From positions 2,480,001 through 2,544,000 of the forward strand of contig CP079215.1 in NCBI GenBank assembly GCA_019316985.1: a stretch of 64,000 nt of DNA, in the 5' to 3' direction. Every line of letters starts with the position of its first letter. Positions within the stretch are counted from its first letter, which is position 1. The notes under the pieces were generated by a model, which was not told where the DNA came from, did no database searches, and saw only the letters and a list, made by a program, of their open reading frames with translations. The stretch is from Paraniabella defluvii. Its GTDB lineage: Bacteria; Bacteroidota; Bacteroidia; Chitinophagales; Chitinophagaceae. The position numbers and the translations under genes are program-made. Shown piece by piece: positions 1-64,000 of this stretch.

Positions 1-413
1 GCGTCGGCCACCTCCCGGTAGCTGAGCCCTAATTGCCGGCACATATAAAAAACGGTTGCGCATTTTTCCGGTAGCTGGTTAACCAGGTCCTGTATCTTCT
101 CATGTAATTCTTTTTGTTCTGTGTGAATATTGTTGTCTGTACCCGTATCTCCGGACATTTGATGTTGCGCGTAACCTGCTTTAACCACTTTATGCTTTAA
201 ATGATTCAGGCACTCATTACGAACTGATGTATACAGGTAGGCTTTTACCGTTTCGGGGTTTACCGTTTCCCTGTGTTGCCAGAGTTTTATAAAAATATTT
301 TGCAATATATCGTCTGTATAGGTCTCTTCTCTCAAAATAGAGAAAGCATACCCATATAACGCTTCATAGTGAAGGTCAAAAACATTTTTATATTGAACAC
401 TGTCCAAAGCCAT
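1..413 (-). CDS. ECF-type RNA polymerase sigma-70 factor, 3' end cut by window edge
   Basis: Reading down from an ATG at 413 gives about 137 residues open to the window edge. Sigma region 2 is visible near residues 10-45 (DDILQNIFIKLWQH, then an AYLYTSVRNECLNHLK segment), and region 4 begins near residue 110 (VFYMCRQLGLSYREVAD), the helix-turn-helix that contacts the -35/-33 element. This is the layout of small Bacteroidota ECF factors that usually work with a FecR-like anti-sigma factor. The partner gene would lie left of the window and cannot be seen. The reading frame is unbroken here. Sigma family assignment is confident; the regulon is unknown. Confidence 0.9.
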   Translation of the reverse strand, partial: MALDSVQYKNVFDLHYEALYGYAFSILREETYTDDILQNIFIKLWQHRETVNPETVKAYLYTSVRNECLNHLKHKVVKAGYAQHQMSGDTGTDNNIHTEQKELHEKIQDLVNQLPEKCATVFYMCRQLGLSYREVAD

Positions 414-562
414 CAGCGCCACAAAAATAGCATCCTATATATACTACAACCTAATATTCGTTCACCCCTATGCGCACTTAAATTTTTTTAGTTTTTTTAA
501 CGCGTTGCTTAGCATCGAGGTTTTTATGTTTGAAGGGGCTATTTTTACATTAAAGCAGCTAC

Positions 563-1366
563 ATGCCTATTGTAAGTGTACCAACAAGTTTTAATATCAG
601 CCTGGAGTTTGATGCGCCGGGCCTGGGCAGACGCTGGGTGGCGCTGCTGATAGATATGATGGTACAGGTATTGTACATTATACTGGCTAATTATATACTC
701 AGCAGCATCTCATTTGGTTTTGGGCCAGATGCAGGCTTTAATCAATGGGCCATCGGGCTCCTGGTTATGTCGCCGGTTTTTTTATACCATATTCTTTTTG
801 AATCGCTCACCAATGGCCAAAGCGTTGGTAAAAAATCATGAAGCTGAGAGTGGTAAGCATCAACGGCGGACGGCTCTATCAGTCAGCTACTGATACGGTG
901 GCTGCTGCGCATTTCCGACCTGTGGATTGTCATTCTATTGTTTATGCTGTTTTATTTATTAGGCAGTGGAGGAGATACACAAGGGGTGATTGCTTTTTAT
1001 TTGGCATGGGTTTTTTGCTGACCGATATCATACTGGTAGCCAATTAAAAAGGCCCAGCGTATAGGCGATATCCTGGCCCAGACCATTGTTATTAAAACAG
1101 CTGCTAAAGAAAGCCTGCATAATACCATTTTCAGGGAAGTGGAAGAGGGATATGTTCCGGCATTCCCACAGGTAATGCGGATCAGTGATAAGGATTTGAA
1201 TATTATCAAAACCTTACTGAGTAATGCCAAAAATTCCAGGCACCATGAAGATCTGGGCGTTGCAGCCGCAAAAGTGAAGAACTACCTGCAAATTGAAACA
1301 GATATGTACCCGTACGAGTTCCTGGAAAGATTGCTGAAGGATTATAATTATCTGTCAGTGAAATAA
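563..1366 (+). CDS. RDD-family integral membrane protein (frame-broken)
   Basis: The first frame encodes LEFDAPGLGRRWVALLIDMM, the RDD-domain signature with conserved Arg and Asp at the start of the first membrane helix, followed by a second hydrophobic helix and NGQSVGKK. The rest is in other frames: the break near 838 continues as MKLRVVSINGG, further breaks lie near 870 and 1040, then KAQRIGDILAQTIVIK. The C-terminal soluble tail ends with LLKDYNYLSVK before TAA at 1366. Joined, the product is about 268 residues with a roughly 100-residue cytosolic tail, as in Bacteroidota RDD proteins. RDD proteins are proposed transporters or envelope factors; the substrate is unknown. The breaks look like sequence errors because the family signal continues across them. 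Confidence 0.75.
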
Positions 1367-1384
1367 ATGTAGGTTCCAGACATA

Positions 1385-1829
1385 TTAGCCTCGCAGCAAG
1401 AGTCCGAGCGCAGACAATACAAAAAATATCATTGCCAGCATCATTAGTATTCCCCATATTTTAAAGTAGCTACCGAGGCTTCGCAGGCCTTCGCTTATGG
1501 TAGTTGGCTGGTTATTGCTAACTCCTTTCTTTACTTTTGAAGAAAAGCGGGTTAAAAAGAAAAAAAGTTACCAGACTTATAGCCACTGCAATAATAGCAA
1601 CCAGGTAAATAAAGCCTCTCAGCATCTGTCGCATTTCAGCCTCGCCTATCCCCGCATCTTTATTTTCAGGAATAGGAATTTGCTGCAAGGGAAAATTTAA
1701 TAGGTTGGCTATAGCTGTTAATGCGCTTGCCAGCGCTAGCCAGGCAGCAATATTAGCTGTTTTAGCTGAAACAAAAATGGAACGTTGCAGGAATGATATA
1801 TGACTGACTGGGGAGTGATCTTGCTCCAT
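1385..1829 (-). CDS. Small membrane protein, possibly DUF5362-like (frame-broken)
   Basis: Starts at ATG 1829 (MEQDHSPVSHISFLQRS). Two hydrophobic segments are visible around residues 27-45 and 72-92 (GFIYLVAIIAVAISLVTFFLF). A frame break near 1525 leads to NNQPTTISEGLRSLGSYFK and a final membrane helix (IWGILMMLAMIFFVLSAL) ending at TAA 1385. The polar QxxxxxxGLRSLGSYFKIWGI stretch before the last helix is typical of a small Bacteroidota family annotated DUF5362; I recall this from similar proteins and could not search. It lies just downstream of a paralogue-like gene on the same strand, so the two are probably co-transcribed. Function unknown. Confidence 0.5.
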
Positions 1830-1833
1830 AAAA

Positions 1834-2253
1834 TTATATGAAATTTAAAAGATTGATAGCCATACACACTGGCGAAAACGATAAGGGCTATAAAAAGTTC
1901 TTCAAATGGATGAAGCCTTGGGCCAGGGTGTTACTGTTTTGTTGCTGTACGCCGTTTAAAAACAAGTTCGAAGATTTATATAGCTGGTACAGCATTGTGG
2001 CAGCAGCGAAAAAGTTAATGAAAAAGTCTACTACCAGTTTAGAATAGGTAGTGTTAGCGCCGGGCATGGCAGCCTGCTGCTTTAAAGCAGCAGAGCCATC
2101 CAAAAGCATGGGTAGAACCACCATTACACTTATAGCAAAACCGATAGCAGATATTACCCTCGTCCATTTACTGATTTCCAGCAGGGCTGTTTTATCAGCG
2201 TCTGAAATGTCGTCGTCAAAAATATCTTCCTGTGGTTCCTCTTCCTGTATCAT
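1834..2253 (-). CDS. Small membrane protein, paralogue of the downstream gene (frame-broken)
   Basis: ATG at 2253 opens an acidic N-terminus (MIQEEEPQEDIFDDDISDAD), then a membrane helix (VISAIGFAISVMVVLPMLL), a Gly/Ala-rich loop and a second helix (LVVDFFINFFAAATMLYQLY). The segment NSNTLAQGFIHLKNF matches the position of the TISEGLRSLGSYFK segment in the next gene, suggesting paralogy. The frame breaks near 1890. Adding one T to the T5 run gives FFIALIVFASVYGYQS, a last helix. The exact stop is uncertain because a second break is needed to avoid running into the next gene. A promoter box lies only 4 bp upstream of the start. Function unknown. Confidence 0.5.
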
Positions 2254-2257
2254 CCGG

Positions 2258-2265
2258 CAAAGATA
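2258..2265 (-). promoter_or_regulatory. Bacteroidota -7 promoter box TATCTTTG
   Basis: On the minus strand the sequence reads TATCTTTGCCGG directly before the ATG at 2253. TAnnTTTG is the known Bacteroidota -7 consensus. The box is so close to the start codon that the transcript would be nearly leaderless. No clear TTTG lies 19 bp upstream. Confidence 0.5.
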
Positions 2266-2280
2266 CTGGGTTTACGCCTC

Positions 2281-2528
2281 TTTGTTTCACGCAGCTTGCA
2301 AAGAAGCGGAGGCGCAGGGACATTGTGTGGTGCTTGTTGAAAATTGAGAATTGTTTATTGAGTATTTCTCTCACCTATTCACTACTAGCCAAATCCTACT
2401 AGCTTTTGTTTCACGCAGAGATCACAGAGAAGCAGAGACGCAGGGACATCGTGTTGTGCTTGTTGAAAATTGAGAATTATTTATTGAGTATTTCTCTCAC
2501 CTATTCACTACTAGCCAAATCCTACTTG
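2281..2528. repeat. Two tandem 124-bp intergenic repeat copies
   Basis: Copy 1 is 2281-2404 and copy 2 is 2405-2528. They agree at most positions; the longest shared block runs from TGCTTGTTGAAAATTGAGAA through the CACTACTAGCC motif. A weaker third partial copy (TTTCTTTCGCCTATC to CTAGCTATATCC) follows at about 2529-2570. Each copy starts with TTTGTTTCACGCAG followed by a purine-rich AAGC/GAGACGCAGGGAC stretch. The array fills the 331-bp gap between divergently placed gene ends, has no open reading frame I would support and no terminal inverted repeats, so it is not an insertion sequence I can name. It is probably a dispersed intergenic repeat that duplicated in tandem. Confidence 0.8.
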
Positions 2529-2584
2529 CTTTTCTTTCGCCTATCTACCACTAGCTATATCCCGCTGGCTTTCTTTTCACTCTA

Positions 2585-3480
2585 CTAGCTCTCCATCAAC
2601 CTTTCCACAAACGGAACAATCGTTGCTTCTCCCGCATCTACCCAGTGCATACCGGCCTGCCTTTTAAACCAGGTCATCTGGCGTTTGGCATACCGGCGGG
2701 TATTTTGCTTTATTTGATCTATGGCCTCCTGGCGGGAAATTGTGCCGTCAAAGTAATCAAACAGCTCCCGGTAGCCTACAGTCTGTAACGCATTGAGATG
2801 CCGGTAGGGGAGTAACGCCCGTGCTTCTTCTTCCTGCCCGGCCTGCATCATCACCTCTACACGCAAATTGATTCTTTCGTAGAGCTTTTCGCGGGGTAAT
2901 TCGAGCCCTGCCTGTATCATGCGGAATGGGCGGGGTGTTTATCCGAACTGCGGAAACTGATAATAGATTGGCCGGTAGCCAGCACCACTTCCAGCGCCCG
3001 CATCATACGCTGGGGATTCTGCATTTCGCCGGTTTCGGCAAAAGACGATCATGCTGCAGCAGCTGATCCTGTAGCCAGCTGATACCGTTTGCTTCATACC
3101 CGCCGATTACCTGCGCTCTTACAGATGCCGCCACCTGGGGTATAGCATCCAGCCCTTCTGTCAGCGCTTTAATATATAAGCCCGTACCGCCGGTAACTAC
3201 AATGGTATCGTGCCGGGAAAAAGATCCTGCAAAAGATTCAGGGCATAGCGCTCGTACCAGGCCGCGTTAATATCATCCTGAATATGATGGGAGGCAATAA
3301 AATAGTGGGGTACCTGGCTGAGCTCTGCAACCGATGGCCGGGCTACGCCGATATTCATTTCTTTGTAGCACTGGCGGCTGTCGGCCGATAGGATAACTGT
3401 ATTGAAATGCCGGGCTACTTCAATGGCATGCACTGTTTTACCCACAGCCGTTGGCCCTGCAATAACAATGATCGATTTGA
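2585..3480 (-). CDS. miaA: tRNA dimethylallyltransferase MiaA (frame-broken)
   Basis: MiaA transfers a dimethylallyl group to N6 of A37 in tRNAs reading UNN codons. The N-terminal P-loop AGPTAVGKT is readable on the minus strand near 3445, followed by ILSADSRQCYKEMNIGVARPS, the family substrate-binding segment, and PHYFIASHHIQDDINAAWY. Breaks near 3210, 3050 and 2940 lead to the C-terminal half (LPREKLYERINLRVE, YRHLNALQTVGYRELFDY, TRRYAKRQMTWFKR) ending at TAG 2585. No ATG is visible in frame just upstream of the P-loop (TAA lies 11 codons before), so the start is either lost to a break or a rare codon. Length about 299 residues is normal. Confidence 0.9.
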
Positions 3481-3505
3481 TATTTGAAATTTAGGATTTC
3501 CGGAT

Positions 3506-4064
3506 TTAATCTTCTTCGTCCTGGTACTCATCGGCCGACTCTTCAATACCCATATCCTCGCCTTCCTCGTTCTTTTCGTTAAAGCCTTCTGCACCCCGGG
3601 TAAGATCGTATTTCTCTTCAATATCGGCAAATTTATCGCCTAATAGTCCTTTTGTGCCATATTGTTTAGGCCCGATGCCTTCGCTTCTCACCACTGCCGG
3701 GTATTCCTGGCGGCTATCTGCCTCTTTGGATACATTGATCAGCTCGATCAAAAAGTTCCAAACCTTATGAAAATCGTAGGTATAGGTAAAGCGCTGGTTG
3801 GTATTTTTACTTCTGAGCCAATAGTGGTTTCAGCCATGATCAGGGCTCTACCCTGTATTTTTATCATATTTCTCCAGGAAATTTCCCGGCCCTGCTGCCA
3901 GTTGTCATTACTGCGATAAAATGTAGCCTGGTGCTTGTTGTCGAACGCGTAGGCTTTCAAAATCGCTTCATGCAGCTGCAAAAGTTTTGCGTATGCTTGA
4001 TCACTACGTCACGGTAAATACTGTCGTCCTCCTCAAAATAAACTCTGAATTTTAGAATTGCCAT
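3506..4064 (-). CDS. pRiA4b ORF-3-like / IS1096 TnpR passenger-family protein (frame-broken)
   Basis: ATG at 4064 opens MAILKFRVYFEEDDSIYRDV. After a break at about 3990 it continues LLQLHEAILKAYAFDNKHQA and TFYRSNDNWQQGREIS, then MAETTIGSEV. After a further break near 3750 come ELINVSKEADSRQEYPAV and GPKQYGTKGLLGDKFADIEE, with a Glu/Asp-rich tail. This matches the plasmid pRiA4b ORF-3-like family, widespread as a single-copy chromosomal gene in Bacteroidota and also called an IS1096 passenger TnpR family protein. Despite that name there are no transposon ends here. Function unknown. It is convergent with nothing and sits 181 bp from the tracrRNA terminator. Confidence 0.8.
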
Positions 4065-4245
4065 ACGGCGAATTTACGGAAATGTGCGGAGATGGGCGGT
4101 AGAGGTAATGAGTGAATTTTTGGCTGAACCGTTTTCAGGTCCGGTAATGAAACTTTAATACGGCAATCGGTATAATTCAAATAGATAGAATAGGACCGCC
4201 TGCTGTTAAGCCGGGACAAAAGCGTTTTAGGTTATTGATAGACAC

Positions 4246-4269
4246 AAAAAAGGCGAGTTGCCCCACCTT
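4246..4269 (-). terminator. Rho-independent terminator of tracrRNA
   Basis: Minus strand: AAGGTGGG, loop GCAA, CTCGCCTT, then a T run to 4246. The stem is 8 bp (two G-U wobbles) closed by a GNRA tetraloop, immediately followed by U residues. It sits about 30 nt after the anti-repeat, where type II tracrRNAs end. Confidence 0.85.
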
Positions 4270-4317
4270 AAATGTTTTCACAACGGAATCATCCTTATTG
4301 TGAATTGCTTTCAATTG

Positions 4318-4325
4318 CAAATATA
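4318..4325 (-). promoter_or_regulatory. Possible tracrRNA -7 box TATATTTG overlapping the anti-repeat
   Basis: Minus strand reads TATATTTG, an exact TAnnTTTG match, with AATG rather than TTTG 19 bp upstream. Transcription from it would begin inside the anti-repeat and leave only about 14-17 nt of pairing. This may be coincidence in an A/T-rich stretch. Confidence 0.3.
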
Positions 4326-4341
4326 AATAAATGAGTGAACT

Positions 4342-4367
4342 TGCCATTACGGGTTTCCGTAATGGCA
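4342..4367. promoter_or_regulatory. Perfect 11-bp inverted repeat between tracrRNA and cas9
   Basis: TGCCATTACGG, loop GTTT, CCGTAATGGCA: an uninterrupted 11-bp stem with a 4-nt loop. It ends 42 bp before the cas9 ATG and starts 17 bp from the anti-repeat box. No T run follows on the plus strand (ACGAGTATTTT), so it is a poor terminator. It could be an operator, a hairpin in the cas9 5' UTR, or the 5' end of a long tracrRNA form. Confidence 0.8.
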
Positions 4368-4409
4368 CGAGTATTTTAAGTAACTTACACATTTCAAAAG
4401 CATTTAGGT

Positions 4410-7400
4410 ATGACTAAGACGATACTTGGACTTGATTTGGGAACGAACTCAATAGGATGGGCGCTTATCCAGAACGATTTCGAAAATAAAGAAGGAAAAA
4501 TACTCGGAATGGGCAGCCGGATTATTCCAATGACACAGGATATTAAAGATGAGTTCGGGAAAGGGAATTCTGTATCCCAAACTGCAGATAGGACAAGATT
4601 CAGAAGTACACGCCGTCTGCGCGAACGTCATTTGCTGCGCCGTTCCCGCCTGCACCGGGTATTGAATGTGCTTGGTTTTTTACCGGAGCATTACGCGAAG
4701 GAGCTTGATTTTGAAAACAGGTTGGGGCAGTTTATGGCGGAAACGGAGCCTAAAATTGCCTGGAAGAAAAATGAAAAAGAAAAATTTGAATTTCTTTTTC
4801 AGCAATCTTTCCATGAAATGCTGGAAGATTTTAAAGCCAACGGTCAGGATATTAAAATACCTTATGACTGGACGATTTATTATCTGCGTAAAAAAGCCAT
4901 TGCCCATAAAATAAGCAAAGAAGAATTGGCTTGGCTTGTTTTGAATTTTAACCAAAAACGCGGGTATTACCAGTTGCGTGGTGATGAAGAGGAAGAAAAG
5001 GCGAATAAGTTGGTAGAATTTTATTCCTTAAAAGTGGTGGACGTGGTTCCTGATCCAGAGATTAACAGGAAAGGAGAGATATGGTATTCTATACATTTGG
5101 AAAACGGGTGGATTTACAGGCGATCGAGTAAAATTGATTTATCTGACTGGAATAATAAAATCAGGGATTTTATTGTAACGACAGAACTAAACGATGACGG
5201 CTCTGTAAAAACGGATAAAGAAGGGAACGAAAGAAGAAGTTTTCGAGCGCCTGGCGAGGAAGACTGGACATTGATTAAGAAGAAAACCGAACAAGATATT
5301 GAACATTCCCGCAAAACCGTCGGCACGTATATATACGAAAACTTACTGCTCAATCCTAAGCAAAAAATAAAAGGTAAGTTAGTCCGTACAATAGAACGTA
5401 AGTTTTATAAGGAAGAACTGGAAACTATACTTAGAAAACAAATTGAACTACAGCCGGAATTATTTACCGACGATTTATACAGTGATTGCGTCAGGGAATT
5501 ATATCGAAATAATGAAGTGCATCAAATACAATTGAGTAAACGGGACTTTGTGCATTTGTTTGTGAATGATATTATTTTTTATCAGCGTCCTTTAAAAAGC
5601 CAAAAGTCATCCATCGGCAATTGCGCCCTGGAGTACCGCGTTTATAAAGTAAAAGGTAAAGACGGAAAAGAATTTGATAAGAAGGAATACCTGAAAGCCA
5701 TTCCGAAATCGCATCCGTTATATCAGGAATTTCGCATTTGGCAGTGGATGTATAACCTGAAAATTTTTAGACGGGAAGATGAGGCGGATGTTACGCAAAC
5801 TTATATTAATAGTGATGAAGATAGGGCTCGCTTATTTGATTTTCTGATGCAACAAAAAGAGGTTGATCAAAAAATATTATCAAATATTTATTGGAACCAC
5901 AGGGGTTGAAGGGAAAAATTTTGACGACGGAAATTTCAAAATACCGTTGGAATTACGTGTATGATAACGAAAAGGATGAATCGAAAAAATATCCGATGAA
6001 CGAAACAGGGTATGAGTTACGGAGAAGATTGGCCAAAGTTGAAAATGTTCCCAATGATTTTCTGACTGTGGAAAAAGAACTTCAATTATGGCATTTGATC
6101 TATTCGGTTACAGATAAAGTTGAATTTGAAAAAGCATTGCACTCATTTGCTGCCAAATATAATTTAGACGAAAAATCTTTTTTCGAAAATTTCAGAAAGT
6201 TTCCGCCGTTTAAAAGTGAATACGGCTCTTTTTCTGAAAAGGCGATTAAAAAACTGTTGCCCTTAATGCGTACTGGCAAATATTGGAATTGGAAAAATAT
6301 AGACCTGTCAACGCAAAAAAAAATTGCCAATATAATAAATGGAGAGTTTGACGAAACCATCAAAAATCGGGTACGTGAGAAAGCAGCTCAACATCAATTA
6401 CAAACGGAAACCGATTTTCACGGATTACCGCTATGGCTGGCACAATATATAGTTTATGACCGGCATTCAGAAGCTGAAATTACGGGCAAATGGCAATCAA
6501 TAGAAGAGCTTAAAAAATATCTGGAAGAATTCAAACAACACTCATTACGTAATCCGATTGTTGAGCAGGTAGTAATGGAAACTTTGCGTGTGGTGGGAGA
6601 TATTTGGGAGAAATACGGCAACGGTAAAAAGATTTTTTCAATGAAATTCACGTAGAACTTGGCCGCGAAATGCGTAATACTGCCGAAGAGAGAAAACGAC
6701 TGACTGCTATCGTTTCGGATAATGAAGCGACCAACTTAAGATTGAAAGAACTTTTGATTGAGTTAAAAGAAAATTCAGACGGTAAACTGAATGTTGAAAA
6801 TGTACGTCCTCATTCACCAATGCAACAGGAAGCGTTGAAAATATTTGAAGACGGGGCTTTGAGTACCTACGATGTGCCGGATGATATTTTAAAGATCAGC
6901 AAAACAGCACAACCATCCAAATCTGAATTGCAGCGATACAAGTTGTGGCTGGAACAGCGTTACCAGTCGCCTTACACAGGCAAAATAATTCCGTTGGGTA
7001 AACTATTTACATCTGAATATGAAATAGAACATATCATTCCGCAGTCACGATATTTTGATGATAGCTTTAGCAATAAAATTATTTGTGAATCGGCAGTTAA
7101 TAAACTGAAGGATAAACAACTGGGGTTTGCATTTATAAAAAAACATGCGGGAGAAATTGTACAGGATGGTGATAAACAATTTAAAGTGCTTACAGAATCG
7201 GAGTATAAAGATTTTGTCAAAAATCATTATTCCAAAAACCAATCCAAGAAAAGAAAACTTTTACTTGAAGAAATTCCTGATGCCATGATTGAGCGGCAAC
7301 TAAATGATACACGTTACACTAGTAGATTTATTTCTAATATATTGTCAAATATTGTACGTAGTGAGGACGGAAAGGATGAGGAATTCAGAAGTAAAAATGT

Positions 7401-8807
7401 ACTGCCCGGGAATGGTAAGATCACCCAAACACTTCGTCAGGATTGGGGATTGAACGATATTTGGAATGAATTGATCTTGCCAAGATTTGAAAGGATGAAT
7501 CAGTTGACTGATTCCAATCAGTTTACTTCTAAAAATACAGAGGGAAAAACGATCCCGGCTATTCCATTAAAGTATTCAAAAGGTTTTCAGAAGAAGCGGA
7601 TTGACCACCGTCATCACGCATTGGATGCTTTAGTGATTGCCTGTGCAACCAGGGAGCATATTCAATATCTGAACAATGAAAATGCCAAATCTCAAAAATA
7701 TCACCTTCAGATGGGGCTTGCACAAAAACTTCGTAAAATGGAAACGATTGAAGTATCCAAGTGGAAGAAGGCTGATAATGATGTTTGGATCAAGTGTGAA
7801 GAGAAAATAGAAAAGCGAGTACCAAAAGACTATTTAAAACCATGGGAAACCTTTACGCAAGATACCAAAGCTCAATTGGGCAAAATAGTGGTGAGCTTTA
7901 AACAAAACATTCGTGTTATCAACAAAACGAATAATAAATATGAGAAGTTTGTAGAAAAAAATGGAAAAATAAGCAGGAATTTGTTTCTCAAACCAAAGGA
8001 GATAGTTGGGCTATCCGCAAACCGATGCATAAGGACACTGTTTCCGGAAGAATTGATTTACCACGGATAAAAGTTCCTAAAGGAAAGATGCTTACGGCAA
8101 CAAGAAAGAGTGTTGATTGGTCATTTAACTTGAAAACCATTGAATCTATAACTGATACAGGCATTCAAAAGATATTGAAAAATTACCTCAATTTCAAAGG
8201 CAATAAACCAGAGATTGCATTTTCACCGGAAGGATTAGAGGAAATGAATAAAAGTATAGCTCAATTTAATGATGGTAAGGCGCATCAGCCAATTTATAAA
8301 GCCCGCATTTTTGAGTTGGGAAGCAAGTTCGCGCTTGGAGAAACAGGCAATAAGAAGCATAAATATGTTGAAGCGGCAAAAGGGACGAATCTGTTCTTTG
8401 CTGTTTATGCAGATAATAATGGAAAAAGATCCTATGATACAATTCCATTGAATATAGTTGTCGAAAGACAAAAGCAGGGTTTACGCTCTGTGCCTGATAC
8501 TAATGAAAAAGGACACCATTTGTTATTCTACTTATCTCCTAATGATTTGGTGTATGTACCTATTGAAGACGAAAAGGATGCTGCTGATGGAATAGATTTC
8601 GGTAAGTTATCAAAAGAGCAAGTAAACAGGATTTATAAAATTATTAGTTTCACTGGGAACCGGTTATATGCTGTTCCCGTATCTGTAGCAACCGTTATTG
8701 TGAATAAACTTGAATATACACAATTGAATAAAATCGAATTTATAAAAGATAAAGAGCTGTGTTTCAAACTTGACGTGGATAGGTTAGGTAACATTACAAA
8801 AGCATAA
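4410..8807 (+). CDS. cas9: Type II-C CRISPR effector nuclease Cas9 (three frame breaks)
   Basis: RNA-guided DNA endonuclease. RuvC-I is ILGLDLGTNSIGWAL with catalytic Asp9. An Arg-rich bridge helix follows (RSTRRLRERHLLRRSRLHR, about residues 67-85). RuvC-II is EIHVELGRE near residue 750, HNH is YEIEHIIPQSRYFDDSFSNK near 870 with His and Asn present, RuvC-III is RIDHRHHALDALVIA near 1064. The C-terminal region is the wedge/PAM-interacting part. Breaks: about 5870 (A6 run), 6630 (T6 run, inside RuvC-II) and 7983 (TTT). One added base in each restores frame, giving about 1466 residues, normal for Bacteroidota II-C Cas9. All catalytic residues I can check are intact. It heads a tightly packed plus-strand gene run and is divergent from the tracrRNA. 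Confidence 0.97.
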
Positions 8808-8810
8808 CGC

Positions 8811-9405
8811 ATGCTTCTTTTCTCAACATATTATCACATCTACAACCACGCCAATGGCGATGATAACCTGTTTCGGGAAGAAGAAAATTACAATTTCTTT
8901 AAAAGAAATATCATCAGCATATTGACCCAATAGCTGAAACCATTGCCTGGTGCCTGATGCCGAACCATTTTCATCTGCTGGTAAAAATAAAAAGCGAAGA
9001 AGCGGTGGCATCAACTTTTCTAAAGTTCGAAACTTTAGAAAAGTTTGAGCAGCGCTGCACCTTTTAAGTAAACAGTTTTCTAATTTTTTCAGCAGTTACA
9101 CTCAATCATTTAATAAAGTTTATAAGAGGCGTGGCTCTTTATTTATAAAGAATTTTAAAAGGAAGGAGGTGACCGACGATGCTTATTTGCGTAGTCTGAT
9201 TCTGTACATCCATCTCAACCCTGTTAAACATGGGTTCGTAAAAGAAATGAGCAGTTGGCCCTGGAACTCCTGGAAGACATTCCCCAATATCTATCCTGGG
9301 TTAACAGAACAGCTATTTACAAATCTCGAACAATACAATACCTTACATCAAGAAAAGCAACTCTATTTCGAGGAATATAAGAAACTGGAGAACGATCTAA
9401 TTTAA
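8811..9405 (+). CDS. Y1 (HUH) transposase, RayT/IS200-like, inside the cas gene run (frame-broken)
   Basis: ATG at 8811, only 3 bp after the cas9 stop: YYHIYNHANGDDNLFREEENY, then a break near 8905, then IAWCLMPNHFHLLVKI with the His-x-His metal site of HUH nucleases. A further frame gives FSSYTQSFNKVYKRRGSLF with the probable catalytic Tyr, then DDAYLRSLILYIHLNPVKHG. These are hallmarks of the Y1 transposase / REP-associated tyrosine transposase superfamily, which nicks single-stranded hairpin DNA. Joined length about 199 residues, normal for stand-alone RayT-type genes. It ends 5 bp before cas1, so it is probably co-transcribed with the cas genes. I see no IS200 ends or target duplication. 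Whether it acts in adaptation is unknown. Confidence 0.85.
9013..9045. repeat. 15-bp perfect palindrome inside the transposase gene
   Basis: AACTTTTCTAAAGTT, 3-nt spacer CGA, AACTTTAGAAAAGTT. It sits in the variable linker between the HUH motif and the Tyr region. Such hairpins are the substrate type of Y1 transposases. Confidence 0.85.
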
Positions 9406-9410
9406 ACAAT

Positions 9411-10316
9411 ATGATCAAACGCACCCTGTACTTTGGTAACCCTGCCTACCTGAAAACCAAAAATGAACAGTTATTGGTGGAGCTGGCTGATACCGGTGAA
9501 ACAAAAACCGCGGCTATCGAAGATATAGGAGTATTAATACTAGATCATCAACAGATCACCATCACGCACAGTGTTATTGCCAAGCTGCTGGCGAACAACG
9601 TAGCGCTGATTACCTGCGATGACATCCATCATCCCACTGGCTTAATGCTGAATTTAGACGGTCATACCCTGCAGAGCCAGCGCTTCCAGGCGCAGCTGGA
9701 TGCTTCCGTACCCTTAAAAAAGCAATTATGGCAGCAAACGGTGGCGGCGAAAATTATCAACCAGGCCAACCTGCTGGCGCAGTATCGTATTGCTAATAAA
9801 ACCCTGCTCAACCTCGCAGCCAAAGTAAAAAGTGGCGACAGCGACAACTGTGAGGCACAGGCCGCTAATTATTACTGGAAAAATGTGTTCCCGCTGTTCC
9901 CGGGGTTTAAACGCTTCAGGAAGGCGAGCCGCCCAACAATTTATTAAACTATGGCTATGCCATTTTACGAGCCATAGTGGCGCGCAACCTGGTGGGGAGC
10001 GGGTTACTGCCAACCCTGGGCATTTTTCACCGCAATCAATACAATGCCTATTGCCTGGCCGATGATATGATGGAGCCTTACCGGCCTTATGTAGATAAAG
10101 TGGTTTACGAAATTGTGCGCATGAACGGGCATTTTTGGAGCTGACGCCATCCATGAAACAGCAGCTCTTAGGTATCCCGGCTATGGATGTGAGCACAGAT
10201 GGGGAAAAAGTCCTTTAATGAATGCAGTACAGCGCACCACCGCAAGCCTGGCCAAATGTTTTGAAGGAAACAGCCGCAAGCTGCTGTATCCTGTCATGCC
10301 TCCTTCATTCGTTTAA
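9411..10316 (+). CDS. cas1: CRISPR integrase subunit Cas1, type II (three frame breaks)
   Basis: Cas1 with Cas2 captures and integrates new spacers. The N-terminal beta domain starts [18 protein letters not shown]; the helical domain carries the metal-site Glu in [14 protein letters not shown] (near residue 149), His in [14 protein letters not shown] and an acidic patch in [13 protein letters not shown]. Breaks near 9917, 10130 (T5 run) and 10210 (A5 run) are each repaired by one base, giving 302 residues ending at TAA 10316. The length and the [11 protein letters not shown] opening are typical of type II Cas1. It lies 5 bp after the transposase and 3 bp before cas2, so it belongs to the same transcript. 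Confidence 0.95.
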
Positions 10317-10657
<341 letters not shown>

Positions 10658-10673
10658 ATAAACCAAACTAACT

Positions 10674-11533
10674 ATGAAGCGATCAGACTTTATCAGGGTA
10701 TTGCTGGCTTTTTAGGCTTCGCGGTTTTGCCGGCCGGGATGGTAAGGCAGTATCGCCGGGTATACCTGCTGCAAAGCTTTGTAAGGGGTTTCCGTTTTAA
10801 TAATGGCCCGCAGCTATTGGAGAAGATGCTAGAAGGGGATATGCTGGAGTTGGTGCGCGAGCCGTATAACACATTTGATGACAGAGCCATCGCACTGCAT
10901 TTCAATCAACATAAGATCGGCTATATACCCCGGGAAGATAATGATATGCTTAGCAAAATTAATGGATGCGGAAGTTGTTCAGTTGAATGCAGAAATAACC
11001 CATTTGAATAAGGCAGCCAAAGCCTGGGAAAATGTGCATATTGCGGTATATGTGCTGAAGGAAACAACAGGCGATCTGCCGGCTGCGGCTACTTATTTAA
11101 CCCAGCTGGAGACGCCTCACTACCGCACCGTTAAGCTATCTGCAGAAAGAGTGGTACATGTATATTTTTATGCGGGGATGAAGAAGAAGTGCTGGATGCT
11201 GGCAGCTTTTATGATACGTTGATGATTGCCGCCGGGAACAACAATATGCCTGATATACTGCATAAAGATTTTCAATCGGGTTTTCAGTTTCAAAAGATGA
11301 TTGAAGAGGGAAGGGTAGTGATTAACCGGAACCGGCTGCCCGGAGACCTTAAAGGGGACAGCCTGACTGAGGCGTTATCGAAAAACGTTATCGCGCTGGA
11401 TAGCCTCTTTGATGAACAGGGATATGTAGTGGCTAATGTGAATCGCGCAGCCGGCCTTTCGGGTCGTATTGAAAAAGTAGTGAGCACTTTCGATCGGTCG
11501 GGAAGACTGTTTTATGAGGTGCAGTTTCTATAA
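10674..11533 (+). CDS. HIRAN-domain protein with hydrophobic N-terminus, adjacent to CRISPR array (frame-broken)
   Basis: ATG at 10674 begins MKRSDFIRVLLAF, and after an early break GFLGFAVLPAG, so the N-terminus looks like a signal or anchor. Residues about 30-105 form a HIRAN domain: SFVRGFRFNNGPQLL, EGDMLELVREPYNTFDDRAI, HKIGYIPREDNDM. HIRAN domains bind DNA 3' ends or damaged DNA in helicases such as HLTF, and also occur alone. The C-terminal 170 residues (DILHKDFQSGFQF, YVVANVNRAAGLSG) are unrecognised. Breaks near 10697 and 11170 each need one added base; one at about 10960 needs one removed. The joined product has about 286 residues. The start is 16 bp after cas2 and the gene ends before the array terminator, so it is likely the last gene of the cas transcript. 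Confidence 0.75.
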
Positions 11534-11550
11534 AATGCGCTAACGGGAAC

Positions 11551-11580
11551 AAAAAAACGGGCTGGAAGGCCCGTTTTTTT
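11551..11580. terminator. Bidirectional rho-independent terminator between HIRAN gene and array
   Basis: AAAAAAACGGGC, 6-nt loop, GCCCGTTTTTTT: a perfect 12-bp stem with A and T runs on the two flanks. It can stop the cas/HIRAN transcript (plus) and the pre-crRNA transcript (minus). Confidence 0.9.
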
Positions 11581-11631
11581 ATCCTGCTGACAACCTGAAA
11601 TCCTTTACTGTTGCGGCTTTGGTCGAAACGA
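11581..11631. other. Cas-proximal flank of the CRISPR array (candidate integration-side leader)
   Basis: 51 bp between the terminator and the first repeat. CTTTGGTC at 11617-11624 is complementary to GACCAAAG in the first repeat (11641-11648), so an 8-bp hairpin can form across the array edge. If the degenerate repeat marks the old end of the array (13344), new spacers would enter here. Confidence 0.4.
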
Positions 11632-13344
11632 GTTGTCAAAGACCAAAGGTAATTTGAAATTGAAAGCAATTCACAACTTCCATTCCTTTGCTGGTTTAAA
11701 GCCAGGTGTTGTCAAAGACCAAAGGTAATTTGAAATTGAAAGCAATTCACAACAAATGCTGCCTACAATAGCGAAGCTGATCAGTTGTCAAAGACCAAAG
11801 GTAATTTGAAATTGAAAGCAATTCACAACATAATAGTTGTGCTTGTTGCATTATGATAGTTGTCAAAGACCAAAGGTAATTTGAAATTGAAAGCAATTCA
11901 CAACCCAGTAACCGTAACAAACGATGGATCACTTGTTGTCAAAGACCAAAGGTAATTTGAAATTGAAAGCAATTCACAACTTCTTTTAGGTAATATTCAA
12001 GAGACTTTTTGTTGTCAAAGACCAAAGGTAATTTGAAATTGAAAGCAATTCACAACTAAGATGACCCTGGCCGATTTCTACGTAAAGTTGTCAAAGACCA
12101 AAGGTAATTTGAAATTGAAAGCAATTCACAACACAAAATAAGGACGATGTAGAAAAGAACATGTTGTCAAAGACCAAAGGTAATTTGAAATTGAAAGCAA
12201 TTCACAACACAAAACAAAAGCATGAGGACGCTAAAGCCGTTGTCAAAGACCAAAGGTAATTTGAAATTGAAAGCAATTCACAACAGCGGAAACGCGTATA
12301 TCTTCACACAGTACGTTGTCAAAGACCAAAGGTAATTTGAAATTGAAAGCAATTCACAACAAAATACACCAGACGCTATCCTTTGCAATAGTTGTCAAAG
12401 ACCAAAGGTAATTTGAAATTGAAAGCAATTCACAACGGTGAAACACTAATCAAAACAGGTAGTTAGTTGTCAAAGACCAAAGGTAATTTGAAATTGAAAG
12501 CAATTCACAACAGAGAGTACGAAGCTAAAACATTGTGCATTGTTGTCAAAGACCAAAGGTAATTTGAAATTGAAAGCAATTCACAACCTCCCGTTCGCAG
12601 ATTCACCGTAATAGGCTGTTGTCAAAGACCAAAGGTAATTTGAAATTGAAAGCAATTCACAACTGAATGTCGCCTTACTTATGTCGAATATGAGTTGTCA
12701 AAGACCAAAGGTAATTTGAAATTGAAAGCAATTCACAACCTATTGCATCAAGGGTATCGGCTACGATCTGTTGTCAAAGACCAAAGGTAATTTGAAATTG
12801 AAAGCAATTCACAACAAGAGATTAGGTGAGGTGCTTGGTTACTGCGTTGTCAAAGACCAAAGGTAATTTGAAATTGAAAGCAATTCACAACTTCATCACC
12901 GGGATGGACACTTTGAGTCAAGTTGTCAAAGACCAAAGGTAATTTGAAATTGAAAGCAATTCACAACCTTGTTTAAGTTCTTTCTTAGGTTATCCAGTTG
13001 TCAAAGACCAAAGGTAATTTGAAATCGAAAGCAATTCACAACTGGGCAAAAGAACACTGCAACTTCTTGCCAGTTGTCAAAGACCAAAGGTAATTTGAAA
13101 TTGAAAGCAATTCACAACGGTGTGCTGGCGATACTTACCGCCGTTACCGTTGTCAAAGACCAAAGGTAATTTGAAATTGAAAGCAATTCACAACCGCTGC
13201 TCATAGCTTATAATTAATTGATTGTTGTCAAAGACCAAAGGTAATTTGAAATTGAAAGCAATTCACAACTAAATTCGTCTGAGTTCATTTCGAATGAGGT
13301 TGTCAAAGACCAAAGGTAATTTGAAATTGAAAGCAATTTACAAC
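11632..13344 (-). CRISPR. Type II-C CRISPR array, 23 repeats of 46 bp and 22 spacers of 29-30 bp
   Basis: Repeats start at 11632, 11708, 11784, 11859, 11935, 12011, 12087, 12163, 12239, 12315, 12391, 12466, 12542, 12618, 12694, 12770, 12846, 12922, 12997, 13073, 13149, 13224 and 13299. Plus-strand repeats begin GTTGTCAAAGACCAAAGGTA and end GCAATTCACAAC. All look identical except the one at 12997 (one T to C at repeat position 30) and the last at 13299 (one C to T at position 41). Spacers are all different; I saw none matching the rest of the window. The tracrRNA anti-repeat fixes transcription on the minus strand: the crRNA repeat is GUUGUGAAUUGCUUUCAAUU..., so the 13299 copy is first in the transcript. 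Short apparent reading frames here are only the repeat translated. Confidence 0.99.
13311..13318 (-). promoter_or_regulatory. In-repeat -7 box TACCTTTG (shown for the 13299 repeat; present in all 23)
   Basis: In crRNA orientation each repeat has TACCTTTG at positions 27-34, an exact TAnnTTTG match, with GTTG at positions 1-4 (22-bp spacing rather than the usual 19). Transcription would start near the repeat/spacer junction. Confidence 0.4.
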
Positions 13345-13435
13345 GCCATCCAACAGGCACCCGTTGTGTTTTATGGTAACCGCGCTAATGCATGAACGTA
13401 TATATTTTTGCACAAATCCAAAAAATGAGAAACGC

Positions 13436-14061
13436 TTAAAGTCTCTTCCTTTCCTTTTTCAATATAGACCGTACTGCTTTTTTATAGTTCCTTTCATAAC
13501 TGCCGTCATCGGTTTGATTGTCGTAAACAACAACACCCGAATCTTTAACAGTGCCATCTTTTATTGTATAAAAGCCGGTCCAGATTTGACCCGACATTAC
13601 ATAACTGGTTACCAGGTTATGCTCCGGCACGTATGTGGGGTTTTTGATGGTTTCAAAGCCTTTGATCTTGGACAGTTGGTGCTGAACGGTATCAACCAGG
13701 TATAAATAATAAGTCTGGTTGCTTCTCACATCCGAAATGTTTTGTACTAAAATATCCGGTATTGTATCATTGTTAAAGTCAGCGAACTCGACATTCCGGG
13801 TTTGGCTAAAAACAGAATCAGAAAAAATGAGGGAATATTGCCCGCCTGATAACCGGCTTACGGTAAACAGTGTATTCGGAATGTTTTCATCTTTATTGCC
13901 TGAATCAATAACCGCTAAGGTTATCCGGTAATTTTATAGGGAGACGCCGAGTCGAAATTAATTGTAGATGCATGATTTAAAGAATAGGTGTTTTGCCCCG
14001 AGCTGGTCACCGCTGTTAGCAGTAATAGGATAGGGGCTATAAAGGACCAGTATTTTAGCAT
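13436..14061 (-). CDS. Secreted protein with an FG-GAP/VCBS-like motif (one frame break)
   Basis: ATG at 14061 begins MLKYWSFIAPILLLLTAVTS followed by SGQNTYS, a signal peptide with probable cleavage after SSG. After a break near 13935 the frame continues LAVIDSGNKDENIPN, EFADFNNDTIPDILVQN (an Asp-rich calcium-type loop as in FG-GAP/VCBS repeats) and SDVRSNQTYYLYLVD. It ends with a basic tail KAVRSILKKERKRL. The layout resembles XAC2610-related secreted proteins, recalled from similar sequences. Length about 208 residues. Function unknown. It lies 92 bp beyond the array on the same strand as the pre-crRNA. Confidence 0.6.
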
Positions 14062-14161
14062 ACTTTTTCTGTTCTTAACCTTGTTGAGTCATATTGCTGT
14101 CACGCCTGCCGGTTTAAAGATATTCAATATGCACTGTTTTTCAATCCCAATACTACTCCGG

Positions 14162-14754
14162 TTATGCTTCTGCCGGCCCTGTCTTAACTTTTCCTGCCCG
14201 CACGTAACGGCCAATAATTACACCGGTTGACGTTATAATATGATCGGATAAGGTGTAGGATTTCGGAAGCGCGCCTGTATCAAAAAGCCGCTTACCCTTA
14301 CCAAGAAGAATTGGATGTATTTTAAGTCTTAATTCGTCCACCAGGTCGTTACCCAGTAAGAGGTGTACTAATTCGCTGCTACCCCATACCTGTATATCGG
14401 GTCCGGCTGATTGTTTGAGTTGCCGAATATCTGCAACCGTTGTAATAAAACGGGTGTTATTCCATTCAGATTCATTCCGGGTTGCAGATAATACATATTT
14501 TTCTCCCTCGTTAATGCCTGGCCAATAGTCTTTGTGTAGCGGCCAGTACTGCTCCCATATCTCAAAAGTTTTTCTTCCTAAAAGATAGGATGCGGGTTGC
14601 AACTCTTCCTGAACCACCTTGCCATATGCTTCGTCGCCATATGGCGCCGTCCAGCCACCGTATTTAAAATCCCCGATTCGTCTTCCTTCGGGCCGCCTGG
14701 AGCCTGAATAACACCATCCAGCGTAAGCATAGACAAAACAATGATCTTTCTCAT
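14162..14754 (-). CDS. Dihydrofolate reductase-family protein (RibD C-terminal-like), frame-broken
   Basis: The start ATG at 14754 gives MRKIIVLSMLTLDGVIQAPG, the opening typical of the stand-alone DHFR-like/RibD-C reductases of Bacteroidota. After a break near 14680 follow FKYGGWTAPYGDEAYG, SYLLGRKTFEIWEQYWP, QVWGSSELVHLLLGNDLVDE and IHPILLGKGKRLF, all family hallmarks; LLGRKTF and VWGSS line the NADPH site. About 197 residues. The true substrate is unknown. These are not folate enzymes as a rule. A longer in-frame extension upstream exists only in a different reading register and is ignored. Confidence 0.85.
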
Positions 14755-14858
14755 ATTCATTAAATTTATTGAAACATAAAGATCGTCTATAATGCATAGG
14801 TGGATAAAGGTGAAATGTGACAAATACAGGGAGTGTTGCGACAGGCGTTGCCTGTTGC

Positions 14859-15323
14859 TTAATTATTCGTTTTCCCGTCTACACGCATCCATTCATCATA
14901 CGAAATAACCCCCAGTTCAGGTTTGGCATCACCTTCTAAAACAGCTATAAATTCCAGCTGGTGACCATCCGGGTCATTAAAATAAATAGCAATTGCCGGC
15001 ATCCATGCAAAAACCATGGGTTGTTCGGAACCGTCTTTGAGGAAATTATAAGGACGCAAATTGCGCTCCTTCAGGTACGCCGTAGCCCGGTTTACAATAA
15101 AGTCTTTATCACATCTAAAAGCAAAGTGCTGCGGGTTGATTTGCGATTGGGGTTTTTCCCAAAGGCCCAGCATTGCCTCTCGCGGTTTCCCTACCCAGAA
15201 AAACGCAATGCTTCTTTCTTCTTCATAATAACAGGGAGTAAGCCCTAAAACCTGCTGGTAAAAATTAATGGACGCTTCCAGGTTCTTTACAAACAGGTGC
15301 GTTTCGTACAGTCCTTGTATCAT
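14859..15323 (-). CDS. VOC-superfamily (glyoxalase/bleomycin-resistance fold) protein
   Basis: Intact, 154 residues. It starts GLYETHLFVKNLEASINFYQ with His at the first metal position, has LGLTPCYYEEERSIAFFW, then INPQHFAFRCDKDF (second His) and DPDGHQLEFIAVLEG (metal Glu in the last strand). This is the paired beta-alpha-beta-beta-beta VOC fold. Closest types are fosfomycin-resistance-like or glyoxalase-like proteins, but the substrate cannot be read from sequence. It is one of the few genes here without a frame break. Confidence 0.85.
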   Translation of the reverse strand: MIQGLYETHLFVKNLEASINFYQQVLGLTPCYYEEERSIAFFWVGKPREAMLGLWEKPQSQINPQHFAFRCDKDFIVNRATAYLKERNLRPYNFLKDGSEQPMVFAWMPAIAIYFNDPDGHQLEFIAVLEGDAKPELGVISYDEWMRVDGKTNN

Positions 15324-15845
15324 ATCAGTTGTTTAAAAATTGCGGATTATAAAACCTGTTGATAATCGTCGCTCAAAGGCTCACCGGTTTATTGATCCAT
15401 TGTATTGATAGCACTTTCTTCCGTTATATTCCCCGGAGGCTCCGGCTATTGCCTTGTAGGTAAGATAATGTTAAATCGAATGCCAGCGATTGGCACAACA
15501 GTTTAATAATGAACGCGTGTAGGCCTCAAAAGTTTATAATAAAAAGAAATATTGCCGTTCTGTCTGAACTCAGATTAATGTATAACCTTTCCTAAGAAGT
15601 AACCTGGTAACCGGCAATAAAAAACCCCTCGTGGAAACGTGGGGTTTAAACCAAAACTAACTGCTTATGAGAAAACTTTTTATGTATTTATATATAGTAA
15701 GACGTTACTGTTTTCTAATTCCTTCGCTTCATCCTGCCGTTTAACATTTTTTTAAGTATCTGCTTCGGTGGCGTCTTGCCATATATTGATGTAACAACCG
15801 TTGCATATTATTGTTGTACCGGCGGCCTTTTTAACAGGTAAATAA
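15324..15845. other. 522-bp gene-free stretch with one hairpin
   Basis: I support no gene. A hairpin AAACCCC / GGGGTTT (15622-15628 with 15641-15647) precedes AACCAAAACTAACTGCTT and an ATG at 15667 that opens only 25 codons (MRKLFMYLYIV...). The MRKLF opening resembles the start of SusC-type receptor genes, so this may be a relic leader; that is inference. Confidence 0.4.
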
Positions 15846-17326
15846 TCAGGCATTACTGATATACTCATCTTCTAACGGAGGTAACTTTTTAATAAAGCTG
15901 TTATTCAGCGAAACAACGGAAGAAGCCGAGTAGAGGCCAATAAAATGATTATTATAGCTGTAGTCAATCAACGTTAGTTTTACCAGGCCATCAATAGCCA
16001 GTTCAATATAGTTCCCAAACCTGATAAGCTTGAAATGGTAGGTATAACGGGGTTTATGGTGAACCGGTTATCCTGCAAAACCTTGAAATTGAAATTAGAC
16101 CGGATATCTGCTTCGTTAAACCCCAGGCCCGAACTTCAATATGGCCGTTAACCACATCAAACGAATAGTAATATCCCGAGCCCTCTTCGTCCATATCAGT
16201 TACAAGTCCCAGCTTTCCCATTCCCTCTACCGAAAGTACACCCTCCCATATAAAATCGTCAGCAGGTTTTTCCACTACGAAAATTTCATAGCCACTCCTG
16301 GAGCCTACTACCCAACGGTTATCTTCAATGGTATACGAAGCGGTGGCATTGTTGAATAAGCAATAGACTTTATTAAAATGATTTTGATCAAAAACATCGT
16401 AGGCTATATCTTCCCAGTGATCAAAGCTTTTCAGTAACAGGCGCCCTTTTTCATCGGTATCTAACTGCTTGGGAGGCAAAAACACGCGGTGCGAATTGAT
16501 CAGGCCTGATGTATAAAAAAAAGGAATAGATCAGCGTTTTGCCATTAATGCTTTCCACTACTCTTGCCGCGTAATTGCCCTGTGGTAGCAGCACATTGGC
16601 ATGAAAAGCATGGTACTCACCAAGAAAGGTATCACTAAACCAGTACCGCACTTTCACATCTTCCCTTATAGAGGCGATAGCATAATAACGGCCATTCAGC
16701 TCAAACACGCAGGGACATTCCAAATCATCGTATACCATGGGCATATGCAGTGGCTTCAGGTACTGGATGCTGTCGGTTTCCTGTTTTAATAACCCGATAC
16801 AGCCGCGCCGTGAAACAGGCCCCTGGGCAGACCGGGCACAGACCAGGTAGTAAGGCGTATTTTCATGTTCAATCCGAAAAGGATCCCTGAAGCTGAGCCA
16901 TTTACGTGGGCTGTCCTCCATACTTTCATAGTAAGGGCCTTTAGATTCGATGGGGAAAATACCCTGGTTTTTTTTCTCCCAGTTGTACAGGTCGTAAGAA
17001 ACGGCCAGGCCTATCATGGAGTTGGTACCCCGCAATTTACGCTGCAGGCCGGTATAATACATTTCAAAACGCTCTCCCACCTTACATACATGCATGGTCC
17101 ACAACATATCGTCGTCCCACTCGCCCGGATCTCCTACGAACAGGGCATTTTTTACTCTTTTCCAGGATATGCAGTCGTTAGATACTGCATGTGCGATATA
17201 GTCATGATTGGGAATGATCAGGTGAAATAAATGATAAATGCCATTATGAAGTATGATCGTTACATCCCCGATCTCCCAATCGCTAAAACCCGAACCGGAA
17301 TAAAAACTTCTTTGTATGTTTTGCAT
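15846..17326 (-). CDS. GH32-like beta-fructosidase / five-bladed propeller glycosidase (frame-broken)
   Basis: ATG at 17326. GH32 enzymes cleave sucrose or fructans with an Asp nucleophile, an RDP-motif Asp and a Glu in the EC motif. Here SDWEIGDVTIILHNGIYHLF takes the nucleophile position, WLSFRDPFRIEHENT is the RDP motif, and YDDLECPCVFELNGRYY is the ECP motif. After a T8-run break at about 16520 comes a C-terminal beta-sandwich (VYCLFNNATASYTIEDN, SGYYYSFDVVNGHIEVRAW). Two further breaks (about 16130, 16060) lead to HFIGLYSASSVVSLNNSF and TGA 15846. About 494 residues. No signal peptide is seen, so it is probably cytosolic. It is divergent from the sucrose-phosphate synthase gene 50 bp away. 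The sugar is inferred. Confidence 0.75.
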
Positions 17327-17376
17327 TTGTTTTAAAATAATTATATTTCAACCACTCAAAAACCACACCTATAAAA

Positions 17377-19548
17377 ATGAAAAGTTATTACATTCAGCTA
17401 TTTAGCCCTCATGGCTTGATAAGATTTCACCAGGCAGAGATAGGGCGCGATAAAGATACAGGAGGACAGGTTAAATACGTATTAGAATTACTGGAAGCGC
17501 TCTCAAAGCACCCACAGGTAAGAAAGGTAGATCTTTTTACCCGGCGTATCACTGATAAAAGAGTGTCTGCATCATACAGCCAGCCGGTAGAAGTTGTAAA
17601 TGAAAAAGCCCGCATCATCAGGATAGACTGCGGAGGACAACTATATAAAGAAAAAGAACAACTATGGGATCACCTCGATGAGTTCATTAATAATACCATA
17701 CGGTTTAATGAAGAAGAAGACGACTATCCCGATGTATTGCATGGCCATTATGCCGATGGTAACTATATCGCCTGTGAGCTTAGTAAAATCTTTGCCCTGC
17801 CTTTAATTGCAACCGGTCACTCTTTAGGCAGAAATAAAAACGAATGCTTTTAAACCAGGGCTGGGAAGAGAAGAAGGTAAACGATCGGTTTAATATGCAG
17901 CGTCGTATAGATGAGGAGGAAAAAGTAATAGCCAATGCAGATGTTGTAATTGTAAGTACGCGCCACGAAATAGAAACGCAGTACATGGGATACCACAACA
18001 GGTTGCAGGCGAACTTTAAAAATACCGCCGGGAGTTAACAGCGACGTGTTCTATCCTTATTACCGCCTGGAAATGCCGTCGTTTGCTATGACGATTGAGC
18101 AGGAACAGGCGCTATACAAGATCAACTCCGAGATTGAACGGTTTTTATTTAATGCAGACAAGCCGCTGATATTATCTATCGGCCGGGCGGATAAACGTAA
18201 GAATTTTGAAGCGATCATTACCAGCTACGGGCAGGACAAGGAGTTACAGGCTATGGCCAACCTTGCCATTTTTGCAGGAGTGAGAAAAGATATCACACAA
18301 ATGCCCGAAGATGAAAAGGAGATATTAACCAATCTCCTGCTGCTGATGGACAAATACGATCTGTATGGAAAAATGGCCTTACCGAAGAAGAATGATCCTG
18401 GAGTGGAAGTGCCTGAAATATACCGTATTGCCGCCCGGAAAAAGGCGTTTTTGTAAATGCTACTCCCGGTGAAAATTTCGGCTTAACGATAGTAGAGGCT
18501 GCTGCATGCGGTTTACCCATTGTTGCGTCGCCTACAGGCGGCCCTAAAGAAATTGTTGAACAGGCTAACAATGGTTTGTTGATTGATGTTGAAGACACTG
18601 CCGCCATCGCTACTGCGTTGAAAAAGATTATAGCCGACAGGGCATTATGGGACCAGTATTCGGCTAACGGTATCAGGGCGGGCGCTGAAGATTATGCCTG
18701 GAATAAGCATGCGGAAAAGTATATAGCAATCATCAACGAAATATTCGCGGAGAAATCTGAAAAGTTCCGGCCCCAGAGTTCGTTTGGAAGAAAGCTGGCA
18801 GATGCCAATATGTTTTTAATCAGCGACCTCGACGGCACGCTGGTAGAGGGGATGATATGACCGGGCTGGATGAGCTGATGAACTGGCTGCGCCATAATCC
18901 CAATGTTGTTTTTGGTATATCAAGCGGCAGAAGTAAGGCCCTGATGCAGGAGGCGCTCGAAAAATACCCTTTGTAAACCCGGATGTGCTGATCTGCTCTG
19001 CCGGCACAGAACTGTACTACACTAAAGACTTTATACCTGATGTTGGTTGGGAAAAGCATATTAATCACCAATGGAAACGCCCGCAGATACAAGCCGCGAT
19101 GGAAGAACTGCCTAATATCACCTTACAGGGCGCCGGTGCACAATGGCCATTTAAGATCAGCTATTTTGCTACAGAAAAGTTTACAGGAGACGACCTGGCA
19201 AATGTAAATAAACAGCTGTACGACCGCAAGCTTCCGGCAAAGGTATTGCTTACTGATAATAAATACCTGGATATCATACCCCGCCGAGCGGGTAAAGGCA
19301 ACGTGGTGCGGTACCTTAGCTATAAATGGAAGCTGCCGGTAGAGCAATTTATAACCGCGGGGAATGGCGGTAATGATATCGATATGCTGCAGGGACAGGC
19401 AAAAGGTATCGTTGTAGCTAATTATAGCAAGGAGCTGGATGTGTTGCAAGGCAAGCGTAATATCTACTTTGCGAAGGAGCCTTTGTCTTCGGGTATATTA
19501 GAGGGGATAAATTTTTATGCTAAAAACGCCAAAAAGCAGGACAAATAG
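17377..19548 (+). CDS. Sucrose-phosphate synthase / sucrose-phosphate phosphatase-like fusion (frame-broken)
   Basis: The N-terminal GT4 part opens SPHGLIRFHQAEIGRDKD and TGGQVKYVLELLEAL, the plant/cyanobacterial SPS signature, with HGHYADGNY, TGHSLGRNK, SIGRADKRKNFEAI and NATPGENFGLTIVEAAACG (donor-binding Glu region). The C-terminal HAD part has FLISDLDGTLVEG (nucleophile Asp), GISSGRSKAL, KYLDIIPRRAGKGN and AGNGGNDIDML (metal Asp). SPS joins UDP-glucose and fructose-6-P; SPP dephosphorylates the product. Breaks near 17850, 18025, 18450, 18857 and 18970 interrupt about 725 residues. Both catalytic modules keep key residues, so a bifunctional enzyme is plausible. It is divergent from the GH32-like gene. 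Confidence 0.88.
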
Positions 19549-19619
19549 TGGTTTTTTGAATACAAAACGGACGAGGTCTGTAAGTTTAACAATACTTTCA
19601 TATTTATGGCATAATATTA

Positions 19620-19627
19620 TATATTTG
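19620..19627 (+). promoter_or_regulatory. -7 promoter box TATATTTG upstream of the OmpA-type gene
   Basis: Exact TAnnTTTG match 85 bp before the ATG at 19713. The -33 position, 19 bp upstream, reads TTCA, a weak match to TTTG. Confidence 0.45.
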
Positions 19628-19712
19628 CTCATTAATTATGCGTTTCTACTTGTTTTCTAGATAGAAATAGATAGTAACGTATAACTATAACTAATAGACC
19701 CCAATAAAAATT

Positions 19713-21408
19713 ATGAAAAATTCAAAATCACTCAGCCTTATCCTGGGATTATCTGCTTGTATAGGCAGTGTTAGCGCGCAGGTTAGCCCTTCGCACCCTT
19801 ATACCGCGCCGCACCCTATATATGGCTCTTTCTCAGTTACCGATTCTAATTACTACAATCAAAAGCAACTGGCTCAGCACAATGAGTTTATGGTTGGTAA
19901 CCACGACTATCCCGGAAAGCCGAAAGATATGTGGGAGATTGGTATTAAAGGTGGTATGTTTACCATTGGTGGTGATGTGGATGCCGTTTTGGCAACTCCT
20001 GGTTTCGGAGCGCATATCCGTAAATCCCTGGGGCATACATTATCGCTTCGGTTAGAGTATATGTATGGTATTGCCAAAGGCCAGAACTGGCAGCCTTCAA
20101 CAGGATATCAATATGCAGGTTATGCAAATCCCTGGTTCTATCGCTATACAAAGAACAGCGTATTACCCGGCGGAAATGTTTGGGACCCGATCCGTTATCC
20201 CGGTGTATATTATAATTATAAAACACATGTTCAGGAGCTGAGCCTGCAATTGCTGGCCAACATCCATAACATACGCTTCTACAAAGCTCAAACCGGTGTT
20301 ACTTTATATGCATTGGCCGGCTTAGGCGTTTCTACCTGGAAAGGTCGTGTAGACGCGATGCACGAGGTAAGAGGCGATGCTGAAAGCGCTGCATATGATT
20401 ACAGCACTATTAACAGCAGCGGTGTTTATGCCAATCGTAAAGATATCCTCAAACAATTGAAAGATCTTCAGAATGGAGAGTATGATACGCCTATTGAAAG
20501 AGATCCAAGCAGGCCCTATTCTGATATGTTCCGCGGTAATATCGCCCCTTCTGTATCCGGAGGTTTAGGTTTGGCGTTCCGTTTGAGCCCGCGTATCAAC
20601 CTGGCTATTGAAGACAGGGTTATTTACAACGGGTCGGATTTATTAGACGGCCAGCGCTGGGATGAAAAAGGAACTTTATCCCCTGATAAAGACCTGATGA
20701 ACTATTTAACGGTAGGTTTGAACTTTAATATTGGTAGTAAATCAAAAGAGTAGAGCCCCTTTACTGGTTGAACTCAATGAATTACGCTTATGGCGAATTG
20801 CGTAGAGTGCCTGAAATCGTTCTTCCTGATGCTGATGGCGACGGTGTAACGGATCAGTTCGATCAGGAGCAAACTCTGCTGGCTGCCCGGTTGATTTACA
20901 TGGTGTAAGCCTGGATACGGATGGCGACGGTGTTCCTGATTGTAAGGATAAAGAGTTGGTAACTCCAACCTATTGCCAGCCGGTAGATGCCGATGGTGTA
21001 GGCAAATGCCCTTGCCCGGATGGTTGCAAAGCAGCCGTTCCTGAATGCGCAGCTTTATTGGGTGCTTTGCCAAGCATTCACTTCGCACCTAATTCTAACA
21101 AACTTTCTGATGATGCAGCGGCTACTTTAGCAACTGTAGCTTCTAAACTGAAAGCTAATCCAAACTGTAAAGTAGTAGTAGTAGGTTACTGCGCAGCTAC
21201 TAAACGTCAGCAGCAATTAAGCTGGGATCACGTAAACAAAGTGATTGCTCACTTAGTTGAAAAAGAAGGCGTAAGCAGCGACAGATTTATCTTCAGCTCT
21301 GGCCAGGAAGGTGGTGATTGCGATGCAGTTGACATCCGTGCAGCTGCTCCGGGAGAAGACGGTCCAAACACCGTAGCTCCTCCGCATCCCAACCTGCGTA
21401 AAAACTAA
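19713..21408 (+). CDS. OmpA-family outer membrane protein with thrombospondin type 3 repeats (frame-broken)
   Basis: The signal peptide MKNSKSLSLILGLSACIGSV ends at SAQ. Residues about 70-340 form an outer membrane beta-barrel with alternating aromatic strands (WEIGIKGGMFTIGGDVDA, LSLRLEYMYGIAKGQNW, LMNYLTVGLNFNIGS). After an A-run break near 20749 come PLYWLNSMNYAYGELR, then calcium-binding Asp repeats DADGDGVTDQFD and DTDGDGVPDCKD (second break near 20876), then an OmpA-type domain (IHFAPNSNKLSDDAAATL) that anchors to peptidoglycan. About 566 residues, a common major surface protein type in Chitinophagaceae. A strong terminator follows. Confidence 0.92.
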
Positions 21409-21436
21409 GTCACTTTTTGCTATAACATACAAGCAG

Positions 21437-21466
21437 CCGCCTCAGCAATGAGGCGGTTTTTTTTTT
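21437..21466 (+). terminator. Rho-independent terminator of the OmpA-type gene
   Basis: CCGCCTCA, loop GCAA, TGAGGCGG, then ten T. Perfect 8-bp stem with a GNRA tetraloop, 28 bp after the stop. Confidence 0.95.
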
Positions 21467-21534
21467 AAAGAGATTGATTAGCTTTGTGAATTACTAACCT
21501 TAATAACCCCGGCCTTACCCCTAAATACTAAATA

Positions 21535-22020
21535 ATGAAAACAGTTTCGTTTATATTAATAGCAGCCCTGCTTTTTGCATGCAACAATTCATCGCAGCAA
21601 AGTAAAGAATCCACAACAGACCCGGCTAATGCAGTAACCGGTAAAATAGCCCCTGCGATAGGAGAGCAGTGTTACCTGTTTGTGGCAGCAAAGGATACTT
21701 ATGCTTTGAAATTGAATATTGTAGACACTTCGGTTAAAGGCACTGCTGTATTCAAAAATCATGAAAAAGATAGTAGTCATGGAACTGTGGAGGGGCACTT
21801 AAGCGGGGATATCCTTCGCCTTTGGTACAGCTTTCAATCGGAGGGGATGAATAGTGTGCGCGAATTGTATTTTAAAAAAGGAGGACACAACCTGGTTACG
21901 GGCATTTCCAGTGAGGCCACCCGGGCAGATACTGCTTATGTACCTGATGCAAAAGCGGTTAGCTATACCGGGCCGGTATATATTAAAGGAGATTGTGCCG
22001 GTGTTCCGGAACTTCAATAG
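21535..22020 (+). CDS. Lipoprotein of unknown function
   Basis: Intact, 161 residues. MKTVSFILIAALLFACNNSS is a lipoprotein signal with Cys16 as the acylated residue, followed by a Ser/Thr/Gln-rich linker. The mature part has a repeated beta-strand pattern (YLFVAAKDTYALKLNIV, VKGTAVFKNHEKDSSHG, LRLWYSFQSEGMNSVRELYF) seen in many small Bacteroidota lipoproteins. I do not recognise a named domain. It stands alone between a terminator and the helicase gene. Confidence 0.8.
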   Translation: MKTVSFILIAALLFACNNSSQQSKESTTDPANAVTGKIAPAIGEQCYLFVAAKDTYALKLNIVDTSVKGTAVFKNHEKDSSHGTVEGHLSGDILRLWYSFQSEGMNSVRELYFKKGGHNLVTGISSEATRADTAYVPDAKAVSYTGPVYIKGDCAGVPELQ

Positions 22021-22082
22021 CGATTTTTTTAACTAGGAGCCTGCATACTAGCGGGGGTTCTATTACTGCTTAATGTATCGAT

Positions 22083-24195
22083 TTGCAACACCTATTTGAA
22101 TTACTCGAGTATACGAACCGGAGCGTTTTTCTTACCGGCAGGGCGGGCACAGGTAAAACTACTTTCCTGCAGGATTTTGTGCAGAAAACGGCCAAGAAAT
22201 TCGCTATTGTGGCTCCTACGGGAATAGCGGCCATTAATGCAGGAGGCAGCACTATTCATTCGATGTTTGGATTGCCGCTGACCACTTTTGTACCAACGGC
22301 AGAATTTATAGACAGGAACGAGGCTATTAATATCCCCAACTTATTGCCCCATTTCAAATACCGTCGGGATAAGCTGAAGCTTTTAAGAACAGTAGAGATA
22401 CTGATCATAGATGAAGTTTCTATGTTACGATGTGATGTCCTGGATATGATGGACCTGGCTTTAAGAACTGCGCGAAAATCACCGCTCCGGTTCGGAGGGC
22501 TGCAAATATTGTTTATCGGAGACCTATACCAGCTGCCCCCGGTAGTAAAACCCGAAAGTGAGCGCATGCTCCAGGGCTATTATAAGTCCCCTTTCTTTTT
22601 TGAAGCAAAAGCCCTGGAGGGGTTAAGCCTTTTAACCGTTTCGCTGACTACAGTGTACCGGCAAACCGATCCGGTTTTTTTAACCATGCTGAATGCCATC
22701 AGGGATAATGACATCGAAAATATAAATTTTGACCTCCTGCATAAACGGTATCAACCCGATTTTGAGCCGGAAGAGTTTTGCGTACACCTGGTATCGCACA
22801 ATTACATGGCAGATGCCATCAACAAGCAAAAGTTAAACAATCTTGAAGGGAAAAGCCATATTTATAAAGCTAAAGTATGGGAGAGTTTAAACCCAATCTT
22901 TTTCCTAATGAAGAAACACTTGAGTTGAAAGAAGGAGCCCAGATCATGTTTATCAGGAATGATAAAGATGAGAATAAGCGTTTTTACAATGGCAGGTTGG
23001 CTACCATTACTGAATTGCGTGAAGACGAAGTAAAAGTACTTCCCCAGGACGAAGTGAAAGAATTAACAATAGTGCGCGAAACATGGGAGAATAAAAAGTA
23101 CTTTATTGACGAGGAGAATAATGTGGCCGAAGATGTAATAGGTAGTTACGAACAGTTTCCTTTTAAGCTGGCCTGGGCGGTAACCATTCATAAAAGCCAG
23201 GGACTTACATTTGATAAAGTGATCATTGATGCCGGGAAATCTTTTACGAGCGGCCAGGTATATGTAGCTTTAAGCAGGTGCAGAACCCTGGAGGGCATTA
23301 TATTAAAAACGAAAATACCTGCACAGGCTATTATCAATGACGACCGTATCCGGCATTTTCAGCAGCAAACGGATGCCGGGAACCAGATTGAGTCCATTGT
23401 ATCCGCCGAACAATACAAATATGTAGGAAACAAACTGCTTCAAAAACTTAATACACAGGAGCTTTTAACAGAGGCTGAAGAGTGGGAAGCCGCTATACAC
23501 GAAAGTACTGTTGTTGATAAAACAGAAACATTGCCGGTGGTGCAGCAGGTGATAGAAGAGCTTAAAGCGCTGGAAACTGTGTATGGAAAATTTGCCGCAT
23601 TTTTAAATCACCGGCTTCAGCAATTTACTCAAACGCAGGAAGAGTGGCAGCCCATAGTCGAAAAGAGTAAAGGTGCAGTCGGTTTCTTTTTTAAAATTGT
23701 TAACGAAAAAGTATTTGTTCCGGTAAAAGAATGTTATGCAGATACCAAAGGGGCAAAAGGTTTAAAAGCGTACAACGAGGTAGTAAAGCGTTTTATTGAT
23801 ATTACCGGCTCCTATCTTTCCATATTAAAAGATGCCAGGTTGCTGGATACTGCGTTGATGGAGGATGAGTCGTTGGTAGTAGAAAGCCGTTTCAAAAAAG
23901 CCGACACATGTGGTTAGTTTCCAGCTTTTTGAAGGGAAAGTCGCCCGATGAAATAGCCGCATTAAGATCACTCACCAGGGGCACTATACTGGGGCACCTG
24001 GCTAAAATGGCATCTGTAGGAGTACTGTCTGTAGAGCGGCTTTTTAGCCGGGAAGATATCAGGCTTTTTGAAACCCGGTTTGCGCAGCATAATTTTAAAA
24101 GCATTACCGAATGGAAACAGGCATTGCCCGATTCTTGGGATTACAACGAGATCAGGATACTGGTGAACTATTTCACTTATCAAAGGGGTAAATAG
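22083..24195 (+). CDS. PIF1-like superfamily 1 DNA helicase with C-terminal helix-turn-helix domain (frame-broken)
   Basis: Walker A is FLTGRAGTGKTTFLQ near residue 20, Walker B ILIIDEVSMLRCDVLDMM, and later motifs FIGDLYQLPPVV, YRQTDPVF, AWAVTIHKSQGLTFDKV and VYVALSRCR, the order of the PIF1/RecD-like 5'-3' helicases. The C-terminal part (SPDEIAALRSLTRGTILGHL) is a winged/helix-turn-helix domain found in Bacteroidota PIF1-like proteins. Breaks lie near 22895 and 23905. About 704 residues. No in-frame ATG precedes the Walker A motif: TAA at 22071 is followed by TGT ATC GAT TTG, so the start is TTG at 22083 or an ATG at 22073 in another frame. Role likely in replication or repair. Confidence 0.85.
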
Positions 24196-24270
24196 GCAGG
24201 GGTAGTCGCCCGAATTAGCTATCGCGCTGCAGGCTTTCGTACACTAACTTTAGTAACAGAAAAACATGCC

Positions 24271-24802
24271 ATGAAACCCTTAAGAAAGTCTTTTTATTAC
24301 TATTGATATTAATATCGGCATGGGCCAATGCCCAACGGCAAGACACCGAGTTTACGAAAGGATGGTTACTGAATTTGAAATTGACCAACGGCGCCATTAC
24401 TGATTTCAGCACTACCGCGCCAGACATGTATACGGGCGGCCTGTTGTTGAATCCGCAGGTTACGTTAGTGCCGGGCCTCCTGCGGTTAGGAGCTAACCTG
24501 GGCGGCGCTTACACCAACAAAAAAATCAGTGGTCTCTTTGGCCCGATGGCAGCATTCAAAATAGTCAACTTCGGCACAAAGAACTTTGGCACGCTGGCTA
24601 ATATGCACCTGATTGCTGAAGCCAATTGGGGCACACATCAACAGCAGATGGCGGGCGGGGGCTGGGCTTTGAACTATTATCGCTGGCCCATATTGGTATT
24701 ACAGCGCAACGCGACTATAAACTGAATAACTGGTGGCTGCAGTCTTTTATTGCCATACGGTTAAATAAGCAGAAGCAGGACACTGACAAGTATGCACAGT
24801 AA
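24271..24802 (+). CDS. Probable outer membrane or exported protein (frame-broken)
   Basis: ATG at 24271 begins MKPLRKS. One T added to the T5 run gives FLLLLILISAWANAQRQ, a signal peptide. The mature part (WLLNLKLTNGAITDFSTT, GGLLLNPQVTLVPGLLRLGANLGGAY, NFGTLANMHLIAEANWGTH) has the alternating beta pattern and end-strand composition of a small beta-barrel. A second break near 24680 leads to HIGITAQRDYKLNNWW and a stop at 24802. About 177 residues. Not recognised; it is 28 bp upstream of the patatin gene and may be co-transcribed with it. Confidence 0.6.
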
Positions 24803-24830
24803 CCATCTGTTCACTAAAAAAACACACAAT

Positions 24831-25868
24831 ATGAAAAACGCTCTTGTTATCAGCGGCGGCGGTTCAAAAGGCGCTTTTGCAGTGGGTGTGTGGTAAAAGA
24901 CCTGATGAATATTTATCAACTGGACTTTGATATATTGGTAGGAACCAGCACCGGGGCATTGATCGTTCCCTTGGTGGCTTTGGGAGAACTGGAAAAGCTG
25001 GAGCAGCTGTATACCACCGTTACCGATGAGCAGGTATTGGTGAAGTACAACATAGGTAAACGATTGAATGCCCACTCTGTTTTTACCGCAGGCCCCTTAA
25101 GCAATAAGATCGATGCACTTTATACCGATGATTATTTCAAAAGATTGCAGCAATCGGGCAGGGAAGTGTACCTAACCACTACCTGCCTGCAAACAGAAGA
25201 GCTGGTGGTATTTACCACGGCGCAGCATCCTGTAGAAAACAGTTATTATAAGGTTCGAAAAATTATTAGTGCCGACCAGTTCAGGAGAGCTATATTGGCT
25301 TCGGCCAGTCAGCCCGTATTTATGCCACCTGTTAAGATAAACAAAACAGTGCCCGGCGAGCCATTCCCCGATCACCAGTTCGTGGATGGAGGGGTGAGGG
25401 AATATGTAGGGCTGGGCATCGCGGCAGAGGCTGGAGCCGGTGAGCTATTTACCATCATTCATGCCGCTAAGAATGTAAAACAAAATACAGATGAAATTAC
25501 CAGCCTGTTCAGTGTGCTGGAAAAAGCCATCGCCATATTTATTACGGATGTAGGGGCCAACGATTTGTACCAGCCTGTACATTACAACCGTGGCCTGACT
25601 TATATCAGCCAGGTAAAACAAAAATGAAGTTGCTGGGGTAACAGATGACGAAATCAACAACTATTTTAATGTTGATGATATACCAGGCGCCTACCAAAAT
25701 AAGGAGCCTTTGAAAATACATCTCATTCAGCCTGATGACGACCTGGGCGGCGGGCCCGGCGGACTGGTATTCAATCCTGCAGAAATGAAAGGGATGGTAT
25801 TAAAAGGCCAGTTGGCTTTACAGTCTTATGTTACACATTTAAACAGCGATGAAATTGATTGGGTTTGA
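24831..25868 (+). CDS. Patatin-like phospholipase (frame-broken)
   Basis: MKNALVISGGGSKGAFAVGV carries the oxyanion-hole GGGxKG motif, then LVGTSTGALIV is the GxSxG nucleophile elbow (Ser), and HQFVDGGVREY supplies the dyad Asp in DGG. These make a Ser-Asp lipid acyl hydrolase. Breaks near 24890 and 25625 are the only interruptions; the C-terminus reads IHLIQPDDDLGGGPGGLVF to TGA 25868. About 346 residues with no signal peptide, so it is probably cytosolic or membrane-peripheral. The lipid substrate is unknown. Confidence 0.88.
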
Positions 25869-25873
25869 CCAAG

Positions 25874-27299
25874 CTAGCCTACTCCTATCTCCCTGGCCTT
25901 CGCTTTAAGAAATTCCAAGGCTGCTTCCCGGTTATTAGCCACTTCTCCGTCCAGTATGGCATCTTTAAGGCTGTCTTTTAAAATACCTACCGGTCTTGAC
26001 GGCGCAAGATTGAATAGCTGCATGATTTCTGAGCCGTCAACCGGCGGCTGCCAGGTCCTGATCTGGTCTTTTTCCTCCACCTCCTTGCAACGTTCGCGCA
26101 CCAGTTTGAAGTTTTCAATATAACGTCTTACTTTTTGCCGGTTTTTACTGGTGATATCTGCTTCGCAAAGTGTCATTAACGCATCAAAATCTTCCCCGGC
26201 GTCAAACAGTAACCTGCGTATCGCCGAATCGGTAATATCTTCCTTGGTAAGGCTGATAGGTCTCAAATGAAGCTCAACCAGCTTCTTTACAAAACGCATT
26301 TTTCATTGGCCGGCAGCTTCAGCTCGCTGAAGATCCGGGACACCATGCGCCCGCCCACCACTTCATGCCCGTGGAAACGTCCACCCGTGGCCTTCTTCAA
26401 ATTTTTGGTAGCAGGCTTCGCAATATCGTGTAAAATAGCTGCCCATCTCAGCCAAAGATCATCCGACTGCCTGGCAACATTATCCAGTACCTGTAACGTA
26501 TGGTAAAAGTTATCCTTATGGCCATGCCCGTCTACAATCTCAGCACCGGCCAAAGCTACCATTTTAGGAAAGATCAGCTGAAGCAGTCCTGTTTTATAAA
26601 GCAGGTCGAAGCCGATAGACGGTTTAGGCGCTTTAATAATTTTATTCAGCTCGTCGGTAATACGTTCCTGCGAAATGATCTTAATTCTTTCTGCCTGATC
26701 GGAAATGGCCAGCAATGTTTCGCTGGCAATGGTAAAGTTGAGTTGCGTGGCAAAACGGATGGCCCGCATCATACGTAACGGGTCGTCGCTGAATGTTTGT
26801 TCAGGTTCAAGGGGCGTTACAATCTTTTTTTTCTTCCAGGTGCTTCATACCGCCGAACGGGTCTACCAGCCGCCCATAATCGCTTTTATTCAGCGAGATA
26901 GCCAGGGCGTTGATAGTGAAGTCGCGTCGTTTCTGGTCGTCATCTAAACTACCGGGTTGTACCTGGGGTTTGCGGCTATCGCGGCGATAACTTTCTTTTC
27001 GTGCACCTACGAATTCTATATCAAACGGTTCATTTGTGTGCGGCATAGGCACATTGATATGCGCCGTTCCAAAATTTTTAAAAAACTTACACGTGGTGCG
27101 GGATGGAATTTTGCCGCCACTGCATTAGCCAGCTCAATCCCGTCCCCACACAAACAATATCGGCATCTTTAGTAGTACGTTCTAGTAGTTTATCACGTAC
27201 AAAGCCACCTACGAGGTAGCTTTCCATACCTAGCTCCTGCGCAGCAGCTGCAATTTTTGCGATAATTAACTGTTCCTGTTCGTTTAATTCAATATCCAT
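25874..27299 (-). CDS. CCA tRNA nucleotidyltransferase / poly(A) polymerase family with HD domain (frame-broken)
   Basis: Adds or repairs the 3' CCA end of tRNAs. From ATG 27299: [21 protein letters not shown] and ADIVCVG contain the GG motif and the DxD metal site, then [13 protein letters not shown], the FDPFGG-like [14 protein letters not shown], and [17 protein letters not shown]. The HD domain shows [13 protein letters not shown] and [11 protein letters not shown]. The tail ends [15 protein letters not shown] at TAG 25874. Breaks lie near 27115, 26815 and 26290. About 475 residues, normal for the bacterial class II enzyme with HD domain. It meets the convergent patatin gene with a 5-bp gap. 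Confidence 0.92.
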
Positions 27300-27306
27300 G
27301 CGGCGA

Positions 27307-27314
27307 CAAAGATA
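27307..27314 (-). promoter_or_regulatory. -7 promoter box TATCTTTG of the CCA transferase gene
   Basis: Exact TAnnTTTG on the minus strand, 7 bp before the ATG at 27299, giving a very short or absent leader. Confidence 0.5.
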
Positions 27315-27385
27315 ATTGAGTTTGTATTTGTGGATATCGTTGTTTGTGGTGTCCTATATTTGAATCATCTTATGAAATATATAAT

Positions 27386-28453
27386 ATGACTTTTTTACTC
27401 TTCGTACTGTTTAGCAGCAGCAGGGCGCAAACTGATGCCTGGACGGCTTATTGGAATGCTGATACCACGCTTTATGGGTTTAAAAATAGTAGCGGACAGG
27501 TAATGATCGAACCTCGTTTTTCAGGTGCGGGGATCGCAAGGAAGCTGGAGCACATCATGTCTGTAATAGAAGAATCTCCTGCATCGGGGAAATGGTCTGC
27601 TTATTTTCTCACCCGTACGGGCAAAAAAACGGGTTTCGACAGTCTTTATTTCTTTGATAATGCGCCCGACTGTGAAAGCGAGGGGTTTATCCGGTTCAGA
27701 GATCGTGAGCTGGATAAAGTGGGATTGTTGAACCGAAATGGCGAGGTAGTCGTTCCCGCTATCTATAACTATCTGGATAGGGTACAGAATGGTCTGCTGA
27801 CCGGCTTAACCGGCGCTCAAAAGAAAGCGGATGGTGAGCATTATTATTGGGAAGGCGGCGAAACGATTTTGCTGGACACAACCGGCAAAATATTGATCAG
27901 GTCTTTAGCTACACCTTATGGTATGAATCTTTATTCTATAAAAAGATCGGGCCAGGTGGTTGATGATCCGGTGTGGATGAACTATAAAGCCATTGATGGC
28001 AGTTATTATTCATTTATAGATTATGAAAAAGAGTTTGCCAGCTGGCTGAAAAAGCTTGTTGGTACATTAGACGCTGCTATTTTGAAGCAGCACGTTTTTG
28101 ATAAAGTGTCTTATTACACCGAAACAGATGGGTGGGTTTTCAAAAACGGAGCATCATTTATTGATCAGAACTATCCGGTACTAAAAGAAATATTACAGAA
28201 GTTGCAACAGCCCTCCTGCGACTCTTTTATTACCCGTGACGGTCTTAATCCTTTCATTTATGAGTCGAAGGAATACCAGAAGTATTTCGATAACTGCAAC
28301 CAGGCAATGGAATGGAAATATCCGCAGATGAGCGTCTATATCAATCATTACAACAACGGCAAAATAAACTATCAGGAAGGCCTCGATTTCTTACGTACTG
28401 ATGAAGGGTATAAACTGGTCAACGTAAACATAAAGAAAGCTTCTTTTAAATAG
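27386..28453 (+). CDS. WG-repeat-like secreted protein
   Basis: From ATG 27386 a short signal peptide MTFLLFVLFSSSRAQTDAW is followed by degenerate WG-type repeats: YGFKNSSGQVMIEPRFS, VGLLNRNGEVVVPAIYNYLD and ILLDTTGKILIRSL. The C-terminal 150 residues (CDSFITRDGLNPFIYESKEYQ) are unrecognised. 355 residues. The open frame extends 14 codons further up to a GTG, but ATG 27386 gives the better signal peptide. An ATG at 27372 in another frame could be the real start if a base is missing. It abuts the convergent Sua5-like gene without a gap. Confidence 0.7.
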   Translation: MTFLLFVLFSSSRAQTDAWTAYWNADTTLYGFKNSSGQVMIEPRFSGAGIARKLEHIMSVIEESPASGKWSAYFLTRTGKKTGFDSLYFFDNAPDCESEGFIRFRDRELDKVGLLNRNGEVVVPAIYNYLDRVQNGLLTGLTGAQKKADGEHYYWEGGETILLDTTGKILIRSLATPYGMNLYSIKRSGQVVDDPVWMNYKAIDGSYYSFIDYEKEFASWLKKLVGTLDAAILKQHVFDKVSYYTETDGWVFKNGASFIDQNYPVLKEILQKLQQPSCDSFITRDGLNPFIYESKEYQKYFDNCNQAMEWKYPQMSVYINHYNNGKINYQEGLDFLRTDEGYKLVNVNIKKASFK

Positions 28454-29014
28454 CTAGCGGATTACTTCTACCGTTCCGTCTTTCCAGCGGATAATAGAGG
28501 AAGGTTGAGCAGGTTCGTTATCATCCTGCCTGTATTCAACGATATAGTCTACACCGGTTTTTATAGCTTCGCTGATGGAGGCATAAAAAGGTGCTGCAGG
28601 TTCGCCCGAAATGTTAGCTGAGGTAGACACAATGGGTTTGCCGAAACGTTTGATCAATGCTTTACAAAAGGCCTCGTTGCAAATCCGGATTGCAATACTA
28701 CCGTCGGCGGCTACCAGGTTTTCTGCAAATCCTAATCCGTGTTCGTAAATTACCGTCGTGGGCCTGGTTGTGCTATCAAGGTAATCGAAAAGGCTAAGGT
28801 CAACCGAAGCCGTGTACTGCATTACATCACGTTCGCCCGCTACCAGTACGATCAGGGCTTTGCTGTCGTCTCTTTTCTTTAGGTCATACACTTTCTTTAC
28901 CGCTTCAGCGTTAGTGGCATCACATCCAATACCCCATACTGTATCGGTTGGGTAAAGAATAGTGCCACCAGCCTGCAGCACTTCACATTTTTTGATATCT
29001 TCTTCGAAATTCAT
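28454..29014 (-). CDS. Threonylcarbamoyl-AMP synthase (Sua5/YciO/TsaC family)
   Basis: Intact, 186 residues. GGTILYPTDTVWGIGCDATN is the ATP/threonine-binding signature, then KKVYDLKKRDDSKALIVLV and GKPIVSTSANISGEPAAP. The enzyme makes threonylcarbamoyl-AMP from threonine, bicarbonate and ATP for the t6A37 modification of ANN-decoding tRNAs. It is the short TsaC-type form without the Sua5 C-terminal domain. It follows the GT4 gene by 3 bp on the same strand. Together with miaA and the CCA enzyme, three tRNA-maturation genes lie in this window. Confidence 0.92.
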   Translation of the reverse strand: MNFEEDIKKCEVLQAGGTILYPTDTVWGIGCDATNAEAVKKVYDLKKRDDSKALIVLVAGERDVMQYTASVDLSLFDYLDSTTRPTTVIYEHGLGFAENLVAADGSIAIRICNEAFCKALIKRFGKPIVSTSANISGEPAAPFYASISEAIKTGVDYIVEYRQDDNEPAQPSSIIRWKDGTVEVIR

Positions 29015-29017
29015 GAT

Positions 29018-30166
29018 TTATAACGCGGAATTATAGATGTTCATTACCGATTGTACATATTTTTCGGGAGAAAAACGCTTTGCATTTTCAAATCCTTTGG
29101 ATATGGCTGATTCCCGGTAAGCGGCATCGCCATAAAACTTCCGAAAGCCCTCGGCCATTTCTCCGGGTTGTTCCGGATCGGCCAGGAAGGCCGCGTCGCC
29201 CGCAATTTCAGGCATGCAGGAAGTGGTAGAAGTGATCACCGGCACGCCACCCGACATTGCTTCGATGATAGGCATGCCAAAGCCTTCATAAAAAGAAGGA
29301 TAGATCATGGCGGTTGATAGCTGGTATAATGCCGGGAAGTCCTCGGTTGCTATAAATGGCTTTTTGCCCTGGGCCGCCAGCAGGTCCGACAGGAAAATTA
29401 CCTTTTTCTCCAGCTTGTTTCCAGCGAGATATTCTTTCACCTTTTCCTTGTAACTGCCGCCTTTTCCTACTACCACCAGCGGAATATCAATATCTTTTTG
29501 AATCAGTTTCAAACCTTTGCAAATATTGAGCAGGTTTTTTCTTTCAATAATGGTTCCTACATGTAAAAAAAAACGTTGCGGTAATCCGTATTTGGTTCGC
29601 ACGGCCTCTCTTTTTCTTCTCCTTCTACCACGTTAAAAATAGGATCGCAGCTTTGGTAAGCTACATCAATTTTGCCGGGGTCTGTGCCGTACTTATGAAT
29701 AATATGATTTTTGGTTTCTTCGCTGATTGCCATGATCTTATTGGCATTGCCACAGGCATACCTCAGCTTCGACCTGTATATTTTTACATCGATCGGTTTA
29801 AAGTCCTGGGGTACAGCTCGGGAAAAAGGTCGTGTATGGTTACTACTGATGCGATGCCCGTTAACGGAATTCCCTGGGTATCTCCTGGCTGGGGCCATGG
29901 TACAGGTCAATTTTGAGCTTTTGAAGATCCCGGGTCACCCATTTACTGCGCCAGGCGCTGCTTAATAATTTATGCAGCGATTGGGTGGGTAAAATCTCGT
30001 GAACATTGGCCGTCTCCGGTTGAAAAAGCGTTCCGGGTTTGGGATTAAACAAATAGTAGCTGTGCTGCGGATAATGAGTAGCCATTAACTTAATCAGCAC
30101 CCTGCTAAAAAAACCAAGCCCCGTTCCGTTATGGTAAGCCCTTTTGGCATCGAACCCAATATTCAT
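29018..30166 (-). CDS. Glycosyltransferase family 4 (frame-broken)
   Basis: From ATG 30166: [20 protein letters not shown] has the acceptor-side Gly loop of GT-B enzymes. After a break near 29880, [17 protein letters not shown] and [15 protein letters not shown], then a break near 29585, then [49 protein letters not shown] and [15 protein letters not shown]. The ExxxxxxxE donor-phosphate motif (EGFGMPIIE) is intact. About 383 residues, retaining mechanism. The sugar and acceptor are unknown; typical roles are LPS or exopolysaccharide. It shares a 78-bp divergent promoter region with dapD. Confidence 0.88.
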
Positions 30167-30170
30167 CCGG

Positions 30171-30178
30171 CAAAGATA
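30171..30178 (-). promoter_or_regulatory. -7 promoter box TATCTTTG of the GT4 gene
   Basis: Exact TAnnTTTG on the minus strand, 4 bp before the ATG at 30166. It belongs to the divergent region shared with dapD. Confidence 0.5.
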
Positions 30179-30196
30179 ACTATAGACTATGGACCA

Positions 30197-30226
30197 TTGT
30201 CCATTGACTTTCCAAACTTATCTTTG
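30197..30226 (+). promoter_or_regulatory. dapD promoter, TTG-N19-TATCTTTG
   Basis: TTG at 30197-30199, exactly 19 bp, then TATCTTTG at 30219-30226: full Bacteroidota consensus spacing. The -33 triplet lies within a CTATGGACC / TCCATTGAC mini-repeat (30185-30209). Confidence 0.65.
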
Positions 30227-30244
30227 CCGACACAAAATTTTATC

Positions 30245-31050
30245 ATGCAAGATCTGATCATAGAAGCCTGGGGTAACAGGGAGTTACTAAAAGACAAAAA
30301 GTACAGCGATGCCATACGTGAAGTAATTGAGGCATTGGATAAAGGACAATTGCGCGTAGCAGAAAAGAAAGAAACCAAATGGGAGGTGAACGAATGGGTG
30401 AAGCAGGCCATCCTGATGTATTTTGCTATTCAGCCTATGCAAACCTGGGATGTGGCGCCTTTCGAGTTCTATGACAAAATGTTGCTGAAGAAAGATTACG
30501 AAAAACAAGGCGTACGCGCCGTGCCTCATGCTGTGGCGCGTTATGGCGCTTTTCTGGGCAGAAATGTGGTATTAATGCCTTCATACACCAATATTGGAGC
30601 TTATGTCGACGAAGGTACCATGGTGGATACCTGGGCTACAGTGGGCAGCTGTGCGCAAATCGGGAAAGGAGTGCATTTGAGCGGAGGTGTGGGTATTGGC
30701 GGTGTATTAGAACCGCTGCAGGCCAACCCCGTTATTATAGAAGACGGTTGTTTTTAGGTAGCCGTTCCATTGTGGTAGAAGGTGTAGTTGTTGAGAAGGA
30801 AGCGGTATTGGGAGCAAACGTGGTATTAACCAAAAGCACCCGTATCATAGATGTGAGTAAAGAGGTAGCGATTGAAACCAAGGGCCGTATTCCTGCGCGG
30901 AGCGTAGTAATTCCAGGTACTTATACTAAAAAATTTCCTGCCGGTGAGTACCAGGTGCCTTGTGCCCTGATCATTGGTAAACGTAAAGCAAGCACTGATT
31001 TAAAGACCAGTTTAAATGATGCTTTGCGCGACTTCAACGTGGCAGTATAG
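30245..31050 (+). CDS. dapD: Tetrahydrodipicolinate N-succinyltransferase DapD (one frame break)
   Basis: Lysine/diaminopimelate pathway enzyme that succinylates tetrahydrodipicolinate. [15 protein letters not shown] opens the N-terminal helical domain; [20 protein letters not shown] begins the left-handed beta-helix with hexapeptide repeats ([34 protein letters not shown]). A T4-run break at 30755 is mended by one T and joins [18 protein letters not shown] and the C-terminal [20 protein letters not shown]. About 268 residues, normal. The start is ATG 30245 because the 38 upstream codons are mini-repeat and promoter sequence. Confidence 0.95.
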
Positions 31051-31123
31051 TTTTTAGGTCAAAAAGTGCTATATTCAGTGTATTACGTGGTACATTGTGC
31101 TGTAATACAGGATAAAAACTTTT

Positions 31124-31160
31124 AGTCCATGGTCCGTGGTCCATCGGCCATGGACTTTTT
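31124..31160 (+). terminator. Hairpin with T run after dapD
   Basis: AGTCCATGG (31124-31132) pairs with CCATGGACT (31148-31156), followed by TTTT. The 15-nt loop contains another GTGGTCCATC unit, so the hairpin is built from the same mini-repeat family found elsewhere in intergenic DNA. Confidence 0.65.
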
Positions 31161-31185
31161 AATGAAGAACAGGCAAAATGTTTAA

Positions 31186-32114
31186 ATGATCAAAGCAGTT
31201 GTATACAGGTCAACCGGCAGCTGGTATTCGGTTAAAGATGAGCAGGGGAATTTTCATAACGCCCGCATGAAGGGTGTTTTTAAAATTGATGATATCACCA
31301 GTACCAACCCTATTGCAGTGGGAGATGAAGTAGCCATTGAGGTAGAAAATGAGCTGGAAACTACGGCTATGATCACCCAAATTCTTCCCCGGAGAAATTA
31401 TATCAACCGGCAGTCCCCACGGGTAAAACACCAGCAGCATATTATTGCAGCCAACCTGGATCAGTCGTTGCTGGTAGCCACTTTAAAAGATCCAAAAACC
31501 TCCCAGGGTTTTATAGACCGTTTCCTGGTGGTATGTGAAATGTATCATGTTCCCGCCATTATTCTTTTTAATAAAACAGATATCTATCGCGATAAAGAGT
31601 TCAGGAAATTAGAAGAACTGAGCTCCATGTACCGGTTGCTGAACTATCAGGTACATGCAGTAAGTGTTGAAAGTAACAAAGGATTGACCGAACTGCATCA
31701 GCTCCTCCAGGATAAAATTACCCTGGTAAGTGGTCATAGCGGCGTGGGAAAATCTACTTTTGTTAATTACCTGTTACCCGGCCAGGACATAAAAACACAG
31801 GACGTCAGTGGCTGGAGCGGCAAGGGCATGCATACCACCACCTTTGCTACCATGTACGATCTGCCCGCCGGGGCAAAATTATTGATACTCCCGGTATACG
31901 GGAGCTGGCAGTTACCGGTTTGGAAAAGGAAGAGCTTTCCCATTATTTCCCTGAAATGCGTGACCGGTTAAATAACTGCCGCTATAATAATTGCATGCAT
32001 ATTAACGAACCCGGTTGCGCCGTTAAACAGGCCGTCATCGATAAAGAAATACATGAAGACCGCTACGTGAGCTATGTGAATATTTTAGAGAGTATGGAAG
32101 CAAAGAGTTATTAG
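31186..32114 (+). CDS. rsgA: Ribosome small subunit-dependent GTPase A (RsgA), one frame break
   Basis: Circularly permuted GTPase that checks late 30S maturation. The N-terminal OB fold (MIKAVVYRSTGSWYSVKD) is followed by motif G4 LFNKTD, then G1 SGHSGVGKSTF, switch region WSGKGMHTTTFATM and G3, where a break near 31890 hides DTPG; restoring it gives AKLIDTPGIREL. The zinc knuckle CRYNNCMHINEPGC is present near the end. About 310 residues. All motifs are intact apart from the one-base break. Confidence 0.95.
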
Positions 32115-32175
32115 GGTGGCAGGCCGCTGGCATCGGAGCCTGCTGAAATGGATTGATATTTGCAGCCGGATAGGT

Positions 32176-32388
32176 ATGAAACACTCATTTAAAGTAGGCG
32201 ACCATGTCAGCTGGAATTCTGAAGCCGGTCATGTATCGGGAATCATCACCGGTATTCACCGGTCTGATTTTAATTGGAAAGGGTATACCCACCATGCTAC
32301 GCCGGACGATCCACAATACGAAATCAAAAGCGATAAAACCGATCATGTGGCGGTTCACAAAGCAAAAGCGCTTCAGAAGATTAACTAA
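32176..32388 (+). CDS. DUF2945 / hypervirulence-associated TUDOR-domain protein
   Basis: 70 residues from ATG 32176: KVGDHVSWNSEAGHVSG, YTHHATPDDPQYEIKS and HVAVHKAKALQKI match the DUF2945 (HVA1) family, a small SH3/Tudor-like barrel. An upstream in-frame extension to 32116 is possible but lacks family similarity. The name derives from a fungal study; bacterial function is unknown. It is 62 bp after rsgA on the same strand and converges with the carbonic anhydrase gene (1-bp gap). Confidence 0.85.
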   Translation: MKHSFKVGDHVSWNSEAGHVSGIITGIHRSDFNWKGYTHHATPDDPQYEIKSDKTDHVAVHKAKALQKIN

Positions 32389-32389
32389 C

Positions 32390-32900
32390 TTACTTAAACC
32401 ACCCGGCATACTTCACATAATTATTAGCGATCCGGTTGATCTGGCCGTTTACCAACTCTTCAGAAATATCTTTTACTTTTTGGCGGGAACACCGGCATAA
32501 ATGCTGCCCGCTTCGCAAATAGTGTTTTCCAACACTACAGCACCTGCGGCTATGATGGTATTGCTATGCACAACCGCATTGTCCATTACAATGGCGCCCA
32601 TACCCACCAGTACATTATCATGCAAAGTACAGCCATGCACAATAGCGTGATGGCCGATTGAAACACTGTTGCCTATAGTAGTGCCGGCGCCCTGGTAAGT
32701 GCAATGAATGCAGGCTCCATCCTGCACATTCACTTTGTCGCCCATTTTAATATAATTCACATCACCCCTTATTACTGCGTTAAACCAGATGCTGCACTGG
32801 TCACCCATCACTACATCACCTACGATTGTGGCATTGGGTGCAATAAAGCAATCATTTCCGAATTGGGGCTCTTTTCCTTCCACGGGAATATTACAGGCAT
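32390..32900 (-). CDS. Gamma-class carbonic anhydrase-family / LbH transferase-like protein (frame-broken)
   Basis: ATG 32900 opens MPVIFP; a break then joins EGKEPQFGNDCFIAPNATIV. Hexapeptide turns follow (GDVVMGDQCSIWFNAVIRGD, VNVQDGACIHC, NSVSIGHHAIVHGCTLHDNV). The three zinc His of gamma-CA are matched by His in CIHC and in IGHHAIVHG. The C-terminus after a break near 32480 reads ISEELVNGQIDRIANNYVKY. About 170 residues. This YrdA/PaaY-type branch often has weak or no anhydrase activity. Confidence 0.85.
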
Positions 32901-33053
32901 ACCTATTGTTTGGGCTAAGATAGCAAAATCGCTCCTTCCTTCTTCCTGTTTCAAAAGCATCTATTATAATTAAGCATTTTAATGATGACCTGTAACCATC
33001 ATTCTATGGTTTCAAAAAAGGTTAAAGAAATCTGTAAATCCTTAAATCCTGTT

Positions 33054-33061
33054 TACATTTG
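33054..33061 (+). promoter_or_regulatory. -7 promoter box TACATTTG of the kinase/RapZ-C gene
   Basis: Exact TAnnTTTG with TCTG 19 bp upstream (33031-33034). The ATG follows at 33066, so the transcript would be nearly leaderless. Confidence 0.55.
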
Positions 33062-33065
33062 CCCG

Positions 33066-34516
33066 ATGCAGGAAAAAATTGAAGCTATACAAGACCTTTA
33101 TAAAAGCTGGAGCGGTAATGAGCCCGCATCTATCGATGTATTACAACAGGCGGGCAGCGAGCGCCGCTATTTCCGTATATGGGATAAAGAGGGTGGGTCG
33201 GTAATCGGTACCTACGGCGCTAATGTGCCGGAAAACAATTCCTTTTATATTTCTCCGAAAACTTTTCTCGGAAGAACTTACCTATTGCAAATATTTACGC
33301 GGTAAGTGAAGACAGGCAGTTTTATTTACAGGAAGATTTTGGAGATATATCCCTCATCAACCGGTTGGAAAGTGAAGGCTATACAGGATATTTACAACCT
33401 GTTTAAAGAAAGCCTGCAGCAGTTGGCAAGATTACAGGTGGAGGGTGATAAGGGACTTGATTACTCCAGGTGTTTAACGAACTCCGAATTTGGTAAGCAG
33501 GCTATTATGGCAGACCTGCTTTATTTTAAATATTATTTTCTGGATGCTTTACGTAAGCCTTATGATAAGCAAAAACTGATTGACGATTTTGAGGCCTTAA
33601 GTAATTATCTTACGCATACCGATCATAAGTTTTTATGTTCCGCGATTTCCAAAGCCGGAATATCCAGGTGATGAAAGATAACTCGGTTCATTTTATCGAT
33701 TACCAGGGAGGTATGAAAGGAGCGCCCCAGTATGACGTAGCATCCCTGCTTTGGCAGGCCCGCGCGGCTTTACCCGACGAATGGAAGCGTAACCTGTTGC
33801 AAGACTATATGAAAGCCCTGGAACCCTTGCTAGACCGGCCTTTAAATACACTGAGCTTTATAAGCCAGTATAATGGTTATGTATTGATTGATAAGGCTGC
33901 TGCAGGTATTGGGTGCTTACGGGTTCAGGGACTTTTTGAAAGAAAAGCACATTTTTTGACCAGCATTCCGCTGGCGCTTAAAAACCTGAAGTCTTTTTGC
34001 AAACGCATCCAATGGGTATCGCTTTGCCTGAGTTTGAAAAGGTACTGCAGTTATGTGTTGATGAAAGCATTATTCAACAGTTTACACCTGTTCAGGCTAC
34101 AGAAGATACGCCCCTGGTGGTTAAAGTATGTAGCTTCTCTTTTAAACAGGGACTACCTATTAAGGACGATGAAAACGGCGGCGGTTTTGTTTTTTTGATT
34201 GCAGGGGATTTTAAACCCCGGACGCGTGGAAAGTATGAAATGCCAGACCGGTCGTGATAAAGAAGTGATACAGTACCTGGAGCAGCAAACAAAAATGCCC
34301 GAGTTTTTGCATAGTGTTTTTGACGTGGTGGATATCAGCGTGGAAGATTATATTAAACGTGGATTTGACAGCCTTTACGTAAGCTTCGGATGTACGGGTG
34401 GCCAGCACCGTAGCGTATATGCCGCTGACGCATTGGTACGTCACCTGAAGAATAAGTTTAAAGTAAAGATTGAACTATGCCACTACGTGCAGGATGCGAA
34501 GAATTGGTGCAATTAA
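33066..34516 (+). CDS. AmgK-like sugar kinase fused to a RapZ C-terminal domain (frame-broken)
   Basis: The N-terminal APH/ChoK-fold kinase begins EKIEAIQDLYKSWSG and GSERRYFRIWD (nucleotide loop); the catalytic loop is MFRDFQSRNIQVM, with Asp and Asn kept, and the metal loop VHFIDYQGGMKGAPQYDVAS, close to AmgK (anomeric N-acetylmuramate/GlcNAc kinase). After residue about 345 a RapZ-C domain follows: VVKVCSFSFKQGLPI and SFGCTGGQHRSVYAADAL, near the E. coli RapZ IGCTGGKHRSVY. RapZ-C senses glucosamine-6-P and binds GlmZ RNA in E. coli; that role here is unproven. Breaks near 33245, 33370, 33640, 33940 and 34195. About 485 residues. A MurU-like gene follows, supporting cell-wall recycling. Confidence 0.8.
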
Positions 34517-34563
34517 AAAGTCGATAGTGGATAGCTGATAGATCATGGAAATACAATAAAAGT

Positions 34564-34914
34564 GTGGCGTTCAAATTTGAAAATCTTAGAGTTTGGCACC
34601 TGTCAGCAGACCTGCCTAATCAATTTGATCCACTTACCAAGTCGTATCCTTCTGAAGAGAGGTATAGCTTATCCAGCCAGGCAAAAGAGCGGCCGACTCT
34701 GCGGTATTAAATATTGCCGAAGGCAGCATCGGGCAAGCTGATCCCGAATTCAAAAGGTTTTTACGAATCGCACAGCAATCGGCTATTGAAGTACTTGCGG
34801 CCTTATTCCTGGCCCCGGGGACGTAATTATATATCAGAAAAGTTGAAGCAGAAATTCTATACGGAATGCAAGATTCTTTGTAAAATGATGACCGGATTGA
34901 GAGACTCTTTGTAA
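34564..34914 (+). CDS. Four-helix bundle protein (23S rRNA intervening-sequence protein family), frame-broken
   Basis: From GTG 34564: FKFENLRVWHLSADLA, PLTKSYPSEERYSLSSQ, then after a break ADSAVLNIAEGSIGQ, DPEFKRFLRIAQQSAIEVLA, the conserved core of the S23/IVP four-helix bundle family, with further breaks to LKMMTGLRDSL at 34914. About 118 residues. In spirochaetes these genes sit within 23S rRNA intervening sequences, but in Bacteroidota they are common orphan genes, often between unrelated ones as here. Function is unknown. No rRNA is near. Confidence 0.8.
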
Positions 34915-34983
34915 TATTTAAAAATATTTGAACTTTAAACTTCTATGGACTATCAACCATCGGCTATCGGCATCTCTCAGGGA

Positions 34984-35690
34984 ATGATCTTCTGTGCCGG
35001 TCTGGGTACCCGTTTTAAGCCCTGGACGGAGAAGCATCCTAAAGCACTGGCGCCAATTAATGGCAAACCTCTGCTGCAACACAATATCGAATACCTGCAG
35101 CAATATGGTATTAAAGATGTTGTTGTAAACGTGCATCATTTTGCCGACCAGATAGAGAATGCCGTGAACGCCAATAACGGCTGGGGCTCCAATATTATTA
35201 TTAGCGACGAACGCGATTATGTGCTGGAAACCGGTGGCGGATTGCTGCATGCCCAAAAGCTTTTTAAACCCGGCGAGCGGTTTATTACCTGTAATGCCGA
35301 TATTTTAACGGATTTGGATATTGCAGCTTTGCTTCATTTTCACGAGCGGGAAAAACCATTAATATCATTTGCTGTAAGTAATCGTAAAACCTCCCGCAAC
35401 CTGCTGTTTGATGAGAATAGTACCCTTTGTGGCTGGAGGAACAATGCAACAGGTGAGGAGCGTATATCTGTACCGAAAGATAACCTGGTAGCAAAGGCCT
35501 ATGATTGCGTGGTGATATTTGAGTATAAAGTATTTGATCATATTACTTTTACCGGGAAGTTTTCCTGATTGATTTATATCTTGATCTGGCAAAAACACAT
35601 AAAATCGCCGGATTCGAACACAGCGGAGACCGATGGGTAGATGTAGGTAAACCTGAAAGCGTGGCGGTTGCGGAAGCGATGTTCAGCTAA
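34984..35690 (+). CDS. MurU-like sugar-1-phosphate nucleotidyltransferase (one frame break)
   Basis: MIFCAGLGTRFKPWTEKHPK is the nucleotide-binding signature, then NGKPLLQHNIEYLQQYGI, YVLETGGGLLHAQKLF, FITCNADILTDLDIAAL with the metal Asp, and VDVGKPESVAVAEAMF at the end. In the AmgK-MurU route MurU converts MurNAc-1-P to UDP-MurNAc; the LETGGG motif and the adjacent AmgK-like kinase point to that, but specificity is inferred. The break near 35565 is mended by one base. I place the start at ATG 34984: the ATG 13 codons upstream (34945) lies in a CTATGGACTATC mini-repeat with no family similarity. Confidence 0.8.
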
Positions 35691-35715
35691 TTTTCGTATA
35701 TTAGTAGGAACAGCT

Positions 35716-36397
35716 ATGATTACCTATTCTACAACACACAAACTTTCTTTAGGAGTAGCAGCGATAGCCGTCGTAAGTCTGGTTGCCTCCTGGTTTGTGA
35801 GGGATATTGATCAGCTGAGAATTCCATTCGTCCTCGTTACTGTAGCTGGCATGGTATTCATGTTTGTTCATGCTGTATTTTTTCCGGCTTTTTGGTCGCT
35901 TTATTAGGGTAACTGAAACAGATGCCGGGTTCAATTTGGAGCACCTGAATAAAGACAATGAAGTTCAACGGGTAGACAAAATCAATCTGGAAGATCTCCT
36001 AAGCTTTTCCTGTTTCGATCACTCCAGCAAGGTTTTGACCAAAACCAGGTTTATTTTCAGATCGTCCGGGTCAGTAACTAAACTGACACTGGTGCACAAA
36101 AAAAGGGTAAGGGGAGTTGAATTGCAAACTACTGAAGCTATTGATGGGATACTGGAGAAAATAGCTGCTTTTAATCAACAGGGCAGTTCAACATTTATCG
36201 AAAGAACGCCGAGCTTCTTTTCAAGCAGGGCAGGACTTTATACCCTGATGGTGCTTGCAGCTATTCTTGGATTGTTGGTTATATTGTCGCCGGCAAAAAC
36301 CGAAAAAATAATACTTTCCCTGTTTTCTTTGGTAACTATGATTGCTGTTATGCTGTTACGAAGATGGAATGAATTAAAACAGATACGAAACCAATAA
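35716..36397 (+). CDS. Membrane protein of unknown function (one frame break)
   Basis: MITYSTTHKLSLGVAAIAVV opens a first helix (AAIAVVSLVASWFV) and a second (IPFVLVTVAGMVFMFVHAVF). After a break near 35880 the soluble part continues LFGRFIRVTETDAGFNLEHL and FIFRSSGSVTKLTLVHKKR, then two C-terminal helices (LYTLMVLAAILGLLVILS and ILSLFSLVTMIAVMLL). About 227 residues. The middle part has the strand pattern of a PH-like domain, a weak impression. Not recognised further. Confidence 0.65.
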
Positions 36398-36437
36398 AAG
36401 GCCGTTGAATATTGCTTAGGCCATCGGCACAAATAAA

Positions 36438-36475
36438 AAAGGCTGATAAGCAAGTAACTTATCAACCTTTAAATT
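36438..36475. terminator. Bidirectional terminator between convergent genes
   Basis: AAAGGCTGATAAG (36438-36450) pairs with CTTATCAACCTTT (36458-36470) with one mismatch, flanked by A and T runs. It lies between the converging membrane-protein and M1 peptidase genes. Confidence 0.75.
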
Positions 36476-36495
36476 TTTCTATTAGCCGCCAAACA

Positions 36496-38850
36496 CTACA
36501 TGGCCGCCTGCATCGGGTTATTGCCTACGCTTTGGCCCCTGCGCGGACCTCCTTCTGTTTTTTGCGAGAAAGCTTTAAACCTCGTGGGTGCCGGCATCGT
36601 GCCCCATATATTATTGGTTACGTCAATATCTGCGGTTTCCTTAAGTGGGTCTAGCTGTATCGAAGCCACTTCTTTTTTTTACAAAAAACTTTTTTACGTT
36701 CTGTTCATTGTAGCGCCAGATCTGGGCCGGAATACGATCTATCTCTTTGCTGCCGTCTTTATAGGTCCATTCAATAATGATCGGCATTACCAGTCCCCTT
36801 GTTGCTAAAGCTCAGCTCATAGAAATAGCTGTTGGCAAATTTTCTTTGGCTTCCGGTGTCAAAGCCGTTACCGTCATCGGCATTTTACCGTAAAGGTTTG
36901 TGTTGTATCTGCTTTTACCTGCCCGCGCGCATATTGCCAGTAAAAGTCCCTAGCCTGCGGGTTCTGATCCGTGTAAAATTTTATGTTTTTATCTTCCCGG
37001 TTGCGGATCTTCGAAATATCATCATAAGGATTTGTTGCAGGACCCTCTACTTTTTTCTGGGCAGAGCGGGCTTTAGGCAGCTCACTGTTTAAATCTGCCT
37101 TTGCATATTTAACCGTGTCCAGAGAAATATCCACAGGCTGAATGCCATAAAACCATCCACGCCAGAACCAGTCGAGGTCCTCACCGCTGGCATCTTCCAT
37201 AGTACGGAAAAGATCGGCGGGAGTGGGGTGCTTAAAGGCCCAGCGACGTGCATACTCTTTAAAAGCAAAATCAAACAATTCGCGTCCCATTATGGTTTCG
37301 CGAAGGATATTTAAAGCGGTAGCCGGCTTGGTATAGGCATTCGGGCCGAATCCGATGATATTTTCAGAATTGCTCATTACCGGTTCCAGCTGTTCTTTAG
37401 GCAGCTTCATATAGTCTACAATTGCGCCGGCCCATCCTTTTTGGTAGGAAATTTATTGTCCCACAGCTCTTCGGTGAGGTATTCAACAAAGCTGTTCAGC
37501 CCTTCGTCCATCCATGTCCACTGGCGTTCGTCGCTGTTAACGATCATCGGGAAAAATTATGGCCCACTTCGTGTATCACTACACCCAGCATGCCGTTTTT
37601 ACGCTCTCGCTATAAGTGCCGTCTTTTTCTGTACGTCCGTAATTAAAACAGATCATAGGATATTCCATACCGTTGGCGGCTTCCACGCTTTGTGCTACCG
37701 GGTAGGGGTAAGGAAAAGTGAAATCAGAATAGGTTTTAATGGTATGTGCCACAGCGCGGGTAGAAAATTTCCGGTAGAGCGGGTAAGCCTCTTTACCGTA
37801 GAAGCTCATGCACATTATTTTTTTCCATTGATCAGCTGCGGCATAGCGTCCCATACAAATTTCCTGGAAGCGGTCCACGCAAAGTCTCTACATTATCGGC
37901 TTTGAAAGACCAGGTTTTCTTTTGAGTACTCTTGTTTTTTCTGCTGCGGTTGCTTCGGCCAGTGTTACAATCTCAACCGGCTCTTTAGCGTTGCGCGCCT
38001 GGTTGTAACGTCCCAGCTGTGCCGGGGTTAACACCTGCGGATAATTCTGGCATTCGCCGGTAGCACCAACTACATGATCGGCAGGAACTGTAATTTGTAC
38101 CTCATAATTTCCAAAAGTCAGGGCAAACTCCCCACGTCCTGTAAACTGGTGGTTTTGCCAGCCCTGGAAGTCGCTGTACACGCAAACCCTGGGAAACCAC
38201 TGCGCCATAGTATACAGGTTGTTGCCATCCTCAGCAAAATGCTCGTAGCCCCGCGCCCCCGTATTTCATACGGTCGCTTATTTTATAAGACCAGTCAATT
38301 TTAATAATGTATTTCTGGCCGGGCTTTAATGGGGCAGGCAGGTCTACCCGCATCATCGTTTTATTCACGGTGTATTTCAGCGCCGCTCCATTCAGATCGG
38401 TGAGCTTTTTTATTTTCACCCCGTATCCGTTATCGGTTTTCCCGCTGTTTTCTTCCTGAGAGGCCAGCATGTCGTCAGTCATTACCTGGGGCATACGGGA
38501 TGAGGTCTGGTAATTGGCATTGTTGATATTGCTGTGCTCATTTTCATCTAACTGGAACCATATATAGGAAAGCTCATCAGGAGAGTTATTGAAATAATTC
38601 AGCGTTTCACTTCCTGTTAAAATATTATTGGCTTCATCAATTCACATTTGATGGCGTAATCGCAACGTTGCTGCCAGTACTTTGGACCCGGAGCGCCGCT
38701 TGCAGTTCGATATTCGTTGGGCGTAGGAAGAATAGTGCCCAGCTGCTCAAACTTATTGCCGTGGTTGCTGGTAGGGTTGTTTTGAATATCCTGCGCGGTA
38801 GCCGTTGCGCATAAAACCAAACCAGCGATAATACATGATAGTTTCGACAT
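36496..38850 (-). CDS. M1-family metallopeptidase, exported (many frame breaks)
   Basis: MSKLSCIIAGLVLCATATAQ is a signal peptide from ATG 38850. The N-terminal beta domain contains WFQLDENEHS-like and AQWFPRVCVYSDFQGW segments. The substrate-binding GxMEN-like motif is NGMEYPMICFNYG, the zinc site HEVGHNFFPMIV (HExxH) and the third ligand Glu in WTWMDEGLNSFVEYL. A C-terminal helical part (SGEDLDWFWRGWFYGIQPVD) ends at TAG 36496. About seven breaks interrupt about 787 residues. Zinc aminopeptidase chemistry is expected; periplasmic location is inferred. A paralogue is encoded at 40241. Confidence 0.88.
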
Positions 38851-38967
38851 AAACTTTATTATTGTATATACAAGGTCTTATAACTTTTCAAACGACTGTA
38901 CAGCTCAAATAATAAACTTCAGAGGCGGTTTAACTGAAGCGTTACAGATTGTTTGACGACCAGATAA

Positions 38968-39543
38968 TTAAAAAGGAATTCTTTCAATAGCCATCCTGGC
39001 AGCAAAAGCGCCAACAGCCAGTGATACTACGAATATATAAATTCTTTGAGGAACTTTTACCAGATCTATCAAAACTTTGCCGATAAGCAGAATGATAAAA
39101 ACCACAACCACCTGACCCGCTTCCAATCCTACATTAAAACCAAACAGCCCCATACCGAGCGACTGATCACTGGCCAGCATCATACGGATGGAGTTGGCAA
39201 AGCCCAGGCCGTGTATCAAGCCAAAGAACAGCGCAAGAAAATAATTGGCATTTACATTTTTAACCGGTTTGCCGTTGAATAGGTTCCAAACCGCCGTCAG
39301 TACAATGGTTACCGGTATTAAAAACTCTACCCAGGAAGACGAAGCGCGGATTACGTCCATTACGCTCAGGGCCAGGGTTAAAGAGTGCCCTATAGTGAAG
39401 GCTGTAACCAGGATCAGCACTTTCTTCCAATCGGAAAAAGTATATACTACGGCCAATGCCAGTATAAATAGCTGGTGATCCAGTGCATCCGCGCTGATAA
39501 TATGCTTCCATCCTTCAATAAAATAAAAAGCAAAATCATTCAT
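38968..39543 (-). CDS. HupE/UreJ-family membrane protein
   Basis: Intact, 191 residues, about six membrane helices. The first His-rich motif GWKHIISADALDHQLFI, then FTIGHSLTLALSV and ALFFGLIHGLGFANSI (His/Gly motif) are the HupE/UreJ nickel/cobalt permease-like signature. In Bacteroidota this short HupE form is usually found with DUF6702, exactly as here (divergent, 71 bp apart). The metal and direction of transport are not known; no hydrogenase or urease genes are in the window. Confidence 0.88.
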   Translation of the reverse strand: MNDFAFYFIEGWKHIISADALDHQLFILALAVVYTFSDWKKVLILVTAFTIGHSLTLALSVMDVIRASSSWVEFLIPVTIVLTAVWNLFNGKPVKNVNANYFLALFFGLIHGLGFANSIRMMLASDQSLGMGLFGFNVGLEAGQVVVVFIILLIGKVLIDLVKVPQRIYIFVVSLAVGAFAARMAIERIPF

Positions 39544-39614
39544 AACCTTAATTTCTCATGTATCTGTACAACTTCTAAAGCTAAATTTTTGTCATAGTAT
39601 TATTTTCGCAAAAT

Positions 39615-40118
39615 ATGTCGGTGGTATTATTACTCAATAAATGGCTGCTAGGCCTGTTTTTAATGACTGCAAATGTACACCCCTATCATGTAAGTGCTAC
39701 AGAAATGGAGTACGACGCAAAAAACAAAAAGGTGGAAATCAGCACTAAAATCTTTACAGACGATTTTGAAAATGTACTAAACCGGTTATATAAGCAGAAA
39801 ACCGATCTCTCTGATACTAAGCTTAGGGCGCAGATGACAGTATTGATAAATAAATATATAACTACCCATCTGACTTTAAAAACGAATGATAAAATATTAC
39901 CGATCAAACTGTATGGATGGGAAGTTGATCACGAAGCAGTGTATGTATACACTATAGCTGAAGCCCCGTCATTTAATATAAAAAGCATTACTGTAGAAAA
40001 CAAGGTCTTGTATGACCTGTTCGATGACCAGGTGAATATTGTGCATTTCATTGTTAATGGCACCCGTAAAAGCTCAAAGCTTGTATACCCCGAAGCCAGG
40101 GTATTCATCTCGTTTTAG
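39615..40118 (+). CDS. DUF6702-family exported protein
   Basis: Intact, 167 residues. A hydrophobic N-terminus (LLNKWLLGLFLMTANVH) is followed by HPYHVSATEMEYDAKNKKVE, the family start, then ISTKIFTDDFENVLNRLY, KLYGWEVDHEAVYVYTI and IVNGTRKSSKLVYPE. DUF6702 proteins are Bacteroidota periplasmic proteins often paired with HupE and M1 peptidases, as here. Function unknown. Confidence 0.85.
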   Translation: MSVVLLLNKWLLGLFLMTANVHPYHVSATEMEYDAKNKKVEISTKIFTDDFENVLNRLYKQKTDLSDTKLRAQMTVLINKYITTHLTLKTNDKILPIKLYGWEVDHEAVYVYTIAEAPSFNIKSITVENKVLYDLFDDQVNIVHFIVNGTRKSSKLVYPEARVFISF

Positions 40119-40240
40119 CTCAATTAATTTGTTTAATTTATTGCGACACCTCTCTGCGGGTACTACCACTTATCACATTTTACTTCTGTTAACGATCTGC
40201 ACGAAAAAAATGCATTAAATTGGGCGTTTAAAATTTTTGC

Positions 40241-42167
40241 ATGAGACATCAATTTTCCTTTCTTTTTTATTGGCGTTGCTGACAACAGCGGCATTCTCCC
40301 AAACAACCTCGGTTTATAATGCCAAAGAAGCATTTAACCCGCAGTTTTATCCTTATCCGGGAAATGAGTATCGGAGTGCCTCCGGTGAACCGGGGTAAAG
40401 TACTGGCAGAACCGGGCCGATTATAAAATCAGCTGTACCATAGATACGGTGAATCATAGGGTAACCGGGTCGCAGGAGCTGATCTACACGAATAATAGTC
40501 CGGATAACCTGAAGTTTTTGTGGCTGCAGCTAGACCAGAATATCTACCGGAAAGACTCCCGTGGTTCTGCAACCACTACTGCTTCCGGGGCAGATGGGCT
40601 AATACAGGCTTTACTGAAGGACAGGTTATTAAATCGGTAGCTGTAGAAATAAACGACAAAAATACACACCTCAATTTACGATTACTGACACCCGTATGCA
40701 GGTATGGCTGCAGGAATCCTTAAAGAATGCAGGTAAGGTGAAGCTGATTATAGATTGGTCTTTTGAAGTACCGGTGTATGGGACCGATCGTATGGGACGC
40801 CTGCAAACAAAGAACGGGTGGGTGTATGAAATAGCTCAATGGTTTCCACGCATGTGCGTGTATGACGACCTGCAGGGCTGGAATGTGTTGCCGTATGTAG
40901 GACAGGGTGAGTTTTACCTTGAATATGGCGATATAGACTTCTCTGTTACAGCGCCTGCCGATATGATTGTGGTAGGATCCGGTGAATTATTAAATCCTGC
41001 CGAATGTCTTTCTCCTGCTGAAGCTACCCGGTATGCTAACGCCAAAAGCAGCGAGAAAACAGTAACAATACGAAGTGCTGATGAAGTAAATACGCGAATA
41101 CAAACTTCTAAAAAAACAAATACCTGGAGATTTAAAATTCAGAATGCAAGAGATGCGGCATGGGCAGCGTCGAAGGCTTTTGTTTTTGATGGAGCCAGAA
41201 TAAATTTGCCCAGCGGCAAAAAATGCGTGGCATTAAGCGCTTACCCGGTAGAGTCAATTGGTAGCGACGGATGGCAACGCAGTACCGAATTTACCAAAGC
41301 TTCAATAGAACATTATTCAGGAAAGTGGTTTGAATTTCCTTACCCGGCGGCTACAAACGTGGCAGGCATCGTGGGTGGCATGGAATATCCGGGTATTGTA
41401 TTTTGCGGTTACCGCGCAAAAGGCGCCGGACTTTGGGGTGTAACCGATCATGAGTTTGGTCACACCTGGTTCCCCATGATCGTGGGCAGTAACGAAAGAA
41501 AATATGCCTGGATGGATGAAGGGTTCAATACTTTTATCAACAGCCTTTCTACCAGGGCATTCAATAAGGGCGAGTTTTCCAAACCATCAGCAGGTGATGG
41601 GGAAAAGCTCGTTTAGTGAAAACGTGGATGGCTTATACACCATACCTGATGCGGTGCAGCAAAGAAGCCTGGGAGTAACAGCTTACTATAAACCAGCTCA
41701 AATGCTGCATGCCCTACGTGATAACGTTTTAGGAGCAGACAGGTTCGACGCTGCCTTTAAAGAATATATCAACCGGTGGGCCTTTAAACATCCTTCTCCC
41801 TGGGACTTTTTCATACCATGGAGAATGTAGCAGGAGAAGACCTGTCCTGGTTCTGGAGAGGATGGGTGTTGAATACCTGGAAGATCGACCAGGCAGTTAA
41901 GGGGTAACCTACCGCGATAACCTGCCCGCCAATGGTGCTGCCATCACTATCGAAAACCTGGAGCAAATGCCAATGCCGGTAAAAGTGCTGGTAACAGAAG
42001 CGAGTGGCAGGCAGCAAACCCTGCAATTACCCGTGGAGATCTGGCAGCGTGGAAGCTCTTATACTTTTACAGTGCCCACTACCAGCGAACTGAAGGAAGT
42101 GAAAATAGATCCGGATAACCAGCTTCCGGACTGGAACCGGGTTAATAATACCTGGTCAGGAAAATAA
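40241..42167 (+). CDS. Second M1-family metallopeptidase, exported (frame-broken)
   Basis: ATG 40241: MRHQFSFLF and, after a break, [14 protein letters not shown], a signal peptide. [18 protein letters not shown] then [16 protein letters not shown] match the start of the minus-strand paralogue. [18 protein letters not shown], the [14 protein letters not shown] motif, the zinc site [14 protein letters not shown] and [13 protein letters not shown] (third ligand) follow. The C-terminus ends [12 protein letters not shown] at 42167. Breaks near 40275, 40395, 40600, 40690, 41605, 41808 and 41905. About 644 residues. Both zinc ligand motifs are intact, so it should be active if the breaks are errors. 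Confidence 0.88.
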
Positions 42168-42211
42168 TAATGTGGCCTATTGAAGTACAGCTTCAACCAC
42201 TCATTGTACAC

Positions 42212-42243
42212 AACCTCACAGCTAAAAAGCTGTGAGGTTTTTT
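42212..42243 (+). terminator. Rho-independent terminator after the second M1 peptidase
   Basis: AACCTCACAGCT, loop AAAA, AGCTGTGAGGTT, then TTTT. A perfect 12-bp stem. Confidence 0.95.
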
Positions 42244-42319
42244 ATTTCCCGGATATGGGACGCCGAAAATAGTTTATGGAAAAATTTGCTATTGGTATCT
42301 CATTAACAAAAGCACAACT

Positions 42320-42905
42320 ATGGCAGGCATAGAAATAAACCAAAGCCAAAGCCGCTTGCAGCGCGGTTTTGCCAGGAAACAAAAGAAATTGTCGCTGAGA
42401 ATAGACATGACCCCAATGGTTGACCTGGGATTTTTGCTGATTACTTTTTTCATTTTTACCTCATCCATGAATGAGCCTAAAGCTATGGATCTATTGATGC
42501 CTGAAAGCGATGGGCCTGACACCCCGGTTGCCAAATCAGGAGCCTTCACAGTACTTATTGATAAAGATGCGGGTATTTATTATTATGAGGGCCTGCCAGA
42601 TGATAATAATACAACCATAAAAAAGTTCTCTTTCGGGGATCCGTAAAGAACTGATCCGTAAAAAGCAGGAAGTTATCAGCAATTATAAGCCGGATAGGGC
42701 TTGCGAAGAAAAGGCCGTTGCTAACCAAACAGCCGTTGACGACTGCAGGCAAAAAAATCTGACCGTTTTGATTAAACCTACTAAAGACGCCAGTTACCAG
42801 GCCATTGTGGCTATGCTGGATGAAATGACCATTAACAAAATAGCCCGTTATGCTTTAGCAGAGCCGGGTGCCAGGGACCTGGAGCTGCTTCAGTTAGCCA
42901 GGTAA
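42320..42905 (+). CDS. ExbD/TolR-family biopolymer transport protein (one frame break)
   Basis: A basic N-terminus (RGFARKQKKLSLRID) precedes the single helix MTPMVDLGFLLITFFIF, whose Asp is the proton-path residue of ExbD/TolR. The periplasmic part has FTVLIDKDAGIYYYEG and, after a break near 42625, VLIKPTKDASYQAIVAMLDEM. About 195 residues. It energises TonB with ExbB, but no exbB lies here, so ExbB must be encoded elsewhere. TonB follows 130 bp downstream and a TonB-dependent receptor is nearby. Confidence 0.9.
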
Positions 42906-43035
42906 ACTACCTGTTCTTCCTGTACAAAAAATAAACCTGCCGGGGTAAGGGGAGTGCTATGTATATGCGGGTACCGATAGCTATTGGCCACTGATGGCAA
43001 GATAACCTTGAATCACAAATTTTAAATAAACAATT

Positions 43036-43868
43036 ATGGAAACAGCAACTATTTTAAGGGCAGACCTGCTCGACATCGTTTTTGATGGTAGAAACAAAAA
43101 TTACGGGGCTTACGAGCTTCGGAGAAATTACCAGCAGCGCATGACCAAAGCGTTGTTAATAACCGCCGGTATCTGTATAGCTATTGGCGGTGGCGCCTGG
43201 CTGAAAAGCACCTTTGCAAAAACGGTGGATGCTGATGTGGTAAAAATAAGCCCTGAGCTTACTATATCAGATATTAAACCGATCGAGGAAGAGATTCCGG
43301 AGCCTCCGCCACCACCACCACCCGCGCCTAAAGTAGAAATTCCCAAAATCAAGACCATTGCATTTACTACCCCGGTTTTGGTGGACCAAAACGACCTGGA
43401 ACCACCACCGGCCCAGGCCGATCTGGAACAAACCCGTATAAGTAATATTTCGCAGGATGGGGTTAGGGATATCGGAACTGTAATAGTGCCCCCGGAGAAG
43501 GCGACCAAAAAGGTCTTGTTGTTAGTACCGCTAAAAAGGAAGAAAATAATATGCCCTTCACCAAGGTGGAAATAGAAGCTGCTTACATGGGCAACTGGAA
43601 GAGCTTTCTGGAAAGAAATCTGGTGGGTGAAGTGCCTGTTGACAACGGAGCTGCTCCGGGTAAATATACGGTGATTATTCAATTTGTGGTAGATGTAGAT
43701 GGGTCAATAAGCGACATCAGGCCTTTAACCAACCTGGGCTTTGGTATGGAGCAGGAGGCGATACGTGTAATTAAAAAGTCGGGCAAATGGAAGCCTGCTT
43801 TTCAAAACAGTCAGGAGGTGAAGGCTTTTCGCAAACAACCTATTACCTTCCAGGTAGTTGAGCAATAA
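43036..43868 (+). CDS. TonB-family energy transducer (one frame break)
   Basis: The N-terminal cytosolic tail FDGRNKNYGAYELRRNYQQR is typical of Bacteroidota TonB proteins, followed by a helix (KALLITAGICIAIGGGAWL) and a Pro-rich periplasmic spacer (EPPPPPPPAPKVEIPK). After a break near 43510 the C-terminal TonB domain reads KYTVIIQFVVDVDGSISDIR and KSGKWKPAFQNSQEVKAFRK. About 278 residues. It transmits inner-membrane energy to outer membrane receptors such as the one at 45201. Confidence 0.93.
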
Positions 43869-43994
43869 AAACTCTGTTTCTTTCTTCTCTTCCTGGTTAA
43901 TGGCTGCGGGTAAACAAATACTTTAATTTGTGCGCCTGTGGCCATCTGTTTAGGCAATAAGCTGTAATTTCGCTGCACAAAAAAATTATTGTAC

Positions 43995-44653
43995 ATGACG
44001 CTTCATCGTGAAGGTAAGGGCTCTATCGCTATCGCCGTTATTTTATTTCTGTTGATCAACTTTGTTACTTACAAATACCTGTTTGTCGCCTTTCCGGCAA
44101 TTTTCTACCTGTTGTTATTAGTAACTTTTGTATTACTGGTATTGGTGGTATCTTTTTCCGGATTCCCAACAGAAGCTATACTTTAGGAACTGATACCGTT
44201 TTAGCTCCCTGTGATGGTAAAGTGGTGGTGATCGAAGAAGTACAGGCGGATGAATATTTTAAGGACAGACGTATCCAGGTTTCTATATTTATGAGCCCGC
44301 TGAACGTACACGTAAACCGCAACCCGGTAAGCGGGGAAGTGGTATATAACCAGTATCATAAAGGCAAATACCTGGTGGCCTGGCATCCTAAATCATCTAC
44401 GGAAAATGAACGTCATACCAATGTATTCAGGGCGGCTAACGGTAAGGAAGTACTCACCAAACAAATAGCCGGTGCACTGGCAAAGCGAATTGTAAATTAT
44501 CTTTCGGTAGGTAATAAAGTAGAGCAGGCAGGAGAAATGGGATTTATCAAGTTTGGATCCCGTGTAGATCTGCTGCTGCCGCTGGATGCGGATATCAAAG
44601 TAAAGATTGGCGATATTGCTGTAGGCGGTATTACTGAGGTAGCCCGTTGGTAA
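43995..44653 (+). CDS. psd: Phosphatidylserine decarboxylase-related protein, short form (one frame break)
   Basis: ATG 43995. Two N-terminal helices (SIAIAVILFLLINFVTYKYLF and a second) precede LAPCDGKVVVIEEV, IQVSIFMSPLNVHVNRNP, WHPKSSTENERHTNVF and IKFGSRVDLLLPLDADIKV. GS in the last motif is the self-cleavage site that makes the pyruvoyl group. A break near 44160 lies before the catalytic part. About 220 residues is the short Psd form. It converts phosphatidylserine to phosphatidylethanolamine in the inner membrane. Confidence 0.9.
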
Positions 44654-44686
44654 GTTTAACCCGATTCAACACATAAAAAAATAACG

Positions 44687-45117
44687 ATGAAGCAGCTTTT
44701 TTATTAGCCGCATTGGCTTTTGGTGTAACTGTGCAGGCACAACGTAGTTACGAAGAACAGGTTCAGAAAACAGTAGCCCAGTTTGTAAAAGCTTTGGAAG
44801 ACAGTGATCTGAAAACATTAAGCGCAGTGGCTTCTCCCCGGCTTACCTATGGGCATTCCAGCGGGAAAATAGAAAATAAAGAACAGTTTCTTCAAACCTT
44901 TAAAACAGGCGCTTCGGATTTTGTAAAGATCAATATCACAGAACAAACGATTGATATAACAGGAACGACCGCCATCGTCAGACATTTATTTGATGCAGAC
45001 ACCAACGATAATAATAAACCCGGGCACGTTACACTGAAAGTAATGACTGTTTGGCAAAAACAGGGCACCAAATGGATTTTGCTGGCCCGCCAGGCCGTAA
45101 AGCCTCCTGCGCAATAA
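44687..45117 (+). CDS. SnoaL/DUF4440-like NTF2-fold exported protein (one frame break)
   Basis: MKQLF, then with one added T LLAALAFGVTVQAQ gives a signal peptide. The body SYEEQVQKTVAQFVKALEDS and LSAVASPRLTYGHSSGKIEN, ending VMTVWQKQGTKWILLARQAV, has the helix-then-sheet pattern of NTF2-like DUF4440 proteins. About 143 residues. No catalytic residues can be named. It is 34 bp after the Psd gene. Confidence 0.75.
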
Positions 45118-45200
45118 GTGTATTTGCTCACACTTTGATAATCTTAGCTTAAAAGTAAGATAACATAGCAAAAATACTTTCGCATCTTAAACCAATAAGA

Positions 45201-48200
45201 ATGCGGAATATTTTTAATGTATTTGTGGGGTTGCTATTATTACTGGGCGGTGCTGGTAATATAACTGCTCAAACTACCCAGGCCTCGTTTACCGGTAAGG
45301 TAACCAACTCAGCCGGAGCGCTGCTACAAGGCGCCACCGTTCAAATTAAGAATCAATCTACAGGTTTTAATTCGAGCACTGTTACCAATGCCAATGGGAA
45401 TTACGTTTTTAAGGAACTGCCACTGGGCGGCCCTTACTTTGTTCTGGTTTCTTATACCGGATATAAGGAGTTCAAAAAAGACGGGTATACGCTTAACCAG
45501 GGAGATGTGGTTACCGTAAACTTTATTCTGGAAAATAGTACCGGTGAACTGGACAGTGTAGTAGTAACGGCAGCTGCTAACGGAAAAGGGAAAATTGAAA
45601 ACCTGGGAGCAGCAACAGCTGTATCATCGCGCCTGATGACCCGTATGCCTGTTAATGGAAGAAACTTTTCCAATTTGATGGATTTATCTCCTCTTAGCCG
45701 TGGAGGAAATATTTCGGGGCAATTAGGATCTTCAACCAATTTTACCATTGACGGTATGAATGCCAAAAACCCTACATCTGCCGGGGCCACGACCAGCAGG
45801 AGCGGGGCGCCCTATTCTATTTCGATAGAGGCCGTGCGCGAGTTTAAAGTAGTTACCAACCAGTACGATGTTACTTACGGGCGCGCAGGGGGAGGAACAG
45901 TAAGTGCTGTAACTAAATCGGGAACCAACACTTTTACAGGTTCAGTATTTGGATATGGACGATCTAACGAGCTATCCAGCAAATACGACATAAGAGGAAA
46001 CCGGAGGTTTGATAATTATAGAACGGCTCAGTTCGGCTTCACATTAGGAGGTCCCATTATTAAAAATAAGCTTCATTTTTTTGCAGCATGGGATCATCAG
46101 TATGACAGCCGTGCTCTTATTATTGCTGACATACAGTCTCCTGTAGACGAAAACCGGTTCAATATCACACGCCAAAGCCTCGATTCTGTTGTTTTGATAG
46201 GAAGAAAGTACTATGGGTTGCCTGCAACAGCTCAATACGGGACTTTTGATAAGACCCGTAATTCAGACGCAGCATTTTTACGCCTCGACTGGCAGATCAA
46301 TGATAAAAATTTATTAACCCTGCGTAATAATCTGACTAACGATGTGAACAAACTGGGCTTGATTGATAATACTGCCATTAACTTATACGAGAGTCTGCCG
46401 GTAATGATTTCAACTTTGACAACAGCCTTTTACTAACATTGAGGTCGTCTATTAATTCCCGCTTAACCAATGAACTGAAGGTGCAGCATCTATATACCTA
46501 TCAAAGTAGTGAGCCTGGCGATCAGTTACCCGATGCCAATATCCCCAGGGCTATAATTGAAAATGTTACCTCTTCTGTTAATGGTGCAGACAGAAGAACT
46601 AATGTTCAGTTTGGCGGCCATCGCTTTGCACAGGAGTGGTTTAGAAACAATGTATTTCAGGTAGTAAATAATTTATACTACAATACCGATAACATAAAAT
46701 ATACTTTTGGTACAGATCTTATGTACACACGCGGCCACTCTCTTTATGGCAGTGAGGTTAATGGACGCTTTCATTACAACGTGCATCCAAACCAGGGCCG
46801 ATGGACAAACTATATTGAGAACAAGCCTTACAGGTTTTACCGGGAAGTACCCTGGTTGATGATCCAAGTGTAGTATCGAATATTTATAACCTCGGACTAT
46901 ATGGTCAATTGCAAACAAAATTGGCAACCGGTTTAGATCTGACTGCCGGTTTAAGGGCAGACTATTCTATTTACCCGAGAGCTCAATTTAATCAGTTAGT
47001 GTACGACGAACTGAAGATCAGAACGGATAATAAGTTCAAGTCATTCATCCTGCAGCCCCGTTTACAACTTTCATGGGATGTGGGAGAACGTCATACAGAC
47101 TATATACGTGCAGGGGCAGGAGTGTTCGCTTCGGATATCAATAATTACATGTTGATCAATAACCTTACATTCGATGGTTTGCACTTCGCTACTGTAGATG
47201 TGTCGGGTGCCAACATTTTACCGGCAGACTTTAACGGTTATCGCAACGATCCTTCCACTATTCCAAAATATGAACAATATCAGGTGCCTACGATCAACTA
47301 TACAGGACCTGATGCGAAGATCCCTGTGATCTACAAAGCCAATTTATCTTACACGCATTTCTTTACAGAAAAACTGAAGGCGGGAGTAACCGGTTATCTG
47401 ACATTGGGTAGAAATAACTACGCATATATCGACAGGAACATGGTAGCAGATCCTTATTTCAGGTTATCGAATGAGGGAAACAGAGGTGTGTACGTACCGG
47501 CTTCAACCATGCCTACAAGCGGCAACGGCGATTGGCTTCAGGGGCGTATCAGCAAGAAGCTGGGCCGTGTACTGGAGCTCGTCAGCGAAGGTAAAGTAAA
47601 CCAGTACGCAGTTGTATTTGAAACGTCTTACAATTATTTTAAAGACGGGGAACTTTCTTTCAGCTATACCTGGAATGATACAAAAGATAACACGTCATTC
47701 AACGGAAACGTTGCGAACACCTCCACACTATCACTGCCCGTTAAAGAAGATCCGCGCAATCTGAGTTTGGTTACCTATTCCGATAATCAGTTTCGCCACA
47801 AAATTGTAGGTTATGCGATTTCTCCAACCGTATTTAAAGGTTTAAATGTTAGTTTAAGGTATTCCGGAATTGGCGGAACCCGGTATACACTGCTTTCCGG
47901 TATTAATACGAATGCGGATTTCGTAGCTACGAATGATCTGGCATATGTTTTCAACAGGAATGCCGCTGGTACTCCGCAAGCCGTAAAAGATGGCTTACAG
48001 GCTATTCTGGATAATCCCAACGCGAGCCAGAGCGTAAAGGATTACATTTTGAAATACGAAGGTACATTTGCGGAAAGGAACGGAGGTATTAATGGTTTTT
48101 TTGGAACCTGGGATGCCAGAGTCAGTTATCGCCTGGGTTTTGGCTATAAAAGAAAACAGGGTATCGAATTGTCTGCAGACCTGTTCAATGTAATGAATCT

Positions 48201-48372
48201 AATCGATAAAAATAAGGGCTCGGCAAAAACATTCGGTTCTCATGCATTGTACGCCAACGGTGGATTTGATACGGCCAGCCAAATCTTCAGGTATAATGTG
48301 AATACTGCAGGTATTGTTACACCATCTGGTAACCCCTGGCAATTGCAATTGGGTTTAAAGTATACTTTTTAG
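45201..48372 (+). CDS. Oar-like TonB-dependent outer membrane receptor (two frame breaks)
   Basis: A signal peptide (NVFVGLLLLLGGAGNITAQ) is followed by a carboxypeptidase-regulatory-like domain (SFTGKVTNSAGALLQGATVQ, residues about 30-115), a plug domain (RMPVNGRNFSNLMDLSPLS, FTIDGMNAKNPTSAG, YGRAGGGTVSAVTKSGTN) and a long beta-barrel ending LQLGLKYTF with the C-terminal aromatic expected for BamA export. Breaks near 46415 and 46858. About 1057 residues. It resembles Oar receptors of Bacteroidota; Oar can import or secrete proteins, but the ligand is unknown. No SusD partner lies next to it. Confidence 0.9.
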
Positions 48373-48392
48373 ACTGTAATATCGAAACACAT

Positions 48393-48426
48393 AAACAGGA
48401 GGTCGCAAAAATGCGGCCTCCTGTTT
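48393..48426. terminator. Bidirectional terminator between the TonB receptor and batC
   Basis: AAACAGGAGGTCGCA pairs with TGCGGCCTCCTGTTT around loop AAAA (15 bp, one G-U). It lies between the two convergent genes. Confidence 0.85.
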
Positions 48427-48455
48427 GTATACAACAAAAAATTAGGGAACTATTT

Positions 48456-49051
48456 TTACCAGTCTTTTCCAGCACTGCCGCCAAATTGTGTTTTTTATTA
48501 GATACCTTGCTTTGGGTATTTTTTTCTTTTTGTTCCAGTCTGTCTAGTTGTTGCTGCGCCTGGCTTTTATTAAGCTTTGACTGGGCCTGCTGGGGTTTTT
48601 CTTCACCGCCGCCGCCTCCGCCGCTTTTCTTCAGCTCCGACAAAGCTTTCTGAAGATTTTCACGGGCATTATTATCCTGGCTGTTTAGACGTAATGCTTT
48701 TTGTAGGCTTCAATACTCTCTTCTATTTTGTTTTGATTGCTGTATACTACTCCTGTATTATAATGTGCGCCTGATTTTAGCTGGGTGCTCGCGTTGGACG
48801 ACACGCTTACCTGGTTGTAGGCTTTTAATGCCTCGTCAAATTTTTTTCTGCTTATACAGTGCGGTGCCTTTGTTTAAAAGTGCGGTATATTTAAACGGTT
48901 CCTCTGTTACCTTATTGTAGCTGGCTACTGCCTGGTCAAGCTGCCCCTTCTTAAAGAACCCGTTCCCTTCTTTAATAAAGCCCTGCTGGTTTTGAGCCTG
49001 GCAATATATTGCGGGCGCTAAAAGTGATATAAATAAAATAAATTTCTGCAT
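48456..49051 (-). CDS. batC: TPR protein BatC (frame-broken)
   Basis: ATG 49051: KFILFISLLAPAIYCQAQ signal peptide, then GNGFFKKGQLDQAVASYNKV and, after a break, TPR segments (NTGVVYSNQNKIEESIEAYK). The tail has SGGGGGGEEKPQQAQSKLNK and LDRLEQKEKNTQSKV; one further break leads to FGGSAGKDW and TAA 48456. BatC proteins of Bacteroidota carry TPRs, a Gly/Gln-rich linker and a similar tail, and are thought to form envelope complexes with BatA/B. About 198 residues. Confidence 0.8.
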
Positions 49052-49088
49052 TTTCTAAAATGTTAGTACACCGCTAGCTGCCGGGCCG

Positions 49089-50111
49089 TCAGGCAGCACG
49101 CTTTCTGCCTTCTGGCAATAACTGCTCTCCAACCAATAGCAAAATCATCATTGCAACAAACACCCAGAAGTAATAGGAGAAGCTCATGAGGCTGGTATCG
49201 CCGGTTACCTTTTTATCTATTTGAGAGAGATTTGCCGAAATTTGTTTGACAGCAGCGTCGCTGTTTTCGAGGTGTACATACACTCCGTTGGTATTGGCGG
49301 CAATCTTTTTAACTCCTGCTCATTCAATTTGGAGATGATCTCTAATCCTGTTTCTTCGTCTATTTTGTGGCCTCTTGTTGAGTCGTCGGGTATAAAGCTT
49401 CCTGTGGGCGACCCGATTCCCACCGTATTGACCATTAGGCCTCGTTTGGATAATTCCTTTGACAGGTCAAGCGCTTCCTCATCATGATCTTCACCATCAG
49501 AAATCAAAACCACTGCCCGGTATTTGGCATCCCTGTCTCCAAAAGCTTTAAGGCTTTCCTGTAAGGCGTCGCTAATAACAGTACCTTTCATCGGCACAGC
49601 GTCGGGCGAGGCTTCGTTTACAAACATCTGGGCGGCTCCGTGGTCTGCACTTAATGGCATTTGCACATAAGCTTTCCCTGCAAAAGAATCAGGCCTACGC
49701 GGCTGTCCGGCAGGGCATCCATCATTTTGCTAATAAACTGTTTGGCCCGTTCCAGCCTGTTCGGCTCAATATCTTCAGCCAGCATACTGCGGCTTACATC
49801 CAGCGCAAATACCACATCAATACCCTTTCGGGTAATACCATCGCTGCCGCCGGGTTTACGCAGGTTCATTACGGCCAGTACGCCCATCGCAAAAGCTACG
49901 CAAACCAATATAAATTTTAAAGTAAAACGTTTAGGGCTATACCGGTGCATCAATGATCGCACCAGCGAGGGGTTGCCAATATTGCGGACAACACGCTTTT
50001 TCCATTTTTAACCCCGAGAAAAAGAAGTGTAAAAAATATCAGGGCCGCAAAAAGCCATAGAAAAATACTGTATTGAAATTGAAAGCCCAATAAATTGTAA
50101 GTTTAGCTCAT
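49089..50111 (-). CDS. batB: VWA-domain membrane protein BatB (frame-broken)
   Basis: Two N-terminal helices (FQYSIFLWLFAALIFFTLL, then FILVCVAFAMGVLAVM) precede the VWA domain: VVFALDVSRSMLAED is the MIDAS DxSxS motif, LISDGEDHDEEAL carries a further metal Asp. A C-terminal helix (YYFWVFVAMMILLLVGEQ) ends the protein at TAG 49089. Breaks lie near 50000, 49665 and 49270. The start is not clear: an ATG at 50111 is followed by a stop unless a base is missing. About 340 residues. The usual batA upstream and batD downstream are absent. Confidence 0.8.
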
Positions 50112-50166
50112 TGATCCAACTTTCCTGCCAATAATACAGGCCTTCACAAAATTATAAAACCATCTT

Positions 50167-51089
50167 TTACATAGCTCCGTTAAAAAAGCCATATTCTTTT
50201 AAAATATCCTTAAGAATTTTAAGCCTTACATCTTTCATATTATAATTAGGATCAGGAGATTCTACATTCAAAACAAAGAAGTAAGGGTGCTTGTTTTCTT
50301 CAATCCACCCTACGATCCAGCCCAGGGAATGACCTTTGTCGGTAAAGCCCCAGCCGGTTTTATAGCCCAGCCTGTAGTTGGAGTTGTCTTCAAATAACAT
50401 GGCCTGCTTTACTTTTTGCTGGTATACCTTAAAAAAGGGAAGCTCATCAAAGTATAGCTTTTTAACTATTCCTAAATTCTGATCAGGTGTTATTTTAACT
50501 GAGTTATCGAGCCAGAAGCTATCTATTTTTGAAATTTTATAAGGCTTTTTGTCTTTTCCCACACCATATTTCAACGAATCGAGCCAAAACTGCATCGTGT
50601 CTTTTCCTATGCGGCGCGCTACCTCCTGGTAGTATGGCACTGCAGAAACACGAAAAGCCTGGTACATATTCAGGTCTTTATTCCATTCGGGTACGTTGCG
50701 GGTAATGCCATCCCAGGGTATTATCATACTATCGCTGGATATTTTACCTGTTTGCAGGCCAATAAGCGAATTAATGATTTTAAAGGTGGAGGCCGGAAGG
50801 TAGGCGCTGTCGCGGTAACGCTTCAGGTTGTAAATGGTAAACAAGCCTGTTCCGTTATTGTATAAGGCAAAACAGCCGTTAAGTTGATGCGCATCAAAAT
50901 ACTTCCTGGGGCATCATCTTCTTTTACATTATTCTGCGTGCAGGAGACGAAAACTACTGCCATTGCTAAAAAAATAAATAAGAAGCGATGGATGTTGCTT
51001 TTATGCAGAACGCTTGTTTTTTCAAAGGAATTGCCGAAAGATGATTTTATTTCCCGTCTTACTGTGTAATTGTTGTGCTGGATTGCCAT
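50167..51089 (-). CDS. Class D (OXA-type) beta-lactamase-like lipoprotein (one frame break)
   Basis: ATG 51089. A hydrophobic segment ending AMAVVFVSCTQ predicts a lipoprotein. After a break near 50860, YLPASTFKIINSLIGL holds the STFK serine/lysine pair, SAVPYYQEVARR the SxV motif and RLGYKTGWGFTDKGHSLGW the KTG motif. All three class D signature motifs are intact. About 307 residues, slightly longer than typical OXA enzymes because of the N-terminal part. Whether it hydrolyses carbapenems or only narrow-spectrum substrates cannot be read from sequence. Standing between Bat genes and a promoter region, it is not next to a regulator. Confidence 0.88.
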
Positions 51090-51191
51090 AATAGTGCAAA
51101 AATAGGTTCAGGAGCGGTTTAGCTGGTGATTTTAGGTATTTTTAATTGTTCTATGGCATAAGTATTGTAATATTATTATGTATAAGTAATT

Positions 51192-51761
51192 ATGCAGGAG
51201 CTGATAACTACATATGATCCGCTGAACGATTACCGTTTAATACTTGATCCTCCCGCTGTTGTAAAAAAGAAAATTGCAGCAGAAAAGACGTTGTTCGACG
51301 AGCAGTATAAAGGCATGGTGATTGCCGGAGGACAGGCATTCATTTATTTGGCGGAGTTTAGCCGGCGTGAGACCGAAGAGCAGGCGGTGGTAGATGAGAT
51401 CAGCAGGGTAGCTTTGGGTTTTATGCCGTTTAAATTACATCTCAAAAGCTTTGACCAGCTTGAACAAAGAGAAATTTATATAGGTATTGAAGACCAGATG
51501 CCTGTTCAACTATTATCAGACCAGGTGGAGCATGCGCTACTTTCAGTTCCTGGAGCTCGGATCAACAAATTACCACGTGTAACTATTGCCAAGGGTTTAC
51601 AGGCCGCCCAATTTCTCAAAAGCTGGAAGGAGTATGAGAAGAAAAGTTTTTCTGCCACTTTTGTAGCCAACGAAATGTTGCTGCTGAAGCGTATGGAGGG
51701 TTTTAGTAGCTGGCAGATATTAAAACGAATGGCATTTCAAAATCTTGTTATGACATACTAA
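51192..51761 (+). CDS. 2H phosphoesterase / LigT-like protein, possibly inactive
   Basis: Intact, 189 residues. The pattern of two half-domains (VIAGGQAFIYLAEFSRRE, FKLHLKSFDQLEQ, INKLPRVTIAKGLQAAQF) matches 2'-5' RNA ligase-like Bacteroidota proteins, where the two catalytic motifs are HxT. Here the first reads HLK and the second RVTIAKG with Arg in place of His, so neither is canonical. It may bind but not cleave cyclic phosphodiesters. It begins 102 bp from the beta-lactamase start, divergent. Family assignment is moderate. Confidence 0.6.
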   Translation: MQELITTYDPLNDYRLILDPPAVVKKKIAAEKTLFDEQYKGMVIAGGQAFIYLAEFSRRETEEQAVVDEISRVALGFMPFKLHLKSFDQLEQREIYIGIEDQMPVQLLSDQVEHALLSVPGARINKLPRVTIAKGLQAAQFLKSWKEYEKKSFSATFVANEMLLLKRMEGFSSWQILKRMAFQNLVMTY

Positions 51762-51781
51762 ACGATCATCCGCTTTAACGC

Positions 51782-52940
51782 CTACACTTTAATGTAAATC
51801 TTTCTTTTATCCAGCCACCAGCATATTCCCCACATAAAAATAATAACGGTTATGGCATACATCAACGAACCCACCCTCGGGTCGCCGGGAATATTGCTGT
51901 AAACTTTTTATAAAGAAAGTTCCAGAAATTAACTCCTTTATCCGAGCTAAAAAGACCTGCCGTTTTAGGCAGAAACGCACTCAGGGAAAAGATAAACAAT
52001 GCATTTTTACCAAAAACCTCAAAAAATCGGGTAGGGAAGCCTTGGTAATTTCTGATTTCTATCAGGTAGATCATGGTACTTAATGTAATAATAGCCAGGC
52101 CCACCGTGTACACAGTGTAAGAGCTGGTCCATATTTTTTTTGTTGATAGGGAACGCCATATCCCAGCAAAAGCCTGTAAGCAATAGTGCAATACCTGTAA
52201 CAAATAATACCGTTAACATTTTATAAGCACCCGCCGGCTCAGCTGAGCTAGCGCTATTTTTGATATAGGATCCTATAAAAAAGCCAAAAATGACCTCAAC
52301 AATGGCCGGTAAGGTACTTAACAGTCCTTCCGGGTCAAAGGCTATTCCTTCTCCTTTATACATATGGGAAATATGCAGTATGGCTTTATCTACATTCGTG
52401 CCTACCCAGCCCTCCAGGCTGTAGGGGTCTGATGGGTTTCCCAGCAGGCAAATGATCCAGTACAGCAATAAAAGAAACAGGGAGAATAGCCATGCAGCCC
52501 TGGGTTTCAGGTAAAAAACAATAATGGAGGCGAAAAAGTAGCATACTGCAATACGTTGTAAAACCCCGAAAATGCGAACGCCCTTTTCGCTGTTATGCTG
52601 GTTTACCCAGCCAATCCATTCGAGGGAGCCTTCGTGCCAGCGTACAAATGGGTACCAGTTTAAAAACAGCCCGATGACAAAAATAAGCACTGAACGTTTT
52701 ACCACTTTTCGCCAGAATACCCTGCGCCCTGTTCTTGTAAACGGGGTAACACAAATGCCATCGCATTACCTACAGCAAACAAAAAGAAAGGGAATACCAG
52801 GTCAGTGGGGTAAGTCCGTGCCAGGGCGCATGTTTTAAAGGTGCAAAAATATGCGACCAGCTGCCAGGGTTGTTTACCAAAATCATCAGGCAAACGTGTG
52901 GCCCCCTGAAAATGTCTAAAGATCGGTAACGGGTCTTCAT
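51782..52940 (-). CDS. NagX-like DUF5009 membrane acyltransferase (frame-broken)
   Basis: ATG 52940: MKTRYRSLDIFRGAT; after a break LMILVNNPGSWSHIFAPLKH and PWHGLTPTDLVFPFFLFAVG, the start of heparan-alpha-glucosaminide acetyltransferase-like (NagX/YeiB-type) proteins. Ten or so hydrophobic helices follow (SVLIFVIGLFLNWYPFV, AWLFSLFLLLLYWII, IVEVIFGFFIGSYIK). Breaks near 52900, 52830, 52700, 52145 and 51880. About 387 residues, ending at 51782. Family members move acetyl groups to glucosamine across the membrane, which would fit the amino-sugar genes here, but no neighbour supports it directly. Confidence 0.8.
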
Positions 52941-53056
52941 CTTTTAAATTATGCCTATAAATATACAACTTACATCCCATCGGAAAAGGAAGGGGAAGGC
53001 ACTTGTGGGCAATGTAGTACAGAAAATATGAATTTTACTGTAAACGGGCTTACAGC

Positions 53057-53064
53057 TATATTTG
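53057..53064 (+). promoter_or_regulatory. -7 promoter box TATATTTG upstream of rfbB
   Basis: Exact TAnnTTTG, with TTTA 19 bp upstream, giving a leader of about 30 nt before the ATG at 53098. Likely drives the sugar-nucleotide cluster. Confidence 0.5.
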
Positions 53065-53097
53065 CAAACAGTCAAATTATAAAAACTATTAGAATCT

Positions 53098-54152
53098 ATG
53101 GCTAACAAGACCATTGTTATCACAGGCGGAGCCGGTTTTATCGGTTCGCATGTTGTCAGATTATTTGTAAATAAATACCCTGATTATAAGATCGTGAACC
53201 TGGATGCCCTTACTTATGCGGGTAACCTGGAAAACCTGAAAGATATTGAAGAGCAACCCAACTATATTTTTGAGAAAGCCGATATTGTAGATGCTGAAGC
53301 GGTAAAAGCTGTTTTCCAAAAGCATAATCCTGATGGTGTTATTCACCTGGCTGCTGAAAGCCATGTAGACCGCTCCATCTCGTCTCCCTGGATTTTGTGT
53401 ACACCAATGTTATAGGTACGGTAAACCTGCTGAATGCCGCTAAAGAGCTGTGGAAAGACAGCTATGAGGGCAAAAGGTTTCATCACGTTTCAACCGATGA
53501 GGTGTATGGCGCTTTAGGCGATACCGGTTTCTTTACGGAAGAAACGGCTTATGATCCTCATTCGCCCTATTCTGCATCCAAGGCTTCTTCTGATCATTTT
53601 GTATATGCATATGCCGATACCTATGGCCTTCCTGTGGTATTAACCAACTGTTCTAATAATTACGGGCCCAATCATTTCCCCGAGAAACTGATCCCGCTGA
53701 TGATTCACAATATCATAAATAATAAGCCTTTACCGGTTTACGGCGATGGGAAATATACCCGCGACTGGCTGTACGTAATTGATCATGCAAGGGCCATCGA
53801 TCTTGTTTTTCATGAAGGCAGGCAGGGAGAAAAATATAATGTGGGTGGTTTTAATGAGTGGAAAAATATCGACCTCGTGAAATTGCTTTGCAAGCAAATG
53901 GATGAAAAGCTCGGCCGCGAGGCTGGCACCAGCGAGCAGCTGATCACTTTTGTAAAAGACCGTCCGGGGCACGATTTACGGTATGCGATCGATGCCACTA
54001 AAATCAATAAAGAACTGGGCTGGTCTCCTTCCGTAACATTTGAAGAAGGTTTATCCAAGACCATCGATTGGTTTTTAAGCAACAAAGAGTGGCTTGAAAA
54101 CGTAACCAGTGGCGATTACCAGAAGTATTACGACAAGCAGTATGCAGAATAG
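53098..54152 (+). CDS. rfbB: dTDP-glucose 4,6-dehydratase RfbB (one frame break)
   Basis: Extended [23 protein letters not shown] is the NAD-binding Gly motif, [14 protein letters not shown] is the RfbB-specific ribose-binding motif, [25 protein letters not shown] and [12 protein letters not shown] (Tyr-xxx-Lys) follow. The break near 53390 is mended by one base. About 351 residues. It converts dTDP-glucose to dTDP-4-keto-6-deoxyglucose, the precursor of rhamnose and other deoxysugars. The product of rfbA is its substrate; rfbC and rfbD are not in the window. Confidence 0.96.
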
Positions 54153-54200
54153 CAGGCTCCTATTTAATTAAACCTTCAACCTAATCCTAATAAAAAAGAG

Positions 54201-55054
54201 ATGAAAGGAATTATCCTGGCCGGCGGATCCGGTACGCGTTTATATCCTATTACAAAGGCGATCAGCAAACAATTAATGCCTATTTACGATAAGCCCATGA
54301 TCTATTATCCTTTGTCTGTATTGATGATGGCAGGTATTAACGAAGTGCTGATCATCACCACACCGGAAGACAGTGCGGGTTTCAAAAGGTTGCTGGGAGA
54401 TGGTTCCCGTATTGGCTGCCGCTTCGAATACGCTGTTCAGGAAGTGCCCAATGGTTTGGCACAGGCATTTGTTATCGGTGCTGAATTTATAGGCAACGAT
54501 AAAGTGGCGCTTGTTTTAGGCGATAATATTTTCTACGGGTCGGGCTTAGGGACACAATTGAAAAAATTAACCGATGTAGACGGTGGCTATGTTTTCGCTT
54601 ACCAGGTAAGTGATCCCGAGCGATATGGTGTGGTAGAGTTTGACGAGCAAATGAAGGCCATTTCTATCGAGGAGAAACCGGCACAGCCTAAATCGAATTA
54701 TGCGGTGCCTGGCCTGTATTTTTACGACAATTCTGTGGTGGATATAGCCCGGCAGCTCGAACCGTCTGCCCGCGGGGAATATGAAATTACCGATGTAAAT
54801 AAAATTTACCTGAAAGATGAAAAGCTTCATGTAGCAGTTTTAGACAGGGTACTGCCTGGCTGGATACAGGTACTTTCGACTCGCTTACAGATGCTGCAGA
54901 GTTTGTGCGCGTGATAGAAAAAAGGCAGGGTACAAAGATCGGCTGCATTGAAGAAATTGCCTGGCGTAACGGGTTTATTACCAAAGAACAGCTCAATGTT
55001 TTAGGAGATGAGCTGATAAAAAGCGGTTATGGGCTCTATTTGAAACAGCTTTGA
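54201..55054 (+). CDS. rfbA: Glucose-1-phosphate thymidylyltransferase RfbA (one frame break)
   Basis: [20 protein letters not shown] is the nucleotidyltransferase signature, then [35 protein letters not shown]-type metal site (GDNIFYG) and [17 protein letters not shown] break near 54860 hides the WLDTGT motif; one base restores [13 protein letters not shown]. About 284 residues, normal. It makes dTDP-glucose, feeding rfbB 48 bp upstream, so the two are one transcript. Confidence 0.96.
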
Positions 55055-55249
55055 CCTGCTGAGACACAAATATTATCCGTACAATGCTCAATCTTTATTT
55101 TTTCAGAATACATTTGCTGATAGTAAACCAAATTAATAAGGCCTTCTGCATTGCCGGTATAGTCGGCAGTGATCACCAGGAAATAAATATGCAAATTCCA
55201 GTCCGTCCAACCAGGCGGCTGGATGACCAAAATCAATAAAAATAAACAC

Positions 55250-56570
55250 ATGAAAATAGCTGTAGTGGGAACAGGTTATGTAGGATTAGTAACCGGAACC
55301 TGTTTTGCCGAAACCGGAAACCTTGTAAACTGCGTAGATGTAAACAAAGCAAAGATCGACCAGTTAAAAAAGGCAAATGCCCTATTTATGAGCCCGGGCT
55401 GGATATATTACTGCAGCGGAACATAAAAGAAAAACGAATTCTTTTTACCACAGATCTAAAAGCCGCAGTAGATAAGTCTGATATTATTTTTCTGGCCTTG
55501 CCTACACCCCCGGAGAAGACGGGTCTGCCGATCTGAAGTATATTCTGAATGTAGCCGAAGACCTGTCCAAAATCATTAAAGAGTATAAAGTTATAGTAAA
55601 CAAAAGCACCGTTCCGGTGGGTACTGCCGAAAAGGTAGCGGAAGTGCTTGGTAGAAAACTGGCACCCGAACTTTTTGATGTAGTATCCAATCCCGAATTT
55701 TTACGGGAAGGTATTGCTGTTGACGACTTTTTAAAACCCGACAGAGTTGTAATAGGCACTTCCTCCGATCGTGCGCGAGATGTAATGAATGAGCTGTACC
55801 AGCCATTTGTACGCCAGGGCAATCCTATTTATTTTATGGATGAACGTAGCTCGGAGATGACCAAATATGTAGCGAATTCTTACCTCGCCATGCGTATTTC
55901 GTATATGAACGAAGTGGCTAATCTCTGCGAATTAACAGGCGCCAATGTTGACCTGGTTCGTATTGGTATCGGTAGCGACAGCCGTATTGGTAAACGGTTC
56001 CTTTTCCTGGTATTGGTTATGGAGGAAGCTGTTTCCCTAAAGATGTGCTGGCGCTTCATCATACTTCCAAACAAAACAAGTACGACTTTAAACTGCTCGA
56101 CACCGTGATGAAGGTGAATAAAAACCAGAAAAAGTACTGTTTGGAAAAAAATCAAAAATATTATAAAAATAACCTGAAAGGGAAAAAAATTTGCCATGTG
56201 GGGCCTGGCATTTAAACCCGAAACGGACGATATCAGGGACGCCCCGGCTCTGGAGCTCATCAACGAACTTTTGAATGCCGGCGCTGAAGTTACTGTATTT
56301 GACCCGGAAGCAATGGGGAATGTAAAAGCCTTGCTGGGCAACAAAATTAAGTATGCAAAAGACCAGTATGTAGGGTTAAAAGAAGCCGATGCACTATTAA
56401 TCGTTACAGAGTGGAGCGAATTCAGGAACCCCGATTTTGAGCGGATGGTAAAAAATCTGAAATCGAAAGTGGTGTTTGACGGCCGTAACGTGTACAGCCT
56501 GGATAAAATGGAAGAGTTGGGCTTTTATTATAATAGCATCGGGCGTAAAATTGTCAATGGTAAAAAATAA
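55250..56570 (+). CDS. ugd: UDP-glucose 6-dehydrogenase (several frame breaks)
   Basis: [21 protein letters not shown] is the NAD-binding start; [15 protein letters not shown] and [20 protein letters not shown] follow. The catalytic Cys motif GGSCFPKD is restored by a frame change near 56015, then [18 protein letters not shown] and [12 protein letters not shown]. Breaks near 55385, 55500, 56015, 56190. About 441 residues. It oxidises UDP-glucose to UDP-glucuronate. A 195-bp gap separates it from rfbA. The next gene uses its product. Confidence 0.93.
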
Positions 56571-56573
56571 AAA

Positions 56574-57553
56574 ATGAAGAAAAGAGTTTTAATAACCGGG
56601 GCAGCAGGGTTTTGGGTTCTCACCTTTGCGATCGTTTTATAAAAGAAGGCTATCACGTAATAGCTATGGACAACCTGATCACGGGTGATTTAAAAAATCT
56701 GGAGCATCTTTTTCCGAATCCGGACTTCGAGTTTTACCACCATGATGTTACCAAATACATACATATACCGGGAAGCTTGGATTATATCCTGCATTTTGCT
56801 TCTCCGGCCAGCCCTATAGATTATCTCAAAATACCCATACAAACACTCAAGGTGGGCGCTATGGGTACGCATAATTGCCTGGGCCTGGCCAAGGCTAAAG
56901 GCGCAAGAATTCTGGTGGCCTCTACCAGCGAGGTTTATGGCGATCCTTTGGTACATCCCCAAACCGAGGAGTACTGGGGAAATGTAAACCCTGTTGGTCC
57001 AAGGGGTGTTTACGACGAGGCCAAGCGATATATGGAGTCTATTACCATGGCTTATCACACTTTCCATAAAGTGGAAACACGTATTATCCGCATTTTTAAT
57101 ACCTATGGACCGCGGATGCGCCTCAATGATGGCCGCGCGCTTCCTGCTTTTATAGGCCAGGCTTTGAGAGGGGAAAATATCACTGTTTTTGGCGATGGGT
57201 CTCAAACTCGCAGCTTTTGCTATGTAAGCGACCTGGTGGAGGGCATTTACCGCCTGCTGCTGAGCGATTATGTAAATCCTGTAAATATTGGCAACCCCGA
57301 CGAAATATCGCTGAAAGACTTTGCGGAGGAAGTATTGTCTTTAACAGGTAACACCGTGAAAATCATTTATAAACCTTTGCCCGTAGATGATCCGAAACAG
57401 AGAAAGCCTGATATTACCAAAGCAAAAGCTATCTTAAACTGGGAGCCCAAAATAAACCGGGCAGAGGGATTGAAAGAAACCTACAACTATTTCAAATCGT
57501 TGCCTCCGGAGGAATGGTTTAAGCAGCCGAAAGAATTCGTTTCGTCTAAATAA
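56574..57553 (+). CDS. UDP-glucuronate decarboxylase (UDP-xylose synthase) type SDR (one frame break)
   Basis: Begins [13 protein letters not shown]; after a T-run break (one T restores GFLGSHL) [52 protein letters not shown] and [15 protein letters not shown], then the catalytic [16 protein letters not shown]. The ASPASP and the [10 protein letters not shown] blocks are specific to UXS. About 327 residues. It makes UDP-xylose from UDP-glucuronate, supplied by the gene ending 3 bp upstream. Confidence 0.93.
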
Positions 57554-57822
57554 TTGGCGTTCATAACAACTATTTTACAGTACGATCGAACTTTTGCGGC
57601 GTTTGATGCATCTACATCCCGACGACCTCATTTTTAGCGGCTAAGTGGCAGGTCAGCAACATGAAACTGCCATTTACGGAGAATGCCGGAAAGCCAGACT
57701 GTAGTATTGTCACGCAATCGTGTTCGGTAAAGTTTTTGTAATATTTTCCGTCAGCCAGAAAGGATTAGTGTTTAAGCATTAATTTTGGTCACATTTCTTC
57801 ACAAGAATAAACCCCGGGCAGT

Positions 57823-58326
57823 ATGGAAAAAGAAAAAGAGTTCAGCGATTTATTGGTTGACAATGCTGGGTTTTTAAAACCTTTTGCGGTTAACCTCACT
57901 AAAAATAACGAAACGGCAAATGACCTTTATCAGGAAACCCTGTATAAAGCATTGGCTAATAAAGAAAAGTACAATTCGGGTACCAATATAAAGGCATGGT
58001 TGTTTACTATCATGCGTAATATATTTATTAACGATTACCGTCGTAATGCCAAACGCAGAACGGTTTTTGATAATACCCCGGAAGATTACCTGATCAACTT
58101 GCGTCAGGTATCGGTATCTAACTCAGCAGAAAGCAGCTTAAGGCAAAAAGAGATCGAAGCAGCGGTAGAAGCGCTTCCTGAAACCTTTAAAGTGCCTTTT
58201 AAACTGTATTTCGAGGGATATAAATACCAGGAAATTTCTGAGTACCTCGATGAACCATTAGGTACGATAAAAAGCCGTATTCACTTTGCCCGCAAATTAC
58301 TAAAAGAGCAAATCAACCGATATTAA
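57823..58326 (+). CDS. RNA polymerase sigma factor, ECF type
   Basis: Intact, 167 residues. Region 2 has ETANDLYQETLYKALANK and NIKAWLFTIMRNIFINDYRR (core-binding and -10 recognition); region 4 has EALPETFKVPFKLYFEGY and YQEISEYLDEPLGTIKSRIH, the helix-turn-helix. No anti-sigma gene lies next to it, and it has its own terminator. This NIFINDYRR type is widely conserved in Bacteroidota and is often outside the FecR-linked group. The 269-bp region upstream (57554-57822) holds no gene that I support. Confidence 0.93.
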   Translation: MEKEKEFSDLLVDNAGFLKPFAVNLTKNNETANDLYQETLYKALANKEKYNSGTNIKAWLFTIMRNIFINDYRRNAKRRTVFDNTPEDYLINLRQVSVSNSAESSLRQKEIEAAVEALPETFKVPFKLYFEGYKYQEISEYLDEPLGTIKSRIHFARKLLKEQINRY

Positions 58327-58331
58327 ATAGA

Positions 58332-58360
58332 AAATCCCGCCTGATGCGGGATTTTTTTGT
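58332..58360 (+). terminator. Terminator of the sigma factor gene
   Basis: AAATCCCGC, loop CTGAT, GCGGGATTT, then a T run. Perfect 9-bp stem. Confidence 0.92.
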
Positions 58361-58717
58361 ATCTGTTTGAAACGGAAAACCCTTACAAAGCTTTCATAGC
58401 AAAGCCGTGGTTAGTGGCGTTTTTCACCGGGCCCCAAGTGTACATGCCGACTCAGCTGCAATCTCCAGCCGGCGATCGCATCATATGTTCTTCAATACCG
58501 AATTACTATCCACGTTCCGGCAGTTAAGATGCTACCTCAAAATACAGCCGGTAAACCGGCTACCCCACAAACCTAATATCTATGCCAGATATAATGGAGC
58601 CTGGTCCGTAAGTAAATAGATGGGGTGCTTTTTCATGTGCGATCATCAGTAAAGGCAAAACCCGCCGTACTTTTTATCAGGCATACCATTTAAATTCGCG
58701 GTCATAACTTTTGTAGC
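58361..58717. other. 357-bp stretch with a possible broken minus-strand gene remnant
   Basis: No intact gene. On the minus strand the end at about 58386-58441 reads TWGPVKNATNHGFAMKAL then TAA, which looks coding, and segments upstream in shifting frames (YDAIAGWRLQLS, GPGSIISGIDIRFVG) are also protein-like. I cannot join them into a recognised family. Confidence 0.3.
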
Positions 58718-60826
58718 ATTACGCAGCATTCGCAAATATTATCCAGTCCGATCGCTTACCTCAAAGGCGTAGGGCCTCAGCGTGCAGAGCTGCTGCAAAA
58801 AGAACTGGGGATCTTTACGTTTAACGATTTGCTACAGCATTTCCCCTTCCGGCATGTAGATAAAACAAAGTTTACGCCTATTGGTGAGGCTACACCGGCA
58901 GACGAATACCTGCAGTTTGCGGGCATATTGGAGCCTTTCCAGGTTATCGGTCAGCACAGGGCAAAACGGCTGATTGCACAACTTCGCGATAAAACAGGAA
59001 CGGTAGAGCTGGTTTGGTTTAGCGCCATTAATATGATTCAAAAAATGCTGCAGCCGGGCCAGGCTTATATTGTATATGGTAAACTGTCCTGGTTTATGAG
59101 CAAGCCGCAGCTGGTGCATCCTGAAATTGAAGCATGGTCACCCGAGAAAACAGAAGGCAAAGCCTATCTCGAACCGGTCTATCCTTCCACAGAAAAGCTC
59201 AAGGCTAAAAACCTGGGCGGGAGGCAGATCGGTAAACTCACGCAGTTATTGTTACCTCATGTGAAGCCGCAGGATATTCCCGAAAACTTCCCTCAAAAAA
59301 TAATTGAAGAGCTGAAGCTCGTGCCACGGTTTGAAGCTTACCGGCAGATCCATTTCCCGCAAACACCCAAACATTATGAAGCTGCATTAAGGAGGTTAAA
59401 GTTCGAAGAGATCTTTATTGCGCAGATGCGTATGAACCTGTTGCGGTCGCAACGGCACCGGTTTTCGAAAGGCGTGATCTTCGATGCGGTGGGCGATTAC
59501 TTCAACACCTTTTACAACAAATACCTGCCCTTTGAGCTAACGGGCGCACAAAAGCGGGTGCTCAAAGAAATAAGAAACGATACTGCCCGTGGAAAACAGA
59601 TGAACCGGCTGCTGCAGGGTGATGTGGGTAGCGGAAAAACCATAGTGGCCCTGCTTTGTATGTTACTGGCTGCAGATAACGGCTATCAATCGGTGTTGAT
59701 GGCACCTACTGAGATCCTGTCCCGGCAACATTTCCAGGGTATTGCATCTCTTTAAAAGATATGGATATAGAAGTGGCCCTGCTCACGGGTTCTGTGAAAG
59801 GGAAAGAGCGAAAAGTCATCCTGCAGGGGGTAGCTGATGGTTCTATTCATTTATTGATAGGTACCCATGCAGTTATCGAAGATGCGGTTCAGTTTCAGAA
59901 CCTGGGACTGGTAATTGTAGATGAGCAGCATCGTTTTGGTGTGGCGCAAAGAGCCCGGCTTTGGGAGAAGAATCAGGTGCCGCCACATGTGTTGGTAATG
60001 ACGGCAACGCCAATACCCCGAACGCTGGCTATGACTGCCTACGGTGACCTGGATTACAGCGTTATAGATGAGTTGCCACCGGGCAGACAGCCTATTCAAA
60101 CAGTGCATCGCCTGGATAGCGACCGTAGTAATGTAATGGACTTTTTAAAAGCGGAGATCGCTTTAGGCCGCCAGGTATATGTTATCTTCCCTTTAATTGA
60201 AGAGAGCGATAAGCTCGATTATGAAAACCTCATGCGGGGATACGACGAGATCAAAACCTATTTTCCCGAACCACAGTACTGGATCAGCATGGTGCATGGC
60301 AAACAACCTGCTATACAGAAGGAAGAAAATATGCGGCGTTTTGTAGAGCATGATACGCAAATCATGGTGTCCACCACAGTAATTGAAGTAGGAGTGAATG
60401 TGCCCAATGCTTCGGTAATGGTTATCGAAAGCGCAGAAAAATTCGGGTTGTCGCAATTGCATCAGCTGCGCGGCAGGGTAGGACGTGGCGCTGAAAAAGT
60501 TATTGTATATTACTTACAGGTAGGAAACTGGGCAATGTAGCACGTGAACGTATGAAGATCATGACCTCCACCAATAACGGTTTTGTTATAGCCGAAAAGG
60601 ACCTGGAACTGCGTGGTCCGGGCGATATCGAAGGTACCCGTCAAAGCGGCGTGGTAGATTTCAAGCTGGCTAATATTGTAAACGACCGGGCTATGGTAGA
60701 TGCTGCAAAAAAAGTAACCGAAGAAATACTAACTGATGATCCAGATCTTTCTAAGCCCGAAAATGCGCCCTTAAAAGAGTTCCTGCAGTCGCAAAAAGGA
60801 AAACGATCTGGAGTAAGATATCGTAG
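58718..60826 (+). CDS. recG: ATP-dependent DNA helicase RecG (frame-broken)
   Basis: Branch-migration helicase for stalled forks and recombination. The wedge domain starts IAYLKGVGPQRAELLQKELG and DLLQHFPFRHVDKTKF. Helicase motifs are NRLLQGDVGSGKTIVALL (Walker A), VDEQHRFGVAQRA (DExH), MTATPIPRTLAMTAYGD and, in domain 2, MVSTTVIEVGVNVPNASVM and HQLRGRVGRG. Breaks near 59756, 60535 and 60800; restoring the last gives TIWSKIS and TAG at 60826. About 703 residues. No ATG is visible in frame before the wedge domain; ATT at 58718 just after a TAACTTTTG promoter-like box is a candidate start, so the 5' end is approximate. Confidence 0.92.
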
Positions 60827-60908
60827 CAGCACGCCTGGTGGCCAACAAGCCCATGCTATTATTCCGACCGGAACCTGACCTCTTGTTTGATTTTTATAAT
60901 TTTGCAGT

Positions 60909-61815
60909 ATGAAAACAACCGAAAGTGTTGAAGACTTTTACAAAAGATTGCCGGGGCAGGTTGGTACGCTGCACCCGGCGAATAATACAGGGATAGGCCA
61001 TTTTAATGTCTTTAGCCGGGAGGCCTGCTCGGTAGTATCGCCTTACAGCAGGCGCGATTTTTACAAAGCTTCTTTGATCATCGGGCAGGGGAAAATTTAT
61101 TATGCAGATAAATGGGTGCAGATAGATCGCCCGGCAATGCTTTTTCAAATCCGGTGGTACCCTATTCCTGGGAGCCGGAATCTGAGACTCAGTCTGGCTG
61201 GTATTGTTTGTTTACCGAAGGGTTTATACAGCACAGCGAAAGGGTAGAAAGTCTCCGGGACTCCCCGCTTTTTAAAATAGGGAGCAATCCTGTCTTCTTC
61301 CCTGGAGAAGCACAGCTACGGGAAATTTCAGCAATTTTCCAAAAGATGATGGCAGAAATGGCTTCCGATTATGCACAGAAGTATGATGTATTGCGTAGCT
61401 ATTTGCATTTGCTGATCCACGAAGCTATGAAATCCAATCCCGCTAATAATTTTGGAACTTATGCCAACGCATCCGCACGGGTTTCCGGTTTATTTCTGGA
61501 GTTACTGGAGCGACAGTTCCTATAGATTCTCCCCAGGCAGCTTTGACACTGAAAACTCCGTCTGACTATGCACAGGCGCTTTCGGTGCATATCAACCATT
61601 TAAATCGTTCTGTAAAAGAAACAACAGGTAAAACAACTTCTGAACAGATTGCTGCCCGTATCGCTAAAGAAGCGGGAGCACTCCTGCAGCATACGGACTG
61701 GAACATTGCAGATATTGCTTATAGCCTGGGCTTCGAGTATCCATCTTATTTTACCAATTTCTTCAGGAAGCATACCGGCAAATCGCCCAACCAGCTTCGC
61801 CATATCACTGTTTGA
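60909..61815 (+). CDS. AraC-family transcriptional regulator (two frame breaks)
   Basis: N-terminal cupin-like ligand domain (GTLHPANNTGIGHFNVFSRE, PYSRRDFYKASLIIGQGKIY) and a C-terminal pair of helix-turn-helix motifs (TSEQIAARIAKEAGALLQ, NIADIAYSLGFEYPSYFTNF, RKHTGKSPNQLR), the classic AraC signature. Breaks near 61155 and 61520. About 302 residues. It is followed 75 bp downstream on the same strand by an aldo/keto reductase, a very common regulator/target pair; control of that gene is inferred. The effector is unknown. Confidence 0.9.
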
Positions 61816-61890
61816 ATAGTTTAAGAATCTGTTTGATTATTATAAACAGGCAGGTTTACCCCGTTCTATTTTTGCATAAAACAACAATTA

Positions 61891-62887
61891 ATGATTATGC
61901 AATACAGAAATCTGGGAAAAACCGGCGAACAGTTATCCGCCATTGGTCTGGGCTGCATGGGTATGAGCTTTGCTTATGGCCCTGCCAACGAAAAAGAAAG
62001 TATAGCTACGCTTGAAAAAGCATTGGATTTGGGGATTAACTTCTGGGATACTGCCGATATGTATGGTAACGGAGCCAACGAAGAGCTGATCTCGAAAGTT
62101 TTGGTGCCCAATAGAAAAAGAATATTCATCGCAACAAAGTTCGGCTTCCGTTTTAAAAATGATATAGCAGGACCAAGCGGAACAGCAAGCACTTTTTTGA
62201 CGGCTCTCCGGCCTGGGTTAAGGTTGCCGTAGAGAAAAGCCTGAAACGGCTGAAAGTAGACACTATTGATTTGTACTATGCCCACCGGGTTGACCCCAAT
62301 GTGCCGATCGAAGAAACGGTAGGCGCCATGGCTGATCTTGTGAGGGAGGGCAAAGTGCGCTACCTTGGTTTGAGCGAGGCTTCACCGGCTTCTATCAGGA
62401 AAGCAAATGCCATTCATCCAATCGCTGCCCTGCAAAGTGAATATTCGCTGCTAACCCGTGATGTGGAAGCCGAAATTTTGAAAACAACAAGGCAGCTGCA
62501 GATCAGTCTGGTGCCTTACGCTCCTTTGGCGCGTGGCCTGTTTTCCAATACGCTCGACCTCAATAGCCTGGCTGAAGACGATTTCAGGCGAACACTGCCG
62601 CGAAGCCATGGTGCGCACGCAGAAAATAATGCGCGGCTGGTGGCAGATTTTGCTTTATTGGCGAAAGACAAAAATTGTTCCCCGGCACAGCTGGCCCTGG
62701 CCTGGGTACTGGCACAAGGCAGCGATATTATCCCCATTCCCGGACCAAAAAAAGAAAATATCTTGAAGAAAATGCCGGCGCGGTTGAGGTTAAGTTAACT
62801 GACCATGAGCTGGAGTTGATTAATGAGATAGTAGCGAAGTATCCAAACGTTGGCGCCCGCTATAGCGAGGAGCTATGGCAATGGTGA
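61891..62887 (+). CDS. Aldo/keto reductase (two frame breaks)
   Basis: [20 protein letters not shown] is the family start. The catalytic tetrad is visible: Asp and Tyr in [17 protein letters not shown], Lys in [10 protein letters not shown], His in [16 protein letters not shown] binding follows in [16 protein letters not shown] and [14 protein letters not shown] (frame changes near 62195 and 62755). The C-terminus reads [17 protein letters not shown]. About 332 residues, the YajO/AKR13-like size. Substrate unknown. Probably regulated by the AraC protein upstream. Confidence 0.92.
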
Positions 62888-63023
62888 ATCATTAATGACC
62901 TGTGAATAATCAATAAACAGGGTAGGGCCGTGTAATGGTTAATTGTCAAAATACGGTATAAACCGGGATATTATTTTGCCTTCGTAGAGTAAATGTATTG
63001 CCTTTAAATTCATTATTATGTTT

Positions 63024-63058
63024 TCCCATTTGTGCAGCAAACTGCTGCGCAAATGGGA
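63024..63058. terminator. 16-bp hairpin between the aldo/keto reductase and XRE genes
   Basis: TCCCATTTGTGCAGCA pairs with TGCTGCGCAAATGGGA around loop AAC, one G-U. It lacks a long T run on either strand, so it may be an mRNA end stabiliser or a two-way terminator for the converging genes. Confidence 0.6.
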
Positions 63059-63069
63059 GACAAATATTT

Positions 63070-63704
63070 TTACACCTTTGTTCTGCTACCCTGCTTTTTT
63101 TCTTCTAAAGCCAGGAGCCGGCTTTTTATGGCTTCTAACTCCTCAAAAATATTAGCACTTCCCTCCTGGCTTAAAGGCTGATACCAGCCCAGGATCGTTT
63201 TCACCAGGGTAATATCATTTACAGCAATATTATGACCTCCTGCTACCAGACTGCCGCTACCTATTTTTTTAGCCGAAGCAACAAATACACCATTACGGGT
63301 ATAGATGACTTGAGGGAGAGAAGCGCTTATTTCACCTTCTTTTGCTAATAATATTTGATTATTGGTAAACCTGTTGTCAATAATAGTAGCATTTTCAATG
63401 CTAACCCAATTGGCATTATCCGGAAAAAATGCTTCAGGTTTTTCATATGCGGATGCTTTGGGAGCGATTTCGGGCACCTTAAAATGAGATACCTCGTTCA
63501 CCGTTAATTTTTATTGATAAAATCGTCTACGCTTACGCCAAAAATCTGCGAAGCCCGCATCAGCGTCTCTATTTTAGGTTCTGCCCTTCCTTCTTCATAA
63601 GAACTTACAGCGGCACGGGTTAAGCCGAGGATATCTGCCAGGTGCTGTTGTGTATAATTCTTCAGGCTGCGTATCTTTTTAATGTTAGAACCGAAATTCG
63701 ACAT
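63070..63704 (-). CDS. XRE-family DNA-binding regulator with C-terminal domain (one frame break)
   Basis: ATG 63704. Residues 1-66 are a Cro/CI helix-turn-helix: NIKKIRSLKNYTQQHLADIL and GLTRAAVSSYEEGRAEPK, ending VDDFINK. A break at an A5 run near 63510 is mended by one A to give KKLTVNEVSHFKVPEIAPKA, so the HTH and the following 143 residues (ASAKKIGSGSLVAGGHNIAV, NIFEELEAIKSRLLALEEKK, a short coiled coil) are one protein of about 212 residues. The C-terminal part is unrecognised. The AT-rich palindrome in front of the gene could be its own operator. Confidence 0.82.
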
Positions 63705-63720
63705 GGTTGTTCCGTTTTAG

Positions 63721-63728
63721 CAAAAATA
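63721..63728 (-). promoter_or_regulatory. -7 promoter box TATTTTTG of the XRE gene
   Basis: Exact TAnnTTTG on the minus strand, 16 bp before the ATG at 63704. TTTT lies 19 bp upstream instead of TTTG. Confidence 0.45.
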
Positions 63729-63764
63729 GGTAACATTGTTGCAAATAAAAATAACAATTTTGGA

Positions 63765-63784
63765 AAATATTGCTAATAATATTT
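63765..63784. promoter_or_regulatory. AT-rich palindrome, candidate XRE operator
   Basis: AAATATT, spacer GCTAAT, AATATTT: 7-bp arms, between the two divergent promoters. Its position fits autoregulation by the XRE protein, but AT-rich palindromes occur by chance. Confidence 0.35.
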
Positions 63785-63813
63785 GCATATTTCGGAAATT
63801 CTTGGTAGATTTG
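63782..63813 (+). promoter_or_regulatory. Promoter TTTG-N20-TAGATTTG of the last gene
   Basis: TTTG at 63782-63785, then 20 bp, then TAGATTTG at 63806-63813, matching both Bacteroidota elements. The ATG follows at 63860. The -33 element overlaps the AT-rich palindrome. Confidence 0.6.
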
Positions 63814-63859
63814 TTTTCGGGTTGCGCAATCTATTTGTAAAAAACTTAAAACACACTGA

Positions 63860-64000
63860 ATGGAGAGCTTTTTTAGTAAAGTGAAAAACTATGTAACCGA
63901 GCTTGATTATGAAGTTTTATACGAAAACGAAAACGATGGCATCATCGTCATAGACAAGCAGGAATATGGGATTCGAAATATGGTACTGGGCGTTGCTAAC
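63860..64000 (+). CDS. YbjN-like protein, 3' part cut by window edge
   Basis: ATG 63860, 47 codons visible: MESFFSKVKNYVTELDYEVL then NENDGIIVIDKQEYGIRNMV. The opening helix followed by a strand pattern with an acidic turn resembles YbjN/DUF1821 chaperone-like proteins of Bacteroidota. Too short for a firm call. It is divergent from the XRE gene and may be controlled by it. Confidence 0.5.
   Translation, partial: MESFFSKVKNYVTELDYEVLYENENDGIIVIDKQEYGIRNMVLGVAN

Follow-up and report, generated by a model that had tools for sequence, protein, structure and literature searches.

A gene for a predicted single-strand DNA nuclease lies between cas9 and cas1 in the probable type II-C CRISPR-Cas locus of the window (the whole stretch of Paraniabella defluvii DNA analysed here, 64,000 nucleotides). 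We hold tentatively, with a little less than even confidence, that this gene, hereafter Y1, is a TnpA_REP/RAYT-like HUH nuclease that has been repeatedly recruited to Bacteroidia II-C operons, is exchanged as a cassette and acts as a putative accessory of adaptation. Comparison across genomes suggests a little-known, often exchanged helper gene of CRISPR-Cas9 operons.

Organization of the locus

All elements of the order given in the original prediction (minus-strand tracrRNA, cas9, Y1, cas1, cas2, HIRAN gene, array) were recovered:

4250-4322, minus strand: putative tracrRNA; anti-repeat at 4298-4322 (96% inverted match to the array repeat), terminator-like stem at 4269-4250
4410-8807, plus strand: cas9 (type II) in four frame pieces; TIGR01865 (E 7e-46 and 3e-55, two pieces), RuvC_III, HNH_4
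8811-9405, plus strand: Y1/HUH transposase-like gene (TnpA_REP/RAYT-like) in three frame pieces; NF047646
9013-9045, no strand: perfect palindrome inside Y1, two 15-nt arms and a 3-nt loop; inverted-repeat scan
9411-10316 (end approximate, from reading frames), plus strand: cas1 (type II) in several frame pieces; TIGR03639 (E 5.6e-49 on 9411-9944, 7.4e-32 on 9911-10141)
10320-10616, plus strand: cas2; Pfam CRISPR_Cas2 (E 1.8e-16), PADLOC Cas2_II
about 10674-11533, plus strand: HIRAN-domain gene in frame pieces; Pfam HIRAN (E 8.8e-10)
11632-13344, no strand: CRISPR array; 23 repeats of 46 bp, spacers of 29-30 bp

The type II set of cas9, cas1, cas2, array and tracrRNA is complete in the window, the last by its anti-repeat and terminator alone, features from which a minus-strand tracrRNA at 4250-4322 is plausible; Rfam gave no match between 3000 and 14500 at E 0.1. 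Neither Csn2 nor Cas4 was named when the operon pieces were scanned with PADLOC and NCBIfam, both general rather than dedicated searches. The HIRAN gene is also recurrent in other II-C operons. The tight junctions predicted for Y1 proved exact: the TAA of cas9 ends at 8807 and the ATG of Y1 starts at 8811, and the TAA of Y1 ends at 9405, with the ATG of cas1 at 9411. Y1 fills the 603-bp gap between cas9 and cas1, leaving no space for TnpB and almost none for element ends. The predicted lack of visible insertion ends was borne out, as the sole inverted repeat of at least 12 nt within 8780-9460 is the intragenic one at 9013-9045.

Y1 of the window is read in three frames (8811-8930, 8903-9064 and 9049-9405), with no single open frame, and its HUH and Tyr motifs fall in separate pieces. 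These breaks are likely sequencing indels, because similar breaks run through cas9, cas1 and the HIRAN gene and the genome, a single contig of 6.13 Mb, has a completeness score of only 72%. NF047646 matched the middle (E 2.6e-5) and C-terminal (E 2.3e-11) pieces and gave no match on the N-terminal one; the C-terminal piece is 72-75% identical to the intact cas-linked genes of two other genomes (G119 and G237). At E 1e-8, Y1 is present in the window genome as one copy.

Family of the Y1 product

The product of Y1 is likely a TnpA_REP/RAYT-like HUH single-strand DNA nuclease, as judged from its family and motifs. The best fold match of the protein (structure model with pLDDT 87.6) was TnpA_REP (PDB 4ER8; Foldseek E 3.3e-7, TM 0.49/0.58), which was also the only PDB sequence match at E 0.01 (HMMER E 3.9e-4), and Tyr115 of 4ER8 aligns with the tyrosine of the Y1 motif YIHLNP. 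HUH and the catalytic tyrosine (Y...NP) are invariant in eight of eight aligned cas-linked proteins, and NF047646 was matched by eight of eight cas-linked Y1 at E 0.001 or better; at 34 of 42 cas loci both motifs stand within one frame of at least 165 aa (32 loci by pattern, and L256 and L282 by eye, where HFH is preceded by another residue). The one protein of the eight for which a score is given, that of L093, falls below the NF047646 cut-off (60.7 versus 80 bits), and Y1 is therefore named TnpA_REP-like. PADLOC gave no match on the eight cas-linked Y1. A weak match of Y1 to a phage family (phrog_18266, E 1e-4) was also seen.

Y1 differs further from TnpA_REP/RAYT genes in being embedded in a cas operon and in having a core palindrome that is single-copy (in 6 of 10 genomes) rather than a dispersed REP. 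A palindrome inside the gene is described in PMC6006769 as typical of TnpA_REP subclass 2.4 (RAYT group 4), and cas-linked Y1 has this in common with it. The tyrosine motif is not shared, YIHLNP differing from the YIxNNP of that subclass; Table 1 of PMC6006769 places the YIHLNP form in subclass 2.1. The HUH/Y1 fold is common to Y1 and IS200/IS605 TnpA, but Y1 is without element ends, near-identical copies or room for TnpB.

Recurrence in type II cas operons

A search of II-C loci in the family and the class, which the original prediction had put forward, found Y1 to be recurrent, on the same strand and adjacent to cas1. A same-strand Y1 lies in or by the operon at 13 of 92 type II cas1 loci of the family and at 17 of 69 class-wide. 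Across 335 genomes of the class, 18 of 76 Y1 profile matches were within 1.5 kb of a same-strand type II cas1 (16 loci, window included), against a chance expectation of 0.015 if matches were placed at random in genomes of 4 Mb. No other extra gene family is as common around cas1 as Y1 (25 of 161 loci, against 9 for the runner-up), all 26 Y1 ORFs found there are on the cas strand, and the same cas9-Y1-cas1 arrangement is present in several genera. Among solitary Y1 genes, too, 45 of 56 follow a gene on the same strand (by crude gene calls), and strand alone therefore cannot mark out cas-linked Y1. Twenty-one of 35 copies upstream of cas1, a set that excludes Y1-cas1 gaps above about 340 nt, end within 20 nt of the cas1 ATG or overlap cas1.

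One clade of 25 genes in the Y1 tree contains 22 that are cas-linked (support 0.978); over 60 bootstraps the best split held on average 18.6 of the 22 clade members plus 2.3 others. These genes are placed ahead of cas1 or between cas1 and cas2, with a single case behind cas2 (L228), and other Y1 groups joined cas operons separately from the main clade. Y1 is missing from 131 of 173 II-C loci, and the cas9-cas1 slot is also occupied by unrelated genes in other loci. We dropped L167, L168, L169, L171 and L208 as repeats of genomes already counted, and L099, L261 and L272 as minus-strand or distant Y1; L190 and L296, with Y1 more than 1.2 kb from cas1, were both kept among the 42 carrier loci. 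In L304 and L308 the Cas1 frame is long; inspection by eye for a fusion showed no Y1 in it.

Judged by dN/dS, which is low (0.08-0.18 in five of eight pairs, those with usable dS), Y1 shows purifying selection, and its dN is of about the same order as that of cas1. At about 8 of the 42 carrier loci Y1 is broken, partial or contig-cut; relic, partial or broken copies counted among the 42 are those of L071, L132, L180, L253, L292, L296 and L309, the contig ends within the Y1 of L277, and the Y1 of L134 is shortened.

Exchange between loci

The phylogeny of Y1, which the original prediction proposed to compare with that of Cas1, does not follow it overall: within clade A the Mantel correlation was r=0.14 (p=0.20, n=21), and against Cas9 the Y1 distances of this clade gave r=-0.09 (p=0.72, n=15). 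Co-inheritance with Cas1 or with Cas9 was looked for and not seen overall. The 40 carriers require 30 changes on the Cas1 tree, where 500 shuffles gave a mean of 36.0 and a minimum of 30, and their distribution is close to random on both that tree and the Cas9 tree. In the four pairs with the most similar Y1, Cas1 identity is 0.74-0.82, and Cas9 identity is 0.24-0.31 (three pairs with data); some close pairs go instead with similar Cas9 (L166/L088: Cas9 0.72, Cas1 0.50). Within one genus, G277 (L073) is without Y1 and has an 11-bp cas9-cas1 gap, whereas G237 (L088) carries Y1, the two loci being 87% identical in cas9 and 89% in cas1; no scar or duplication was seen at the Y1-less L073 junction compared with L088. 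The original description of Y1 as an established operon member and not a recent insertion thus stands in part. Recurrence, conserved motifs and low dN/dS uphold it for the type of locus; presence is scattered and does not track Cas1, and 'established' is therefore not true of each lineage.

Cas9 itself changes partners: four Cas1 pairs at 0.90-0.94 identity have Cas9 of only 0.24-0.32, and other Cas1 pairs equally close retain their Cas9. Such swapping of cas9 is published (PMC12669027, legend of Extended Data Fig. 9; PMC10309648). Among close Cas1 pairs, Cas9 identity was below 40% in 232 of 308 without Y1, 72 of 89 discordant for Y1 and 6 of 9 with Y1. Repeat number, period and spread of spacer length did not differ between 28 arrays with Y1 and 105 without, 63 of the compared arrays being cut by the end of their stretch, nor did Cas9 length clearly differ between carriers and others (median 1441 aa, n=29, versus 1423 aa, n=92; p=0.09).

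A hairpin inside the gene

Taken as single-stranded DNA, the 53 nt around 9013-9045 have a folding energy of -15.4 kcal/mol (z -6.0), and the palindrome pattern has one match in the 6.13-Mb window genome, at 9013-9045. A REP-like palindrome lies inside 35 of 42 cas-linked Y1 ORFs (at least 120 aa; a different set from the 42 carrier loci). The hairpin exceeds all 40 synonymous-codon shuffles in 35 of these 42, which rules out a chance hairpin; in a control on cas1, restricted to the first 25 genes, 4 exceeded every one of 20 shuffles. The solitary-Y1 control comprised the first 60 genes of a longer list. Thirty-one aligned hairpins are paired in 459 of 465 cells, with many compensatory types.

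The core palindrome occurs at one place per genome, inside the cas-linked Y1, in 6 of 10 Chitinophagaceae genomes; this pattern, the sole one searched, had no match in 4 of the 10 and was found in neither of two same-genus genomes without Y1. The same core pattern search found no dispersed REP palindromes in the 10 genomes. At some other loci, e.g. L085, L181 and L177, palindromes of this kind flank Y1. Rearranged copies break at the hairpin: those of L253 and L296 start at or just before it, and L267 has a half copy that ends just past it.

Alternative explanations

A recent chance insertion of IS200/IS605 type at the window locus would agree with the fold and HUH motif of Y1, and the IS200 and IS608 transposase structures do appear in the fold list, ranked lower than 4ER8. 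We give this explanation almost no credence, since Y1 is without flanking inverted repeats, has almost no room for ends, is single in its genome and is arranged alike in several genera; its repeated occurrence at one position and on one strand refutes the explanation. A weightier alternative, unlikely in our view and still a serious one, is a selfish, locus-tropic gene: the HUH nuclease would cut its own hairpin or an empty cas9-cas1 junction and stimulate recombination, for which cas9 and cas1 would serve as the arms of homology, and the gene would spread like a homing gene and decay where unneeded, with no gain for immunity. The scattered presence of Y1 on both trees, its distances uncorrelated overall with Cas1 or Cas9, the clean presence/absence pair L088/L073 and the broken copies would all be expected of such a gene, as would a core palindrome that is single and intragenic where found and absent from same-genus Y1-less genomes, and rearranged copies that break at the hairpin. 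However, a homing gene needs neither a common strand for all 26 ORFs nor the tight packing of many of them, and the operon acquired Y1 from separate lineages, Y1 is under purifying selection, and cas9 swapping is common also between Y1-less loci.

We consider it improbable that Y1 is a passenger, the cas9-cas1 junction being a joint for swapping cas9 modules at which Y1, nucleotidyltransferase-like, ATPase and HIRAN genes lodge and are tolerated by the operon. This would account for closely similar Cas1 with strongly divergent Cas9 in some pairs while other close pairs keep theirs, for the other genes in the same slot and for arrays without a visible effect of Y1. Yet Y1 is by far the commonest occupant, one Y1 clade occurs almost nowhere but in cas operons, catalytic motifs are conserved with low dN/dS, and Y1 also occurs off the joint, between cas1 and cas2.

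Possible role in adaptation

The reading that we prefer, a recruited and exchanged nuclease, has the following steps. Comparison of loci suggests that a RAYT-like gene was recruited into II-C cas operons several times and passed between II-C loci as a gene cassette, and Y1 would most likely be an accessory of the adaptation module. Its packing points to Y1 being read together with cas1 and cas2, and from family and motifs the HUH/Tyr centre is predicted to cut or join single-stranded DNA at hairpins. Y1 may assist Cas1-Cas2 by producing, trimming or capturing DNA that is single-stranded or has overhangs, a prespacer task for which II-C loci would have no Csn2 or Cas4. Y1 would probably bind or cut the intragenic hairpin, to regulate itself or to exchange the cassette, and the hairpin is a testable candidate substrate. 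Prespacer processing in II-C systems without Csn2 or Cas4 is, to our knowledge, an open question, for which a recurrent, predicted single-strand DNA nuclease beside cas1 is a named and testable candidate.

A more far-reaching version, which we hold to be distinctly improbable, would have between a seventh and a quarter of Bacteroidia II-C loci use the HUH nuclease, dedicated to CRISPR and derived in several recruitments from RAYT-like genes, for acquiring spacers. It would cut or ligate hairpin single-stranded DNA to yield prespacers for Cas1-Cas2; the self-encoded hairpin would tie the gene to the locus and let the cassette jump between operons, and exchange of cas9 at that joint might be driven in this way.

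II-C accessory genes have reportedly been surveyed by Zhang et al. (Nature 2024). The original statement that known II-C operons are cas9-cas1-cas2 oversimplifies the case, as II-C operons with extra genes, including PcrIIC1, are described in PMC12669027 and PMC13153721. Like PcrIIC1 (PIN domain), Y1 is an extra gene inside a II-C cas operon; it differs in being a predicted HUH nuclease and not a PIN protein and in adjoining cas1. A 'Y1 Tpase' is named among putative CRISPR auxiliary genes in the legend of Fig. 6D of Altae-Tran et al. 2023 (PMC10910872); it is CRISPR-linked as here and may be the same as the II-C gene, and that legend gives neither subtype nor mechanism.

Y1 connects a defined pathway with a domesticated transposase whose purpose is unknown. 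For comparison there are matched loci that carry Y1 and that lack it, and one carrier, Hydrotalea flava CCUG 51397 (L168), is recorded as a culture-collection strain.

The locus and its transposase

The gene order originally predicted holds: a putative tracrRNA (minus strand), cas9, the Y1 transposase gene, cas1, cas2, a HIRAN-domain gene and the array, with 3 bp between the cas9 stop and Y1 and 5 bp between the end of Y1 and the start of cas1. The absence of visible insertion ends also held, neither end of Y1 carrying an inverted repeat. The sole inverted repeat found near Y1 lies within the gene.

8811-9405: Y1 gene, in three frame pieces
9013-9045: intragenic hairpin of Y1, two perfect 15-nt arms and a 3-nt loop
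10674-11533: HIRAN-domain gene

Besides Y1, which is not a single open frame, cas9, cas1 and the HIRAN gene have frames broken in the same way. The genome (G000; one contig, 6.13 Mb) has a marker-gene completeness score of 72%, and many genes are split in the window's first 18 kb. Because the assembly thus looks frameshift-ridden, we do not read its broken ORFs as pseudogenes; assembly indel errors are the likely cause.

The middle and C-terminal pieces of Y1 match NF047646 (REP-associated tyrosine transposase), as do eight of eight cas-linked relatives (Y1 genes in or beside type II cas genes), the first of these under the cut-off (60.7 versus 80 bits). All eight keep the HUH histidines and the tyrosine unchanged. 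No solved structure other than E. coli TnpA_REP (4ER8; E 3.9e-4) matched by sequence at E 0.01; its Tyr115 aligns with the tyrosine of the Y1 YIHLNP motif, and it was also the best match of the predicted fold (pLDDT 87.6; E 3.3e-7, TM 0.49/0.58). Membership of this protein family suggests that Y1 may cut single-stranded hairpin DNA. The tyrosine motif of TnpA_REP subclass 2.1, as given in PMC6006769, has the form found in cas-linked Y1.

Recurrence in type II-C loci

Among 294 genomes of the family (Chitinophagaceae), the C-terminal piece has its 13 best matches at E ≤8.1e-26 (window included), of which 12 adjoin a type II cas1; the exception, in genome G188, has none beside it. The original prediction had called for a search of Bacteroidota II-C loci, and there Y1 recurs: 13 of 92 family loci with cas1 have a same-strand copy within or next to the operon, as do 17 of 69 loci of a class-wide (Bacteroidia) sample of 335 genomes, these 17 spread over 13 families. 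A profile of cas-linked Y1 genes gave 76 matches in 58 of these 335 genomes, and 18 of them (16 loci, window included) adjoin a same-strand type II cas1, where random placement expects 0.015. No other extra gene family is as common round cas1 as Y1 (25/161 loci); next comes a nucleotidyltransferase-like gene (9). In a scan of named genomes covering the best 80 of 569 loci, 17 adjoin type II cas genes; carriers include Hydrotalea flava, Paenimyroides aquimaris, Belliella calami and Reichenbachiella agariperforans, the last with a fragmentary cas1.

Zhang 2024 (Nature) is said to survey II-C associated genes. Given that survey and the 'Y1 Tpase' that PMC10910872 (Fig. 6) includes among its putative CRISPR auxiliary genes, we do not claim first sight of a Y1-CRISPR association. 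The parts of the open literature that the searches covered yielded no description of this arrangement of Y1.

The majority of copies lie between cas9 and cas1. Y1 stands between cas1 and cas2 in loci L208 (which repeats L265), L211 and L301, downstream of cas2 once (L228), and L268 carries two different Y1 genes, one before and one after cas1, with additional REP-like palindromes nearby. Among 35 copies upstream of cas1, measured over gaps of up to about 340 nt, 21 overlap cas1 or stop no more than 20 nt short of its start. Solitary relatives (Y1 genes away from cas operons) have, among those listed, unrelated genes around them. Same-strand neighbours lie within 60 bp on both sides of 13/34 cas-linked but only 1/56 solitary genes. 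Since most solitary genes also have a same-strand neighbour (upstream 45/56, downstream 42/56, by crude gene calls), it is tight packing, not strand, that separates the two groups.

A conserved intragenic hairpin

A strong intragenic hairpin is present in 35 of 42 cas-linked Y1 ORFs of at least 120 aa; of the cas1 genes that accompany them 5 of 40 have one, and of the first 60 solitary relatives 19. In 35 of the 42 ORFs it is stronger than in any of 40 randomisations of synonymous codons, so it is not a by-product of the protein sequence; in the cas1 control, 4 of 25 exceed all 20. An alignment of 31 hairpins shows a common stem of 15 bp and loop of 3 nt, with at least two complementary pair types at 11 of 15 stem positions; as they were preselected for having a hairpin, this variety is informative and the pairing itself (459/465 cells) is not.

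The core palindrome occurs once, within the cas-linked Y1, in six of ten family genomes and is absent from four, of which G022 and G277 lack Y1, G189 has a broken Y1 and G246 a palindrome of different sequence. The hairpin is therefore not a dispersed REP in these genomes; similar palindromes do flank Y1 in some other loci. Palindromes inside tnpA genes are described in PMC6006769 for TnpA_REP subclass 2.4, whose tyrosine motif, however, differs from that of cas-linked Y1. Rearranged Y1 copies in L253 and L296 start at or just before the hairpin, and a half copy in L267 ends just past it.

Selection, exchange and possible function

Five of eight pairs had a usable synonymous distance; their Y1 dN/dS was 0.08-0.18, safe only as well below 1 because synonymous sites are near saturation, and Y1 dN was similar in order to cas1 dN of the same pair. 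Sequence comparison thus indicates purifying selection. HUH and tyrosine share one frame of at least 165 aa in 34 of 42 carrier loci (shortened L134 among them); the other loci hold Y1 copies that are broken, partial or run off a contig end.

The tree built from 125 Y1 proteins contains a clade of 25 (support 0.978), 22 of whose members are cas-linked, the closest relatives of the window's Y1 among these 22; over 60 bootstraps the best split kept on average 18.6 of these 22 with 2.3 others. The other cas-linked genes are scattered, which gives about nine cas-linked groups in total by eye, some weakly supported. Y1 presence costs 30 changes on the Cas1 tree (40/168 carriers; 500 shuffles, mean 36.0, minimum 30) and 23 on the Cas9 tree (29/121; mean 26.2, minimum 21). 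Within the clade, Y1 distances correlate with neither Cas1 (r=0.14, p=0.20, n=21) nor Cas9 distances (r=-0.09, p=0.72, n=15). The Y1 phylogeny, whose agreement with Cas1 the original prediction had left to be checked, does not follow it overall, and Y1 is not simply inherited along with the locus. At the shortest range Y1 is associated more closely with Cas1 than with Cas9: in the four nearest Y1 pairs Cas1 identity is 0.74-0.82 and Cas9 identity 0.24-0.31 (three pairs with data). More distant pairs are mixed (L166/L088, Cas9 0.72, Cas1 0.50).

Exchange of cas9 at the cas9-cas1 joint occurs with and without Y1. In L072/L081, L086/L097, L086/L103 and L278/L286, Cas1 is 90-94% and Cas9 24-32% identical, and cas9 has been swapped in place; such swapping is described for Flavobacteriales (PMC12669027, Extended Data Fig. 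9) and in PMC10309648.

The cleanest presence/absence pair, L073/L088, belongs to the window's genus (cas9 87%, cas1 89% identical): one locus has an 11-bp cas9-cas1 gap, the other a Y1 whose end runs 4 nt into cas1. Comparison of the two loci revealed no visible scar.

A selfish gene spreading via the cas9-cas1 joint would account for the scattered presence of Y1 and for its decay. The recruitment of different Y1 lineages repeatedly, their tight packing and the selection on them speak more for usefulness to the locus, and we consider selfish spread rather unlikely. That Y1 is an accessory gene of use to the locus is the reading we tentatively favour, at somewhat under even odds. Comparison establishes that Y1 recurs, is tightly packed, is under purifying selection and conserves its motifs and hairpin; that it takes part in making or capturing prespacers is our guess. 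Against this guess, carriers (28 arrays, 12 of them truncated where the stretch ends) and non-carriers (105 arrays, 51 truncated) did not differ in repeat number, period or spacer-length spread, so Y1 is dispensable for having an array.

Other genes of the slot

Several II-C operons contain a HIRAN-domain gene (window, L007, L088, L108, L110, L149, L166, L283, L307), downstream of cas2 or between cas9 and cas1 and sometimes together with Y1: L166 and L307 read cas9-HIRAN-Y1-cas1-cas2, and the Y1 carrier L088 has it after cas2. The nucleotidyltransferase-like gene (about 160 aa; DUF2204/DUF6036 matches under cut-off) occupies the cas9-cas1 gap in 9/161 loci (L007, L079, L080, L112, L118, L149, L255, L264, L269), and a P-loop ATPase gene (about 390 aa) does so in 5/161 (L259, L261, L277, L283, L296), that of L261 matching ATPase_2. 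L124 has another Y1 subtype, with an NHLHGI motif, shortly before cas1 (at 5379-5948, cas orientation), and L152 carries one copy of each subtype.
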